A stretch of 34,062 bases of DNA, taken from NCBI GenBank assembly GCA_913053845.1, contig CAJXGD010000025.1:1-34062 (forward strand), in the 5' to 3' direction. This DNA is from an uncultured bacterium. Lineage in GTDB: Bacteria; Bipolaricaulota; Bipolaricaulia; RBG-16-55-9; DRJF01. The translations under genes were made by a program, and so were the position numbers. The notes beneath the pieces are model-generated. The model worked only from the letters and a program-made list of their open reading frames with translations. It ran no database searches and was not told the DNA's origin. This document shows, piece after piece, positions 1-34,062 of this stretch; within the stretch, counting starts at the first letter, position 1, and every line of letters starts with the position of its first letter.

Positions 1-116
1 CTGAGCTCACCGCTGCTGGCCGGTTTAGAGATTCCGTTGGGCGAGGTCTTTTGAGTGACCGAGATCAATTGCTTCGGCTCTGAGAGCGTGTATTCTTCGC
101 TCAGTGCAAAATCCAT
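1..116 (-). CDS. Unknown protein, N-terminal part only (runs off the window)
   Basis: An open frame starts at ATG 116 and runs to the window edge, giving 38 residues that begin MDFALSEEYTLSEPKQL. A good Shine-Dalgarno (AGGAG, nine bases before the ATG) supports this start. The residues are polar with no signal peptide or membrane segment. The first residues resemble the start of some acyl-CoA dehydrogenases (MDFALSEE), but the following residues do not continue that match, so I do not assign a function. Confidence 0.5.
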   Translation of the reverse strand, partial: MDFALSEEYTLSEPKQLISVTQKTSPNGISKPASSGEL

Positions 117-227
117 GGGTTGGGGCTCCTTTCGCCTGATGAGTCCAGATTCGTTCGATTATAGACCCAGAGGACGCTGCACTTCAAATCTTAAGAGTCG
201 GTGACGCCGCCGCGATCCCTTGCGGCT

Positions 228-566
228 TCAGCCATCGCCGGCTAACGTGCCCGTTGCATTTGCGGTCGGCCTGCTCACCCTATAGGGTGGCTGTAGCTTA
301 ATTCTGAGGATCTCACCGTTGGTCAGCGGAGTCCAGCGCTCAGCCAACTCGATCAATCTCTCCGAAGAGACGATCAGCTTCTCGCTATCATGATAGTAAT
401 ACATGGTGTAGTATTTAAGATGTTTTGAATGAGCATCATATCGGTTAACCACGAACAACGTCTAGTTGGAGAGAAGAAAGCAGTTGAGCGAAGTGTAGCG
501 CTGCAGCTTATTGACTGCTCTGACGAGTGTCTCCCCATCCCCTAAGGATGCGATCATTCTGCACAT
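228..566 (-). pseudogene. Decayed class II glutamine amidotransferase (internal deletion plus in-frame stop)
   Basis: A frame starting at ATG 566 (AGGGGG just upstream) begins MCRMIAS, the typical start of class II (N-terminal nucleophile) glutamine amidotransferases, where Cys2 is the catalytic nucleophile. After about 30 residues there is an in-frame TAG at 462-464. The same frame then continues through a segment like the C-terminal part of this family (MYYYHDSEKLIVSSERL, then W-TPLTNGEILRI) to a TGA at 228. The whole is only 113 codons against roughly 250-280 for the family, so most of the amidase domain between the two ends is missing. It begins nine bases after the racemase stop, so it was the last gene of that operon. 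Recognition of the two ends is from memory of the family; the stop and short length are seen directly. Confidence 0.6.
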
Positions 567-575
567 CTTTGCCCC

Positions 576-1256
576 CTAAGCTGCATCGGCCAGCTCTATT
601 GCCTTCTCGGCCAAGAGATCGAGTGGGTCGAAGAGAGGCACATCGAAATCACCCTGCTGCAAGACTAAGGATATCTCAGTGCATCCGGCGATGATGGCTT
701 GCGCTCCCTGTTTGAGCAAACCATCAACGATACTCATCATCTGTCCTTTCAGTGTGCAATCCATGTGCCCGGCCTTGACCTTGTAGATCAAGGTCATCAT
801 CTTCTTTTGATCCTCAGGATAGAGCAGCGTGATCTCTTTGCCTCGGCAGGCCGAAAGATAGATGCCGTTCTCTATTGTCCCGTCGGTAGCCAGTAGTCCA
901 ACGTTCCGCTCTGAGATGCGCGCCACAGTCTCTGCGATCATATCGATGATCGGGATGTGAACCGCCTTTCGCATCTCACCGAGATAGCAATGGGCCGTAT
1001 TACAGGGGATGATGATAAAGTCTGCCCCGGCCCTCTCCAGATTCTGAGCGGTGCTAATGAGTGCTGGCACCGGGCTCTCGCCGCCGTGGAGCAGAGCAGC
1101 CATCCGGTCAGGAATCTTGGGGTTATTATCGATGATGAGCCTCAGATGGTCCTGGTCAATTTGAGCAGGGGTTTTGTGGATGATCCGACGGAACAGATCC
1201 AGTGTCGCTTCCGGTCCCATGCCGCCCAGGATGCCGATCACCTTCTCTTGGGTCAT
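576..1256 (-). CDS. Aspartate/glutamate racemase family protein
   Basis: A 226-residue protein of the Asp/Glu/hydantoin racemase family, cofactor-independent enzymes that interconvert L- and D-amino acids using two cysteines. The N-terminal GILGGMGPEAT loop is typical of the aspartate racemase/YgeA branch. The two catalytic cysteines are present: Cys85 in PCNTAH and Cys192 in AGCTEI. Length is normal for the family (about 230). Its start overlaps the end of the isoaspartyl dipeptidase gene by four bases (ATGA), so the two are translationally coupled. The context suggests it acts on aspartate released by the dipeptidase; the exact amino acid is inferred, not shown. Confidence 0.9.
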   Translation of the reverse strand: MTQEKVIGILGGMGPEATLDLFRRIIHKTPAQIDQDHLRLIIDNNPKIPDRMAALLHGGESPVPALISTAQNLERAGADFIIIPCNTAHCYLGEMRKAVHIPIIDMIAETVARISERNVGLLATDGTIENGIYLSACRGKEITLLYPEDQKKMMTLIYKVKAGHMDCTLKGQMMSIVDGLLKQGAQAIIAGCTEISLVLQQGDFDVPLFDPLDLLAEKAIELADAA

Positions 1257-2425
1257 TCGAACATCCCCTTCACAACCGCCTGGCCATCCCTGACCATCAA
1301 TCGTCCTCTGGCGTAGACTCGCTTGAGCGCTAGATTATCATCCAGTAGTAGGATATCTGCATCGTGTCCTTCTGCTATCTGTCCCTTGCTACCAAGGAGA
1401 TGTAGTCTAGCAGCTGGGTTTCTGCTGATCAAGCTCAAGGAATCTGGCAGGGAGAGCAGCTCAGCGTCCACCAAAGCCTTCATCGCCCTGCTCAGAGAGC
1501 TGACCGCTCCGGTGGCCAAGCCGACAAGGTGTCCCCGCTCATCAAAGCGTGGCATACTGCCATTCCCATCGGAACTGAGCGTTACCTGCTCCAACCCAAC
1601 GCCTTTCTCCATGATTCTCTCTATAGCCTCAGTAATGCTCGTTTCCCATTGCAACGAAGGGCTGGGAGCGGTTAGGTCGATGTTGCCCCCCATCTTTGCG
1701 AATGCTATCCCTTCTTCCAACAGTTGAGGGGTCCGTGAGAGATGGGTGGGTAAAAATTGGCGAATCGGTATGTCGGTTCGCTCCAACGTAGCGAGGATGG
1801 GACGCAAGCCCTGCGATCCCTCACCTACGTGCAAGTGAACCAGGCCGGCTTTGCTCCCCAACATGCCGCCGACGCGCGCTTCGAAAGCCAAGCGGCCGAG
1901 CTCCGCGGTCGTCGGTTGGGAGCTGCGGTGATCCGAGATGGCGATTTTGACACCGATCACCTTGTCAATGAGGGCAATATCCCGCTTCACGCTTCCCGTG
2001 ATCGTTGCGGAGGGCAGGTGATACGAACCGGTGTACATAAAGGCGCTGATTCCCTCCATCTGTAAGGCATGCACCTTGGCGAGGAGCGTCTCGAGATGGC
2101 GGGTGACCCTGTCCATGCCCAGCACGCCCACCACCGTGGTGATGCCCGCCTCCGTGAGCTGGGATAGAGGGATCTCCGGCACTCGAGAGGCCGGACCCGC
2201 TTCGCCCCCACCACCGATCAGGTGAACGTGCAGATCTATGAACCCCGGCGCGACAATTAACCCAGAGGCGTCAAATGCTTCTACCTCTAGGCCTTGGAGC
2301 TCAAAACCCGTCCCTATGCCGGCGATCTTCTCTCCTGCGATGAAGAGGTCTTGCACGCCGAGATCCTCCGGGGCGTAGAGCCTACCGTTGCGAATCAGCT
2401 TGAAATGTACGTCGTTCGTCGCCAT
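1253..2425 (-). CDS. iadA: Isoaspartyl dipeptidase (beta-aspartyl peptidase)
   Basis: A 390-residue amidohydrolase-superfamily enzyme that cleaves beta-aspartyl (isoaspartyl) dipeptides, products of protein damage. The metal-site pattern of IadA is complete: His66 and His68 in DLHVHL, the lysine that becomes carboxylated at Lys160 in GVKIAISDHRSS, His199, His228 in LPTHLSR, and Asp286 in SSDGNGS. The GGGGEAGP loop after the first histidines is specific to IadA rather than dihydroorotase or dihydropyrimidinase. Length matches E. coli IadA (390). The start overlaps the stop of the upstream MEMO-like gene by one base (TGATG), and the racemase follows with a four-base overlap. Confidence 0.93.
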   Translation of the reverse strand: MATNDVHFKLIRNGRLYAPEDLGVQDLFIAGEKIAGIGTGFELQGLEVEAFDASGLIVAPGFIDLHVHLIGGGGEAGPASRVPEIPLSQLTEAGITTVVGVLGMDRVTRHLETLLAKVHALQMEGISAFMYTGSYHLPSATITGSVKRDIALIDKVIGVKIAISDHRSSQPTTAELGRLAFEARVGGMLGSKAGLVHLHVGEGSQGLRPILATLERTDIPIRQFLPTHLSRTPQLLEEGIAFAKMGGNIDLTAPSPSLQWETSITEAIERIMEKGVGLEQVTLSSDGNGSMPRFDERGHLVGLATGAVSSLSRAMKALVDAELLSLPDSLSLISRNPAARLHLLGSKGQIAEGHDADILLLDDNLALKRVYARGRLMVRDGQAVVKGMFE

Positions 2426-3420
2426 CAGGCTTCCTTGCTCTTTTCGCCAGGAATATAGGCTACAAGGGAAGAAGCTACAACACAGGGACGATCCACATCT
2501 AGAATCGAGGCGTAGTCGGAGAATTGGAAAGAGAGGATCTTGTACCCAGCATCAGTTTTGAGGAGTTCCGCAATCAGCGGGAGAAGGTAGCGTTGGTCAT
2601 TATTTAGGACTCTGTCTGCCCGCTGAAATGCATCAACATAGTTCTTGTTGATCAAAGCAAGATCGAGAGTTCGCTGAACCTCTTTCATGAAAACAACCTC
2701 CAACTCCTTAGTTGTTGAAGGCATCCCAGCCATCCTTTCTTTCGAGCTATAGGCCGTCCCATAGTGAACAAGGTCACCTGTAGCTACAACCGCTGTGCTT
2801 GGTGACGCCATTGGTTGAATCGCGGCGGCGACACGCGATGCGAGATCGAAAGAACCAGTCACGGGATTTCGGGTCATGCCTATATAGATCGGCATAATGT
2901 GCAGTGGAGCCACCTTATGTAAAACTGCGTAGAAGCGGATAAGGGAAAGGAAGGTATCTAGCGAGAATTCCCTATTGACGACACCTTCATCCGGACGCAT
3001 AATGCTTGTCTTTTCCGTTGAAGGCAGACTTAAAGCTACCTCTCCAAACGGAGTCTCCTGGGAAGGTTTTATGGGGCTAAAAGCGCCAGCAAGCTTGGAG
3101 AAAGCTGCTAATCGGACGGCGGTGGTTTCGTTTTTGTTCATCGCCTCCCGGTAAAGGGTAGCATACGGTTTAAGTCCCCAAGCGTGGAATACCCCAAGGG
3201 CTATAACTTGCTCAACACCTGACCTGTAAAGTGCAGAAACTACTTGTGCCTGGATCGCGCCAGCATAATGCACGGATGTGTGTGGGAAGGAAAGGATTGC
3301 ATCCTCAGCGATCAGATCGATGAGGGCATCATCGTTCGCAGACTGGCCAAAGAGCTCCTCGAGATACCCCTTTGTCTCAGGGAGCTCCATTTCTCTTCGG
3401 TAATAGGGCTTCCATTCCAT
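2425..3420 (-). CDS. MEMO1-like protein (AmmeMemoRadiSam protein B family)
   Basis: About 331 residues resembling the MEMO family, which has the fold of class III extradiol dioxygenases (LigB). Visible family landmarks are SFPHTSVHYAG near residues 49-57, the strand ending GVFH (His83, where MEMO has a conserved His), REFSLDTF, GDLVHYG in the middle, and a C-terminal FSDYAS like the SYAS of the family. The family's molecular function is unsettled; some members sit beside AMMECR1 and radical-SAM genes, which are not in this window. I favour ATG 3420 (AAGGGAG 12 bases upstream). A TTG four codons earlier has the Shine-Dalgarno directly against it and is unlikely. It is the first gene of the iadA-racemase operon, which suggests a role in the same peptide or amino-acid metabolism. 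Confidence 0.75.
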   Translation of the reverse strand: MEWKPYYRREMELPETKGYLEELFGQSANDDALIDLIAEDAILSFPHTSVHYAGAIQAQVVSALYRSGVEQVIALGVFHAWGLKPYATLYREAMNKNETTAVRLAAFSKLAGAFSPIKPSQETPFGEVALSLPSTEKTSIMRPDEGVVNREFSLDTFLSLIRFYAVLHKVAPLHIMPIYIGMTRNPVTGSFDLASRVAAAIQPMASPSTAVVATGDLVHYGTAYSSKERMAGMPSTTKELEVVFMKEVQRTLDLALINKNYVDAFQRADRVLNNDQRYLLPLIAELLKTDAGYKILSFQFSDYASILDVDRPCVVASSLVAYIPGEKSKEA

Positions 3421-3544
3421 GATTTTGATCAACTCCCTTGTAAGTTACCTAGCTCCATATACAGGCTTTGAGTTGTTAAGAAGACACGGTCCTCACTACC
3501 TTGAAGGGTAGAATTACCAACCAAGGAGGAGAACCACATCTCTG

Positions 3545-3785
3545 ATGGAGTTTATTATAGACGTCTACGTCCTGCTCGACTACTTGCCGATATTTCTCTT
3601 TGCCTACCAAACTCCATGATTGAGTCCCTTTCCTGCTTTGCCTTGGGCAGGGCGCACCAGTTTCCTGCGCCAGGCCCGCTCGGCTGGTCAGGGTCAAAGC
3701 CTGACTATGGCGATATCTGTTGACCCGCTTGCCCTACGATCCTCGGGTTTTGATCGTGGACAGCTTCCCGATGCCCTTTTGGCTC
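3545..3785 (+). mobile_element. Relic of an IS982-family transposase
   Basis: This stretch has no intact gene, but three broken plus-strand segments read in order like an IS982 transposase. From ATG 3545 comes MEFIIDVYVLLDYLP, like the IS982 N-terminus. Around 3629-3680 comes PFPALPWAGRTSFLRQARS, like the FPaL-SRttFvRQAaNLW segment. In another frame from about 3711 comes RLPYDPRVLIVDSFPMPF, like the DxxxIVDsFPmPvC segment holding the first catalytic Asp. Stops, frame changes and a deletion of the region between the first two segments show it is dead. No terminal inverted repeats were recognised. The rest of the 3433-3845 gap shows nothing else I can name. Confidence 0.5.
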
Positions 3786-3845
3786 ATTGAAAACTGGTGT
3801 ATCATGTTAACTACTCGCATTCTATTTCCATGCACGTTCTTAACT

Positions 3846-4958
3846 TCAGCGACCGTGTAGGTGAGGATCGAAGATGTCGCGCACCGCGTCGCCCACCAAA
3901 TTGAATCCCAAGACGAAGAGCGATATGAAGGCTGCCGGCATGATTAGCACATACCAGTATTGCAGTCCGTTGCCCTGTATTATCCAGTTCTGGGCGTTGC
4001 TAACCAGTTGGCCCCAGTCGGCATAGCCTAGCGGAGCGCCTAACCCCAAGAAGCTAAAGGCGGCTACATAGATTACCTGGCTACCAAAATCCAGTGAGGC
4101 GAAGACCAAGACGGGGTAGATGGTATTCGGTAGCAGATGCCGGCAGATGATACGCAGGTCGCTCGCTCCCAGCGCGCGGGCTGCATACACGTAACCCCTC
4201 TCCTTAGCGCTTAGCATATCGCCTCGTACTAAACGAGCGTAGGTCACCCAGTTGACTAACGAGATGGCTAGGACGACCACCCAGATGCCTTGGACGGTCA
4301 GATGCAAGCCTAGCACGCTGATATAGGGAAAAGAGGAGAGCACCACAGTCAGGACAATGCCAGCGACCAAAATGGGAAAGACGAGGAAGACATCGACAAC
4401 TCGCATCAATAGTTCATCAACAATCCCACCCACGAATCCAGCTAAACTCCCCACTGATAAACCGATTAAGAGCGAAAGGCCCACGATGATTAGTGCCACC
4501 TTAAACGCGGTGCGTGTTCCCCAAACGACCCCATAATACAAGTCATACTGGCTGGCGCCTGTCGTGCCCAGAGGGTGCAGGTGCCAATTGGGTGGAAAGG
4601 TCCGCCAGGCTGCCCAGTTGGGTGGTTGAGGGAAGGGTGAACGGATGTGAAAATCCTGTGGAATGGAATAGGGATCTCTGCCGGGAATCGGTGGAGCAAG
4701 CCAGGGAGCAGCTAGAGCGATCAGGGTAAAGAACACGATCAGAGCGAGGCCTATGACCGCAAGGCGATTAGTGCCGAACCGACACACCGTCTTGAGGAAG
4801 ACCGGCCACCAGGGCCAGATATCCCACAGCACCTGTTGCGGCGGAGCTTCAGGGGATTCCGGTTCACGAACAGGGTGCGGATGCTGTCCGATGACACCAC
4901 TTGCACCCTGCAGGTCACCTGCTGTCTTGGCTGGGTTGATATCACTTCGCTTGCCCAT
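3846..4958 (-). CDS. dppC: Peptide ABC transporter permease, DppC/OppC type
   Basis: A 370-residue inner-membrane permease of the binding-protein-dependent peptide/nickel importer family. A Pro-rich cytoplasmic N-terminus of about 50 residues precedes the first membrane helix (NRLAVIGLALIVFFTLIALA), then a long periplasmic loop typical of DppC/OppC. The BPD transporter domain follows, with the coupling motif region ARALGASDLRIICRHLLPN and helices to the C-terminus. It starts four bases after the dppB stop, so the two permeases are co-translated. With DppB it would form the membrane pore for peptides delivered by the 703-residue binding protein. No DppD/DppF-type ATPase follows. Confidence 0.93.
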   Translation of the reverse strand: MGKRSDINPAKTAGDLQGASGVIGQHPHPVREPESPEAPPQQVLWDIWPWWPVFLKTVCRFGTNRLAVIGLALIVFFTLIALAAPWLAPPIPGRDPYSIPQDFHIRSPFPQPPNWAAWRTFPPNWHLHPLGTTGASQYDLYYGVVWGTRTAFKVALIIVGLSLLIGLSVGSLAGFVGGIVDELLMRVVDVFLVFPILVAGIVLTVVLSSFPYISVLGLHLTVQGIWVVVLAISLVNWVTYARLVRGDMLSAKERGYVYAARALGASDLRIICRHLLPNTIYPVLVFASLDFGSQVIYVAAFSFLGLGAPLGYADWGQLVSNAQNWIIQGNGLQYWYVLIMPAAFISLFVLGFNLVGDAVRDIFDPHLHGR

Positions 4959-4962
4959 GGGG

Positions 4963-6000
4963 CTAATCCATCCTCACCCGTGGGTCGGCATAGGCGTAGA
5001 GCAGATCGGCGGCCAAGTTAGTAATGACCCAGAGCAGGGCGGAGAAGATCACGAACCCCAACACACCGGCGATATCAAGGTGTAGTGCAGCCTGTTCCAA
5101 GAAGTACCCTATTCCATGAAGTTGGAAAACTGTCTCGGTGATTACCACCCCGGACAGTAACTGCCCGATCAAGAGAGTCGAAATGGTAATGATCGGGATC
5201 GAAGCGTTGCGTAGTGCATGCCTCCTGATGATAATGCCCTCCTGAAGTCCCTTGGCACGCGCGGTGGTCACGTAATCTTCATGTAGAGTGTTAAGCATGC
5301 TAGAACGGCTGATCCGCACCAAGAGTGCCCAGTTGATAAAGGATAGGGTAATCACCGGGAGGACCAAGTGCATCAAAGCATCCCAGAAGACATCCAAACG
5401 TCCATTCAAGAGAGCATCGATAGTGTAAAGTCCCGTGTGGTTTTGCCATAATGCGGAGTTTTGCACGATCAGAATGCTAGCGTTGCCCAAGCGACCAGTA
5501 CCGAAGAGGCCGAGCCCTCCGTAGAAGACAAGCAGTAGGACCAATCCTACCACAAAAACAGGAACTGAGTAGGCTAAGATGGACATGGTGCGCGTTATCT
5601 GATCCACCAAGTGGTTCTGCTTGACTGCTGAAAGCACCCCTAGCACAATCCCTCCCACTAGAATCGGTAGAATGCTATAGAGTACTAGCTCGAGTGTGGC
5701 AGGTATGAAGCCGGTGAGCGCCTGTACCACTGGCATATTTTGTGAGGTAGACCAGCCTAGATTACCATGGATGACCTGAGTAAGCCAATCGGAGAACTGT
5801 GCCAAGAAGCTCGCATCAAGGTGATGTATTTTGATCAATTGATCAATTGCATTGCCTTGGAGGGCCTTAGGATTCTCTCCCACATATGCAAAGACCTTCA
5901 CTGCGGGAGGTAGCATAGAGAAAAGACTAAACATAATGGAAATTGATACAAAGACCACGATCGGTAGGATTAAAAGACGACGTACGATATAGGCAAACAT
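4963..6000 (-). CDS. dppB: Peptide ABC transporter permease, DppB/OppB type
   Basis: A 345-residue permease starting MFAYIVRRLLILPIVVF, the characteristic DppB/OppB N-terminal helix. It continues with a periplasmic loop containing the usual GxGWS-like NLGWSTSQ segment, then a six-helix BPD domain with the coupling loop TTARAKGLQEGIIIRRHALRN. Length is normal. It forms a heterodimer with DppC. It lies downstream of the binding protein, separated by 110 bases that hold a G/C-rich stem-loop, and four bases before dppC. Confidence 0.93.
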   Translation of the reverse strand: MFAYIVRRLLILPIVVFVSISIMFSLFSMLPPAVKVFAYVGENPKALQGNAIDQLIKIHHLDASFLAQFSDWLTQVIHGNLGWSTSQNMPVVQALTGFIPATLELVLYSILPILVGGIVLGVLSAVKQNHLVDQITRTMSILAYSVPVFVVGLVLLLVFYGGLGLFGTGRLGNASILIVQNSALWQNHTGLYTIDALLNGRLDVFWDALMHLVLPVITLSFINWALLVRISRSSMLNTLHEDYVTTARAKGLQEGIIIRRHALRNASIPIITISTLLIGQLLSGVVITETVFQLHGIGYFLEQAALHLDIAGVLGFVIFSALLWVITNLAADLLYAYADPRVRMD

Positions 6001-6062
6001 TATAGCTCATTCCCCCACAAAGCAACGATTAGGCACAGGCAGATGATATCACCTTAGCATGA

Positions 6063-6101
6063 GGGTGGGGGAGGAGCGATCGATCTGCCCCTCCCCCTCC
6101 C
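6063..6101 (-). other. Intercistronic stem-loop between binding protein and permease genes
   Basis: GGGGGAGG at 6067-6074 pairs exactly with CCTCCCCC at 6090-6097. Three more G-C pairs (6063-6065 with 6099-6101) lie beyond a single T-T mismatch. On the minus-strand transcript there is no following run of U, so this is not a standard terminator. It sits just after the binding-protein stop, where such hairpins often protect the upstream mRNA and give more binding protein than permease. That role is inferred. Confidence 0.5.
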
Positions 6102-6110
6102 CATGATCAC

Positions 6111-8222
6111 CTACGGCACTGGGACTGCCTTGCCGGAGCAGTCTGTGGCTGTCGGTTTTGCTCCACCCAAGACAAAAATTGTCTTGGGATAGGAGGTGCA
6201 GATTGTCTTTATATCATCTGAACCGTTGCCATCAGCTGCCTTCGAGTATTTGATTCCGGCGACTGGGTTATAGAGTTCCGAGAACCTTAAACCCGGATCA
6301 GCTGGGTTGTAACGATACCCATTCAGCCAACTACGCTCGACGAACTGCCCTTCAGGTTGGGATAGTGTCAAGGCCACCGCATTATCTACGAAGAGCTTTT
6401 GCAGCGTGTAGTAGATATCCTTCCGTTTGGATGGATCAGTCTCGATTAGCCCCTTGTTAAGCAGGTCATCCCAGTTCTTATAGGCAATGCCACCTGGTGT
6501 AGTGCCACCCTTGCCCCAAGCTGGTAACTTATCGATACTACTTGGCCCGGAAAAGAAGCCACCTACAGCGCTACTGCCCATCCACTGCGGGACAAAATCG
6601 GCCGGGTCAATATAGTCGGGATACCAGCCCAAGCCGAACATGGGCATAGTACCCCTGACGAGCTGATCCAGCATTTGGGCGGCAAGTACATTCCGCACAA
6701 CGATATTGAAGGCTCCGTGTGCTCCAAACTTGGGGCTATTGAGGGCCAGCAATCCCGCCTGCAGGATGTTGGCTGCGATCTGTCTTGCCTGGTTGCCAGA
6801 GGGGTAGAGGATTGTAAAGGCAAACCCGTTTGTCCAGACTGGCCCAGGGTTGTTGAGTGTCCCTCCAAAGGCCAGCTTGAACTCGTCGGCAGCCTTCTGC
6901 AAGGCATGATCTTTTTCAAAGTCTTTAATGCCCGCAGCTTCAGAGACGCCAGGTTGTTCAGGGTTAAAGAAGGGTAGACCCTGAATGTTCGGCGTTGCTG
7001 GAGTAACAGCGAACCCATTGTAGGCACGCGAAAGGAAGAGGTCGTTATCAAAGAGATAGTTGAGAGCTTTACGTATGTGAATGTCTCGGAAGAAGTCCGG
7101 TGGGATACCGTTACCGTCTAATTTCCCCGAGCCTATAAGCGTGTTAGAGCCACCCGGCTGCTTGATATCAAAATTGAAGAAGAACGAATTGATACCCAAG
7201 GTTGGTAGCTTCTCCACAGAGCGTGCACCAGAGATACTGTGCACCGAAAGTAGGTTCGAAGGCGCGCCGAGGTCAATCACATCCGCTTGGCCATTCTTTA
7301 GATCGAGCAAGCGTGGGCCAAAGCTGCTGGGACCACTGATTTCCTTGAAGATCAACGTTCTGAATGATCCATTTTGGGAGGGATCACCCTGCCAGTAGTT
7401 AGGATAGGCTACCATGGTAGTGATCTTTGCCACCTTATCCCACTTCTGCAACATGAAAGGCCCACTGCCATTCTCTATGTCAAAGAGCGCTGTTTTGGAT
7501 TCGTTGGGCGGGTTATTGTACTTCTGGAAATTGGCCTCATCCGTGTCTCGGTTTCCGGTGCAGCCAGGCCAACCGCCATGATCTGCGATGAACTTCTTAT
7601 CCACTATGTCCGATTGCGCGCCAGAAACAACCTGCTGGAAGGGGGCAAAAGCGTGCGTCAAATGGAATGTAACCTCGTTGCCATTCACTGTGACAGCTTG
7701 CTTCATTCCATTATAGCCACAAATCTGGTCAATCAGCTCTGTTTTAAGCTTGCCTGTTCCATCCCGAGTTGAGCCGGTGCCTAGCAGCTCAGGTAAGAAG
7801 AGGAAGCCGGAGCCGCCGGCACGGTCGGTAATCAGAGAGCGCAGGAAAGTGTACTGAACATCCGCAGGCGTGAGGGGATCGCCATTGTGGAAGGTGATTC
7901 CATTGCGGATGGAGTAGGTGTAAGTTAGGCCATCAGCGCTAACTGTCGGTAGGGTGGCGGCGATGATCGGGATGAGCTCTGTGGTTGAACTACCCTTATA
8001 GAAGGTCAGAGGTTCATAAAGCTGCTCGATGACCATAAAGCTAGGCCAGTTAAATGCCCAGACTGGGTCGAGCGTTATCTGTTGGTTGAAAGTGTCATAG
8101 GTAAAGGTGCTGATATTTGTTGGCTTCGCCGGTTGTGCATCGATTGCCCCCACCATTGAACTTACCATAAGGAGCGTAAGCGCTACGACCAACCATCTAA
8201 TCTTGGTTGCTGTAAACAGCAT
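6111..8222 (-). CDS. Extracellular peptide-binding protein (solute-binding family 5)
   Basis: A 703-residue substrate-binding protein of SBP family 5 (DppA/OppA type). An N-terminal signal peptide (charged start, then hydrophobic LVVALTLLMVSSMVGA) ends near residues 27-30. No lipobox cysteine is seen, so it may be free or held another way. Family features include the early block ITLDPVWAFNW, LTYTYSIRNGITFHNGDPLTPADVQYTF around residues 95-125, and later HIRKALNYLFD. It is longer than the usual 500-600 residues, with inserts and a polar C-terminus. A strong Shine-Dalgarno (AGGAGGT, six bases before ATG) fits a highly expressed gene. It heads the dppB-dppC group, and the short leader upstream carries a TGTCAGACA palindrome likely bound by the neighbouring FadR-type regulator. 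Confidence 0.9.
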   Translation of the reverse strand: MLFTATKIRWLVVALTLLMVSSMVGAIDAQPAKPTNISTFTYDTFNQQITLDPVWAFNWPSFMVIEQLYEPLTFYKGSSTTELIPIIAATLPTVSADGLTYTYSIRNGITFHNGDPLTPADVQYTFLRSLITDRAGGSGFLFLPELLGTGSTRDGTGKLKTELIDQICGYNGMKQAVTVNGNEVTFHLTHAFAPFQQVVSGAQSDIVDKKFIADHGGWPGCTGNRDTDEANFQKYNNPPNESKTALFDIENGSGPFMLQKWDKVAKITTMVAYPNYWQGDPSQNGSFRTLIFKEISGPSSFGPRLLDLKNGQADVIDLGAPSNLLSVHSISGARSVEKLPTLGINSFFFNFDIKQPGGSNTLIGSGKLDGNGIPPDFFRDIHIRKALNYLFDNDLFLSRAYNGFAVTPATPNIQGLPFFNPEQPGVSEAAGIKDFEKDHALQKAADEFKLAFGGTLNNPGPVWTNGFAFTILYPSGNQARQIAANILQAGLLALNSPKFGAHGAFNIVVRNVLAAQMLDQLVRGTMPMFGLGWYPDYIDPADFVPQWMGSSAVGGFFSGPSSIDKLPAWGKGGTTPGGIAYKNWDDLLNKGLIETDPSKRKDIYYTLQKLFVDNAVALTLSQPEGQFVERSWLNGYRYNPADPGLRFSELYNPVAGIKYSKAADGNGSDDIKTICTSYPKTIFVLGGAKPTATDCSGKAVPVP

Positions 8223-8254
8223 AGTTTGACCTCCTAGGAGATTAGTTTATTAAC

Positions 8255-8263
8255 TGTCAGACA
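8255..8263. promoter_or_regulatory. Putative FadR-type operator upstream of the peptide transporter
   Basis: TGTCAGACA, a palindrome around a central A, lies 33 bases before the start of the peptide-binding protein gene. FadR-subfamily GntR regulators typically bind GT-N3-AC cores, which this matches. The same nine bases occur at 9029-9037 just inside the adjacent regulator gene. Binding is inferred. Confidence 0.5.
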
Positions 8264-8295
8264 CTTCCTTAGAGCTATGTGTTCACCGATTTACA

Positions 8296-9057
8296 TCACC
8301 TCCAATCAGGGTTTTCGCTATACGACTCTTCGCGTAGAGCGTCCATGTAAAAAGTGCGCGTAGCCTTGAGGTGTTCTAGCATCAGCCGTTCCATTAATTC
8401 CCCATCACCAGTGCTAAGGCCATCAATAAGCTTTCGATGCATTTGTAATTCCTCCTCAGGCGGAATCGTTCGTCCGCGCATTTTATCGGGAAATAGGGGA
8501 AGGAGTGTTTCCATGAGGCGAATGAAAACGGGGTTGTGGGTTGCTTTAGTGATTCCTAAGTGAATACCCTCCGTATACTGATACCTCCCTTGAGTCACGG
8601 CCTGCTGAATATCCACGTAGGTTTGCTCCAATCTCTGCAGATCTTCCGGGAGGGCACGTTGAGTGGCCAAACGTGCAATTTGTGGTTCAAGCGCTTCGCG
8701 AGCCTCCATAATATTCAGAAAATCCTTTTCGGAGATTGTGAACTGCACCAAGTCTTTACCATGAGAAATCCTATCCTCCTCTCTTACATAATATCCCTTC
8801 CCCGCACGCACTTCGACGAGTTTTAATGCAACAAGAGAATGGAGCGCTTCTCTCACGGAGGAACGCCCTACCTTGAATGTCTCCATCAGTTCTCTCTCGG
8901 AAGGAAGTTTCTGCCCTGGAGTCAATTTGTCCTGCTTGATGGCTTCAACTAATTGATCAGAGATCTGATGGCTCAAATTGGTGGGCTTAACCTGGGAAAA
9001 GGACATCATCGTAGTCGCATTAACTGAATGTCTGACAAGCTGATCATCATCTGGCAT
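8296..9057 (-). CDS. FadR-subfamily GntR transcriptional regulator
   Basis: About 253 residues: an N-terminal winged helix-turn-helix (GQKLPSERELMETFKVG, then RSSVREALHSL) followed by an all-helical FCD ligand-binding domain. That combination defines the FadR subfamily of GntR regulators. The first ATG of the open frame is at 9171, but it lies upstream of an excellent promoter at 9064-9092. I therefore place the start at ATG 9057, six bases after the -10 box, implying a leaderless mRNA; this also gives a normal family length. It is followed after 73 bases by the peptide-transport genes and probably represses both itself and them. FCD proteins usually sense small carboxylates or amino acids; the ligand is unknown. 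Confidence 0.88.
   Translation of the reverse strand: MPDDDQLVRHSVNATTMMSFSQVKPTNLSHQISDQLVEAIKQDKLTPGQKLPSERELMETFKVGRSSVREALHSLVALKLVEVRAGKGYYVREEDRISHGKDLVQFTISEKDFLNIMEAREALEPQIARLATQRALPEDLQRLEQTYVDIQQAVTQGRYQYTEGIHLGITKATHNPVFIRLMETLLPLFPDKMRGRTIPPEEELQMHRKLIDGLSTGDGELMERLMLEHLKATRTFYMDALREESYSENPDWR
9029..9037. promoter_or_regulatory. Putative autoregulatory operator within the regulator's first codons
   Basis: TGTCTGACA on the plus strand is TGTCAGACA on the minus strand, identical to the site before the peptide transporter. It lies about 20-28 bases downstream of the predicted transcription start of the regulator gene, a position suited to blocking RNA polymerase. Confidence 0.5.
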
Positions 9058-9063
9058 GACATG

Positions 9064-9092
9064 ATTATAGCATAAGACTGGGGAACTGTCAA
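9064..9092 (-). promoter_or_regulatory. Consensus sigma-70 promoter of the FadR-type regulator
   Basis: On the minus strand a perfect TTGACA (9092-9087) and a perfect TATAAT (9069-9064) are separated by exactly 17 bases. The expected transcription start falls at or next to ATG 9057. Confidence 0.85.
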
Positions 9093-9339
9093 GTAGCCGA
9101 AGTTGGTGCGCTAAAAGATCGTTACCAGGGGGAAAGTGTGGCAATGGCTCAAGAGAGCGGGACATCCTCAACCTGAGCTGTTCCGACTTGCTGCATTTCG
9201 AGGTTCAGGATAATCTAGCTCGTGTCAATGTCGCAACCTGGATCTGTGCCAGATCAGCCAAATACCTGTCACAAGTCATGAAGTTCCGGCAAGCGAAAGC
9301 TTAAAATTAGCCTAGCCTGGCGAATTGAGGAGTAAGAAA

Positions 9340-9378
9340 ATGAACAAGCACCTACAACCGGCTTGTACGGGCAAATAA
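9340..9378 (+). other. Twelve-codon mini-ORF with a strong ribosome site in a 260-base gap
   Basis: The gap 9172-9431 holds no full gene. It does contain GAGGAG seven bases before an ATG at 9340 that opens a frame of only 12 codons before TAA. It may be a leader peptide, the left-over start of a deleted gene, or chance. Nothing else was recognised in the gap. Confidence 0.25.
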
Positions 9379-9431
9379 CAGGCTTAAGCGCCAGGAAGCT
9401 GCTCACGCGCGAGTAAAGAACCCACTACATT

Positions 9432-10627
9432 CTAGATGGCCTGAAGCGTGAACAGATACGGCGCGCTGGCATGACCCCGCCGATCGAAGAGCGTCACTTT
9501 CAAGGTGATGGTCTGCCGAGTGATGGCGTAAATGTAAAAGCGGAAGGTCCCGCTGGTCTTGCCCTTCACCTTGGGATCAAAACCGAAGGGACTGAAGTGC
9601 ACGGCTTGTACGGCCTCGAACTTCACGAAGGTGATGTCGCCGTCGGGGTCGCTGAAGCCAACTTTGCCCCAGTTGTTCTTCCCGTTAGCTTTGATCGTGC
9701 CGGGGAACTCGACGAACGTGATGCGTGGTGCGCTGCTGGGTCTGACTCCAATAGTGAAGCTGACGCTCAGTTGGCGCTGGCCTTCGATGAAGAAGTCCAC
9801 CCGCCATTGGCCAGTTAGCTGGGCGGCTCTCCTGCCGCGAATGTTGATCCAGCTCCAGTTGTAGCGAGTAGCGGAGCGTCCGTACTCAAAGTAGAGCTGT
9901 CCCGACGGTTGATAGAACTTCCACTTGAGCCAGCGTCCCTTCACACTATCGGCCACCTTCACCCACAGCATGGCCCGCTCGTCCGTCGGAGAGAAGGTCG
10001 TTGTGGCATCGGTGGGCCGACTGTTGCGGAGGTCATGGGTCATCCGATAATCCTGAACCAGCGGGCTGGTACTGGGCGCCATTGCGATTTCGAGTCGGCG
10101 GAGCTCGTAGATGCTGCACAACTGGCCGGCTGTAATGCGAATCCGGTTGGAACTAGAAACAAACCGGCCAGTGACATCCCAGAAATTGCTCGTGAAGCTC
10201 TGGGAGCCAGAGCCCACCGGCGGGGTGTAACTCTGCACGATGGGACGTTATTGACCGCGATGGTCACCGGGGCGAAGCCCTGGTTGGGACAGCCCGGCGC
10301 GTAGGCCGAGCGGTGGACCAGCTTGAGCTGAAGGCTCGAAGTCGCACCAGGTCCTTGGAAGACGACCTCTAGGAAGGCCCCAGGGTAGAGCAACTGGAGG
10401 CTCCCCGCGCCCGCGCTCCAACCTTGGCCCGTCCATGTGAGGACGCCTTGCCGAATAGGAGCGCCGTTGGGGAACGGGGAGAAATCTAAAACAACCAGCG
10501 ACTGAGCTGGAGCGGGCGCGATTCCCGGATCGGCCCGACCGCTTTGAGAGCTGGCCAGAACCAAGCTGAGCAAGACGGCGATCAGCAAGATCACAGCAGG
10601 TTTGCCGTGTACTCTTTGTGCCTTCAT
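9432..10627 (-). pseudogene. Secreted beta-sandwich protein, frameshifted (unknown function)
   Basis: Two overlapping minus-strand frames are the halves of one protein. The first half starts at ATG 10627 with a clear signal peptide (MKAQRVHGK, then hydrophobic AVILLIAVLLSLVLA, cleavage near SSQSGRA). It runs in frame to TIAVNNVP, where the second frame picks up naturally as (I)VQSYTPPVGSGSQ. Adding one G to the GGG run at 10242-10244 would join them into 398 residues. The C-terminal part (about the last 230 residues) is rich in beta-strand patterns, with WRVDFFIEGQRQLSVSF and SDPDGDITFVKFEA like Ig/PKD-type extracellular modules. I do not recognise a catalytic domain. The base loss could be real or a homopolymer sequencing error. 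A six-base-pair hairpin (10633-10652) puts the Shine-Dalgarno in its loop. Confidence 0.7.
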
Positions 10628-10755
10628 CTGTGAGCCACCCCCTCTCGTGGCTGATGCTAGACATTCAAAGCATATACCCAAAGGACCCCGGGCAGGTTTC
10701 AGCCCAGCGTGCAGCATGAAGATTCATCGAATTGGGCTGATGAGCGCGCCTCGAC

Positions 10756-10784
10756 TTGAGAAAAGCTGACCTGTCAGGTATCAT
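10756..10784 (+). promoter_or_regulatory. Promoter of the MtnX-like phosphatase gene
   Basis: TTGAGA (10756-10761) and TATCAT (10779-10784) are 17 bases apart. The ATG at 10793 lies only eight bases after the -10 box and has no Shine-Dalgarno, so a leaderless transcript is likely. Confidence 0.6.
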
Positions 10785-10792
10785 CGGTTGCC

Positions 10793-11542
10793 ATGCCGAA
10801 TTTAGACCATCCCCAGCGCCTGATCGTCTTTGTGGACTTCGATGGCACAGCCGCTCAAGAGATCGCTTCTAATCGCTTGCTCGACCGTTTTGCTCAGGGT
10901 GACTGGCGCGAGTTGAATTGTCAATTGAAGGAGAGAGAGATCTCCTTCAAAGATCGTGTCCTTAAGCAATTTTCGATGTTGGCTGGCACTCGCGAAGAGA
11001 TGGTCGAGTTCTGCCGACGCGAGCTCCAGTTGAGGTCGGGATTCAAAGCGTTCGTTCGCTGGTGCCGAGCTCATAATCACCAGATCGTGATCGTCAGCGA
11101 AGCGTTGGACTTCATGATTGAGGCCATCCTCGAACGTGAGGGTCTCAGTGATCTGCCGGTCTACTGTGATCGAGCCGTCTTCCACAGCCGCGGCCTGACG
11201 GTGGAATTGCCCCATTTGCGAGGAGACTGTCGCTGCCAAGTTGGCAATTGCAAACGGGCTCATCTGCTTGCCCAGCGCGATCAATTCGATCTGGTGGTCT
11301 ATATCGGTGATGGCTCCAACGATCTGTGTCCCGCAAAAGAAGCGGATCTCGTCTTCGCCCGTCGCCGCTTGGCCGAAGACTGCGAAGCCCAAAGGATCGA
11401 ATATCTCCCCTTCGAGGATTTTCATCGGGTAAGGCGCATACTTGCGGAGCTAAACCCGGCACTTTCAGTTACGTCCTCTAAGGAGAGCTCAACACCTACG
11501 AAGCGTCCCGCTCTCCCGCAAAGGAAGCGATCAACCGGTTGA
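10793..11542 (+). CDS. HAD-superfamily phosphatase, MtnX-like
   Basis: A 249-residue soluble HAD phosphatase. Motif I is VDFDGT with nucleophile Asp15 and acid/base Asp17. Motif II Ser102 is in IVIVSEA, and the motif IV acids lie in GDGSNDLCPA (172-181). The CRCQVGNCKR cluster at 146-155 is typical of MtnX-like proteins and carries the probable motif III lysine (Lys154). MtnX removes phosphate from 2-hydroxy-3-keto-5-methylthiopentenyl-1-phosphate in methionine salvage. No other methionine-salvage genes are nearby, so the substrate is uncertain. The last 47 bases overlap the convergent hydrolase gene; the tail (SSKESSTPTKRPALPQRKR) is disordered and basic. Confidence 0.85.
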   Translation: MPNLDHPQRLIVFVDFDGTAAQEIASNRLLDRFAQGDWRELNCQLKEREISFKDRVLKQFSMLAGTREEMVEFCRRELQLRSGFKAFVRWCRAHNHQIVIVSEALDFMIEAILEREGLSDLPVYCDRAVFHSRGLTVELPHLRGDCRCQVGNCKRAHLLAQRDQFDLVVYIGDGSNDLCPAKEADLVFARRRLAEDCEAQRIEYLPFEDFHRVRRILAELNPALSVTSSKESSTPTKRPALPQRKRSTG

Positions 11543-12257
11543 GCGGCTCGGCCGCCTCAAGCATCACCATGTGGCCCGCTTTTTCTATGATATGCAACTG
11601 GGCATCTGGAAGATGATCGCGCAGATATTCAGCATACTTGATCGGGGTCAGCCGATCCTCTCGCCCGCAGACTACCAGTGTAGGCGCCTTAATCTGCTCT
11701 AGCTGAGCCACCAGGTCAAAGCGATCGCAAGCTGAAAAATCCCGATAAAGTGCCGCTTGACCGTTGCGCAGCATCTGATCGCGCGCTTGGCGGCGCTCTG
11801 GCTCCCTAGCGGCGGCGCCAAAGGCTAACTTGACGATTGAATCTACCGCTGCCGGGAAATCGTCGGCGATGGCCTGGAGCAGCTCCGGCAAGACCCTCAA
11901 TCTGGCTCCCGCGCCGATCAGGATCAGCCCACCGATCAGCTCCGGATGCTCTAAGGCAACGCTCAGAGCCACCGCGCTGCCCAGCGAGTGCCCGGCCAGG
12001 ACCGTCTGATCTCCCAGATCGGCCAGCACTCCGGCCACATCGGCCACATAGCTGGTCAGGTCGTCGCCAGGACGCAACGGGCTACGACCATGGCCGTTCA
12101 GATCCAGCGCCCCAACGCTAAATTGCCCCTTGAGACCCTGAAGCTGCCCGCCCCACAGCGTGTGATCCGCCCCGGAGCCGTGCACCAAGAGCAACAGGCG
12201 CCCTCGGCCCACCTGGGTATAATAGACCGGTGAGTTCTCAACTAACACCTTTGGCAT
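11496..12257 (-). CDS. Alpha/beta hydrolase
   Basis: A 253-residue alpha/beta-hydrolase-fold protein. The oxyanion-hole HGSG is at residues 26-29, the nucleophile Ser91 in AGHSLG, an acidic residue in CGREDRLTP, and the catalytic His in EKAGHMVMLE, in the canonical order. No signal peptide is seen. Such proteins include esterases, C-C bond hydrolases and haloperoxidase-like enzymes; the substrate cannot be told. It begins 20 bases inside the end of glyS, so it is the last gene of the translation operon. Its 3' end overlaps the oppositely oriented phosphatase gene by 47 bases. Confidence 0.88.
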   Translation of the reverse strand: MPKVLVENSPVYYTQVGRGRLLLLVHGSGADHTLWGGQLQGLKGQFSVGALDLNGHGRSPLRPGDDLTSYVADVAGVLADLGDQTVLAGHSLGSAVALSVALEHPELIGGLILIGAGARLRVLPELLQAIADDFPAAVDSIVKLAFGAAAREPERRQARDQMLRNGQAALYRDFSACDRFDLVAQLEQIKAPTLVVCGREDRLTPIKYAEYLRDHLPDAQLHIIEKAGHMVMLEAAEPLNRLIASFAGERDAS

Positions 12258-14340
12258 CCTTGCGCCCCTCCGCGGCGCCGGCCCCCTCGACCACTATCCG
12301 TGAGAGATCGCCGATATTCAAAAAAAGCTCCACGATTGCCCGCAAGAATCCTAGCCGATTTTGTCGCAACTCCCGGTCGGGGGTCATCACCAAGACGTCG
12401 TCGAAGTAGCGGTCTATCGGTTGGCGCAGCCCGACCAGTTGCTCGATGACTCCGGCAAAATCCCCGCAGGCGAGCAGCGGCTTGATCTGTCCCTCAGCCT
12501 TGAGGTAGGCCCGCCAGAGCTCCCGCTCGGCCTCCTCGCGAAAGAGCCGGGGGACAAAGCCGTGCGCCGATTGATCGCGGGTGATATGACAGGCCCGCGA
12601 GAAGGCGATCACCAGCGAGCGAAAACGCTCTGCGCCGCGTATCGCTTCCAGGCTACGCGCCTTCTCCAGCACCCGCCCGAAATTTCCGTCATGGGCAGCA
12701 ATGACCGCGTCTAAAACATCATAGGCGATCCCATATTGGCGCAGTAATACTTGATAGAGCCGCTCGCCGAGATAATTTTCTACTACTGAGATCGGCCTCC
12801 GGTTGGGAATGAAATGGTATAGATTTTCCGCTCGGCGGATCAGCGCATAGCAGTCCAGCTTGAGCGACTTGGCCAGCGCGATGCGAATCACCCCTATCGC
12901 CGCGCGGCGCAGGCCAAAGGGGTCGCGCGAGCCTGAGGGTTGCTCGCCGCTGGCCAGCGAGCCGATCAGCGTGTCCAGCTTGTCGGCCAGGCTGAGCACA
13001 CTGCCCCCCTCGCTCTGGGGCAGTTCGTCTTCGGCTGTGCGGGGCAGATAATGCTCGCGGATGGCCAGGGCCACCGCATCCGGCTCGCCTTCCAACTTGG
13101 CATAGGCTCCGCCGATGATCCCCTGCAAGGTGGGGAACTCGCCCACCATGGCCGTCAAGAGGTCGGCCTTGCAGAGGAAGGCCGACCGGTCCAGCGCCTC
13201 AGGATCGCTCGTGCCGACCTGCTCGGCGATCAGTTGTGCCAGTTTGCGGATGCGCCCCACCTTGTCCCAGACCGAGCCCAGTTTCTCCTGATAGACGACC
13301 GTGCGCAGGGCACGGGCCCGCTCCACCAGTGCAGTTCTGCGATCGAGCTCGAAGAAGAATTGCGAATCGGTCAGGCGCGCTCCCACCACCCGTTCGTAGC
13401 CGGCGCGCACCGTCCCGTCTTCATCAGCTCCCCCGTCGCGGAAGCCGACGAAATAGGGTGAGGCTTGGGAGCCCAACGCGAAGGGCACGAACTTCTGGTG
13501 CTCTACCAGCGTTGTGGCCAAGACCTCGGAAGGCAAACTTAAAAAAGCATCGGAGAAGCACCCTAAGACGGGGTGGGGATGCTCCAGATTGTCAGCGATC
13601 TCTGCTATCAAGTCCGGGGAGGCCAGCGGCTGGGCCTTAATCTCGTCGGCGATCACTCGGAGGGCCGACTCGACCTGTGCCCGCCGCTCAGACGGATCGA
13701 GCACCACCCCATTGGCCTTCAATTGCTTGAAATAGTCTTGCGTGTCCTTGATCTCAATCTGGGAGGCGCCCAGCGCGCGATGGCCACAGGTCAAGCGCCC
13801 AGCGCGCAGTCGGCCATAACTGAAGCCCAGCGGCTCGTCGCCATAGAGGCAGAGCAGCCAGCGAATCGGCCGCACGAAGCGCAGGCCGGAGTCGTCCCAG
13901 CGCATCGTCTCTTTGGGCACCAGTCTTTCGATTACTCGCGGAAGCAACTCGGGGAGCAGCTCAACAGTCGGACGACCCGCCTCGCGCCTTTCCAAGAAGC
14001 AATATTCGCCTTCGGGAGTTGTCTTGACGATCAGCTCCTCCGGCTTGGCTCCCCGGCTGCGGCAGAAGCCCAATGCGGCCTGGGTGGGCTGGCCCTCGGC
14101 ATCGAAGGCGGCCCGCTTGGGCGGCCCTTTGATCTCTCGGCGCGAATCGCTCTGCTGCTGCTGCAATCCGGCCACAAAGAGCACCAGGCGCCTGAGGGTA
14201 TAATCAACGCGCAGCGCTTGATAGGCCAGGCGTTCCGCTTTGAGCTCGGCCTGGGCGGCGCTGCTCAGTTGCCTAGCTAACTCGGGCAACTGACCGGGAG
14301 GAATCTCCTCGACGCCGATCTCCAACACCAGATCTCTCAT
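12238..14340 (-). CDS. glyS: Glycyl-tRNA synthetase beta subunit
   Basis: A 700-residue beta chain of the bacterial tetrameric glycyl-tRNA synthetase. It starts MRDLVLEIGVEEIPPGQLP, the hallmark N-terminus. It contains the family block RFVRPIRWLLCLYG near residue 160 and a central HD-like region with FLCKADLLTAMVGEFPTLQG around residue 390. The C-terminal anticodon-binding-like part includes YFDDVLVMTPDRELRQNRL. Length is typical (about 690). It lies 13 bases after glyQ and overlaps the following hydrolase by 20 bases. Confidence 0.96.
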   Translation of the reverse strand: MRDLVLEIGVEEIPPGQLPELARQLSSAAQAELKAERLAYQALRVDYTLRRLVLFVAGLQQQQSDSRREIKGPPKRAAFDAEGQPTQAALGFCRSRGAKPEELIVKTTPEGEYCFLERREAGRPTVELLPELLPRVIERLVPKETMRWDDSGLRFVRPIRWLLCLYGDEPLGFSYGRLRAGRLTCGHRALGASQIEIKDTQDYFKQLKANGVVLDPSERRAQVESALRVIADEIKAQPLASPDLIAEIADNLEHPHPVLGCFSDAFLSLPSEVLATTLVEHQKFVPFALGSQASPYFVGFRDGGADEDGTVRAGYERVVGARLTDSQFFFELDRRTALVERARALRTVVYQEKLGSVWDKVGRIRKLAQLIAEQVGTSDPEALDRSAFLCKADLLTAMVGEFPTLQGIIGGAYAKLEGEPDAVALAIREHYLPRTAEDELPQSEGGSVLSLADKLDTLIGSLASGEQPSGSRDPFGLRRAAIGVIRIALAKSLKLDCYALIRRAENLYHFIPNRRPISVVENYLGERLYQVLLRQYGIAYDVLDAVIAAHDGNFGRVLEKARSLEAIRGAERFRSLVIAFSRACHITRDQSAHGFVPRLFREEAERELWRAYLKAEGQIKPLLACGDFAGVIEQLVGLRQPIDRYFDDVLVMTPDRELRQNRLGFLRAIVELFLNIGDLSRIVVEGAGAAEGRKDAKGVS

Positions 14341-14353
14341 CGCTCATCTCCCA

Positions 14354-15235
14354 TCAGTCAGGAGCGGTGTCCGGCTTATGCTGGCCCCGAGAGAGCTTCA
14401 GATAGCTCTCGGCGCAGCCGCGTGTCAGCCGTTGAATGCGCCGAATGAACCGTTCCCGCTCGGTGACATGCAGCGCCCGTCGGGCGTCCAATAAGTTGAA
14501 CAAATGGGAGCACTTGGCCGCCTGCTCGTAGGCCGGATAGGGTAGCTCAGCCTGAAGCAGTTGCCCGGCAGCCGCCTCGTGCTCTTCGAAGAGCTTGGCG
14601 ATCAGGCCCACATCGGCCGCCTCGAAGTTGTAGGCGCAAAACTGCCGCTCGCTCTCCCGTTTTAGCTCACCATAGGTATGCGCCTGGTCCCAGCGCAGCT
14701 CCCAGACGCTATTTGTCCCTTGCAGCACCATGGCGATCCGCTCCGTGCCGTAGGTAAGCTCGCAGGAGATCGGCGCCAGCTCGATGCCGCCCATCTGTTG
14801 AAAATAGGTAAATTGCGAGATCTCCAGACCATCGAGCACCACCTGCCAGCCCAAGCCGGCCGCTCCCAGGGTGGGACCCTTCCAGTCGTCATGCTCGAAG
14901 CGCACGTCATGCCGCTTTAAGTCTATGCCCAAGCTCACCAAGCTCTGCAAGTACAAATCCTGCACGTCGGGGGGCACCGGCTTGAGGATGACCTGATATT
15001 GGTAATAGGCCTGCATGCGCATCGGGTTATCGGCGTAACGTCCATCTGTGGGTCGGCGGGAGGGCTCGACATAGGCTACCCGCCAGGGGCGTGGGCCCAG
15101 CACTCCGAAGAAGGTCGCCGGATGAAAAGTTCCGGCCCCCACTTCCAGATCCAAGGGTTGCTCCAGCAGACAGCCCTGGGCACGCCAATACTCCTGTAGC
15201 GCTAAGAGCAGGTCTTGAAAGTTCATCGTGGCCAA
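14354..15235 (-). CDS. glyQ: Glycyl-tRNA synthetase alpha subunit
   Basis: A 293-residue alpha chain carrying the catalytic core. It begins MATMNFQDLLLALQEYWRAQGC and contains PRPWRVAYVEPSRRPTDGRYADNPMR, the strongly conserved class II motif region, near residues 47-73. DDWKGPTLGAAGLGWQVVLDG and ISQFTYFQQMGGIEL follow. It forms alpha2-beta2 with GlyS and charges tRNA-Gly. It follows rplT by 14 bases, so glycine charging is co-transcribed with IF3, L35 and L20; in many bacteria pheST occupies this place. Confidence 0.97.
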   Translation of the reverse strand: MATMNFQDLLLALQEYWRAQGCLLEQPLDLEVGAGTFHPATFFGVLGPRPWRVAYVEPSRRPTDGRYADNPMRMQAYYQYQVILKPVPPDVQDLYLQSLVSLGIDLKRHDVRFEHDDWKGPTLGAAGLGWQVVLDGLEISQFTYFQQMGGIELAPISCELTYGTERIAMVLQGTNSVWELRWDQAHTYGELKRESERQFCAYNFEAADVGLIAKLFEEHEAAAGQLLQAELPYPAYEQAAKCSHLFNLLDARRALHVTERERFIRRIQRLTRGCAESYLKLSRGQHKPDTAPD

Positions 15236-15249
15236 AGCAGCAGTTGAGC

Positions 15250-15618
15250 TTAGGCGTCTTGGCCCTTGGACAGTTGAGCCTGAGCCAACCGGGTCAGTTG
15301 CTCAAAGGCTTGAGCATCGCGCACGGCGATCTCGGCCAGCATCTTGCGATTGAGCCCCACCCCGGCCAAATTGAGGCCGTGCATGAAGCGCGAATAGGAG
15401 AGCCCCTCCAAGCGGCTGGCCGCATTGATGCGCATGATCCAGAGCGCTCGGAAGTCGCGCTTGCGCAGCTTGCGCCCGAAGTAGGCGTTCTGCAACGCTT
15501 TCATCACCCGTTGTTTGGCGATCTTATGGCAGTTGCGCCGCTTGCCCTTGAAGCCCTTAGCCAGCCTCAGCAGGCGCTTGCGCCTTCTGGCATGTTTGAT
15601 ACCGCCTTTGACTCGCAT
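15250..15618 (-). CDS. rplT: 50S ribosomal protein L20
   Basis: A 122-residue basic protein beginning [17 protein letters not shown], with the L20 signatures [36 protein letters not shown] and YSRFMHGL. L20 binds 23S rRNA early in assembly and represses its own operon in E. coli and B. subtilis. Here it is the third gene of infC-rpmI-rplT. Confidence 0.97.
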
Positions 15619-15632
15619 CGTTTTCTCCTTGC

Positions 15633-15836
15633 CTAGCTGGAGAGCAACTCCAGGAAATTCTTGCGCAATTGGCCCTCCACCCGCAAGCCCTGGCGGGCCT
15701 GGCGCTTGGGCTTGGCGCTGCGCTTATTGAGCTTATGGTGATAACCGGCTTTATTGCTGGTCATCACCCCGTGCTTATTGACTTTAAAACGCTTGGCGAT
15801 GCCTCGATGGCTCTTCTTACGACGCCGACTGGGCAT
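15633..15836 (-). CDS. rpmI: 50S ribosomal protein L35
   Basis: A 67-residue basic protein ([20 protein letters not shown], then [20 protein letters not shown]) of the L35 family. I place the start at ATG 15836 because AGGAGGT lies five bases upstream. The earlier ATG in frame adds five non-family residues. The gene begins 20 bases inside the end of infC, and its ribosome site is formed by the infC codons for EDEEV, so the two genes are coupled. Confidence 0.95.
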
Positions 15837-16401
15837 GTTGTACCTCCTCATCTTCTCGCTTGCCCTGCTTGGCAGCCTGAGCGGCCGGTCGGGCTGCCGG
15901 GACTAGCACCATCTGCAAGGAGCGCCCTCGTACCCTGGGTTCCATGTCCACTCTGGCGATCTCGGCCGTGGCCTCTTTCAGGCGCTGCAGCAGTTGGCGA
16001 CCCAGTTCCATGTGCACGATCTCCCGCCCGCGGAAGATCACGGTGATCCTCACCTTATTTTCGTCCTTGAGGAACTCGCTGATCCGCCGCAGCTTGGTCT
16101 CCAGGTCGTGCTTGTCTATCTTGGTGGTAAAGCGCATCTCCTTGAGCTTACCACCCTTTTTCTGCTTCTTTTCCCGCTTCTCGCGCCGATATCTATACTT
16201 ACCGAAATCAACTATCTTGCAGACGACCGGTTGAGCCTGAGGCGCAACCTCGACCAGGTCTTTGCCTTGGCTGTGGGCCAAGCTGATCGCCTCATCGCGG
16301 GACATAATGCCCAACTGTTCACCTTTTTCGCTGACCACACGGACAGTGTCGGCCCGGATCCGCTCGTTGCGACGCATACGACTGACAGTCTGCTGAGCTA
16401 T
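15817..16401 (-). CDS. infC: Translation initiation factor IF-3, apparently starting at AUA
   Basis: IF-3 with the N-domain signature (RNERIRADTVRVVSEKGEQLGIM) and the C-domain (KEMRFTTKIDKHDLETKLRR, VRITVIFRGREIVH). The first in-frame ATG is at 16377, but it has no ribosome site. A perfect AGGAGGT (16413-16407) lies 29 bases before that ATG and exactly five bases before an in-frame ATA at 16401, giving an N-terminus (M)AQQTVSRMRRNERIR and 194 residues. E. coli and many other infC genes start at the rare AUU, letting IF-3, which rejects such codons, repress its own synthesis; AUA would serve the same purpose here. If the ATG is used instead, the protein has 186 residues. The last codons overlap rpmI. 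Confidence 0.9.
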   Translation of the reverse strand: MAQQTVSRMRRNERIRADTVRVVSEKGEQLGIMSRDEAISLAHSQGKDLVEVAPQAQPVVCKIVDFGKYRYRREKREKKQKKGGKLKEMRFTTKIDKHDLETKLRRISEFLKDENKVRITVIFRGREIVHMELGRQLLQRLKEATAEIARVDMEPRVRGRSLQMVLVPAARPAAQAAKQGKREDEEVQHAQSAS

Positions 16402-16406
16402 GGGTG

Positions 16407-16413
16407 ACCTCCT
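16407..16413 (-). promoter_or_regulatory. Shine-Dalgarno that selects the AUA start of infC
   Basis: AGGAGGT on the minus strand, a full complement to the 16S rRNA 3' end, five bases before ATA 16401 and 29 bases before the nearest ATG of the frame. Confidence 0.75.
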
Positions 16414-16450
16414 CGTTAGGGATTAGGCGGGTTAGCCGCTATTGTGGCCT

Positions 16451-16479
16451 ACCATACCATACCTACTGCCTTCTGTCAA
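16451..16479 (-). promoter_or_regulatory. Promoter of the infC operon, -35 overlapping the obgE stop codon
   Basis: Minus strand: a perfect TTGACA (16479-16474), 17 bases, then TATGGT (16456-16451). The TGA inside TTGACA is the stop codon of obgE, so the promoter begins at the end of the upstream operon. The predicted leader is about 43 bases. Confidence 0.7.
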
Positions 16480-17816
16480 GCCTCCGCCGCTCCCCATGAG
16501 GCTTTCGTCCCGCTCAGACCCTCCGGTAGGCTCCCCGGATAGGTCAAGGTTTGGCCGCCTAGCCGCAGCCGATCGCCCGGCTGCAGCCCCAGCCGCTTCA
16601 GCTCGGCCAGCACGCCCAGCCGCTCCAATTGCTCGTAGAGATAGGCCACAGCTTCAGCTTCATCCAGATAGAGCATGCCCAAGCGCTCGACCGCCGGTCC
16701 CCCGATGACGAACCTGCCCTGCTCCTCACCCGGGAGCACAGTAAAGCCGCTGGGATCCTCCGGGCGATAGATGCGCCGCAATGGTTTTTGCGCCTGCGCC
16801 TCAGCCGGGACTGCGCTGGTCTCTAGCTGCTCCAACTGCTGCCAGCAGCGTTGCTTGAGCACCTCTATGCCCCGACCGGTGGCCGCCGAGATGGCCAGCA
16901 GCTCCACCCCCTGCTCGGCGAAGCGCGCCCGCTGCCCTTCCAGCTCCGCTTCATCTATCAGGTCGGTCTTATTGCCCACCACCAGTTGGGGCTTAGCGGC
17001 CAACACCGGGGAGAACGCTACCAATTCATGATTGATGGCCAGATAATCCTCCCAAGGGTCGCGCCCCTCCCAATTGGACAGATCAACCAGATGTACCAAC
17101 AGGCGGGTACGCTCGATATGCTTGAGGAAGCGATCCCCTAGCCCCTTGCCTTGATGTGCCCCGACGATCAGCCCGGGGATGTCCACCGCGACAAAGCTGG
17201 CGAACTCATCCACCGCGACGATGCCCAGATGGGGCTGCAATGTCGTAAAGGGATAGCTGGCGATCTTAGGTCGCTGAGCGGATATGCGGCTGATCAGACT
17301 GGACTTGCCCACGTTGGGAAAGCCGATCAGCCCCACGTCGGCCAGCAGCTTGAGCTCCAGTTTGACCCAGCACTCCTCCCCCGGCGCCCCGCGCTCATGG
17401 ATGCGTGGAGCCTGGCGGGTGGAGCTCTTGAAGCGCAGGTTGCCCCGCCCGCCTTGGCCGCCCTGGGCCAGCAGCACCATCTGTCCTGAGCGGGTGAGGT
17501 CGGCCAGCACCTCCTGGCTGCGCAGGTCTTTGACCAGCGTGCCCACCGGGACGGGCACGATAAGCTTATGCCCCTTGCGCCCCTGGCGCCGGTGGGTGCC
17601 CCCTGACTGGCCCGGCTCGGCTTTAAAATGAATCTGGTCACGGAAAGACAGCAAAGTGTTTACCCGCCGGCTGGCTTTGAGATAAACGTTGCCGCCCTGA
17701 CCGCCATCGCCGCCACTGGGGCCGCCCTTGGGGCGATATTTATAGTGCTCAAAGCTGAGCAGCCCCGATCCACCACGCCCGGCTACTAGACAGATCTTCG
17801 CTTCATCAATGAACAT
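16476..17816 (-). CDS. obgE: GTPase Obg
   Basis: A 446-residue Obg GTPase involved in large-subunit maturation and stress control. The Gly-rich N-terminal Obg fold (FEHYKYRPKGGPSGGDGGQG) covers residues 1-158. The G domain follows with G1 GFPNVGKSS (165-173), TT in switch I (191-192), G3 DIPG (212-215) and G4 NKTD (282-285). A C-terminal OCT domain contains GFTVLPGEEQGRFVIGGPAVERL. All GTPase motifs are intact. No clear Shine-Dalgarno precedes the ATG; translation may be coupled to rpmA, 45 bases upstream. The order rplU-prp-rpmA-obgE is the classical one. Confidence 0.96.
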   Translation of the reverse strand: MFIDEAKICLVAGRGGSGLLSFEHYKYRPKGGPSGGDGGQGGNVYLKASRRVNTLLSFRDQIHFKAEPGQSGGTHRRQGRKGHKLIVPVPVGTLVKDLRSQEVLADLTRSGQMVLLAQGGQGGRGNLRFKSSTRQAPRIHERGAPGEECWVKLELKLLADVGLIGFPNVGKSSLISRISAQRPKIASYPFTTLQPHLGIVAVDEFASFVAVDIPGLIVGAHQGKGLGDRFLKHIERTRLLVHLVDLSNWEGRDPWEDYLAINHELVAFSPVLAAKPQLVVGNKTDLIDEAELEGQRARFAEQGVELLAISAATGRGIEVLKQRCWQQLEQLETSAVPAEAQAQKPLRRIYRPEDPSGFTVLPGEEQGRFVIGGPAVERLGMLYLDEAEAVAYLYEQLERLGVLAELKRLGLQPGDRLRLGGQTLTYPGSLPEGLSGTKASWGAAEA

Positions 17817-17861
17817 AGGATACTAGCGGCAGGAAGCTGACACCTGGACCGGGAAGGGCCT

Positions 17862-18107
17862 TCATGAGGATGAGGGCAGGACACTGATCGAGCGCCCCTT
17901 AAAAGTGACCAGGCCAGCGCTCAAGGCATAGAGCGTATGGTCTCGCCCCATCCCGGTATTTATACCGGGCTTGAAGACCGTGCCGCGTTGGCGCACCAGG
18001 ATCTCGCCGGCCTTGACGAACTGCCCCCCGTAGCGCTTGATACCCAAGTGCTTGCCGCGGCTATCTCGTCCGTTGCGGGTACTTCCACCTCCGGCTTTAT
18101 GGGCCAT
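17862..18107 (-). CDS. rpmA: 50S ribosomal protein L27 without N-terminal extension
   Basis: An 81-residue L27: [20 protein letters not shown] at the N-terminus, [20 protein letters not shown] and [16 protein letters not shown] after it. The ATG has a strong GAGGAGGAG ribosome site. The mature-type N-terminus reaches the peptidyl-transferase centre. The frame upstream of this ATG gives no LQFFA-type extension of the kind Prp removes in Bacillota. That matters because the adjacent Prp homologue lacks its catalytic residues. Confidence 0.96.
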
Positions 18108-18154
18108 GGGCTCTCCTCCTCTCTGCGGCCATTGGGCTAGGATAGTTGCCTGAA

Positions 18155-18484
18155 TTAGACTTCAACTGCACTGGCCACTTCCTTGACTTCCAACTGATCG
18201 GCGTGGCTCTCTTCTAGATCTTTAAGCCCCAGGAGCGCCGTCTCCAAGATGGCGTCTATTTCGCGGTTGAGCAGCGAATCACGCTCCACCTGGCAGCGGA
18301 AGGTGTCGGCATCGTCGGCCAGTTGGGGGTTCAGCTTCAGATAATCCTGCAGGCCGATGGCCGCGGTGTGCAACAAGAGAGAGACCCCTTGGGCGGTGTC
18401 CGCCGACCCTGCTGCCGAGCTGCCGCTCTGCAATATCTCTTGGATGCGACCTTCCTCATCGCGATAGATGCTGACCTCTATCAT
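18155..18484 (-). CDS. Prp-family (YsxB/DUF464) protein lacking the catalytic His-Cys pair
   Basis: A 109-residue protein between rplU and rpmA, exactly where the L27-processing cysteine protease Prp normally lies, with matching length and ends ([17 protein letters not shown] at the start, [18 protein letters not shown] near the end). Active Prp has GHA with a catalytic His near residue 22 and DIVCAAVS with a catalytic Cys near 34. Here the corresponding stretches read GSS (21-23) and DTAQGVS (29-35), so both residues are gone. The start overlaps the rplU stop by four bases (ATGA). It is probably a non-catalytic descendant, perhaps kept for operon coupling or binding. The alignment is by eye, but no Cys occurs anywhere near the site. 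Confidence 0.8.
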
Positions 18485-18801
18485 CGCCGAATCTCTCCGA
18501 CGAGCAGTTTGATCAGCCGGTCCCGATGACCGTACCGTCGGCGATAGCGCTTCTTGGGTTTGTACTTGAAGACCCGGATCTTTTCTCCCTTGAACTCCTC
18601 GACCACCGTAGCACTGACCCGTGCCCCCTCCAGATAAGGGGTACCGATCGCCTCTTCCTGGTCATCGTGAACCAGCAGCACCTGCTCAAACTGCACCGTA
18701 TCGCCGGGTTGATGACCGGGCAACCGTTGCAGGATCACCGGCCGGTTCTCTTCAACCCGATACTGTCGTCCCCCACTGGTAATAATCGCATATTTGGACA
18801 T
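18481..18801 (-). CDS. rplU: 50S ribosomal protein L21
   Basis: A 106-residue L21: MSKYAIITSGGRQYRVEEN at the start, VLLVHDDQEEAIGTPYLEGA in the middle and KIRVFKYKPKKRYRRRYGHR at the end, all classic. I use ATG 18801, preceded by AAGGTGG. An upstream frame extension to 18879 would overlap the promoter and is rejected. First gene of the rplU-prp-rpmA-obgE operon. Confidence 0.96.
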   Translation of the reverse strand: MSKYAIITSGGRQYRVEENRPVILQRLPGHQPGDTVQFEQVLLVHDDQEEAIGTPYLEGARVSATVVEEFKGEKIRVFKYKPKKRYRRRYGHRDRLIKLLVGEIRR

Positions 18802-18850
18802 GATTGACCCACCTTTTTGAGATACCCAGTCTGACCTCACCAGGTCACTT

Positions 18851-18879
18851 ATTTTAGCGGCTCCACCCCTTGAATTCAA
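18851..18879 (-). promoter_or_regulatory. Promoter of the rplU operon
   Basis: Minus strand: TTGAAT (18879-18874), a 17-base spacer and TAAAAT (18856-18851). The predicted leader to the rplU ATG is about 43 bases, like that of infC. Confidence 0.7.
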
Positions 18880-18921
18880 ACCGGAGAGTTATCTCAGGCA
18901 AGATGAGCATGAGCGGGGGGA

Positions 18922-18950
18922 TAGCTAACCGATGATGCGTGAAGTATCAT
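18922..18950 (+). promoter_or_regulatory. Possible promoter of the small ORF and NhaD-like transporter
   Basis: TATCAT (18945-18950) lies 17 bases after a weak TAGCTA (18922-18927). The ATG of the small ORF is seven bases beyond, again suggesting a leaderless start. The -35 box is poor. Confidence 0.35.
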
Positions 18951-18957
18951 CCCGGTC

Positions 18958-19077
18958 ATGTCTGGTGCATCCTGCGAGGGATGGGCTGGAGCCCCCAGCA
19001 GCACAGAGCGGCGCGCCCGAGAGCGAGAGGAGCAGGCGATCAAGCGGGAGATGTCCCCCAAGCGGCGTAGATCGTGA
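18958..19077 (+). CDS. Small basic protein coupled to the downstream transporter (hypothetical)
   Basis: A 39-residue frame starting MSGASCEGWAGAPSS and ending in a strongly charged stretch (RRAREREEQAIKRE, then PKRRRS). Its stop overlaps the GTG start of the transporter as GTGA, the usual arrangement for translational coupling, which would explain the absence of a good ribosome site at that GTG. It matches no family I know. It could be a coupling leader rather than a functional protein. Confidence 0.4.
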   Translation: MSGASCEGWAGAPSSTERRAREREEQAIKREMSPKRRRS

Positions 19078-20390
19078 TCACGCCCATTAGCGTCTCGCTG
19101 GCCATTTTCCTCGTTACCTATGCGCTGCTCTTCGCCGACAAGATCCATCGCACGATCATCAGCCTCGCTGGTGCATCGGCGATGGTCTTGGCCGGGCAGG
19201 CACTGGGATTTTACCGGGATTTCCCCAGCAAGGGCGAAGGGTTACCCTCGGCGCTTACAGCCATCGATTTCAACACCATCGGCCTGCTCTTCGGGATGAT
19301 GCTCCTGGTAGGTATGCTGGAGGAGACCGGTTTTTTCGAGTACATCTCCATCCGTCTGGCGCAGCTCACCCGGGGGAACTATTGGCTGTTGATGTTGTCA
19401 TTGGGCTGGTTTACCTTTATCGCCTCCGGCCTGGTGGACAACGTGACGACTATTATTTTTGTCTCCTCCATCACAGTTTCGATCGCCTCGGTGCTGCGGG
19501 TTGATCCCATTCCCTTGCTGCTGGCCGAGGTGATGATGGCTGGCATAGGAGGGATGGCCACTCTCATCGGTGATCCGCCCAACATCATGATCGGCTCGGC
19601 CGCCGGGCTCAGTTTTATAGATTTTATCATCTTTTTGACGCCATTGGCCATTCTAGCCGGTCTAGTAACCACACTGACCTACCGATTCTCTTTCCGCCAC
19701 CAGATTGCCCGGGAGCGCCCGGACCTACGCGGTCTGATGGAGCTGGACGCCCCAGGGGCGCTGCACGATAGGGTCACCATGCGCAAGATCTTGATCGTCT
19801 TAGGCCTGGTGTTGATCGGATTCACCCTGCATGGACAGACCCACTTCGCTCCGGCGACGGTCGCTATGACTGGGGCTTCAGTGGGACTGCTCTGGGTTCG
19901 CCCCAATGTGCTGGAGGTGCTTAATAGTACCAAGTGGGATGTGTTGCTCTTCTTCGCCGGACTCTTCGTGATCGTCGGTGGGCTGGAGGCCGCTGGGGTG
20001 CTGACCATGGTCGCGAAGGCGATCGGGCAGGTGGCGTTAAACTATCCGCTGCTGGCTTTGATCGCCATCGTCTGGGGTGGGGCCATGCTTTCGGCCATCG
20101 TGGACAATATCCCCTTTACGATCGCCTTCATTCCCGTGATTGGGGGGCTGGCCTCGCTGGGCGTGGATGTGCTGCCGCTCTGGTGGGGTCTGGCCGTGGG
20201 GGTGGCCATCGGGGGCAATGCCACGCCGATTGGCGCCTCGGCCAACGTCTATGTGATCTCGCTCTCCGATCATATAGGCACGCCAATCGGCTTTCAACGC
20301 TGGCTTAAAATAGGCATCCCCCTCGCGGTGATGCAGCTCTTCTTTGCGACCTTGATCCTCTACGGGATGATGAAACTGGGGATGATTTAG
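19074..20390 (+). CDS. ArsB/NhaD-family (ion transporter superfamily) membrane transporter
   Basis: A 438-residue polytopic membrane protein of the IT superfamily (ArsB/NhaD, related to the eukaryotic P protein), exchanging or exporting anions or sodium. Two inverted halves are visible: LVDNVTT and LIGDPPNIMIG in the first, and VDNIPFT with GGNATPIGASANVYV in the second. The DN residues of the broken helices are typical. About eleven hydrophobic segments are present. An in-frame TAG just upstream forces the start at GTG 19074. Substrate (arsenite, Na+/H+, citrate-like) cannot be decided. The last 86 bases overlap the end of the convergent M24 peptidase gene. Confidence 0.88.
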   Translation: MITPISVSLAIFLVTYALLFADKIHRTIISLAGASAMVLAGQALGFYRDFPSKGEGLPSALTAIDFNTIGLLFGMMLLVGMLEETGFFEYISIRLAQLTRGNYWLLMLSLGWFTFIASGLVDNVTTIIFVSSITVSIASVLRVDPIPLLLAEVMMAGIGGMATLIGDPPNIMIGSAAGLSFIDFIIFLTPLAILAGLVTTLTYRFSFRHQIARERPDLRGLMELDAPGALHDRVTMRKILIVLGLVLIGFTLHGQTHFAPATVAMTGASVGLLWVRPNVLEVLNSTKWDVLLFFAGLFVIVGGLEAAGVLTMVAKAIGQVALNYPLLALIAIVWGGAMLSAIVDNIPFTIAFIPVIGGLASLGVDVLPLWWGLAVGVAIGGNATPIGASANVYVISLSDHIGTPIGFQRWLKIGIPLAVMQLFFATLILYGMMKLGMI

Positions 20391-21624
20391 CCTTTAACGG
20401 GATGACCAGCTCTTTAGGATAGGGCGTCAGGCTATGAAACTCGCCTGATTGGTCGCAACAATACGTATCTTCAAGCCTGATGCCAAAACCCTGCTCCGGA
20501 TAATAGAGTCCCGGCTCGATGGTGAAGACCATGCCAGGCCGCAGTGTCAGCTCCGGATGCTCCCCGAAAGTGGGAAATGATGGTTGCTCATGCAGCTCTA
20601 AACCCAGCCCATGTCCCAAACCGTGAATGTAGCCCGACTGGGCTTTAGGATCACTGCGGATCGTCCGGCGGCCGCGCGCCTCGAAAAAATCGCAGGCCTG
20701 AAGCTGATAAGTCTGCGTCGGTTGACCAAGCTGCAAAGTTGTCACCACCTGCTCGAAGCATTCCAGCACATCACGATAGGCACGTTCAATCTCAGGAGGG
20801 GCATAGCCCAAGCAGAAGGTCCGCGTCATGTCGTGGTAATAGCCGCCCGACCGACGGGGGTAGATGTCGAAGACGATGGTCTGGCCCAGCACCAGCGGGG
20901 TTTCTGCCACCCCCACATTATGCGGCACCCCGGCATCCCGTCCCAGGGCGAAGATATGGCCCTCCGGCTCCTCCAGGCCGCGGTTCAGAGTCTCCATCCG
21001 GATGAAGTTTTTGACTTCGCCGATGGTCAGCGGCCGGCCATCCTGATGAACCAGTCGTTCATCTCTGACCTCATGCGACTGGAGGAATTTGACCGTGGCT
21101 TTCACGATCTGGCAGGTAGTCTCTCCCACCTGGCGCATGGTTTCTATCTCGGCAGCGTCCTTGGTCTCGCGGGCCAGTTGAAAGATATCTCGCTCGAACT
21201 CGCAGGCGATCTCTACCCCCGGCAGCTCGGCCTGCAAGCGCTGGAGCAGCGCATGGTGCGCCCCGATGGCCCCGGTGCCATAGAAAGCGACTCGGCCATG
21301 AATCTTGAGATCGGCAAAGATGCGCCGATAAAACTCAACGCTCGCCTCGAGCGGCTGGGGATATTTTTTCAGTATCTCATGCATGGGCCAGCGGTTGCGA
21401 TTGATCAGTTCCAGGCCGGTCTTCCTGGCCGCATCGCGCTCCATGGTGCCGTGAATCAGTTGCCTCCGGCCCGTCCAGTGCACGATCAGGATGCCGGTCA
21501 GATGATCGGCCACCCCGGTCAGGTAGCGGAAAATCGGGTTAGCACCCGACATGCCATCCGGCCCCAGCACCAGGGCCACGTCGAGGTCGCATTCGCTCAG
21601 CAACCGCGGTAGTTCGCTTTTCAT
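20305..21624 (-). CDS. M24-family metallopeptidase (Xaa-Pro aminopeptidase/dipeptidase type)
   Basis: A 439-residue creatinase/aminopeptidase-fold enzyme. A creatinase-like N-domain (1-170) precedes a pita-bread catalytic domain. All five dinuclear metal ligands are visible: Asp in VFDIYPR, Asp in YHDMTRTF, His in GLGHGLGLELHE, Glu in FTIEPGLY and Glu in GIRLEDTY. The natural end of the family would be near ELVIPLKA. Here the frame continues about 30 more residues (rich in S, R, G) across the end of the transporter gene on the other strand, as if the original stop was lost. It starts ten bases after the glnQ-like gene, so peptide cleavage is tied to amino-acid uptake. Confidence 0.9.
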   Translation of the reverse strand: MKSELPRLLSECDLDVALVLGPDGMSGANPIFRYLTGVADHLTGILIVHWTGRRQLIHGTMERDAARKTGLELINRNRWPMHEILKKYPQPLEASVEFYRRIFADLKIHGRVAFYGTGAIGAHHALLQRLQAELPGVEIACEFERDIFQLARETKDAAEIETMRQVGETTCQIVKATVKFLQSHEVRDERLVHQDGRPLTIGEVKNFIRMETLNRGLEEPEGHIFALGRDAGVPHNVGVAETPLVLGQTIVFDIYPRRSGGYYHDMTRTFCLGYAPPEIERAYRDVLECFEQVVTTLQLGQPTQTYQLQACDFFEARGRRTIRSDPKAQSGYIHGLGHGLGLELHEQPSFPTFGEHPELTLRPGMVFTIEPGLYYPEQGFGIRLEDTYCCDQSGEFHSLTPYPKELVIPLKAKSSPVSSSRRGSRSQRRAASPRGGCLF

Positions 21625-21634
21625 GGGGGAATAG

Positions 21635-22357
21635 CTAGAGAATCTGCTCGATGAAGCGCCGGGCCCGCTCGTCCTGGGGGTGCTCGAAAAACTGCGCCGG
21701 CGGGGCTACTTCCACGATCTGACCATCGGCCATGAAAGCCACCCGATCGGCCACCTCACGGGCGAAGCCCATCTCGTGGGTGACCACGATCATGGTCATC
21801 TTCTCCTGAGCCAACTCCTTCATCAGATCCAGCACCTCCTTGATCATCTCCGGATCGAGCGCGCTGGTGGGCTCGTCGAAGAGCATCACCGTGGGCTCCA
21901 TGGCCAGCGCCCGCACGATGGAGACCCGCTGACGCTGGCCGCCGGAGAGCTGCTCGGGATAGGACTTGGCCTTCTCCGGGATGCCGATGCGCTCCAGCAG
22001 GTGCATGGCACGCTTTTTGGCTTCTTCGGTGCGCATTCTCTTGACCTTGACCGGGGCGATGGTGATGTTCTTCAAGACGGTCATGTGGGGAAATAAGTTA
22101 TAGTTCTGAAAGACGATCCCGATCTGCTGACGGGCGCGATTTAAGTTGCTCTTGGAATCTTGGATGGAGATGCCGTTCACGGTGATCTGGCCGCGCTGTA
22201 TCTTCTCCAGGCCGTTGACGCAGCGCAGCAGCGTTGATTTGCCCGAGCCAGACGCCCCGGCGATCACCAGCACCTCCCGTTCGTCCACCTGCAGGTTGAT
22301 CCCCTGCAACACGTAGAGCCGGCCAAACCACTTGTGCACCTCAACGATTTCGATCAC
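21635..22357 (-). CDS. glnQ: Polar amino-acid ABC transporter ATPase (GlnQ type)
   Basis: A 240-residue ATPase with Walker [10 protein letters not shown] (about 34-42), Q-loop [13 protein letters not shown], signature [17 protein letters not shown], Walker [16 protein letters not shown] and switch VVTHEMGFA. The sequence is typical of the GlnQ/HisP group. Its start lies inside the last 17 bases of the permease gene. It powers the GlnP/GlnH-like importer; substrate is probably glutamine, glutamate or another polar amino acid. Confidence 0.93.
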
Positions 22358-23171
22358 CGACGGCCAGCCTCCTCTCTAGGAAGTGGGACAAAATACTGAG
22401 CGGAATGGTGAGCATCAGATAATAGGCGGCCAAGATGGTGTAATATTCGAATACAAAAGGCCGGCCGGTCGAATATTGCAACCTGGCGGTCTGAGTCAGC
22501 TCCTCGAGAGAGATGATGAATAGCAGCGATGATTCTTTCACCAAGGCCACCAGCTCATTGGTCAGGGGAGGGATGATGACCCGAAAGGCCTGGGGCAGGA
22601 TCACGTAGCGCATGGACTGAAAGTAGCTCATGCCCAGCGAGCGGGCCGCCTCGCCCTGTTCCTTGTGGATCGCTTGGATGCCCCCGCGAAAGATCTCGGC
22701 GATGAAAGAGGCCTCGAAGATGGAGAGCGCCAGCACGCCCCAGATGAAGCGGCCATCGAAGATCGGCACTCCCCATATCTCTACCCGGCGCCAGGGGCTG
22801 AATAATCGGTCAATCGGAAAGGCCTGGCGTAGGCCAAAATAGAAGAGCAAGACGACTACGATGAAGGGCAAATTCCGCAAGGAGTGCACGAAAACTCCGG
22901 AGAGATCGCGCACGATCGTCCAGCGCGACAGTCGCCCCATGGCGATGATGATCCCCAACCCGAGCGAGACGAACATGCTGATCAGCGAGATGCTCAGGGT
23001 GATCTTGAGCCCCTGATTATAGTTGTGCAGCGAGCGTAGGGCCTGGTTCCAGTGGAAGATATAGGTCTGTTCCAGGCTGATATAGACCAACCAGAGGATG
23101 AGCACCAACAGTGCTGTGGCGGAGAAAAACCGCCAGCCATACTTTAGGTAGCGACTAAACAAGCCGGGCAA
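22341..23171 (-). CDS. glnP: Polar amino-acid ABC transporter permease (GlnP type)
   Basis: A 276-residue permease of the His/Glu/Gln/Arg/opine family. A single N-terminal helix precedes the BPD domain, with [19 protein letters not shown], the conserved [18 protein letters not shown] and the coupling loop [22 protein letters not shown]. It appears to start at TTG 23171, five bases after GAGGTG. It follows the binding-protein gene across an 86-base gap that holds a strong stem-loop. Confidence 0.92.
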
Positions 23172-23208
23172 GTTGACACCTCACTTCGTGCGCCGCGCAG
23201 CAGGGAAG

Positions 23209-23242
23209 CAAGCAGGGGCGATTCTTCAATCGCCCCTGCTTG
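23209..23242 (-). other. Perfect 15-bp intercistronic stem-loop between glnH- and glnP-like genes
   Basis: CAAGCAGGGGCGATT and its exact reverse complement flank a four-base loop. There is no U-run on the transcribed strand after the stem, so it is more likely an mRNA-stabilising or partial-attenuation hairpin than a terminator. It occupies the same place as the hairpin in the peptide-transport operon. Confidence 0.7.
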
Positions 23243-23257
23243 GAGTTGCTAACTATG

Positions 23258-24217
23258 CTAACCCTGGAAGTTGATCAGCCAGTGCGTCCGCAGTGCCGGG
23301 AGCAGCGGCAGCTCCGCCTCGGCATCGCTGAGGCCGAAGAGCGCCTTGAGCTCCGGGGTTACCGGTTGAAGGTCCATCTGGCCTATCAGCAGGTTGAGCC
23401 AAGTCAAGAAGTCCGGATCGCCCTGGCGGATGGCGATGGAGATCTTCTCTTTGGTCAGCGGTTGCAGGTTCTGCGGTGTGCAGCAGAGGAAGCCGGCTGC
23501 GGCCACGTTGGGCCGCCTGATCTGGCTCTTGAGCAGCGTATCGTCGATGACGAAAGCGTCGGCGGTGCCGTTGACCACATCGGCCAAGGCCAGCTCAGCG
23601 TTATCGAAGCCGCGAATCTCCGCTTTGGGGAAGCGGGCCCGCACCGCCAGCTCGCCGGTGGTGCCGGTCTCAATGTCAATGATCATCTCTGGCTTATTGA
23701 GATCCTCATAGTTGACGACCTTGCCCTTGTCCTTGTTGCTCACGTAGGCGATCTGGCCCGTCTCCACATAGGGGTCGGTGAAGTTGACCGTGAGCGCCCG
23801 AGGCAAGGTAGCGGTGATATCGGAGAGGATCAGGTCGCAGTTGCCCTGGTTGAGGGCCACCCGGATCACGTCGAAGACGGTGGGGATGACCTCTAACCGT
23901 TGGCGGATCAGCTTGTCTTCATCGGCAGTATCTTTGGCTTGTACTGCCGAGCCGTCGGCGGTGCCGATGCCGAACATGGCCCGGACGGCGAAGCGGGCAA
24001 TGTCGATGTCTAGCCCCACAAACTGTCCCTGATTGCTCTTGAACTCGAAGGGCGAGAAGGGCACATCGGAGCAGATTTGCAGCTTGTCATTGGCCAGCAC
24101 CGACTGCAAGGTCGAGCTCTTGGCCAGATCCGGATTGCTGGCGTAGAGAAAACCGGTAAAGCCCAAGCCGATCAGCAGGGCTATTATCAGCACTAGGTTG
24201 CGCTTGCGAATGTACAT
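23258..24217 (-). CDS. Amino-acid-binding protein (solute-binding family 3)
   Basis: A 319-residue periplasmic or extracellular binding protein. N-terminal signal or anchor: RKR followed by LVLIIALLIGLGFTGFLYA. Family 3 pattern follows: LQICSDVPFSPFEFKSNQGQ, FVGLDIDIARFAV, CDLILSDITATLPRA, VNFTDPYVETGQIAYV and a later GTTGELAVRARFP. The positions expected to bind the amino-acid alpha-carboxylate and amine are in these blocks. AAGGAGGT before the ATG supports the start. It heads the importer operon; a cysteine pair (FLCCT) is unusual. Substrate undetermined. Confidence 0.92.
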   Translation of the reverse strand: MYIRKRNLVLIIALLIGLGFTGFLYASNPDLAKSSTLQSVLANDKLQICSDVPFSPFEFKSNQGQFVGLDIDIARFAVRAMFGIGTADGSAVQAKDTADEDKLIRQRLEVIPTVFDVIRVALNQGNCDLILSDITATLPRALTVNFTDPYVETGQIAYVSNKDKGKVVNYEDLNKPEMIIDIETGTTGELAVRARFPKAEIRGFDNAELALADVVNGTADAFVIDDTLLKSQIRRPNVAAAGFLCCTPQNLQPLTKEKISIAIRQGDPDFLTWLNLLIGQMDLQPVTPELKALFGLSDAEAELPLLPALRTHWLINFQG

Positions 24218-24236
24218 AGGACCTCCTTAGAGTTGT

Positions 24237-24294
24237 GAGAGATTTTCAGCCTGACTCTGATCAGGCACCGAATGAGACAGCTCACCTCCTCTCC
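24237..24294 (-). promoter_or_regulatory. Structured leader upstream of the amino-acid importer (unclassified)
   Basis: On the minus strand, GAGAG pairs with a distal CTCTC around two hairpins: TGAG-CTGT-CTCA and GCCTGA-TCAGAG-TCAGGC, a possible three-way junction. It lies within a leader of about 100 bases ahead of the binding-protein gene. It does not match a riboswitch class I can recall. Structure is inferred by base pairing only. Confidence 0.35.
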
Positions 24295-24321
24295 GCTAAG
24301 CAGTAATTGATTGACCGGGTG

Positions 24322-24351
24322 ATCTTAGTCCAAGGGAGATGCGCCGGTCAA
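24322..24351 (-). promoter_or_regulatory. Promoter of the amino-acid importer operon
   Basis: Minus strand: TTGACC (24351-24346), 18 bases, TAAGAT (24327-24322). Gives a leader of about 100 bases containing the structured element. Confidence 0.5.
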
Positions 24352-24361
24352 GTCTGTCTGG

Positions 24362-25360
24362 TCAAGCCGACAAAGCCCGATAGAGCAGGGGCAGCGAGCG
24401 ATCGTAGCGATAGCTGATATTCATGTGCCCGTCATCGAACTCTTCGTAAGAGTGCGCGATACCCAAGGTCGAAAGCTGAGCGTGCAGCCCGCGCATCCCC
24501 CAGTGCAAATTGAACTCGTCCCGACTGCCGCAGTCGAGGTAAATTAACTTGAGTTGGCGCAAGTTATCGGCGTAACTCTGGACCAAGCGCACTGGGTCGT
24601 GGGCCAACCAGCGTTCCCAGACGTCAGGTCGCCAGGCGCCGCTCTCCAGGTCGAAGGGGAACTCTATGCCCAAATGCGGCGAGTCCGGGTTGGGCGAGTA
24701 ATGGGCAGCCATTGCCAAGATATTCAGGACGGTCAGATCCTGATGGCGATGATGGTTGGGCTGGGCCCAAAACTGCTCCAGCCAACGCGCCGGTCCGCCG
24801 GCCCGGCGAAAGGCATCCAGCGCCTTAGGGAAGTCGGGCAGATAGCAATACTCAAAGGCCGAGTCGCCGGAATGATCGGCTAAAGCGGAAAAAACTTCCG
24901 GATGGCTCATCCCTAAGATGATCGAACCGTAGCCGCCCGATGATTTGCCCCAGACCGCCAGGTGACCGCAGTTATAGCGCTCTGTTACGAAGGGCAAGAC
25001 CTCCTGAATGAGATAATCTTCATAAGGGCCGGTGGCGCTGGAATTGATATATTGGTTGCCGCCCAGACGGGTGAAGCAGTCCACCAGCACCAGGATCATC
25101 GGCCCGCATTGGCCCTCGGCGATCAGCCGGTCCATGCGCTGAGCGATCGTCTCGCCGAAGGGATCCACGTTGAGCAGCGAGCGGCCGGTGCCGCTGAAGC
25201 CGGTGAGCCCCAAGACTGTGGGGTAGCCCTCCGCGCGGTCGGGATCGTAGCCCGGCGGCAGATAGAGCACGATGGGTCGCCGGCTGGGATCGCCGAGCGG
25301 ATTGCCCTTGAGCAGCCGACTGTCGAAATATTCGGTGACGATCTGTCCTTGCTGGGTCAT
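24362..25360 (-). CDS. Esterase family protein (alpha/beta hydrolase, Fes/esterase-D-like)
   Basis: About 332 residues with the esterase/PHB-depolymerase-like layout: RPIVLYLPPGYD near the N-terminus, nucleophile elbow GKSSGGYGS, the acid probably in LDCGSRDEFN, and the catalytic His in FDDGHMNISYRYD. ATG 25360 is chosen because GAGGTG lies six bases upstream; a GTG three codons earlier overlaps that site. No signal peptide is seen, so it is probably cytoplasmic. It starts after the truncated VapC gene and looks co-transcribed with it. Substrate unknown. Confidence 0.85.
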   Translation of the reverse strand: MTQQGQIVTEYFDSRLLKGNPLGDPSRRPIVLYLPPGYDPDRAEGYPTVLGLTGFSGTGRSLLNVDPFGETIAQRMDRLIAEGQCGPMILVLVDCFTRLGGNQYINSSATGPYEDYLIQEVLPFVTERYNCGHLAVWGKSSGGYGSIILGMSHPEVFSALADHSGDSAFEYCYLPDFPKALDAFRRAGGPARWLEQFWAQPNHHRHQDLTVLNILAMAAHYSPNPDSPHLGIEFPFDLESGAWRPDVWERWLAHDPVRLVQSYADNLRQLKLIYLDCGSRDEFNLHWGMRGLHAQLSTLGIAHSYEEFDDGHMNISYRYDRSLPLLYRALSA

Positions 25361-25378
25361 GCTAATCACCTCTAGCGC

Positions 25379-25570
25379 TTATGGCCTCACCCAGTTCTCT
25401 AACTGCAAGCCGGTCACGTCTTGAAAGTGCTTCAGATTATCCGTCACTAAGACGGCATTATTGACTACAGCCATCGCACCTACGACCACCTGCATGTGGG
25501 TTAGCACCCTCGAGTTATCCCTCAAGATCTCGATGATGACGTTGGTGTCCAAGAGGTAATCGGGCATCAT
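25379..25570 (-). pseudogene. VapC-like PIN toxin with a large in-frame deletion
   Basis: A 63-residue frame. It begins like a VapC toxin (MPDYLLDTNVIIEILRDNSR, with the first catalytic Asp in LLDTN) and ends like one (AVLVTDNLKHFQDVTGLQLENW), but PIN toxins have about 130 residues. The middle, with the conserved Glu and the third catalytic acid, is missing, joined in frame at about residue 26-27. It overlaps the antitoxin stop (ATGATG), the usual VapBC arrangement. It cannot form a full PIN active site. Confidence 0.75.
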
Positions 25571-25746
25571 TCAGAGCGCTTATTCCCAAACAGCGATCGC
25601 CGCTTGACAGCTGCAAAGAACGCTTGTAACTCCTCAGCCGATAGATCATTCAGTGACCCAGCCACCTCCTTCAGAGCTTTCAGCTTGCGTTTGATCTCTG
25701 GAGAAGGTTCTTCAGCCACGATGGTCTTAGCAACTCTTCGTGCCAT
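25567..25746 (-). CDS. VapB-like antitoxin
   Basis: A 59-residue charged protein (MARRVAKTIVAEEPSPEIKR at the start, LNDLSAEELQAFFAAVKRR near the end) immediately upstream of the VapC remnant. I use ATG 25746, with AGGAG about ten bases upstream; an ATG eight codons earlier is also open. It has no confident DNA-binding motif, and identification rests on context and size. It is wedged between the MacB-type permease, whose end is a few bases upstream, and the toxin relic. Confidence 0.6.
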   Translation of the reverse strand: MARRVAKTIVAEEPSPEIKRKLKALKEVAGSLNDLSAEELQAFFAAVKRRSLFGNKRSE

Positions 25747-25762
25747 AGCACCGCGCTCCTTC

Positions 25763-27088
25763 CTATTCATATCTGAGCGCCTTGATGGGATTGGTGCGCG
25801 CCGCGCTCCAGGCGGGATAGACCCCGCTGACCACCCCGACCACCAGTCCGGTCAGGATGGCGATCGCATACCAGATAGGCACAAAAACAAAGGGAATGCT
25901 TTGCAGGCCGGAGAAGAGCATCATGGTCAGCTTGATGAACAGCACCGAGAGCCCCATCCCAGCCAGTACCCCTAAGAAGGCGCCTATGAGACAGATGAGC
26001 ACCGCTTCAGTGAGAAAAAGCTGCAACACGTTACCATTGGTTGCCCCGGTGGCCTTCATGATCCCGATCTCGCGCGTGCGCTCCTTGACGGTGATCAACA
26101 TCACGTTCATCACCCCGATCATGCCTACTAACAGTGCTACTACTGCAATCGCCCCCAGGAATCCAGTCACCTGGCCGAAGTTCTTCTTGATCTCATCAAC
26201 GATATTCGCGAGCGTGTGGACGTTGATCTCGGTGCCTGTGCCGAGCAGCTTGCGCGCATCGGAGCTGAACCGGTCGAAGTATCCCTCGATCTCCTGCTTC
26301 ACGCTGGCCAGCTTGCTGATGTTAGCCACTTTAACCAGCAGAGCGGTGTAGACAGGGACCGCTTGTCCACCCAACTCTTCGGTGTCGCTGTGATAGCTGG
26401 GGTCGACATAGGCGGTCTGATGAGGCAAGAACTGCGCGTTCTTGATCAATCCCACGATCTGGAGCTGGGACTGCTGGATCTTCTTCTGGGCGTTGATGTA
26501 CTTCATCCTCAGCGGCTGTCCCAGGATCCGATCGGCCAGGAGTTTCGATTGGGTGGCACGCTTGCAACTCTCCTTGATTTTAGCGGTATCGGCCTTAGCA
26601 CCTTGGGCCGCCTGCTCCTGCTGTTCACAGATGGATTGGGCGATTCCCGCGCCAATGACGATCTCACCCGGCCCGGCGATGGGCCGACCGGCATCGAGGG
26701 GGAGGAACTTGGGGTCGGTGGTGACTTGCACCACCGGCGAGAGCAGCCGATGGCCTTCGAAGTAGAGGCTGGCCGCACGCACCCGGCCGATCACATCGAC
26801 CGCCTTGACCCCCTTCAGTGTCTCCAAATGCTTCACGTCGCGCTGAGAGAAGACCTGGGCGCTGCCGAAGGCGCCTTCATTGCCCTTCACCGTGACGCTG
26901 ATCGTATCTGCATGCAGTAGATCCCGGGTGAGCGTATTGAGCAGGGCCGACTGCAGGCCAGTAGTCATGGTGATCACGGCGATCACGGCGGCGATCCCGA
27001 TGGTGACGCTGAGCACCGCGAGGGAGTTGCGCAGCTTATGGTTGCGAATGTTGCTCCAGCTCAGTCGCAGTGTCTCACGAAATCCCAA
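25763..27088 (-). CDS. MacB/FtsX-type ABC transporter permease
   Basis: About 441 residues. A cytoplasmic start ([20 protein letters not shown]) is followed by the first helix SLAVLSVTIGIAAVIAVIT, a large extracytoplasmic MacB_PCD-like domain of about 230 residues, then three C-terminal helices with the FtsX signature KERTREIGIMKATGAT. The inserted Cys-containing stretch (QSICEQQEQAAQGAKADTAKIKESCK) is unusual and may be disulfide-linked. I favour TTG 27088, five bases after GGAGGT; an ATG at 27106 is also possible. It overlaps the ATPase gene. With it, this should be a mechanotransmission-type exporter or lipoprotein handler rather than an importer. Confidence 0.9.
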   Translation of the reverse strand: MGFRETLRLSWSNIRNHKLRNSLAVLSVTIGIAAVIAVITMTTGLQSALLNTLTRDLLHADTISVTVKGNEGAFGSAQVFSQRDVKHLETLKGVKAVDVIGRVRAASLYFEGHRLLSPVVQVTTDPKFLPLDAGRPIAGPGEIVIGAGIAQSICEQQEQAAQGAKADTAKIKESCKRATQSKLLADRILGQPLRMKYINAQKKIQQSQLQIVGLIKNAQFLPHQTAYVDPSYHSDTEELGGQAVPVYTALLVKVANISKLASVKQEIEGYFDRFSSDARKLLGTGTEINVHTLANIVDEIKKNFGQVTGFLGAIAVVALLVGMIGVMNVMLITVKERTREIGIMKATGATNGNVLQLFLTEAVLICLIGAFLGVLAGMGLSVLFIKLTMMLFSGLQSIPFVFVPIWYAIAILTGLVVGVVSGVYPAWSAARTNPIKALRYE

Positions 27089-27776
27089 GGGAGACCTCCG
27101 AAGCATCCTGAACGCGCCCGTCCAACAGGTGGACGATCCGCTGGGCGTGTTGGGCGATATTGGGGTCATGGGTCACTACCACGATGGTGTGACCCCGCTC
27201 ATTGAGCTGGTCAAAGAGCTCCATGATCTGGGCACCGGACTTGGTGTCCAGGTTGCCGGTTGGCTCGTCGGCCAGGATCAACTTGGGGTCATTGGCCAAG
27301 GCGCGGGCGATGGCCACCCGCTGGCGCTCACCCCCGGAGAGCTCGGAGGGCATATGCTTGAGGCGACTGCCCAGGCCGACCTGCTCTAGCAGCGATCGGG
27401 CACGCTCCTCTCGTTCACGTGGGGGGAGCAGATGGGTGAATCCCATAGGCATCAACACGTTAGTCAGGGCGTTCACCCGTGGGATCAGGTTGAAGGTCTG
27501 AAAGACAAAACCGATCGCGCGGCCGCGCAGCCGGGCCAGCTCGCGGTCGTTCAGCTGGCTGACCTTTTCTCCGTTAACTATCAGCTCGCCGGAGGTGGGT
27601 TGGTCCAGACAACCGATCAGGTGCATCAGCGTTGACTTGCCCGATCCGGACGGCCCCATGATCGCTATCAGCTCGCCCTCTTCGAGCGCCAGGGAGACGT
27701 CGTGCAGTGCCTCGACGTCCACCTGACCCATGCGATAGACCTTAGAGAGGTGTTCCGCCTTGACCACTCGTGCCAT
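27075..27776 (-). CDS. MacB/LolD-type ABC transporter ATPase
   Basis: About 233 residues: Walker [12 protein letters not shown]-loop [11 protein letters not shown], signature [15 protein letters not shown], Walker [14 protein letters not shown] and switch [10 protein letters not shown], all typical of the LolD/MacB/FtsE group. Start taken at ATG 27776 ([10 protein letters not shown]); a TTG at 27791 overlapping the upstream stop is an alternative. The 3' end overlaps the permease start, so the two form one transporter. Confidence 0.93.
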
Positions 27777-27787
27777 GAGAGAGCTTT

Positions 27788-28801
27788 TCAAGCACCGCCG
27801 ACCACGGTGAAGCCGTCGGGGAAGAGATCCTGACGGTAGGCGGTCAGATTGGAGCCGCTCAGTTTCACCTTGATCTGGAGCGTCTGGTTGCCGCGCCGGA
27901 TGGTCAGGGTCAGCGGTTGGCTGGGGTCCTGGAAGCGGATCAGATTCTGAGCGTCAAAGCGATCCTGGACCTCATGTCCCGCGACCTGAGTGATCACATC
28001 GCCCGTGCGGAGCCCGGCCTGGTCAGCGAAGGAGCCGGGGACGACCGCCTTGACCAGTGCGCCCGAACGATCAGGCGTGTCCTCCAAGGTCACCCCGGCT
28101 AGGCTGGCCGTGCTGGAGACGAAGCCCAGCAATTGGCCTTTTTCAGAGAGCAGTTGCACCTGAAAATTCTCCCGCTCGACCCGCACACGCTGCGCTTGCA
28201 GCGTCTCTTTGCCTGCCTGCAGCGTGACCGGGCTGAGCTTGAGGACCTTTAGTTTGACCAGGGGCTTATCGAGATTGATGGGGTTGAAGGCCAAGAGCGT
28301 GACTTGATCGGTGGTCATCTGGGTATCGATGTATTTTTGCAATAGGATGAACTGGCTCGCGGAGAGGCCGGTGGTGACGATATTATTCCCCTCCAGGATC
28401 ACGTCCCGCTCACCGCTGGTTTTCTTGCCGTTGGGATCGGTCGTCTCGACGCTCATGGAGGCCACCTGGTCCTGAACGCTCACTCGGGCCTTGATCGTGC
28501 CGCGCTGGGTTTCGGAGTCCAGCGCGTAGGAGATCAGGGCCAGACCTGAGGTCAGGACGATCTTTTGGGTGAAGAGCTTATCGGTGCCGAAGTCGGCGAT
28601 CAACTCCTGGCTGGTGGCCTTAAAGTCCGAAGTGAGCTCCAGATTGCCATCCTTCAATTGGTTGAAGCTGAAGTTCTCCACGCCGACCTGCTCGCCGCCG
28701 ATGACGAAGAGAAAGCGCCCTTGGTCCGGCGTCTGCTGCGACCAGGAGAGGGCCGCAGCGCTGAGCAATAGGACAAGAGCGATGCTGATGATACGTTTCA
28801 T
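27788..28801 (-). CDS. Secreted PDZ-domain protein
   Basis: A 337-residue exported protein. Signal peptide MKRIISIALVLLLSAAALSWSQ. A central beta-rich region of about 200 residues (RFLFVIGGEQVGVENFSF) is of the kind that holds lipids or peptides. A C-terminal PDZ domain begins near residue 230 (LVKAVVPGSFADQAGLRTGD, VITQVAGHEV, LTLTIRRGNQ). No protease domain is present. It is the first gene of an operon with the MacB-type ATPase and permease, so it may be their extracytoplasmic partner; that is inferred. AGGAGG eight bases before the ATG supports the start. Confidence 0.85.
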   Translation of the reverse strand: MKRIISIALVLLLSAAALSWSQQTPDQGRFLFVIGGEQVGVENFSFNQLKDGNLELTSDFKATSQELIADFGTDKLFTQKIVLTSGLALISYALDSETQRGTIKARVSVQDQVASMSVETTDPNGKKTSGERDVILEGNNIVTTGLSASQFILLQKYIDTQMTTDQVTLLAFNPINLDKPLVKLKVLKLSPVTLQAGKETLQAQRVRVERENFQVQLLSEKGQLLGFVSSTASLAGVTLEDTPDRSGALVKAVVPGSFADQAGLRTGDVITQVAGHEVQDRFDAQNLIRFQDPSQPLTLTIRRGNQTLQIKVKLSGSNLTAYRQDLFPDGFTVVGGA

Positions 28802-28850
28802 TCGCGGGTCCTCCTCACCAATCCGGGCACTTAGCTGGATCGGTCATCCT

Positions 28851-28879
28851 ATCGTAGCAGTGGCTGCGCGGCTTTGCAA
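28851..28879 (-). promoter_or_regulatory. Promoter of the PDZ-MacB operon
   Basis: Minus strand: TTGCAA (28879-28874), 17 bases, TACGAT (28856-28851), about 45 bases ahead of the gene. Confidence 0.5.
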
Positions 28880-28979
28880 GCGGCTAACCGGCGGGAAGGC
28901 TCCGTGCCAGACCGGGGCATTTTACCTACCTCGCCGCTGCGGCGACAACTTGCACTAGACTAACTCTCGTACTTGGTGT

Positions 28980-30350
28980 ATGCTGAGTTGTGATAGCAAT
29001 ATGGCGCGGCAATTGAAATTATTTCGGGGAGTGGGTCCTTCACTTGGCTCTAGGCAAGCTGCTGATCAAAGTGAACGCCGGCGCATTGAGGCAAAGTACT
29101 CAACATTGATCCACGAGGACTTCCGACTAGGGCAATTGGTCTCCTATGTAGGCAATAAAACCATACCGATCCTGCGGCTCTATCGCTACAAGGAGGCCTT
29201 CGCCTTTCCCTTCGTTCAGGAGTTTATTCGGCGCTTCGGGTTAACTCAGTCGGACTACCTATTTGATCCCTTTTGTGGCATGGGGACCACCCTCTTCGCC
29301 GCGATGCAACAGGGTATTCCTGCCATAGGAATAGACAGGCTCCCCATAGCTACGTTTGTGGCTCGGACGTTGCCCCTCTTCTTCTCAGTTGAGCCACCCT
29401 TGCTCCTAGAAACCTTCCAAGCACTAAGCGACAAGGCGCGCAATGCTGAGCCGGCTCAGATTGCCTCGGATGTGGCGATCATGCAGAAGGCGTTCCCCAA
29501 GACTACGCTCTTGGCACTTAGGCGCTGGAAAACCGTCATAGCCGAGCTCGATTATCCCCTGCGAGACATCTTCTCGTTGCTCTTCCTCTCTATCTTAGAG
29601 CCTTGCAGTTATACCACTAAAGATGGACAGTTTCTGCGATTAAGACCTGACAAGCAGGTCGCTGACCCAGCAGCAATGCTACAACGGAAAGTCCATGAGG
29701 CCCAGACTGACATCACTCTGTTGCGTCAATTATGGGGGAACCAGCAAAAAATATCACCACCTCTAGTGCAGTTAGCCGATGCACGGGACTTGAGTGAGGT
29801 GCCGTTTGCGCAATCCCCGACTGCGCTGATTACCTCTCCACCCTATGCGAACCGTTATGATTACACTAGAACCTATGCGCTTGAACTCTGCTTCAATTTT
29901 GTGAAGAGTTCTGCGGAGCTGAAGACCCTACGGTTTGGCATCCTGCGCTCCCATATCGAAGCCAAAGTCGCTGCCACCGACCGACCTCCACACCCGGTGA
30001 TTCAAGAGGTGGTAGACCTGCTGAGAGGCAATGAGCGAAAACTGAACAATCCACGCATACCAGCCATGTTGACGGCATATTTCGTGGATATGCGCCAAGT
30101 GATCTCTGAGTGGGGCAGGGTGCTTGCCCCTGGAGCACAGGTAGCCATGGTGGTAGACAATGTACGTTTTGATGGGGAACTAGTGCCGGTGGATCTGGTG
30201 CTCTCCGAGCTGGCAGAAGGCATGGGGTTCAAGGTCCAACAGGTCATCGTCGCACGTTATAAAGGTAACAGTTCTCAACAGATGGGCAAGTATGGCCGCG
30301 TGCCCGTCCGAGAGAGCATAGTCGTTTGGCGCAAAGAAGGCACCACATGA
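28980..30350 (+). CDS. DNA methyltransferase, probably N4-cytosine, of an XcyI-like system
   Basis: A 456-residue amino-methyltransferase. The S-adenosylmethionine motif I is DPFCGMGTT (96-104), followed by GIPAIGID. The catalytic motif is TSPPY (285-289), whose SPPY form indicates N4-cytosine methylation, followed by NRYDYTRTYALEL. It is followed with a four-base overlap by an XcyI-family endonuclease, so it should protect the same site (CCCGGG for XcyI). ATG 29001, seven codons in, is an equally possible start; a weak promoter (TAGACT-17-TATGCT) ends just before it. The 178-base gap before the gene otherwise shows only the divergent promoter. Confidence 0.88.
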   Translation: MLSCDSNMARQLKLFRGVGPSLGSRQAADQSERRRIEAKYSTLIHEDFRLGQLVSYVGNKTIPILRLYRYKEAFAFPFVQEFIRRFGLTQSDYLFDPFCGMGTTLFAAMQQGIPAIGIDRLPIATFVARTLPLFFSVEPPLLLETFQALSDKARNAEPAQIASDVAIMQKAFPKTTLLALRRWKTVIAELDYPLRDIFSLLFLSILEPCSYTTKDGQFLRLRPDKQVADPAAMLQRKVHEAQTDITLLRQLWGNQQKISPPLVQLADARDLSEVPFAQSPTALITSPPYANRYDYTRTYALELCFNFVKSSAELKTLRFGILRSHIEAKVAATDRPPHPVIQEVVDLLRGNERKLNNPRIPAMLTAYFVDMRQVISEWGRVLAPGAQVAMVVDNVRFDGELVPVDLVLSELAEGMGFKVQQVIVARYKGNSSQQMGKYGRVPVRESIVVWRKEGTT

Positions 30351-31285
30351 CCGACTTGACCGATCAACAGGCTGCTTGGTCACTCGATCAATTGACGAAG
30401 AGCGAATTCTTTCACCAAAAGCTTCACGCATGGGGTATGTTGGAGGTTGCCCAGCGAATCGAGCAAGTAAGAGGGGAGAAGCTGGATTGGAATTGGGAGC
30501 AATTGGGAATATCCGAACAAGCTCTGAACCTGATCATGCATCGAGGGATCAAACCGGTGATCGTCTTTGCTCACCCCCAGGTACTGATGCAGATATCACG
30601 GGCGGTCAGCTACTACAGAATGCTGGCCATGGTTTCCCAGAAATCCATGAAGAGAGTTGGATTGACAGGCACCCGCTATGAGCGAGAAAGGAGCTTCCCT
30701 GATGAACAAGCGGCCTTGGCTGTGGCTATACACTTGAATGAGATCATCAGTCAACTGGTAGAAGCTGATGATCAGATCAACCCGCGTGAATTCGACTTAT
30801 GGCGCGGGATGGCCGCCGGATCGCAGGCCCAGGGATCCTGGCAGAACACCAAGGGCAGCAAGACTGAAGCCATTGTCAAAGGGCTCCTGCAGCGGAGGTT
30901 GAGGGAGAAAAAGCGCATTCTGGAAGAGTCGGCCAACGGCTTACGCATGCAGTTACGAGACGGACGGAAGGTTGTATTTGCTGATGAGCCTGATATTGGC
31001 ATTTACAAGGGGGATGAAATCATGACCGCCATCGAGATCAAAGGCGGCATAGATACAGCAGGGGTCCTGGAGCGGATTGGGGCAGCGATCAAGAGTTTGA
31101 GTCGCGCCAAAGAGAGAAATCCTGCCTCGACTACACTACTTATTCTACAGGATGTTTCCTTGACTCCACGAGCCCAAGAAGATCTCAAGATCAATAAGGA
31201 TATCGTCAATCACTGGTTCACAGTGAGAGATGTGCTGCAAGACGTAAACCAAAGAGAGAAATTATTCGACTTATTATCCATATAA
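30347..31285 (+). CDS. XcyI-family type II restriction endonuclease
   Basis: A 312-residue protein resembling the XcyI endonuclease family, whose founder cuts CCCGGG. The PD-(D/E)xK nuclease core is visible: Pro215-Asp216 in DEPDIGIYKGDEIM, then Glu230-Ile-Lys232 in AIEIKGG. The start at ATG 30347 overlaps the methyltransferase stop (ATGA), the usual coupling that makes the modification enzyme first. Specificity is inferred from family resemblance. CCCGGG itself occurs at least five times in this window (for example 10687, 16729, 19369, 19708, 26923), so the site is not strictly avoided. Confidence 0.8.
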   Translation: MTDLTDQQAAWSLDQLTKSEFFHQKLHAWGMLEVAQRIEQVRGEKLDWNWEQLGISEQALNLIMHRGIKPVIVFAHPQVLMQISRAVSYYRMLAMVSQKSMKRVGLTGTRYERERSFPDEQAALAVAIHLNEIISQLVEADDQINPREFDLWRGMAAGSQAQGSWQNTKGSKTEAIVKGLLQRRLREKKRILEESANGLRMQLRDGRKVVFADEPDIGIYKGDEIMTAIEIKGGIDTAGVLERIGAAIKSLSRAKERNPASTTLLILQDVSLTPRAQEDLKINKDIVNHWFTVRDVLQDVNQREKLFDLLSI

Positions 31286-31352
31286 ACCCGGCTTTTGATG
31301 ATCTTATGATTGATCGGGGCGCACACGGTCATAGCTCTCCGAGCTAGCTGGT

Positions 31353-31511
31353 TTACTCCTGCCAGTAAATCAGATCAGCTTGCGACGTGCCCAAGGTAGG
31401 GCTGCCGGTACGGCGGCGCTCAACGGCTAGGAATTCCGCTTCAGCTTGAGTGAGCAGCTCGGCTGAGCCTCCTTCGAAGGGGTAGACCCATTTCTTGCTC
31501 GTCAGAGTCAT
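31353..31511 (-). CDS. Small protein downstream of asnS (hypothetical)
   Basis: A 52-residue frame starting MTLTSKKWVYPFEGG and ending SQADLIYWQE. It begins six bases after the asnS stop with AAGGGGG as ribosome site, so it is the second gene of the asnS transcript. The first 17 or so residues resemble the N-terminus of pyruvate phosphate dikinase (KWVY-FxxG); the rest does not. It may be a remnant of such a gene or an unrelated small acidic protein. No signal peptide or membrane segment. Confidence 0.45.
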   Translation of the reverse strand: MTLTSKKWVYPFEGGSAELLTQAEAEFLAVERRRTGSPTLGTSQADLIYWQE

Positions 31512-31517
31512 GCCCCC

Positions 31518-32807
31518 TTAGGGATAAATGCGGTGCAACTGGCGCGGGAAGGGGATGCACTCGCGCAGGTGTTTAGCCCCGGCGATCCAGGCCACGGTGC
31601 GCTCGACGCCGATACCGAAGCCGGAGTGGGGCACTGAGCCATATCTTCTCAGGTCAAGGTACCATTCATAGGGCTCGCGCGGTAGCTGGAACTCTTGCAA
31701 TTTGCGCTCCAGCATTTCCAGATCGGAGATGCGCTGGGAGCCGCCGATCAACTCGCCGTAGCCCTCTGGGGCTATCAGGTCAGCGGCCAGGACCAGCTCC
31801 GGATTCTGGGGATCGGGCTCCATGTAGAAGGCCTTCATCGCCGCCGGCATCTTTTCGATGAAAACCGGCCGTTGGAAGTGCTGGCCCAGCACCTCCTCGT
31901 GGGGCGCGCCGAAGTCATCGCCCCACTCCAATGGCAGGCCCTGTTCAGCTAGGAGTTCCAGGGCTTCGGCGTAAGTGATCCGGGCGAAAGGCTCAGACAA
32001 CACCTTTTGGAGCGAAGCCGTGTTGCGCTCCAGTGTTTCCAACTCGGCAGCGCGCTGTTTCAGCAAACGCTCCAACAGATATTTGACCAGCTCTTCTTGT
32101 AACTGCATATTCATCTGGTGATCGTAGAAGGCCATCTCGGCCTCGCACATCCAGAACTCGGTCAGATGCTTTCTGGTCTTGGATTGCTCCGCGCGAAAGG
32201 CCGGGCCAATCCAGTAGACCAGTCCCAGGGCGGCGGCGGTCGCTTCCAGATAGAGCTGGCCGCTCTGGGAGAGATAGGCCTGATCGCCAAAGTAGTCCAC
32301 CGGGAAAAGCGTGGTTGTGCCCTCGACGGCCGCCGGGGTTAAGATGGGCGATTCGGTGGCGATGAAGCCTCGCTGATGGAAGAAATCGCGCATCCCCTGC
32401 AATACTTCGTGACGCACCCGCAGCAGCGCTGCCTGCTTGGGCGAGCGAATCCAGAGGTGGCGATGGTCCATCAGGAAGCCGGGACCGTGCTCCTTGGGAG
32501 CGATGGGATAGTCGTGGGCCAACTGTACGAGTTCGAATCGGGAGATTTCCAGCTCGTAGCCGGTGGGGGCGCGCTTATCGGCGCGCGCCTGGCCCCAGAC
32601 GCGCAGCGACGACTCTTGAGCCAAACCTTCGGCCACCTGAAAGGCGGCGCTATTGCTCTTGAGCACGATGGCTTGCATCAGGCCAGAGCCGTCGCGCAGG
32701 AGCAAGAACTGGATCGCGCCGCTGGAACGCTTATGATAGAGCCAGCCCTGGATGAGCACCTCTTCACCCAGGTGCTGTGGGATTTCGGTGATACGAATGG
32801 GCTGCAT
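31518..32807 (-). CDS. asnS: Asparaginyl-tRNA synthetase
   Basis: About 429 residues of a class IIb synthetase. An N-terminal OB-fold anticodon-binding domain ([24 protein letters not shown]) is followed by the catalytic domain, with motif 2 [20 protein letters not shown] and motif 3 [15 protein letters not shown]. The [10 protein letters not shown] pattern and overall length fit AsnRS rather than AspRS. ATG 32807 ([11 protein letters not shown]) has AAGGA upstream; the frame opens earlier at 32870 but those residues are not family-like. A possible extended -10 (TGTTATACC) lies at about 32863-32871. Confidence 0.93.
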
Positions 32808-32987
32808 AGCGCCACCGTCCTTATCAGTTTCTCTGAGCCTCTTTCTAGCACAAAGCACTGGGTATAACAAGTGAGGTTAAAGAGGAGAACTGGCCAACTG
32901 AGCCTCTTGCTGTTAAACTTTCAGTGGCAGTTCCCGGCTCGAAGGAGGGTCTTACACCTATGGAGGATGAACTGCGGTGAGGTCGAG

Positions 32988-33752
32988 ATGAGCAAACCTA
33001 AGGGTAAAGCAGTTTGGTTCACCCACGTTCGCTTGGTCAACTGGCGCAACTTCGTCAAGGTAGAGGTGAATCTCCAACGCCGTGTGTTCCTCGTCGGTCC
33101 AAATGCTTCTGGAAAGTCGAACTTCCTAGATGTATTTCGTTTCCTCCATGACATCGTAGCCATTGGTGGCGGTTTTCAGGAGGCAGTTAGCAGACGAGGA
33201 GGAGTATCCAGTTTGCGCTGCTTGACGGCTCGTCGCTATTCAGATATCGTCGTTCGGGTTTGTATCGGCGGTGGCGAGGAACCTGCAGCTTGGGAGTACG
33301 AACTGCACTTCAATCAGGACAATCAGCAACGACCGATCATCAAGGGGGAGATCGTTGTCAAGCGAGGAGTCAACATCCTGATTCGCCCAGATGAGGATGA
33401 CAAAAAGGACCCCAAGCGCTTGACCCAAACCTACTTGGAACAGGTCTATGCCAATCGGGAGTTCCGTGAGCTATCAGATTTCCTGGCCTCCACTCGCTAT
33501 CTTCATATTGTGCCTCAACTAATACGCGAACCTGACCGGTCGGTGGGTAAAACGAACGATCCCTTTGGTGGAGATTTCCTGGAGCAGATCGCGCGCACGC
33601 AGGAGAGAACCCGTAATACTCGCCTGCATCGTATTCAAGACGCCTTGAAGGTGGCGGTACCTCAACTCCATGAACTAGAACTGTGGCGAGATGTTAGCGG
33701 AACACCTCATCTGCGCGGCAAATATGAGCATTGGCGTCCCCAAGGCGCATGA
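32988..33752 (+). pseudogene. AAA-family ATPase (OLD/RecF-like), cut off at its 3' end
   Basis: About 254 residues from ATG 32988. RLVNWRNFVKVEVNL and the Walker A VGPNASGKSN are typical of the AAA ATPases related to RecF and OLD nucleases, and a helical insert follows. The frame stops after EHWRPQGA. In this family that phrase is normally followed by the signature/Walker B half (QFSDGTLRLLGLLW), which is absent. The stop coincides with a switch to unrelated DNA that reads as recA on the other strand. The gene is therefore truncated by a recombination or assembly join, not naturally short. Confidence 0.75.
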
Positions 33753-33825
33753 CCGAGCCCTTGCCAAATTGCTTTTCGATTTGCCCCAGTGCTGCTGCGA
33801 GTGCTTTTTTGCGATTGTCGTCCAT
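33733..33825 (-). pseudogene. recA: N-terminal fragment of RecA, gammaproteobacterial type
   Basis: From ATG 33825 the minus strand reads [13 protein letters not shown], then [17 protein letters not shown], an almost textbook proteobacterial RecA N-terminus. After about 31 codons the frame leaves the family and enters the antisense of the AAA ATPase gene, stopping near 33691. Bases 33733-33750 fit both genes, so the join lies in a short shared stretch. A LexA-box-like site 44 bases upstream and a ThpR-like gene end before it fit a real recA locus from another organism. Confidence 0.8.
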
Positions 33826-33868
33826 TTTGTGTGCGCCATCCGATAATAGTAGGTGATAGTTAGAACCC

Positions 33869-33884
33869 ATGTGAATATATACAG
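33869..33884 (-). promoter_or_regulatory. LexA (SOS) box upstream of the recA fragment
   Basis: Minus strand CTGTATATATTCACAT matches the gammaproteobacterial LexA consensus CTG-TATATATATA-CAG at 13 of 16 positions and keeps the CTGT...ACA core. The AT-rich overlap (TATATT) could serve as the -10 box. Confidence 0.5.
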
Positions 33885-33963
33885 TATATTGTTCCAGAAG
33901 CCTACTGCCACGGCACTTTGAGATTTCGGGCTCTTTGTAGAGAAATGAGGAATCGGTCCGAAG

Positions 33964-34062
33964 TTATTGTTTAAACGGGCGGTACAGCGACCCGCCGGGC
34001 TGCGACACGGACTCCATGAGTTCAAATCCGGTCCACTCGACCAGCGCCGGTTGCGCCAATCG
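33964..34062 (-). CDS. C-terminal end of a probable RNA 2',3'-cyclic phosphodiesterase (ThpR/LigT)
   Basis: The minus strand is open from the window edge to TAA 33964, giving 32 residues including LVEWTGFELMESVSQPGGSL and ending YRPFKQ. This resembles the C-terminus of 2'-5' RNA ligase-like phosphodiesterases (W-x-x-F-x-L-x-x-S-x-x-x-P-G-G-S-x-Y). thpR or cinA genes often lie just upstream of recA in proteobacteria, which supports both calls. The fragment is short, so the family is tentative. Confidence 0.45.
   Translation of the reverse strand, partial: RLAQPALVEWTGFELMESVSQPGGSLYRPFKQ

Follow-up and report, generated by a model that had tools for sequence, protein, structure and literature searches.

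A predicted AUA start codon of infC in an uncultured member of the Bipolaricaulota

Introduction

Autoregulation of IF3 through the non-AUG start codon of its gene, infC, is an accepted mechanism in Escherichia coli. An AUU start has been described for infC of E. coli and Bacillus subtilis (PMC1805508), and in E. coli the replacement of this codon by AUG abolishes the autocontrol (Butler et al., 1987, as cited in PMC5559785 and PMC5472188). Proteomics evidenced an ATT start in Xanthomonas (PMC5559785), an ATC start is stated for Streptomyces (PMC5472188), and in Staphylococcus aureus initiation at AUA was detected by retapamulin ribosome profiling (Ribo-Ret), the authors suggesting autoregulation as in E. 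coli (PMC13009471). As AUA, AUU, ATT and ATC have thus been reported for infC, this kind of start (AUH, meaning AUA, AUC or AUU) is already known, its AUA form included. No tabulation of infC start codons across bacteria was found in the accessible literature; one may exist among subscription papers.

The sequence analyzed here (the window) is a stretch of 34,062 nucleotides from an uncultured bacterium of the Bipolaricaulota (Acetothermia; contig CAJXGD010000025.1, assembly GCA_913053845.1). On the evidence of its sequence and of that of its relatives, the infC gene of the window almost certainly starts at AUA instead of AUG. Like S. aureus infC, it would have an AUA start of IF3 behind a strong Shine-Dalgarno (SD) sequence, and autoregulation is proposed for both; in S. 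aureus, a member of a distant phylum, the AUA was seen by ribosome profiling, whereas the window is known from sequence alone. With E. coli the window shares a non-AUG AUN start led by an SD, but the E. coli codon is AUU and its feedback was shown by genetics, while the window has AUA, a feedback that we infer, and a putative promoter of its own after obgE. Streptomyces (ATC) and Xanthomonas (ATT) have the AUH start in common with the window and differ from it in the third base.

Structure of the infC locus

The infC gene occupies positions 15817–16401 of the minus strand (194 codons from the ATA start; stop codon at 15819–15817), as delimited by its ORF, its match to NCBIfam TIGR00168 and an upstream extension kept in relatives. 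Its product is a bacterial IF3 (180 bits, the cut-off being 60; model positions 4–169 of 170 covered). Upstream, the frame is closed by an in-frame TAA (16423–16425), from which the minus strand reads TCC CTA ACG AGG AGG TCA CCC ATA GCT CAG CAG ACT GTC AGT CGT ATG CGT CGC AAC. The SD AGGAGGT (16407–16413) is followed by the spacer CACCC (16406–16402) and, at a distance of 5 nt, by the ATA (16399–16401). Eight codons encoding the N-terminal extension IAQQTVSR (16378–16401), the first of them presumably read as fMet, precede the ATG at 16375–16377, which is the default choice of a gene caller. No ATG, GTG or TTG is present in the infC frame between the TAA and this ATG, the sole canonical candidate, whose SD score is 1.8 vs 6.15 for the ATA; a competing well-placed AUG, GUG or UUG is therefore absent. 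The first-pass annotation of this DNA, which had placed AGGAGGT five bases before an in-frame ATA and 29 before the first ATG and had seen no correctly spaced ATG, GTG or TTG, was exact in these respects.

The window contains a single copy of AGGAGGTNNNNNATA, against an expectation of 0.02. Over the whole genome, AGGAGGTN4-6ATA gave 17 matches vs 12 for the reversed pattern, and the same test with RTG in place of ATA gave 70 vs 43. Since the ATA motif shows no clear genome-wide excess over its reversed control, it is by itself weak evidence and was rejected as proof of a start; the case for AUA is convincing because the motif sits before infC and is conserved in relatives.

Conservation of the start site in Bipolaricaulota

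One hundred Bipolaricaulota genomes were searched and infC was present in 91; the upstream regions of essentially all of these were read, corresponding to 88 distinct regions. Every one of the 88 contains an in-frame ATC, ATT or ATA (ATH) with an SD score of at least 5, a combination found in 1.6% of shuffled upstream sequence. In 86 regions the ATH codon beats every ATG, GTG and TTG on SD score (ATC in 48, ATT in 20 and ATA in 18), and in the remaining two the ATA scores the same as a GTG, which sits too near the SD. In 50 regions the stretch from the upstream stop to the conserved N-terminal Asn of IF3 is devoid of ATG, GTG and TTG, so that a non-canonical start is forced. The rplT and rpmI genes of the same loci, where their starts could be aligned, mostly begin with ATG. 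This distribution strongly supports the earlier proposal that infC of the window starts at AUA and encodes eight additional N-terminal residues, and the stops or frame breaks that would speak against these eight codons did not appear in the relatives.

Within the order to which the window belongs, 16 relatives were read, 15 of which have ATC at this site and one ATT, ATA being found in the window alone. The ATA of the window is the conserved infC start site, with a third base that appears to have drifted from the AUC of its relatives.

Start codons of infC across phyla

A wider sample comprised 242 distinct infC genes, drawn from Bipolaricaulota, Chloroflexota, Clostridia, Pseudomonadota and various other groups. 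By design, the SD-based start assignment considered ATH codons only, and the search for ATG was independent of that assignment; scoring allowed G-U pairs and longer spacing, as an exact-match SD with a spacing of up to 9 nt misses the Dehalococcoidia. The best-placed ATH codon was ATC in 92 genes, ATA in 87 and ATT in 63. No ATG with an SD score of 4 or more was detected among the 242 genes, and in 137 of them a canonical start codon is unavailable. AUA is frequent in the sampled Dehalococcoidia and accounts for about a third of the loci in Chloroflexota and about a quarter in Pseudomonadota. When placed on an IF3 tree, the starts show at least 46 third-base switches between A, C and T (12 of them in Bipolaricaulota), a number inflated by tree error, and no well-placed ATG arises across these changes.

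The first-pass annotation had suggested that AUA would be a convergent solution. This view was abandoned, since the start site is homologous: an AUA/AUC/AUU site is conserved across the sampled phyla, the nearest relatives have AUC in this position, and AUA, besides having been reported for S. aureus, is common in other phyla. A non-AUG AUH start of infC is seen in nearly every bacterium examined, and the case of the window is real but ordinary. What retains interest is the breadth of AUG avoidance. That any of AUA, AUC and AUU may occur, but AUG does not, speaks for selection across phyla in favor of initiation sensitive to IF3, and we lean towards the view that, in the sampled bacteria, selection holds infC to these three codons and excludes AUG while the third base otherwise drifts, the AUC-to-AUA change in the window being one near-neutral switch. 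If the exclusion of AUG were documented widely, few translational feedback loops in bacteria would be as conserved as that of IF3. In practical terms, gene callers confined to ATG, GTG and TTG truncate or misplace infC in most of the bacteria sampled, and the N-terminus of IF3 is here corrected in a little-studied phylum.

Some loci depart from the general pattern. One pseudomonadotal infC (L263, genome G232) seems to start at GTG and lacks an ATH at the site, which makes it a rare departure from the AUH rule and a candidate case of lost IF3 autocontrol. In another gene, sampled twice (L095 and L191), the assignment is ambiguous. The Dehalococcoidia loci (among L061–L140, e.g., L092, L115, and L116) show an SD placed some 10 nt ahead of a strictly conserved ATA, GGAGGTAAATAAGGACATA, a spacing longer than usual, and a second ATT codon often follows directly after the ATA.

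Alternative explanations and putative regulatory role

A rival reading would place the start of infC at ATG 16377, which has the usual initiation codon in its favor and is where mechanical ORF calling puts it; the upstream SD and ATA would then be a coincidence or a remnant. Apart from the low SD score of this ATG, the relatives have Ile, Val, Leu or Phe at its position and still retain the SD-ATH site, which makes the methionine an internal residue. In addition, the eight codons remain in frame and diverge in a codon-like manner. In a close genus the extension reads I-A-G-P-H-S-R, with differences mostly at third bases, and among relatives the codons after ATH differ 937 times at position 3, 595 at position 1 and 402 at position 2, vs a nearly flat 1890, 1525, and 1661 in the 24 nt upstream, counts that are supportive only, as the pairs are not independent. 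Translation from ATG 16377 is thus considered highly improbable. Hardly more credible is an assembly or sequencing error at a true ATC or ATT. The window belongs to one draft genome, assembled in 91 contigs, and the ATA is unique in the order, hence a single-base error is conceivable; however, this site often carries ATA in other lineages (18 to 20 of the 88 regions in the phylum, and also in Chloroflexota), which makes a real change to ATA unremarkable, and an AUC would leave the conclusion unchanged.

The explanation that deserves more weight, though still unlikely, accepts AUA as the start and denies it a regulatory role, the codon merely setting a low, constant expression. The avoidance of AUG over the third-base changes described above, while A, C and T interchange, fits selection for codons against which IF3 discriminates, and the loss of autocontrol in E. 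coli after the AUU-to-AUG change, as cited from Butler et al. (1987), also argues for regulation. Autoregulation of the window infC by IF3 is considered likely by analogy. In the preferred reading, AUA 16401 would be positioned by the strong SD (AGGAGGU, 5-nt spacer) and read by the initiator tRNA, giving an IF3 eight residues longer than the ATG-started model. IF3 destabilizes initiation complexes that form on non-AUG codons; through the AUA, abundant free IF3 would thus keep infC translation low and a shortage of IF3 would let it rise, the behavior demonstrated for AUU in E. coli. The site itself would be the ancestral AUH site of infC, its third base now being A. As a whole, this reading (start at AUA 16401, ancestral AUH site, IF3 feedback) is held with high confidence; the sequence anatomy, the conservation and the lack of AUG are observed, and from them we infer initiation in the organism and the feedback.

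Promoter, leader, and neighboring genes

Upstream of infC lies obgE, identified by reading its translation, the end of which overlaps a sigma-70-type promoter on the minus strand (16451–16479; TTGACA-17-TATGGT with TG before the −10), the predicted own promoter of infC. In 14 of the 16 relatives of the order, TTGACA-17/18-TATCTT or TATGGT occupies the corresponding place, 54–104 nt upstream of the start. Across the order this promoter combines a perfect TTGACA with an unusual −10, TATCTT in 13 relatives and TATGGT in the window and one relative (L004), and it is absent from two others (L010 and L011). A leader RNA before infC, such as the L20 leader, was discarded: none of the Rfam families attained its gathering score in the window, and only a short distance separates the promoter from the AUA. 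With no other control suggested in the leader, the start codon itself is likely the regulatory element, as in E. coli.

The rpmI gene (L35; 15633–15836, minus strand) has its own SD AGGAGGT; the mechanical ORF begins further upstream and its start was corrected to the ATG at 15836–15834. Because this ATG and its AGGAGGT (15834–15848, minus strand) sit inside the 3′ end of infC, the two genes are likely translationally coupled. Next comes rplT (L20; 15250–15618, minus strand), with an ATG start preceded by an SD. In many bacteria the place after rplT is occupied by pheS-pheT; here, ORFs resembling glyQ and glyS on reading their translations directly follow (12238–15235, minus strand), the glyQ-like one being listed from a TTG with an ATG three codons on.
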